Origin: Actinomycetota bacterium
GTDB taxonomy: Bacteria; Actinomycetota; Humimicrobiia; Humimicrobiales; Humimicrobiaceae
Direction: 5' to 3'
DNA: 9,508 nt
Assembly: GCA_022865545.1 (NCBI GenBank)
Contig: JALHTA010000424.1
Location: 1-9,508, forward strand
In this document: positions 1-9,508 of the stretch, in pieces
Layout: each line of letters opens with the position of its first letter
Position numbering within the stretch: position 1 is the stretch's first letter
Notes under the pieces: model-generated
What the model was told of the DNA's origin: nothing
The model's database searches: none
What the model saw: only the letters and a program-made list of their open reading frames with translations
Translations under genes and position numbers: made by a program

Positions 1-296
1 TAACCAGATACTTTCTGATCCTCATACATTTTTACGAGACCGCCAATTAATTTGCCCCGGGTTTGTTTTCCCTTCAATAGGCCGATTATGACTATGGCAT
101 TTACAACTATTACCAGTGCAACTACTATAAACATGACAACAAATAAATCAACTTCATTCCTGGAGTCTCCAGCCATAGCTGAGTTTATGCCAAGGGCAAC
201 CAGGTTTAGAAAAATCGCTGTAAGGATGAATATGATATCGGTACGTGTGTTTTGATTGAGCTCTGTAATAATGTGCTTATGGACTTGCTCAAGCAT
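1..296 (-). CDS. Two-helix membrane protein, 3' end outside window
   Basis: Reads leftward from ATG at 296-294 and is still open at the window edge: 98 codons plus two bases are visible. GGAGGA lies about six bases upstream of the ATG, a strong SD that fixes the start. The visible protein has a polar N-terminus (MLEQVHKHIITELNQNTRTD), a hydrophobic helix at about residues 21-41, a short polar loop containing GDSRNE, a second helix at about 51-75, then a basic stretch (KGKQTR) and an amphipathic segment (MYEDQKVSG). It looks like a small integral membrane protein with its soluble ends on the same side of the membrane. I have a general sense of similar uncharacterised two-helix proteins in bacteria and archaea but can name no family, so function is unknown. 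An extended -10 promoter lies upstream at 354-362. It is divergent from the next gene. Confidence 0.8.
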   Translation of the reverse strand, partial: MLEQVHKHIITELNQNTRTDIIFILTAIFLNLVALGINSAMAGDSRNEVDLFVVMFIVVALVIVVNAIVIIGLLKGKQTRGKLIGGLVKMYEDQKVSG

Positions 297-353
297 TTTG
301 GATTCCTCCTTCTACTGAATTATTATTCTTAGAGATATTTAAAGTACAAAAAC

Positions 354-362
354 ATTATAACA
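354..362 (-). promoter_or_regulatory. Extended -10 promoter for the leftward membrane protein gene
   Basis: On the minus strand this reads TGTTATAAT, a perfect TGn-extended -10. No good -35 lies 16-18 bases upstream, as is common for extended -10 promoters. Transcription would begin near 347, leaving a leader of about 50 bases before the ATG at 296. Inferred from sequence only. Confidence 0.5.
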
Positions 363-413
363 ATTTACATCTTTTATATGTATAGGGACCTGTTGAAAAA
401 AGTTAGAATGTAT

Positions 414-442
414 TTCACAGAAAAAATCAATTATCTTATAAT
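414..442 (+). promoter_or_regulatory. Sigma70-type promoter for the DUF4173-type gene
   Basis: TTCACA (414-419, five of six matches to the -35 consensus), a 17-base spacer, then TATAAT (437-442, perfect -10). A second TATAAT at 445-450 overlaps the likely start region. Transcription would begin near 449, giving an 80-base leader. The leader contains two tiny open frames, 465-485 and 482-526, that overlap as ATGA; the second ends two bases before the proposed TTG start. Confidence 0.6.
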
Positions 443-517
443 AATATAATAGTATCACGAGGGCATGGATAACCGGTTTTTATGAAAATTAATTGTTTTG
501 GTCAATTATTGCTAAGC

Positions 518-523
518 AAGGAG
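518..523 (+). promoter_or_regulatory. Ribosome binding site that sets a TTG start
   Basis: AAGGAG followed by a five-base spacer and TTG at 529. The frame is also open from a TTG at 493, but that codon has no SD, and the AAGGAG would then lie inside the coding region. The 529 start is therefore preferred. Confidence 0.7.
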
Positions 524-528
524 TAGAT

Positions 529-2007
529 TTGGAAATTGAGAAAAAAAAATATTGGCTTCTATTATACGGACTTATAATAGGTATAGTATTTGATATCCTT
601 TTTTATAATAAAACACTGGGGATATCTTACCCTATTTTTATATTCCTGATCATAGCGGTTCTTACCTTGATCTTTCTGAAAACTTACAGCAGTCTGGAAA
701 AGAAAGCCTGGATTTGGGTAATACCTGTGATACTTCTATCTATTACATTTTCAATTTATTCCAACCAAATATTAAAGATCTTAAATTTTATAATCGTCCT
801 GTATCTTGTGATCATGTTTGCTGCTTGTATGTCAAAACTAAATAGGGCTGACTGGGCTGATTTAAGGTTTTTGGCAGATTTTTTCAAGAGGATATTTGTT
901 CCACTAAAGTATATTCATATGCCCTTCATTACATTTTTTAGGATGACCGAGGGGAAAGAAGGCAAGAGGGGAAGGATAGCTACAAGGGTCGCCCTGGGTT
1001 TGATCATATCAGTACCCCTGCTGGCTGTGATAATATGGCTTCTCTCATCTGCTGATATTATCTTCAAAGATATTTTTCTAAATATTCCGGTCTCAAAGAT
1101 CATAAAACACTTTTTTGTGATCCTTGCAGTATCGGTCTACGCTATTTGTTTTTTCTGGTCAATACTTAAGTCATTTGACGAAGAAAAAAAGCCCGCTTAC
1201 TTAAAGATGAAGTGGAAAAAAATTCTGGATCCAGTGGTACTGATAACTATCATCTCCTTATTAAATATTGTCTATACTGTTTTTTCAGTGATCCAGTTTA
1301 CTTATCTTTTTTGGGGGGAGTCTTTTGTGCTTCCTTCTTCATATACCTATGCCGAATATGCAAGGCGTGGTTTTTTTGAGCTTTTAGCCGTATCAGTGAT
1401 CAATTTTATTATTATCTTGATAGCAGTGTCTTTTATTCGAAAGGAAAACAGGAAGGTCCATCTGGCCAGCAAAGTCTTGCTTTCACTTTTGGTAGGCCTT
1501 ACATTTGTCCTGCTGATATCAGCATTTTATAGAATGCTCATTTATGAACAGGCATACGGATTTACATACCGTAGGATTTTTGTTCAGGCCTTTATGGTTC
1601 TTCTGTTTTTTCTTTTTATTATAAATATTATATATATCTGGTATGCGAAATTGCCTATTATAAAATCATATTTTGTGATGACCTTGATGGTTTATATAAT
1701 ACTTAACTTTTCCAATGTGGACCTGATAATCGCCAGGAATAATATTGACCGCTATATTGAAACAGGACAGATCGATATCGAATATCTAAAAGGTCTTTCA
1801 TCTGATGCTATTTGCGAAATGCAAAGACTGATTAATATTGACCTAAAAAGTGAAAGCACCTCAGGGGTCAGAAGGCAGGACATAAAGGATGAAGTGCTGG
1901 TATTTTTTAATGACAAAAAAATTGAACTCGACGCTCAGAAACACTGGCAAAGTTTTAATATTTCAAGATACAGGGCATCCCGGATCGTTTATAAATATAT
2001 AAAATGA
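529..2007 (+). CDS. DUF4173/DUF4153-type polytopic membrane protein
   Basis: Encodes 492 residues from TTG at 529. About ten or eleven hydrophobic helices run through the protein: four in the first 100 residues, then a cytosol-like basic loop (about 103-153, with KEGKRGR), then six or seven more to about residue 400. Family hallmarks are visible: YAEYARRGFFEL at about 274-285, a YRMLIYEQAYGFTYRR block at about 334-349, and ARNNIDRY at about 402-409 followed by a soluble tail (DIEYLKGLSSDA) that resembles the usual DUF4173 ending. Length fits the family. The role of these proteins is not established; some are annotated as possible sensors or transporters, but I see no catalytic motif. The gene is probably monocistronic, with its own promoter at 414-442, and it converges on the lipoprotein gene 32 bases downstream. 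The family call is from memory of the motifs. Confidence 0.85.
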   Translation: MEIEKKKYWLLLYGLIIGIVFDILFYNKTLGISYPIFIFLIIAVLTLIFLKTYSSLEKKAWIWVIPVILLSITFSIYSNQILKILNFIIVLYLVIMFAACMSKLNRADWADLRFLADFFKRIFVPLKYIHMPFITFFRMTEGKEGKRGRIATRVALGLIISVPLLAVIIWLLSSADIIFKDIFLNIPVSKIIKHFFVILAVSVYAICFFWSILKSFDEEKKPAYLKMKWKKILDPVVLITIISLLNIVYTVFSVIQFTYLFWGESFVLPSSYTYAEYARRGFFELLAVSVINFIIILIAVSFIRKENRKVHLASKVLLSLLVGLTFVLLISAFYRMLIYEQAYGFTYRRIFVQAFMVLLFFLFIINIIYIWYAKLPIIKSYFVMTLMVYIILNFSNVDLIIARNNIDRYIETGQIDIEYLKGLSSDAICEMQRLINIDLKSESTSGVRRQDIKDEVLVFFNDKKIELDAQKHWQSFNISRYRASRIVYKYIK

Positions 2008-2039
2008 TCTTAAGGATACTGCACCCGCTTAAGCGTGAT

Positions 2040-2486
2040 TTATTCTCCTCTCAATTTCGGAGAATTAAACCAGGATCCGCTAATCTCTATTTTATCACCG
2101 GTTTTTTGAAGTGAGATTGTTACCACTACAGCTTCTGATTCCCCGGTATATTTTGCATTATAGACGATCACGATATAGCCGCTATCCTTTTTAGTTTGAT
2201 CAAGTTTTTTTGAACCAGGCTCATATGTTCCTATGATTCCCTCTATCTGGTCAGCAAAACTCAAAAAATCTTCTTCAGGTAAAGCTTCCTTCATGTCTTT
2301 GTTTAAATCCTGGGAGAAGCTATTAAAATCCCTATTATTTATAGCAATAAGATAGTTCTCTGAAGCCCTTGCCGAAAAATCAATATATTCCTGGTCTACC
2401 TGATTTGCAGAGCATCCGATTACCGGGAGAATAAGAACCAGGCATATCAGAAGAAGAAATAATCTAGTTGTTTTACTATTTATCAT
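2040..2486 (-). CDS. Small lipoprotein with DUF3887-like domain
   Basis: Encodes 148 residues. The start is placed at ATG 2486 because AAAGGA lies about five bases upstream and the protein then begins as a normal lipoprotein signal: basic MINSKTTR, a hydrophobic core, and the lipobox VIGC with the lipidated Cys at residue 25. An in-frame ATG at 2516 would add ten residues but has no SD. The mature part (about 30-148) has an alpha-helical segment with NYLIAINNRDFNSF and MKEALPEEDF, then a GTYEP turn and several beta strands ending in ISGSWFNSPKL. That order resembles DUF3887/NTF2-like lipoproteins, which have no known enzymatic activity. It should sit on the outer face of the cytoplasmic membrane. 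It lies 124 bases downstream of the phospholipase-like gene on the same strand, so co-transcription is possible but unproven. Confidence 0.85.
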   Translation of the reverse strand: MINSKTTRLFLLLICLVLILPVIGCSANQVDQEYIDFSARASENYLIAINNRDFNSFSQDLNKDMKEALPEEDFLSFADQIEGIIGTYEPGSKKLDQTKKDSGYIVIVYNAKYTGESEAVVVTISLQKTGDKIEISGSWFNSPKLRGE

Positions 2487-2610
2487 TATTATCCTTTCAC
2501 TATTATTTAAATCCATAAGCTTTACTTTGAAATTAATAATTATTTCTCATATTCTATAATAAATACCACTTAAAGGCATAGCAGATATCAATATAGAAGA
2601 AATTTTAGAC

Positions 2611-3600
2611 TCATTCATAGATCGAATCAAAATATTTAAGCTCGCTGCTATTGCCGCATTCGATACCTGTAGAATATGAGATATTACCGGCCATATCCAG
2701 TAGTGCATAAGGAAAACGGCCGCTTTCAATATAGAGCGATATAAGATCCATAAACTTACCTGTCTCATCAAGAGCCATATCATAAAGATCCCAGAATGAT
2801 TCATTAGAGCTATGGCCTGCATTACATGGATGCATCCATTTGTGGTGGCCAAGATTTAAATAATCCATTCCATTTATGAGTCTGCGGGGGATCATAGAAG
2901 AAGTTATTTCATCCCTGGCGCCCATCAGTAGTTCCAGCAGGCGGTATAGCAATAATTTTAATCCTATTGGATCATAAAGATTTTTTAGCACTCTGGAGAT
3001 ATCATGAATAGCTGATCTTACCTGTCTGGGCATAATTGTTGTACCGTATACCTTATCCAGGATGAAAATATAATAGTCTATAAGGACAGGTTCAAATCTT
3101 TTCCTTATTGAGACTAGTTCAAAACTTTTAAAACGCACAGGGCAGATCCCCTTCTTTACCAGTGAAAAATAGTCTATAGTACTTTCAAGCCTCCTGTGAT
3201 GATTGTAATATTTTCTTGTGGCTTTTGTCAGACCATTATCAATACCAGCGCTATAATGGATCAGTGGGTGGGTGTTCCTATCAAGGGAATAGTGACACAG
3301 ATAACCTGTAAGATAGGTCAAGAGATCATAAAACCTGTCATTTCCTTTCAAGCTATCAAGATAGACAAAACTTTCTTTAAAAAAGGTGTCGACCAGGTTT
3401 CCATGTATTATGTTTCCAAGTTTTTCGACACCATCATATTTTATCCAGGGTTTGGCTTTATAATAAAAGAATATATCAGGGCCCTGGGCTCCCAGGTAGA
3501 AAAGATCTATCCTTGAGGATATCTCATTTTTCAATACAGGATCTTTGATATTTCCTAAAGTATCTTCAGCAAAAAAGCTATGTGTTATAATAGCCGGCAG
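2611..3600 (-). CDS. Zinc-dependent phospholipase C family protein
   Basis: Encodes 329 residues if translation starts at CTG 3600. Expected metal ligands of the Zn_dep_PLPC family (PF00882) are visible: H7 (ITHSFF), D42 (GAQGPD), H66 (IIHGN), and H103, D107 and H111 in CHYSLDRNTHP. A C-terminal block, HKWMHPCNAGHSSNESFW, also resembles the family. Known members hydrolyse phospholipids, but most bacterial proteins of this subgroup are untested, so substrate is unknown. There is no obvious signal peptide. The start matters: no ATG, GTG or TTG exists in frame between the upstream stop and TTG 3534, and starting at 3534 would remove the conserved first His. The sequence after CTG (PAIITHSFF) matches the usual N-terminus, and AAGGAGG sits eight bases upstream. 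Either CTG is the initiator, or this base is a sequencing error or mutation. Confidence 0.85.
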   Translation of the reverse strand: MPAIITHSFFAEDTLGNIKDPVLKNEISSRIDLFYLGAQGPDIFFYYKAKPWIKYDGVEKLGNIIHGNLVDTFFKESFVYLDSLKGNDRFYDLLTYLTGYLCHYSLDRNTHPLIHYSAGIDNGLTKATRKYYNHHRRLESTIDYFSLVKKGICPVRFKSFELVSIRKRFEPVLIDYYIFILDKVYGTTIMPRQVRSAIHDISRVLKNLYDPIGLKLLLYRLLELLMGARDEITSSMIPRRLINGMDYLNLGHHKWMHPCNAGHSSNESFWDLYDMALDETGKFMDLISLYIESGRFPYALLDMAGNISYSTGIECGNSSELKYFDSIYE

Positions 3601-3608
3601 GCTACCAG

Positions 3609-3615
3609 CCTCCTT
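3609..3615 (-). promoter_or_regulatory. Ribosome binding site pointing to a CTG start
   Basis: On the minus strand this is AAGGAGG, followed by an eight-base spacer and CTG at 3600-3598. It is the strongest SD in the window. An in-frame TAA lies two codons upstream of it, so an earlier start is ruled out. Confidence 0.75.
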
Positions 3616-3773
3616 ATATTTTTATTTCTTTACTGGATTTCAAAATATTACTATATTTACTATTAAATAAAATATTTATTACCAGACGCTTGAAATAGAT
3701 TATATAATCATATTGCCTATAAAATAAATAAAATTCATGAAAATGGTTGAAATATTTTTGTTTGGAAAGCTCA

Positions 3774-3800
3774 CCATAATACCTGGACTATTTATTATGG
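3774..3800. repeat. Perfect inverted repeat, 8-bp arms
   Basis: CCATAATA (3774-3781) and TATTATGG (3793-3800) flank an 11-base loop. It lies between the small RNA terminator and the phospholipase-like gene. It could be an operator or an RNA hairpin in a leader. No T-run follows on either strand, so it is not a typical terminator. Confidence 0.5.
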
Positions 3801-3857
3801 GCGTCGTCTTGTAAGGGAACTGGTAGATTAAAATATGTTGTACAAAAAATTTAGGGC

Positions 3858-3919
3858 AAAAAAAACTCCAAGTAATCTTTTACCATAGTTTGCACCTTAG
3901 GCTGATCAACTACTTGGAG
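3858..3919 (-). terminator. Terminator-like hairpin and U-run ending the small RNA
   Basis: On the minus strand CTCCAAGTA (3919-3911) pairs perfectly with TACTTGGAG (3874-3866), followed at once by eight T (3865-3858). The 36-base loop (3910-3875) is long for an intrinsic terminator, so the loop may have its own structure or function. The first base of the hairpin (3919) is also the last base of the closing stem of the RNA body. Confidence 0.65.
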
Positions 3920-4032
3920 CCATACTTCAGAACTTTTCTTGGGGACTTTCCAAAATCCAGCTTATTATTTAAGTCCTTTCAAACTTAGATTTCAACTAAA
4001 TTCTAGACGTTGCCTTCTGTTCTAAAGTAGGC
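3858..4032 (-). ncRNA. Candidate structured small RNA of about 175 nt
   Basis: Read on the minus strand. A closing stem pairs 4032-4019 (GCCTACTTTAGAAC) with 3933-3919 (GTTCTGAAGTATGGC): 14 pairs, one G-U and a single bulged U. Inside are a 7-bp hairpin (4002-3996 with 3988-3982, loop of seven, one G-U) and a 6-bp hairpin (3976-3971 with 3948-3943, GGACTT/AAGTCC, 22-base loop), giving a three-way junction. Directly after the closing stem comes a 9-bp terminator-like hairpin and eight U. A promoter sits at the right distance upstream. The body lacks a credible ORF. I checked by eye for 6S RNA, tmRNA, RNase P, SRP RNA, T-box, TPP, SAM, cobalamin and c-di-GMP riboswitch signatures and saw none. 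It could be a free-standing sRNA or a long regulatory leader of the phospholipase-like gene, which starts 258 bases downstream. Confidence 0.6.
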
Positions 4033-4036
4033 TTTT

Positions 4037-4065
4037 AATTTACCAAATCTTTGAAAATATGTCAA
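4037..4065 (-). promoter_or_regulatory. Promoter of the candidate small RNA
   Basis: On the minus strand: TTGACA (4065-4060, perfect -35), a 17-base spacer, then TAAATT (4042-4037) preceded by TGG, a TGn-extended -10. Predicted start is 4033-4030, at the first base of the RNA's closing stem. The region upstream (about 4066-4102) is very AT-rich, as expected for an UP element. Confidence 0.65.
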
Positions 4066-4080
4066 TAGGAAATCGAAAAT

Positions 4081-4102
4081 AATTTTAATTATTATTAAAA
4101 TT
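4081..4102. repeat. AT-only perfect palindrome upstream of the small RNA promoter
   Basis: AATTTTAAT (4081-4089) and ATTAAAATT (4094-4102) flank a 4-base loop. It lies 16 bases beyond the -35 of the small RNA promoter. It might be a regulator site, UP element or merely low-complexity AT sequence. A terminator is unlikely without GC pairs. Confidence 0.4.
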
Positions 4103-4209
4103 TTACCAAGTTTTCAGAAATTATTAAGCATTTTATAAAAACATTGAAAATAATAAATTCAATGATAGGATATTATTACCAAAGCCACAGTGATTTGGAT
4201 TATTTAGCC

Positions 4210-4238
4210 TTGAGCTTATTAATTCTTGTTATTGTAAT
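4210..4238 (+). promoter_or_regulatory. Probable promoter of the vWA-protein gene
   Basis: TTGAGC (4210-4215, four of six), a 17-base spacer, TGTAAT (4233-4238, five of six). Predicted start is near 4245, leaving a 20-base leader with AAAAGG (4253-4258) six bases before the ATG at 4265. Confidence 0.5.
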
Positions 4239-4264
4239 TATTAATAATAAAGAAAAGGTTTTTA

Positions 4265-6628
4265 ATGAAAAATAGAAATATCACCAATAAGATTATTATA
4301 GTCATCGTACTTATTCCTTTACTTGTACTTTCTTTTGGGTATGGTTTTGCCTGGGCCATGGAAAATAATTTTTCCTCAAATGATACTGCCTTTGATTTTG
4401 TACTTATTATAGATGAATCGGGCAGCATGAAACAAAATGATCCTGAAAATAAAAGGATAGATGCTGCAAAACTATTTGTAGAATTAAATGAGATCCTGAC
4501 AAAAGGAAACAGGGTATCAGTTGTCGGGTTCGGGGAGCAGACAAATATATATATTGAACCTACAGAGATAGGGAAAAGTAAAGCTGAGGTTATGGAAGCA
4601 ATTTCCAGCATTAAAAGCAATCAGGCTCTTACCGATATGAAGCTTGCCCTGGAAGATGTCAAATCCATGCTTGATGGAAGGGTAAAAAGAAATAGGACTA
4701 TAATAATATTTTTAACAGATGGGGACCTCGGTGTAGATGATATACCTATTCCTGATGAAATAAGGAAAGGTGATGATAAACCAAAGGAAAAACCGGAACC
4801 TCCTTCCAGGGAGGATATTAATGCAGACAAAGACAGTCCCGGCACAGCTGGGCAGGGTGAGGATCTGGAGGATCCTGCATCTGGAGATGACCAATTGTCG
4901 GAATCAGAAGATAAGCAAATCGATTCTGAACCTGATAGCGCTGAAAGCAGGATTGAGGAATATCTTGAAGAATATAAGGATGAATTATTAAATCTCTGCT
5001 ATGAATACCAGGAAGATAAAATACAAATATTTCCAATTGCTTTCACCGGAGAAGCAAATATAGAAATACTGGAAAAGATAGCCAGTATAACTGAGGCAAG
5101 ACTATGGAGATCCGAGACGGCATCGGATATAAGGGGCATATACCTTGATATTTTTAAATATATCACCAGTGTTTTTATCTTTACCAGCCAGCAACAGGAG
5201 GGTGAAAAACTTACAGGATCAATACCGGTGCAGGATTATATTGGTAAATTAATTGCTATTTCAGTATCAAATGAGGATGTTGAAAACCCGGATATAAAAA
5301 TGACTCCACCAAATGATGCGAAGTCGCAGGATATCCAGGAAATAAGAGATGATTCATATGTGATAAATGCCATAGAAGTGCCAGCACAGGGCAATTGGGA
5401 TTATGAAATAAATGGCGATCTGGTAGTTGCGCTTGACCTTGTAAGGATGAAACTGCTGGATCCGGTGAAAGCAGTATACTTTATGGATTCAAAGGTCCCC
5501 ATTTCTGTCGGGCTTTCTGGAATCGAAGGGGTATCAGGGGAAGTGGATCCATCTGATTTTGAATTATCCTTTAAGGTCAAAAACCCGGATATGCCTGCAA
5601 CAGGGTGGATAGAACTTGCCGACGATGGAGGAGAAGACGATCCTTTAGAGGAAGATGGGATATTTAATTACCAGTTTGATCAAATATCCGGGCCAGGTGA
5701 TTACCTGGTAGAATTATTGATCAAACATAAACCGACAGGTTCAAGCTCACTGAAAGAAACGGTATTTAAAGTAACGGATTATCAGCCAGTTAAAAAAGAT
5801 ATATTCTTAAAAATTGAAAATAATATAATTGCCGGTTCTTCTACAAAAATATATGCAAATTTTGAGGATTTTACTGAGGGTGATTTTAGCTATACTATCT
5901 CAGGTCCTGACGGGGTCGGCAGTAGTGGAAAACTTTTAGATAATGGAGAAATAATAAACGGAGATCAAGAGACTTCAGACGGCATTTACAGCGCTATAAT
6001 TGGAGAGCTGCGGGAAATTGGGGACTATATGATCAAAGTAATGGGAGAATATGAGAGTAGCGAAGGCTATGAGCTTACTCAGGTCCAGGAATTTACCATA
6101 GGGAAATATGTCTTGATCGAAGAAATGGAAGATATTCTAGAGATCAATGGAAAAGATCCGGTCCTTGAATTTAATATCAGGATGGAATCGATTTATGACC
6201 AGGACCTTATTATAGACCTGGACCCTCAGATGAATTCCGGAGGAATGATAAAAAGTATAGAAGTAGGCAGCCATATCCTGGAAGCAGGAGCTAAAAAGGA
6301 TGTGGGACTTAGAGTATTATTAAAGGATGATCTTGAAACAGGGGAGTTTACAGTTTCTATTCCTCTTGTAATCGGGGGAGTCTATAATAATGAGACTGCC
6401 GTCAGTTTCCTTTATAATAAAAGCTCTTTTATGCTGGACCTAAAGACACTGATAGGGCTAATACTTATATTCGCCAGTCTAATACCACTTATATTTTTAC
6501 TCTATACGATTATTAATATGCGTAAGCTGGGAATAAATCTTAAAAGTCCCCGCATAATAATAGAGTTTATTGTATTCATCTTACTTTTTATTGCCGGGCT
6601 AATCGTATTTTTAGCCGGTGGATTTTAA
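4265..6628 (+). CDS. Membrane-anchored von Willebrand factor A protein
   Basis: Encodes 787 residues. ATG 4265 has AAAAGG six bases upstream. Residues 1-31 form a signal peptide (basic start, hydrophobic core, AWA end). A vWA domain spans about 42-305 with a full MIDAS metal site: D50, S52, S54 (DESGS), T123 (ALTD) and D152 (FLTDGD). A strongly acidic, disordered insert of about 70 residues (162-232) interrupts it before the strand IQIFPIAF and the final helices. Two Ig-like beta domains follow, each with an acidic D-G turn and a GDY strand (453-480 and 559-588), then another beta-rich region (about 615-720). Two hydrophobic helices (728-750, 764-785) anchor the C-terminus, so most of the protein should lie outside the cell. 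Likely role is metal-dependent protein binding or adhesion; the ligand is unknown. It seems monocistronic. Confidence 0.85.
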   Translation: MKNRNITNKIIIVIVLIPLLVLSFGYGFAWAMENNFSSNDTAFDFVLIIDESGSMKQNDPENKRIDAAKLFVELNEILTKGNRVSVVGFGEQTNIYIEPTEIGKSKAEVMEAISSIKSNQALTDMKLALEDVKSMLDGRVKRNRTIIIFLTDGDLGVDDIPIPDEIRKGDDKPKEKPEPPSREDINADKDSPGTAGQGEDLEDPASGDDQLSESEDKQIDSEPDSAESRIEEYLEEYKDELLNLCYEYQEDKIQIFPIAFTGEANIEILEKIASITEARLWRSETASDIRGIYLDIFKYITSVFIFTSQQQEGEKLTGSIPVQDYIGKLIAISVSNEDVENPDIKMTPPNDAKSQDIQEIRDDSYVINAIEVPAQGNWDYEINGDLVVALDLVRMKLLDPVKAVYFMDSKVPISVGLSGIEGVSGEVDPSDFELSFKVKNPDMPATGWIELADDGGEDDPLEEDGIFNYQFDQISGPGDYLVELLIKHKPTGSSSLKETVFKVTDYQPVKKDIFLKIENNIIAGSSTKIYANFEDFTEGDFSYTISGPDGVGSSGKLLDNGEIINGDQETSDGIYSAIIGELREIGDYMIKVMGEYESSEGYELTQVQEFTIGKYVLIEEMEDILEINGKDPVLEFNIRMESIYDQDLIIDLDPQMNSGGMIKSIEVGSHILEAGAKKDVGLRVLLKDDLETGEFTVSIPLVIGGVYNNETAVSFLYNKSSFMLDLKTLIGLILIFASLIPLIFLLYTIINMRKLGINLKSPRIIIEFIVFILLFIAGLIVFLAGGF

Positions 6629-6695
6629 GCATATGAGGATATATTTAATAAGCCTGGCAATGCTCCGGAAAAACTGGTATTGTACCAGATTATGT

Positions 6696-6718
6696 AAGAG
6701 TTTTCTAATAAAACTTTT
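6696..6718 (+). terminator. Weak AU-rich terminator candidate after the vWA gene
   Basis: AAGAGTTTT (6696-6704) pairs with AAAACTTTT (6710-6718) across a 5-base loop: nine pairs, one G-U, mostly A-U. The U-run belongs to the stem, so termination may be weak. The hairpin at 6674-6688 just upstream may help. Confidence 0.3.
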
Positions 6719-6756
6719 AAAATTGGTTCGATTTCATATTTATTATAATACTAATA

Positions 6757-6765
6757 TGTTATAAT
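6757..6765 (+). promoter_or_regulatory. Extended -10 promoter for the HTH / c-di-GMP cluster
   Basis: TGTTATAAT, a perfect TGn-extended -10, identical to the one at 354-362. Another TATAAT lies at 6744-6749, with a TTGGTT 15 bases before it. Transcription from the extended -10 would start near 6772, giving a leader of about 114 bases. Confidence 0.45.
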
Positions 6766-6885
6766 TATTTTTGAATTTTGTAGTAATTATTCTGGCATTA
6801 AAATGTTGTACAGGCAGGTAAGAATATTTGTCAGATGTTTGTTCTTTTACTGCAAATAATTGAAAATTTCTACAACTATCAAATT

Positions 6886-7368
6886 ATGGAAGAAGAAAAA
6901 AAATTCTATACCGTCAAGGAGACCACCGAAATACTGGGGATCAGTGAAAATGAGATCCTACGGATTATCGAGTCCAAGAAGATACCTGTACTAAAAGTGG
7001 GGAGGGCCTTGAGGATCAGTGGAGAAAATATCCATAAATTCCTTGAAGGCTCAGGAGAATCAGTACCGGTTCAGGAAACAGTAGTACTTGATCAGGAACT
7101 GAAAGAAGTATTTTCCCCTGACTCGATTGAAGATGAAGAGACCAGTGATATTTCAGAACTTAGCTACAAGACAAGTGAATTAAAAGATGAATATGATGAG
7201 CTTCTTAAGAAAAAACAGGAACTTGAAGAAGACATAAACTACCTGCAGATCGAATATGAAGAATTCAGAGAAAAGATGAAAAAACTGGTTGTGGAAGAAT
7301 TAAAATCACTTCTTAAAAAAATAGATAATGGGAAATTAGATTTAGAGGAAAAATCTTTCAAAGAGTGA
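6886..7368 (+). CDS. Excisionase-type HTH protein with coiled-coil tail
   Basis: Encodes 160 residues from ATG 6886. Residues 7-55 form a MerR-like/excisionase HTH_17 domain: FYTVKETTEILGISENEI, then IIESKKIPVLKVGRALRI and a closing helix IHKFLEG. This fold binds DNA and occurs in phage excisionases, BldC-type regulators and many small bacterial regulators. Residues about 56-90 are an acidic linker; about 91-147 form a heptad-rich coiled coil (ELKDEYDELLKKKQELEE and onward) that likely drives dimer or oligomer formation. No integrase lies beside it, so a regulatory or nucleoid role fits better than excision. No clear SD precedes ATG 6886 or the in-frame ATG 6835; 6886 is chosen because the HTH begins right after it. 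It is 16 bases upstream of the GGDEF/HD-GYP gene, so the two are probably co-transcribed. Target sites are unknown. Confidence 0.8.
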   Translation: MEEEKKFYTVKETTEILGISENEILRIIESKKIPVLKVGRALRISGENIHKFLEGSGESVPVQETVVLDQELKEVFSPDSIEDEETSDISELSYKTSELKDEYDELLKKKQELEEDINYLQIEYEEFREKMKKLVVEELKSLLKKIDNGKLDLEEKSFKE

Positions 7369-7384
7369 TTTTTATGGCCTAAAG

Positions 7385-9250
7385 ATGGATATTGAAAAGA
7401 TAACAAAGACTCAATTGATCAATAAATTAATTGAGCAACACCAAAGAATTAAAAGGCTTGAGAGAAGGTCTGAAGAAGAGATAGACCGTATAAAAAGCAC
7501 CCTGAAAGAGGATAATGGCAAATTCGAGAGCCTCACGGAAACTAACTCCATAGGAATCCTGACAATAGATGATAAAGGTATCATCAATTCATGTAATGAT
7601 TCGATCCTTGAATTCTCAGGGTACAGCAGAAGTAATCTCATTGGAAAATATTTCAGTAAAAGAGTCTCCATAAGCACAAAAGATATTCCCAAATATCTGT
7701 CGATCTTTAAAAACATACTATCCGGCAAGGAAGCAGAACCCTTTGAGATAGCACAGCATCACAAGGATGGGCAAATAAGATATGGTGAAGTATATTTTGG
7801 CCCCATAAAAGAAGGTAATGATAGAATATCAGGGTTTAAGCTCATTATACGGGATATATCAAACCTGAAGGAGCTTGAAGAGCAGTTAAAAGACTCTGAA
7901 GAGAAATTCGATGTTTTTCTCGAGACCTCAATAGATAGTATAGTTCTTCATGATAATGGCAAGATAATAAAAGTAAATCAGCCCTTCCTGGACCTTTTCA
8001 ATATAGACATCGACGATCTGAAAGGGAAATCTTTATTAGATTTTATTTCAGAAGATTGCCGCGATATTCTGGAAGAAAAGATCGAAGAAAGTTATAAAGG
8101 CGGTTTTGAGTTACACGGCCTTAAAAGTAGTGGAAGCAAGGTATATTTTGAAGTATCCGGACAAGATATTTTTTATGATGATAGGCTGGTCCGCATGGAG
8201 ATACTGCATGATATAAGCGATCTCAGGAAAGCTGAGAAGAAGATCAAATATTTAAAATTCCATGATAGTCTTACAGAACTATATAACCGTAGCTATCTTG
8301 AAAAAGTATTGGGTAATGTCTACCGCGAAAGACATCTTCCATTAAACTTTATCATCTGCGACCTGAATGGATTAAAACTGGTAAATGATACTTTTGGCTA
8401 TAATGAAGGAGATAAACTTCTAAAAAGGGTTGCAAAGATATTGAAATATTGTTCCAGGAAAGAAGATATAGTCGCCAGATGGGGAGGAGACGAATTTTTC
8501 ATCCTCCTGCCCCGGTCAACCCCCGGTGAAGTCGAAGATGTATTGTATAAGATAAGAAATATCTGTGCAAGCACCAAAGACCAGAAGATACCCTTGAACA
8601 TGTCGATGGGGATCTCGGCAAGGACCAGCCTGGAACAGAATTTCATAGAAGTCATAAGGGAAGCAGAAGACAATATGTACACTAATAAGCTTCTTGAAAG
8701 AAAGAGTATATATAATTCCATAATCACATCCTTTGAAAGAATGCTCTGGGAAAAAAGCCACGAGACAAGAGATCATGCCGAGCGCCTGAAAGGAATGATA
8801 GTCAGGCTGGGTAAGTCTATCAGTCTTCCGCAGAGTAAACTTGACGAACTCGTTTTGCTTTCAACCTTACATGATATCGGGAAAGTCGCAGTTCCTGACA
8901 GCATATTGATGAAAAAGGGCAAGCTGAATAAAGATGAATGGAAAGTAATCAGAAGACACCCTGAGATCGGATATAATATTGCAAAATCTACTCCTCAAAT
9001 AGCAATGGTCGCCGAAGATATCCTGGCACACCATGAATGGTGGGATGGAAGTGGATATCCGCAAAGCTTAAAAGGAGATGAAATACCTGTTAACTCCCGC
9101 ATAACATCCATTGTGGATGCCTATGATGTGATGACTATGGGAAGGCCTTACAAGGAACCAATTCCCATAAAAGATGCAAAGGAAGAATTAATAAGATGTG
9201 CAGGGACCCAGTTCAGCCCAGTTCTTGTTGATAAATTTGTGAGAATCTAA
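7385..9250 (+). CDS. PAS-PAS-GGDEF-HD-GYP c-di-GMP turnover protein
   Basis: Encodes 621 residues with no transmembrane segment, so a soluble sensor enzyme. An N-terminal coiled coil (1-45) precedes PAS 1 (about 46-160) and PAS 2 (about 174-282), each ending in a helical connector. A GGDEF diguanylate cyclase domain (about 284-440) has DLNGLKLVND (326-335), an intact GGDEF at 367-371 and a correctly spaced inhibitory I-site (R358, D361 in RKEDIVARWGGDEF). An HD-GYP phosphodiesterase domain (about 450-621) keeps H464, H496-D497 (LHDIGK), H525, H549-H550, GYP (557-559) and D578. By family knowledge it could make c-di-GMP from two GTP and also degrade it to pGpG or GMP, with the PAS signal setting the balance. 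The ligand or cofactor of the PAS domains is unknown. ATG 7385 has no good SD, so coupling to the HTH gene is possible. Its stop touches the start of the next gene. Confidence 0.93.
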   Translation: MDIEKITKTQLINKLIEQHQRIKRLERRSEEEIDRIKSTLKEDNGKFESLTETNSIGILTIDDKGIINSCNDSILEFSGYSRSNLIGKYFSKRVSISTKDIPKYLSIFKNILSGKEAEPFEIAQHHKDGQIRYGEVYFGPIKEGNDRISGFKLIIRDISNLKELEEQLKDSEEKFDVFLETSIDSIVLHDNGKIIKVNQPFLDLFNIDIDDLKGKSLLDFISEDCRDILEEKIEESYKGGFELHGLKSSGSKVYFEVSGQDIFYDDRLVRMEILHDISDLRKAEKKIKYLKFHDSLTELYNRSYLEKVLGNVYRERHLPLNFIICDLNGLKLVNDTFGYNEGDKLLKRVAKILKYCSRKEDIVARWGGDEFFILLPRSTPGEVEDVLYKIRNICASTKDQKIPLNMSMGISARTSLEQNFIEVIREAEDNMYTNKLLERKSIYNSIITSFERMLWEKSHETRDHAERLKGMIVRLGKSISLPQSKLDELVLLSTLHDIGKVAVPDSILMKKGKLNKDEWKVIRRHPEIGYNIAKSTPQIAMVAEDILAHHEWWDGSGYPQSLKGDEIPVNSRITSIVDAYDVMTMGRPYKEPIPIKDAKEELIRCAGTQFSPVLVDKFVRI

Positions 9251-9508
9251 TTGTCTTTATCAGGATTTAAGAAAATAATTTTTCGCCATTATACCATAAT
9301 CATCATTATTGCTATTGTGATCATGGTAGTGTTTACCAGCAATTGTAAGTCCTCTCCGGCTGTGAATGCCCAGAACGATCATATAGTTATTGCAAGCATA
9401 CTTCCGCTTGCCGGATTTGCAGAAAAAGTTGGAGGTCCGAAGATCGATGTTTTTGAAATGGTCCCTCCCGGGGCAAGTCCGCATACCTACGAACCCACAC
9501 CAGGACAA
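9251..9508 (+). CDS. ZnuA-type metal ABC transporter binding protein, 5' part
   Basis: The first 86 codons are visible; the rest lies beyond the window. The frame opens at TTG 9251 immediately after the TAA of the previous gene, so no earlier start is possible. GAGA (9241-9244) about six bases upstream is a weak SD. The N-terminus is basic (LSLSGFKKIIFRHY), followed by a hydrophobic stretch and a Cys at residue 32 in VFTSNC, a plausible but imperfect lipobox. The mature start IVIASILPLAGFAEKVGG and the motif PPGASPHTYEPTP are typical of cluster A-I binding proteins (ZnuA/TroA/PsaA), with the PHTYEP His as the first metal ligand. The substrate is Zn or Mn; the fragment cannot decide which. The permease and ATPase genes would be expected downstream. 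Zero spacing suggests co-transcription with the c-di-GMP gene. Confidence 0.85.
   Translation, partial: MSLSGFKKIIFRHYTIIIIIAIVIMVVFTSNCKSSPAVNAQNDHIVIASILPLAGFAEKVGGPKIDVFEMVPPGASPHTYEPTPGQ

Follow-up and report, generated by a model that had tools for sequence, protein, structure and literature searches.

The stretch of DNA analyzed here, 9,508 nucleotides from an Actinomycetota bacterium and called the window throughout, carries on its minus strand, in this order, a promoter-like site (TTGACA / TGn-TAAATT), a foldable body and a terminator hairpin followed by eight T (Table 1). This putative RNA gene is flanked by a divergently oriented gene for a von Willebrand A (VWA) protein (4265-6628, plus strand) and by a zinc-dependent phospholipase C-like gene (3534-2611, minus strand). 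The plus strand of the window also encodes a PAS-GGDEF-HD protein (7385-9250) and, adjoining it, a small HTH_17 protein (6835-7368), which in another genome, G015, is again accompanied by the VWA gene.

The initial annotation took this region for the gene of a small structured RNA, seemingly not described before, that has a promoter and a terminator of its own. The two promoter elements that it named, their 17-nt spacer and the T run are all present in the sequence. A promoter scan gave the window promoter a score of 10/12, with a TG ahead of the second hexamer. Such sites are common (52 were found, compared to 37.7 expected in shuffled sequences), and the window promoter by itself is therefore no proof. 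The start of the RNA was placed at about 4032-4030, since the distance from the -10 element to the model start is 4-6 nt in 65 of 76 copies; the transcript would then be a structured RNA of about 173 nt.

Folding of positions 4032 to 3858 yielded -55.3 kcal/mol (z -5.25), and none of 200 shuffled sequences folded as well. The proposed closing stem (4032-4019 with 3933-3919) is part of the MFE structure, with 14 pairs and one bulge; across copies it was followed over nine pairs only (4027-4019 with 3925-3933), which are termed P1. Inside this stem two hairpins had been expected, but a single long interrupted arm consisting of P2 and P3 was found instead. The second correction concerns the 9-bp hairpin ahead of the T run, P5, which closes a 36-nt apical region containing a tetraloop receptor. 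A simple terminator scan that permits loops of 3-8 did not list the window terminator, the loop of which is longer.

Table 1. Position of the putative RNA gene and its parts in the window.
Feature	Position	Strand	Observation
-35 element, TTGACA	4065-4060	-	read from the sequence; exact in 55 of 76 copies examined
Extended -10 element, TGG (4045-4043) and TAAATT (4042-4037), 17-nt spacer	4037-4045	-	of 76 copies, 64 have TGn and 61 the 17-nt spacing
Putative RNA gene body through the T run	3858-4030	-	R1 match of 161.6 bits; model match 4030-3856; start uncertain
P1, 5' strand, pairs with 3925-3933	4019-4027	-	helix 1: pairing in 94.0% of cells; both sides changed in 7 of 9 pairs
Internal loop, 5' side, AGAAGGCAAC; commonest form AGGAGGCAAC (39 of 69 copies)	4009-4018	-	conserved
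P2, 5' strand, pairs with 3949-3962	3994-4007	-	helix 2: pairing in 79.3% of cells; both sides changed in 12 of 14 pairs
P3 hairpin, 3987-3981 with 3970-3976, GAAA tetraloop 3980-3977	3970-3987	-	helix 3: 6 of 7 pairs changed on both sides; GAAA in 67 of 69 copies
P2, 3' strand	3949-3962	-	helix mapping and pair counts
Internal loop, 3' side, CCCCAAGAAAA; commonest form CCCUGAGAAAA	3934-3944	-	conserved
P1, 3' strand	3925-3933	-	helix mapping and pair counts
P5 terminator hairpin, 3919-3911 with 3866-3874	3866-3919	-	helix 4: 3 of 9 pairs changed on both sides, 5 never vary
Receptor, 5' strand, CCUAAG	3896-3901	-	CCUAAG or CCUAAA in 60 of 69 copies
Receptor, 3' strand, UAUGG	3883-3887	-	U132-A145 in 69 of 69 copies
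P5 tip loop, GCAA	3890-3893	-	GNNA loop in 48 of 69 copies, six different sequences
Terminator U8	3858-3865	-	79 of 81 copies scoring at least 100 bits have 8 T or more close to the 3' end

Distribution and copy number of the RNA family

No Rfam 15 family reached its gathering score in the window or in five other loci bearing copies of the RNA, and the matches listed (E 0.5-7) remained far under the gathering scores, in agreement with the initial annotation, which could not assign the RNA to a known class. For 6S RNA (RF00013), the window showed no match even at E values as high as 10. Since 6S RNA is of similar length and also consists of one long interrupted arm, the present RNA might be taken for a diverged 6S or other housekeeping RNA. 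A separate 6S match over the Rfam cut-off was detected in 31 of 40 genomes of the class, the source genome included, and the present RNA, for which no Rfam match was obtained, occurs in up to 10 copies, making this explanation extremely improbable.

BLASTN identified three copies in the source genome at E < 1e-10, and in a set of 100 genomes including the source the best matches (E < 1e-3) were confined to the family of the source genome, f1. We built a covariance model (R1) from an alignment (A1) of 28 oriented copies, from which one copy cut by a contig end (L024) was excluded. Across 40 genomes of the class, R1 matched in 34, corresponding to 34 of the 35 genomes of family f1 and none of the five others. 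The 103 matches in these genomes, 99 of which scored at least 57 bits, amount to 1-10 copies per genome, with seven matches in the source genome; four matches of 33-38 bits were kept out of the counts. The only f1 genome without a match, G011, is 79% complete; the RNA may truly have been lost from it or may lie in sequence that the assembly lacks.

A search of 296 genomes of the phylum with R1 gave matches in 24, every one of them from f1. A wider model (R2), built from 98 copies and used at E 0.05 with stricter filters, matched 33 of 396 genomes, again all f1, showing that the wider model added no range, and the one f1 genome listed without a match was once more G011; about 362 phylum genomes of other families were without an R2 match, a number for which G032 was taken as not sampled and not every genome is named. 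The exact pattern of the 3' hairpin was also searched in a collection of 84,980 species, each represented by a single genome, and matched 28 stretches, 23 of them titled Actinomycetota, Actinobacteria or Actinomycetes and two titled only 'bacterium'. Two Candidatus Hydromicrobium americanum and one Candidatus Humimicrobium oleiphilum are among these matches; the named carriers are MAGs of Candidatus Humimicrobiia, the class in which NCBI places Hydromicrobium. Viral contigs contained no exact match to the pattern, and plasmids and phages no blastn match. Among the open papers returned by literature searches, no title or abstract opening named an RNA from the Humimicrobiia lineage.

We have hardly any doubt that this structured RNA family is genuine. 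It is a new family of a known kind, the small structured RNAs, and its unusual feature is a tertiary receptor built into the terminator. With it, an RNA family unmatched in Rfam is added from a deep, uncultured actinobacterial class, and it can be detected with a covariance model.

Fold, covariation and extent of the conserved unit

The pair count in A1 showed that 86.9% of the cells are paired and that 29 of 44 pairs changed on both sides, compared to 17.4 in shuffles. None of 500 shuffles was as high on any measure, and slid partners gave 11-19. Not all pairs of the window are kept in the 28 copies: of the inner P3 pairs, one is not formed in 19 copies and another in 13, and one P5 pair is not formed in 23.

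For a phylogeny-aware test, which keeps the tree and the substitution counts, 69 of the 98 copies were used (length 165-182, better-scoring rows, less than 97% identity, four odd loci removed), and all column pairs, about 14,700, were covered. Nine of the 10 best covarying column pairs fall in predicted helices, the exception being an A-U pair within the P2/P3 loop. P1, P3 and P5 contain all of the six top-ranked pairs (E 0.014 to 0.42), and the best P2 pair ranks tenth (E 11). Since just one pair has E < 0.05, the support from this test lies in the ranking. The consensus pair probability in P5 is 0.96-1.0 for eight of nine columns tested, and folding of the 69 copies resulted in a median z of -4.3 (range -9.3 to -0.3, 20 shuffles each). 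At the level of sequence comparison, compensatory changes support P1, P2, P3 and P5.

No reading frame is common to the 69 copies, in which the longest complete ORFs have a median length of 11 codons and attain 30 codons in only five cases. A peptide led by the Shine-Dalgarno (SD)-like motif was rejected, as an ATG or GTG follows within 15 nt of the motif in just 3 of 69 copies.

Promoter-like sites are kept ahead of most copies. A score of at least 10/12 was obtained for 67 of 76 copies and for 21 of 907 control windows, and a score of at least 9/12 for 71 of 76 copies and 148 of 907 control windows; the -10 consensus used for this score (TATATT) was derived from the copies themselves, and the count omits 17 copies below 100 bits and five without upstream sequence. 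Comparison of copies within genomes showed that in 102 of 118 pairs the similarity is confined to the region from -60 to 12 nt beyond the RNA end. It extends to within 8 nt of the 3' end in 105 of the 118 pairs, and to -15 or beyond, that is into the promoter, in only 28, showing that the 3' half is best kept. The 16 pairs not confined to this region exceed the unit from promoter to terminator; they are mostly local duplications in G033, G034, G010 and G012 and two RRM loci of G000.

Copies are also found close together. In G012 two RNA subtypes are adjacent (L094:4224-4877), and G021 has two copies on one contig (L090:4001-5887). Related copies in genus g7 (L106, L109, L117, L099, L095) cluster by toxin-antitoxin genes (Gp49-like, HicA, BrnT); several of them are truncated at the 5' end or within the P5 tip, perhaps indicating an insertion hot spot.

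A non-autonomous mobile repeat, MITE-like or attC-like, on which the transcription signals would be incidental, could account for up to 10 copies per genome, for truncated copies and for the cluster in one genus. Such a repeat would not be expected to show compensatory base pairs, similarity mostly within the limits of promoter and terminator, or recurrent neighbours at the ilvE, tyrA and VWA loci described below, and neither the exact pattern in viral contigs nor blastn against phages and plasmids gave a match. Among the inverted-repeat arm pairs listed for three loci, none was common to all; AT-rich arm pairs flank two of the loci (for L134, 25 of 44 pairs were listed). We regard this explanation as very improbable.

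The doubt whether the arrangement in the window arose by chance is answered by the homologues, through the model matches, the kept promoter-like sites, the pair counts and the extents of similarity between paralogues. Full-length copies are present elsewhere in the source genome and in relatives, helices show compensatory changes, and promoter-like site and T run are kept together with the body. The initial interpretation as a gene, which would be transcribed from its own promoter, is supported as far as sequence goes; the family-wide occurrence in several copies, the GAAA loop with its receptor and the neighbours were beyond the reach of the initial annotation.

Genes next to the RNA copies

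Neighbouring genes were counted for 98 of the 99 stronger copies (G033:C183 was left out), using ORFs of at least 60 codons from a simple caller. For 49 copies the closest ORF downstream has the same orientation as the RNA and for 43 the opposite one; six have none. In 22 genomes the RNA is followed, in the same orientation and at a distance of 27 to 414 nt, by a class IV aminotransferase gene (ilvE by inspection); this holds for 22 of 22 ilvE-side loci. The prephenate dehydrogenase gene tyrA lies upstream and divergent in 15 genomes; all 15 copies are directed away from it, and the next downstream ORF is on the opposite strand in 14. The VWA-divergent locus is common to the window and G015, and its copies form one clade in the RNA tree (support 0.97, inner nodes 0.46-0.87). 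The copies by ilvE and tyrA are concrete places to seek a function.

The ilvE-side loci, with the RNA only 27 nt ahead of the gene in G010, would be compatible with a riboswitch or attenuator acting in cis, in which a signal would be sensed by the P1-P3 arm and P5 would control, as a conditional terminator, the gene that follows (ilvE, an RRM gene, a K+ channel gene or others). Four loci (L080/L203, L082, L103/L204 and L205; about 1100-1500 in L203) point in the same direction, as a divergent RNA subtype sits there between a promoter-like site and the leader of an RRM gene, apparently with no promoter between this RNA and the RRM genes. Tetraloop docking is, moreover, known in the c-di-GMP riboswitch aptamer (PMC3494683, Table 1). 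However, a constant co-directional position was found in the ilvE subset and not in the family, where 43 of the 92 copies with a downstream ORF have the nearest one on the opposite strand, and the tyrA-side copies mostly run toward an opposite-strand ORF. Between RNA and ilvE, a promoter-like stretch, TTGCA(A/T)...TAnAAT, was detected with a loose pattern in 16 of the 22 loci; in G000 the stretch does lie in this interval. A simple test on the MFE of the incomplete transcript detected no conserved antiterminator, any alternative partner of the P5 5' arm being limited to at most 8 of 69 copies. On account of the strand statistics, the tyrA-side loci and the missing antiterminator we consider a general cis riboswitch unlikely. 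The four RRM loci and G010 keep the option for some copies, and ilvE-side and RRM-linked copies may act in cis or be transcribed through.

The promoter-like TTGCAAAATGAAATTAAAATAAGTACAATAT ahead of ilvE has a similar form across several genera. The RRM leader of ~100 nt is conserved, directly follows a promoter-like site in many other RRM loci and resembles a separate element. The RRM protein is not supported as a partner of the RNA, as RRM matches occur in 39 of 40 genomes, including some without detected RNA, and only three of 30 RRM loci searched had an R1 match at E < 1e-3.

Tetraloop, receptor and proposed function

The P3 loop is nearly invariant, the two copies without GAAA having AAAA in these columns. 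Columns 130-135 and 144-148 of P5 mostly read CCUAA(G/A) and (U)A(N)GG; the window has exactly the standard receptor CCUAAG/UAUGG as given in PMC11381326. The U-A contact of the receptor is present in all 69 copies, and the platform is A-A in 64 and A-C in five; an A-to-C change of one platform residue is found in one of four crystal structures in PMC3494683. The outer C-G becomes U-A jointly in three copies, and at the G-U position only 49 copies carry G-U or A-U. The residue known to flip out in this motif is variable (U 32, A 29, G 7, C 1). A strict fit, GAAA with CCUAA and A.GG, was observed for 58 copies; the 11 exceptions are five A-C platforms, three compensated outer pairs, two AAAA in the loop columns and one broken C-G. 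The tip loop of P5 is much more variable than the P3 loop (Table 1), which assigns the fixed GAAA to P3. In the retrieved loci, strings resembling the receptor are rare beyond the copies, with 20 outside compared to 88 inside, second copies on a locus being counted as outside.

The presence of a GAAA loop and a matching receptor in one RNA predicts intramolecular docking, and we consider it likely that the P3 loop docks into the P5 receptor. That this takes place within one molecule is our inference; it could also occur between molecules. The internal loop between P1 and P2 differs by subtype: most copies have AGGAGGYAAC facing CCUGAG, and other sequences are found in the RRM-linked subtype. 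The divergent subtype without AGGAGG retains loop and receptor in the copies displayed.

Base-pairing with mRNAs, for example those of ilvE or tyrA, through the SD-like AGGAGG or a UCCCU segment would make the RNA an antisense sRNA. The promoter-like site, the terminator and the sibling copies would suit such a function, AGGAGGCAAC, AGGAGGUAAC or AGAAGGCAAC is present in 58 of 69 copies, and amino-acid genes lie beside two recurrent loci. Yet P3 and P5 end in tetraloops, about 3 nt lie between the predicted start and P1, and base conservation is concentrated in internal loops and P5. Hfq was detected in none of the 40 class genomes, while the same search was positive in 5 of 14 control genomes. 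We therefore judge base-pairing with mRNAs to be improbable. Sequestration of CsrA was also compared with the distribution of the RNA: CsrA was found in 5 of 40 class genomes, one of them without the RNA (the search was positive in 3 of 14 control genomes), and the RNA is present in far more (34 of 40).

We favour, with a probability of roughly 0.55, a free-standing, trans-acting RNA with a docked fold that probably binds a protein. Here, the GAAA loop would dock into the 11-nt receptor inside the RNA's own terminator hairpin, and docking would bend the P1-P2-P3 arm against P5. The bent arm would present the conserved internal loop, GGYAAC facing CC..AGAAAAG, as a binding face, and formation of P5 would both end transcription and complete the fold. 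By exclusion, the partner is probably a protein, less likely a small molecule; an mRNA is disfavoured, since the fold leaves few conserved bases single-stranded and no Hfq was detected. The copies by ilvE, tyrA, the VWA gene and elsewhere, most of them with a promoter-like site ahead and a T run behind, would be siblings, their separate promoters tuning one RNA function to different signals. From the receptor located in the terminator hairpin follows the testable prediction that termination of the transcript and completion of its tertiary fold coincide in a single step.

A more tentative extension is a new class of trans-acting RNAs in which docking provides a common rigid chassis and the P1/P2 internal loop is swapped between subtypes. 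If true, sibling RNAs on one chassis would present different binding heads in a lineage without detected Hfq.

Several known systems share single features with this RNA. Sibling sRNAs such as CsrB occur in several copies per genome with an own promoter each (PMC6262261), which is similar to the present family; in contrast, CsrA was found in few of the class genomes. Compared to 6S RNA (RF00013), the RNA has an additional P5 with a receptor, is multi-copy and occurs in addition to a separate 6S gene elsewhere in the genome. In the c-di-GMP class I riboswitch a tetraloop likewise touches a neighbouring helix, a contact filed as a minor-groove contact in Table 1 of PMC3494683, whereas the present RNA has neither an Rfam match nor a constant downstream gene. 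With the GAAA tetraloop/11-nt receptor systems of the group I intron P4-P6 domain and the RNase P specificity domain it has the receptor, the U-A contact, the platform and the GAAA loop in common; here, by contrast, the receptor is located within the intrinsic terminator hairpin of a small RNA, into which the tetraloop is predicted to dock.
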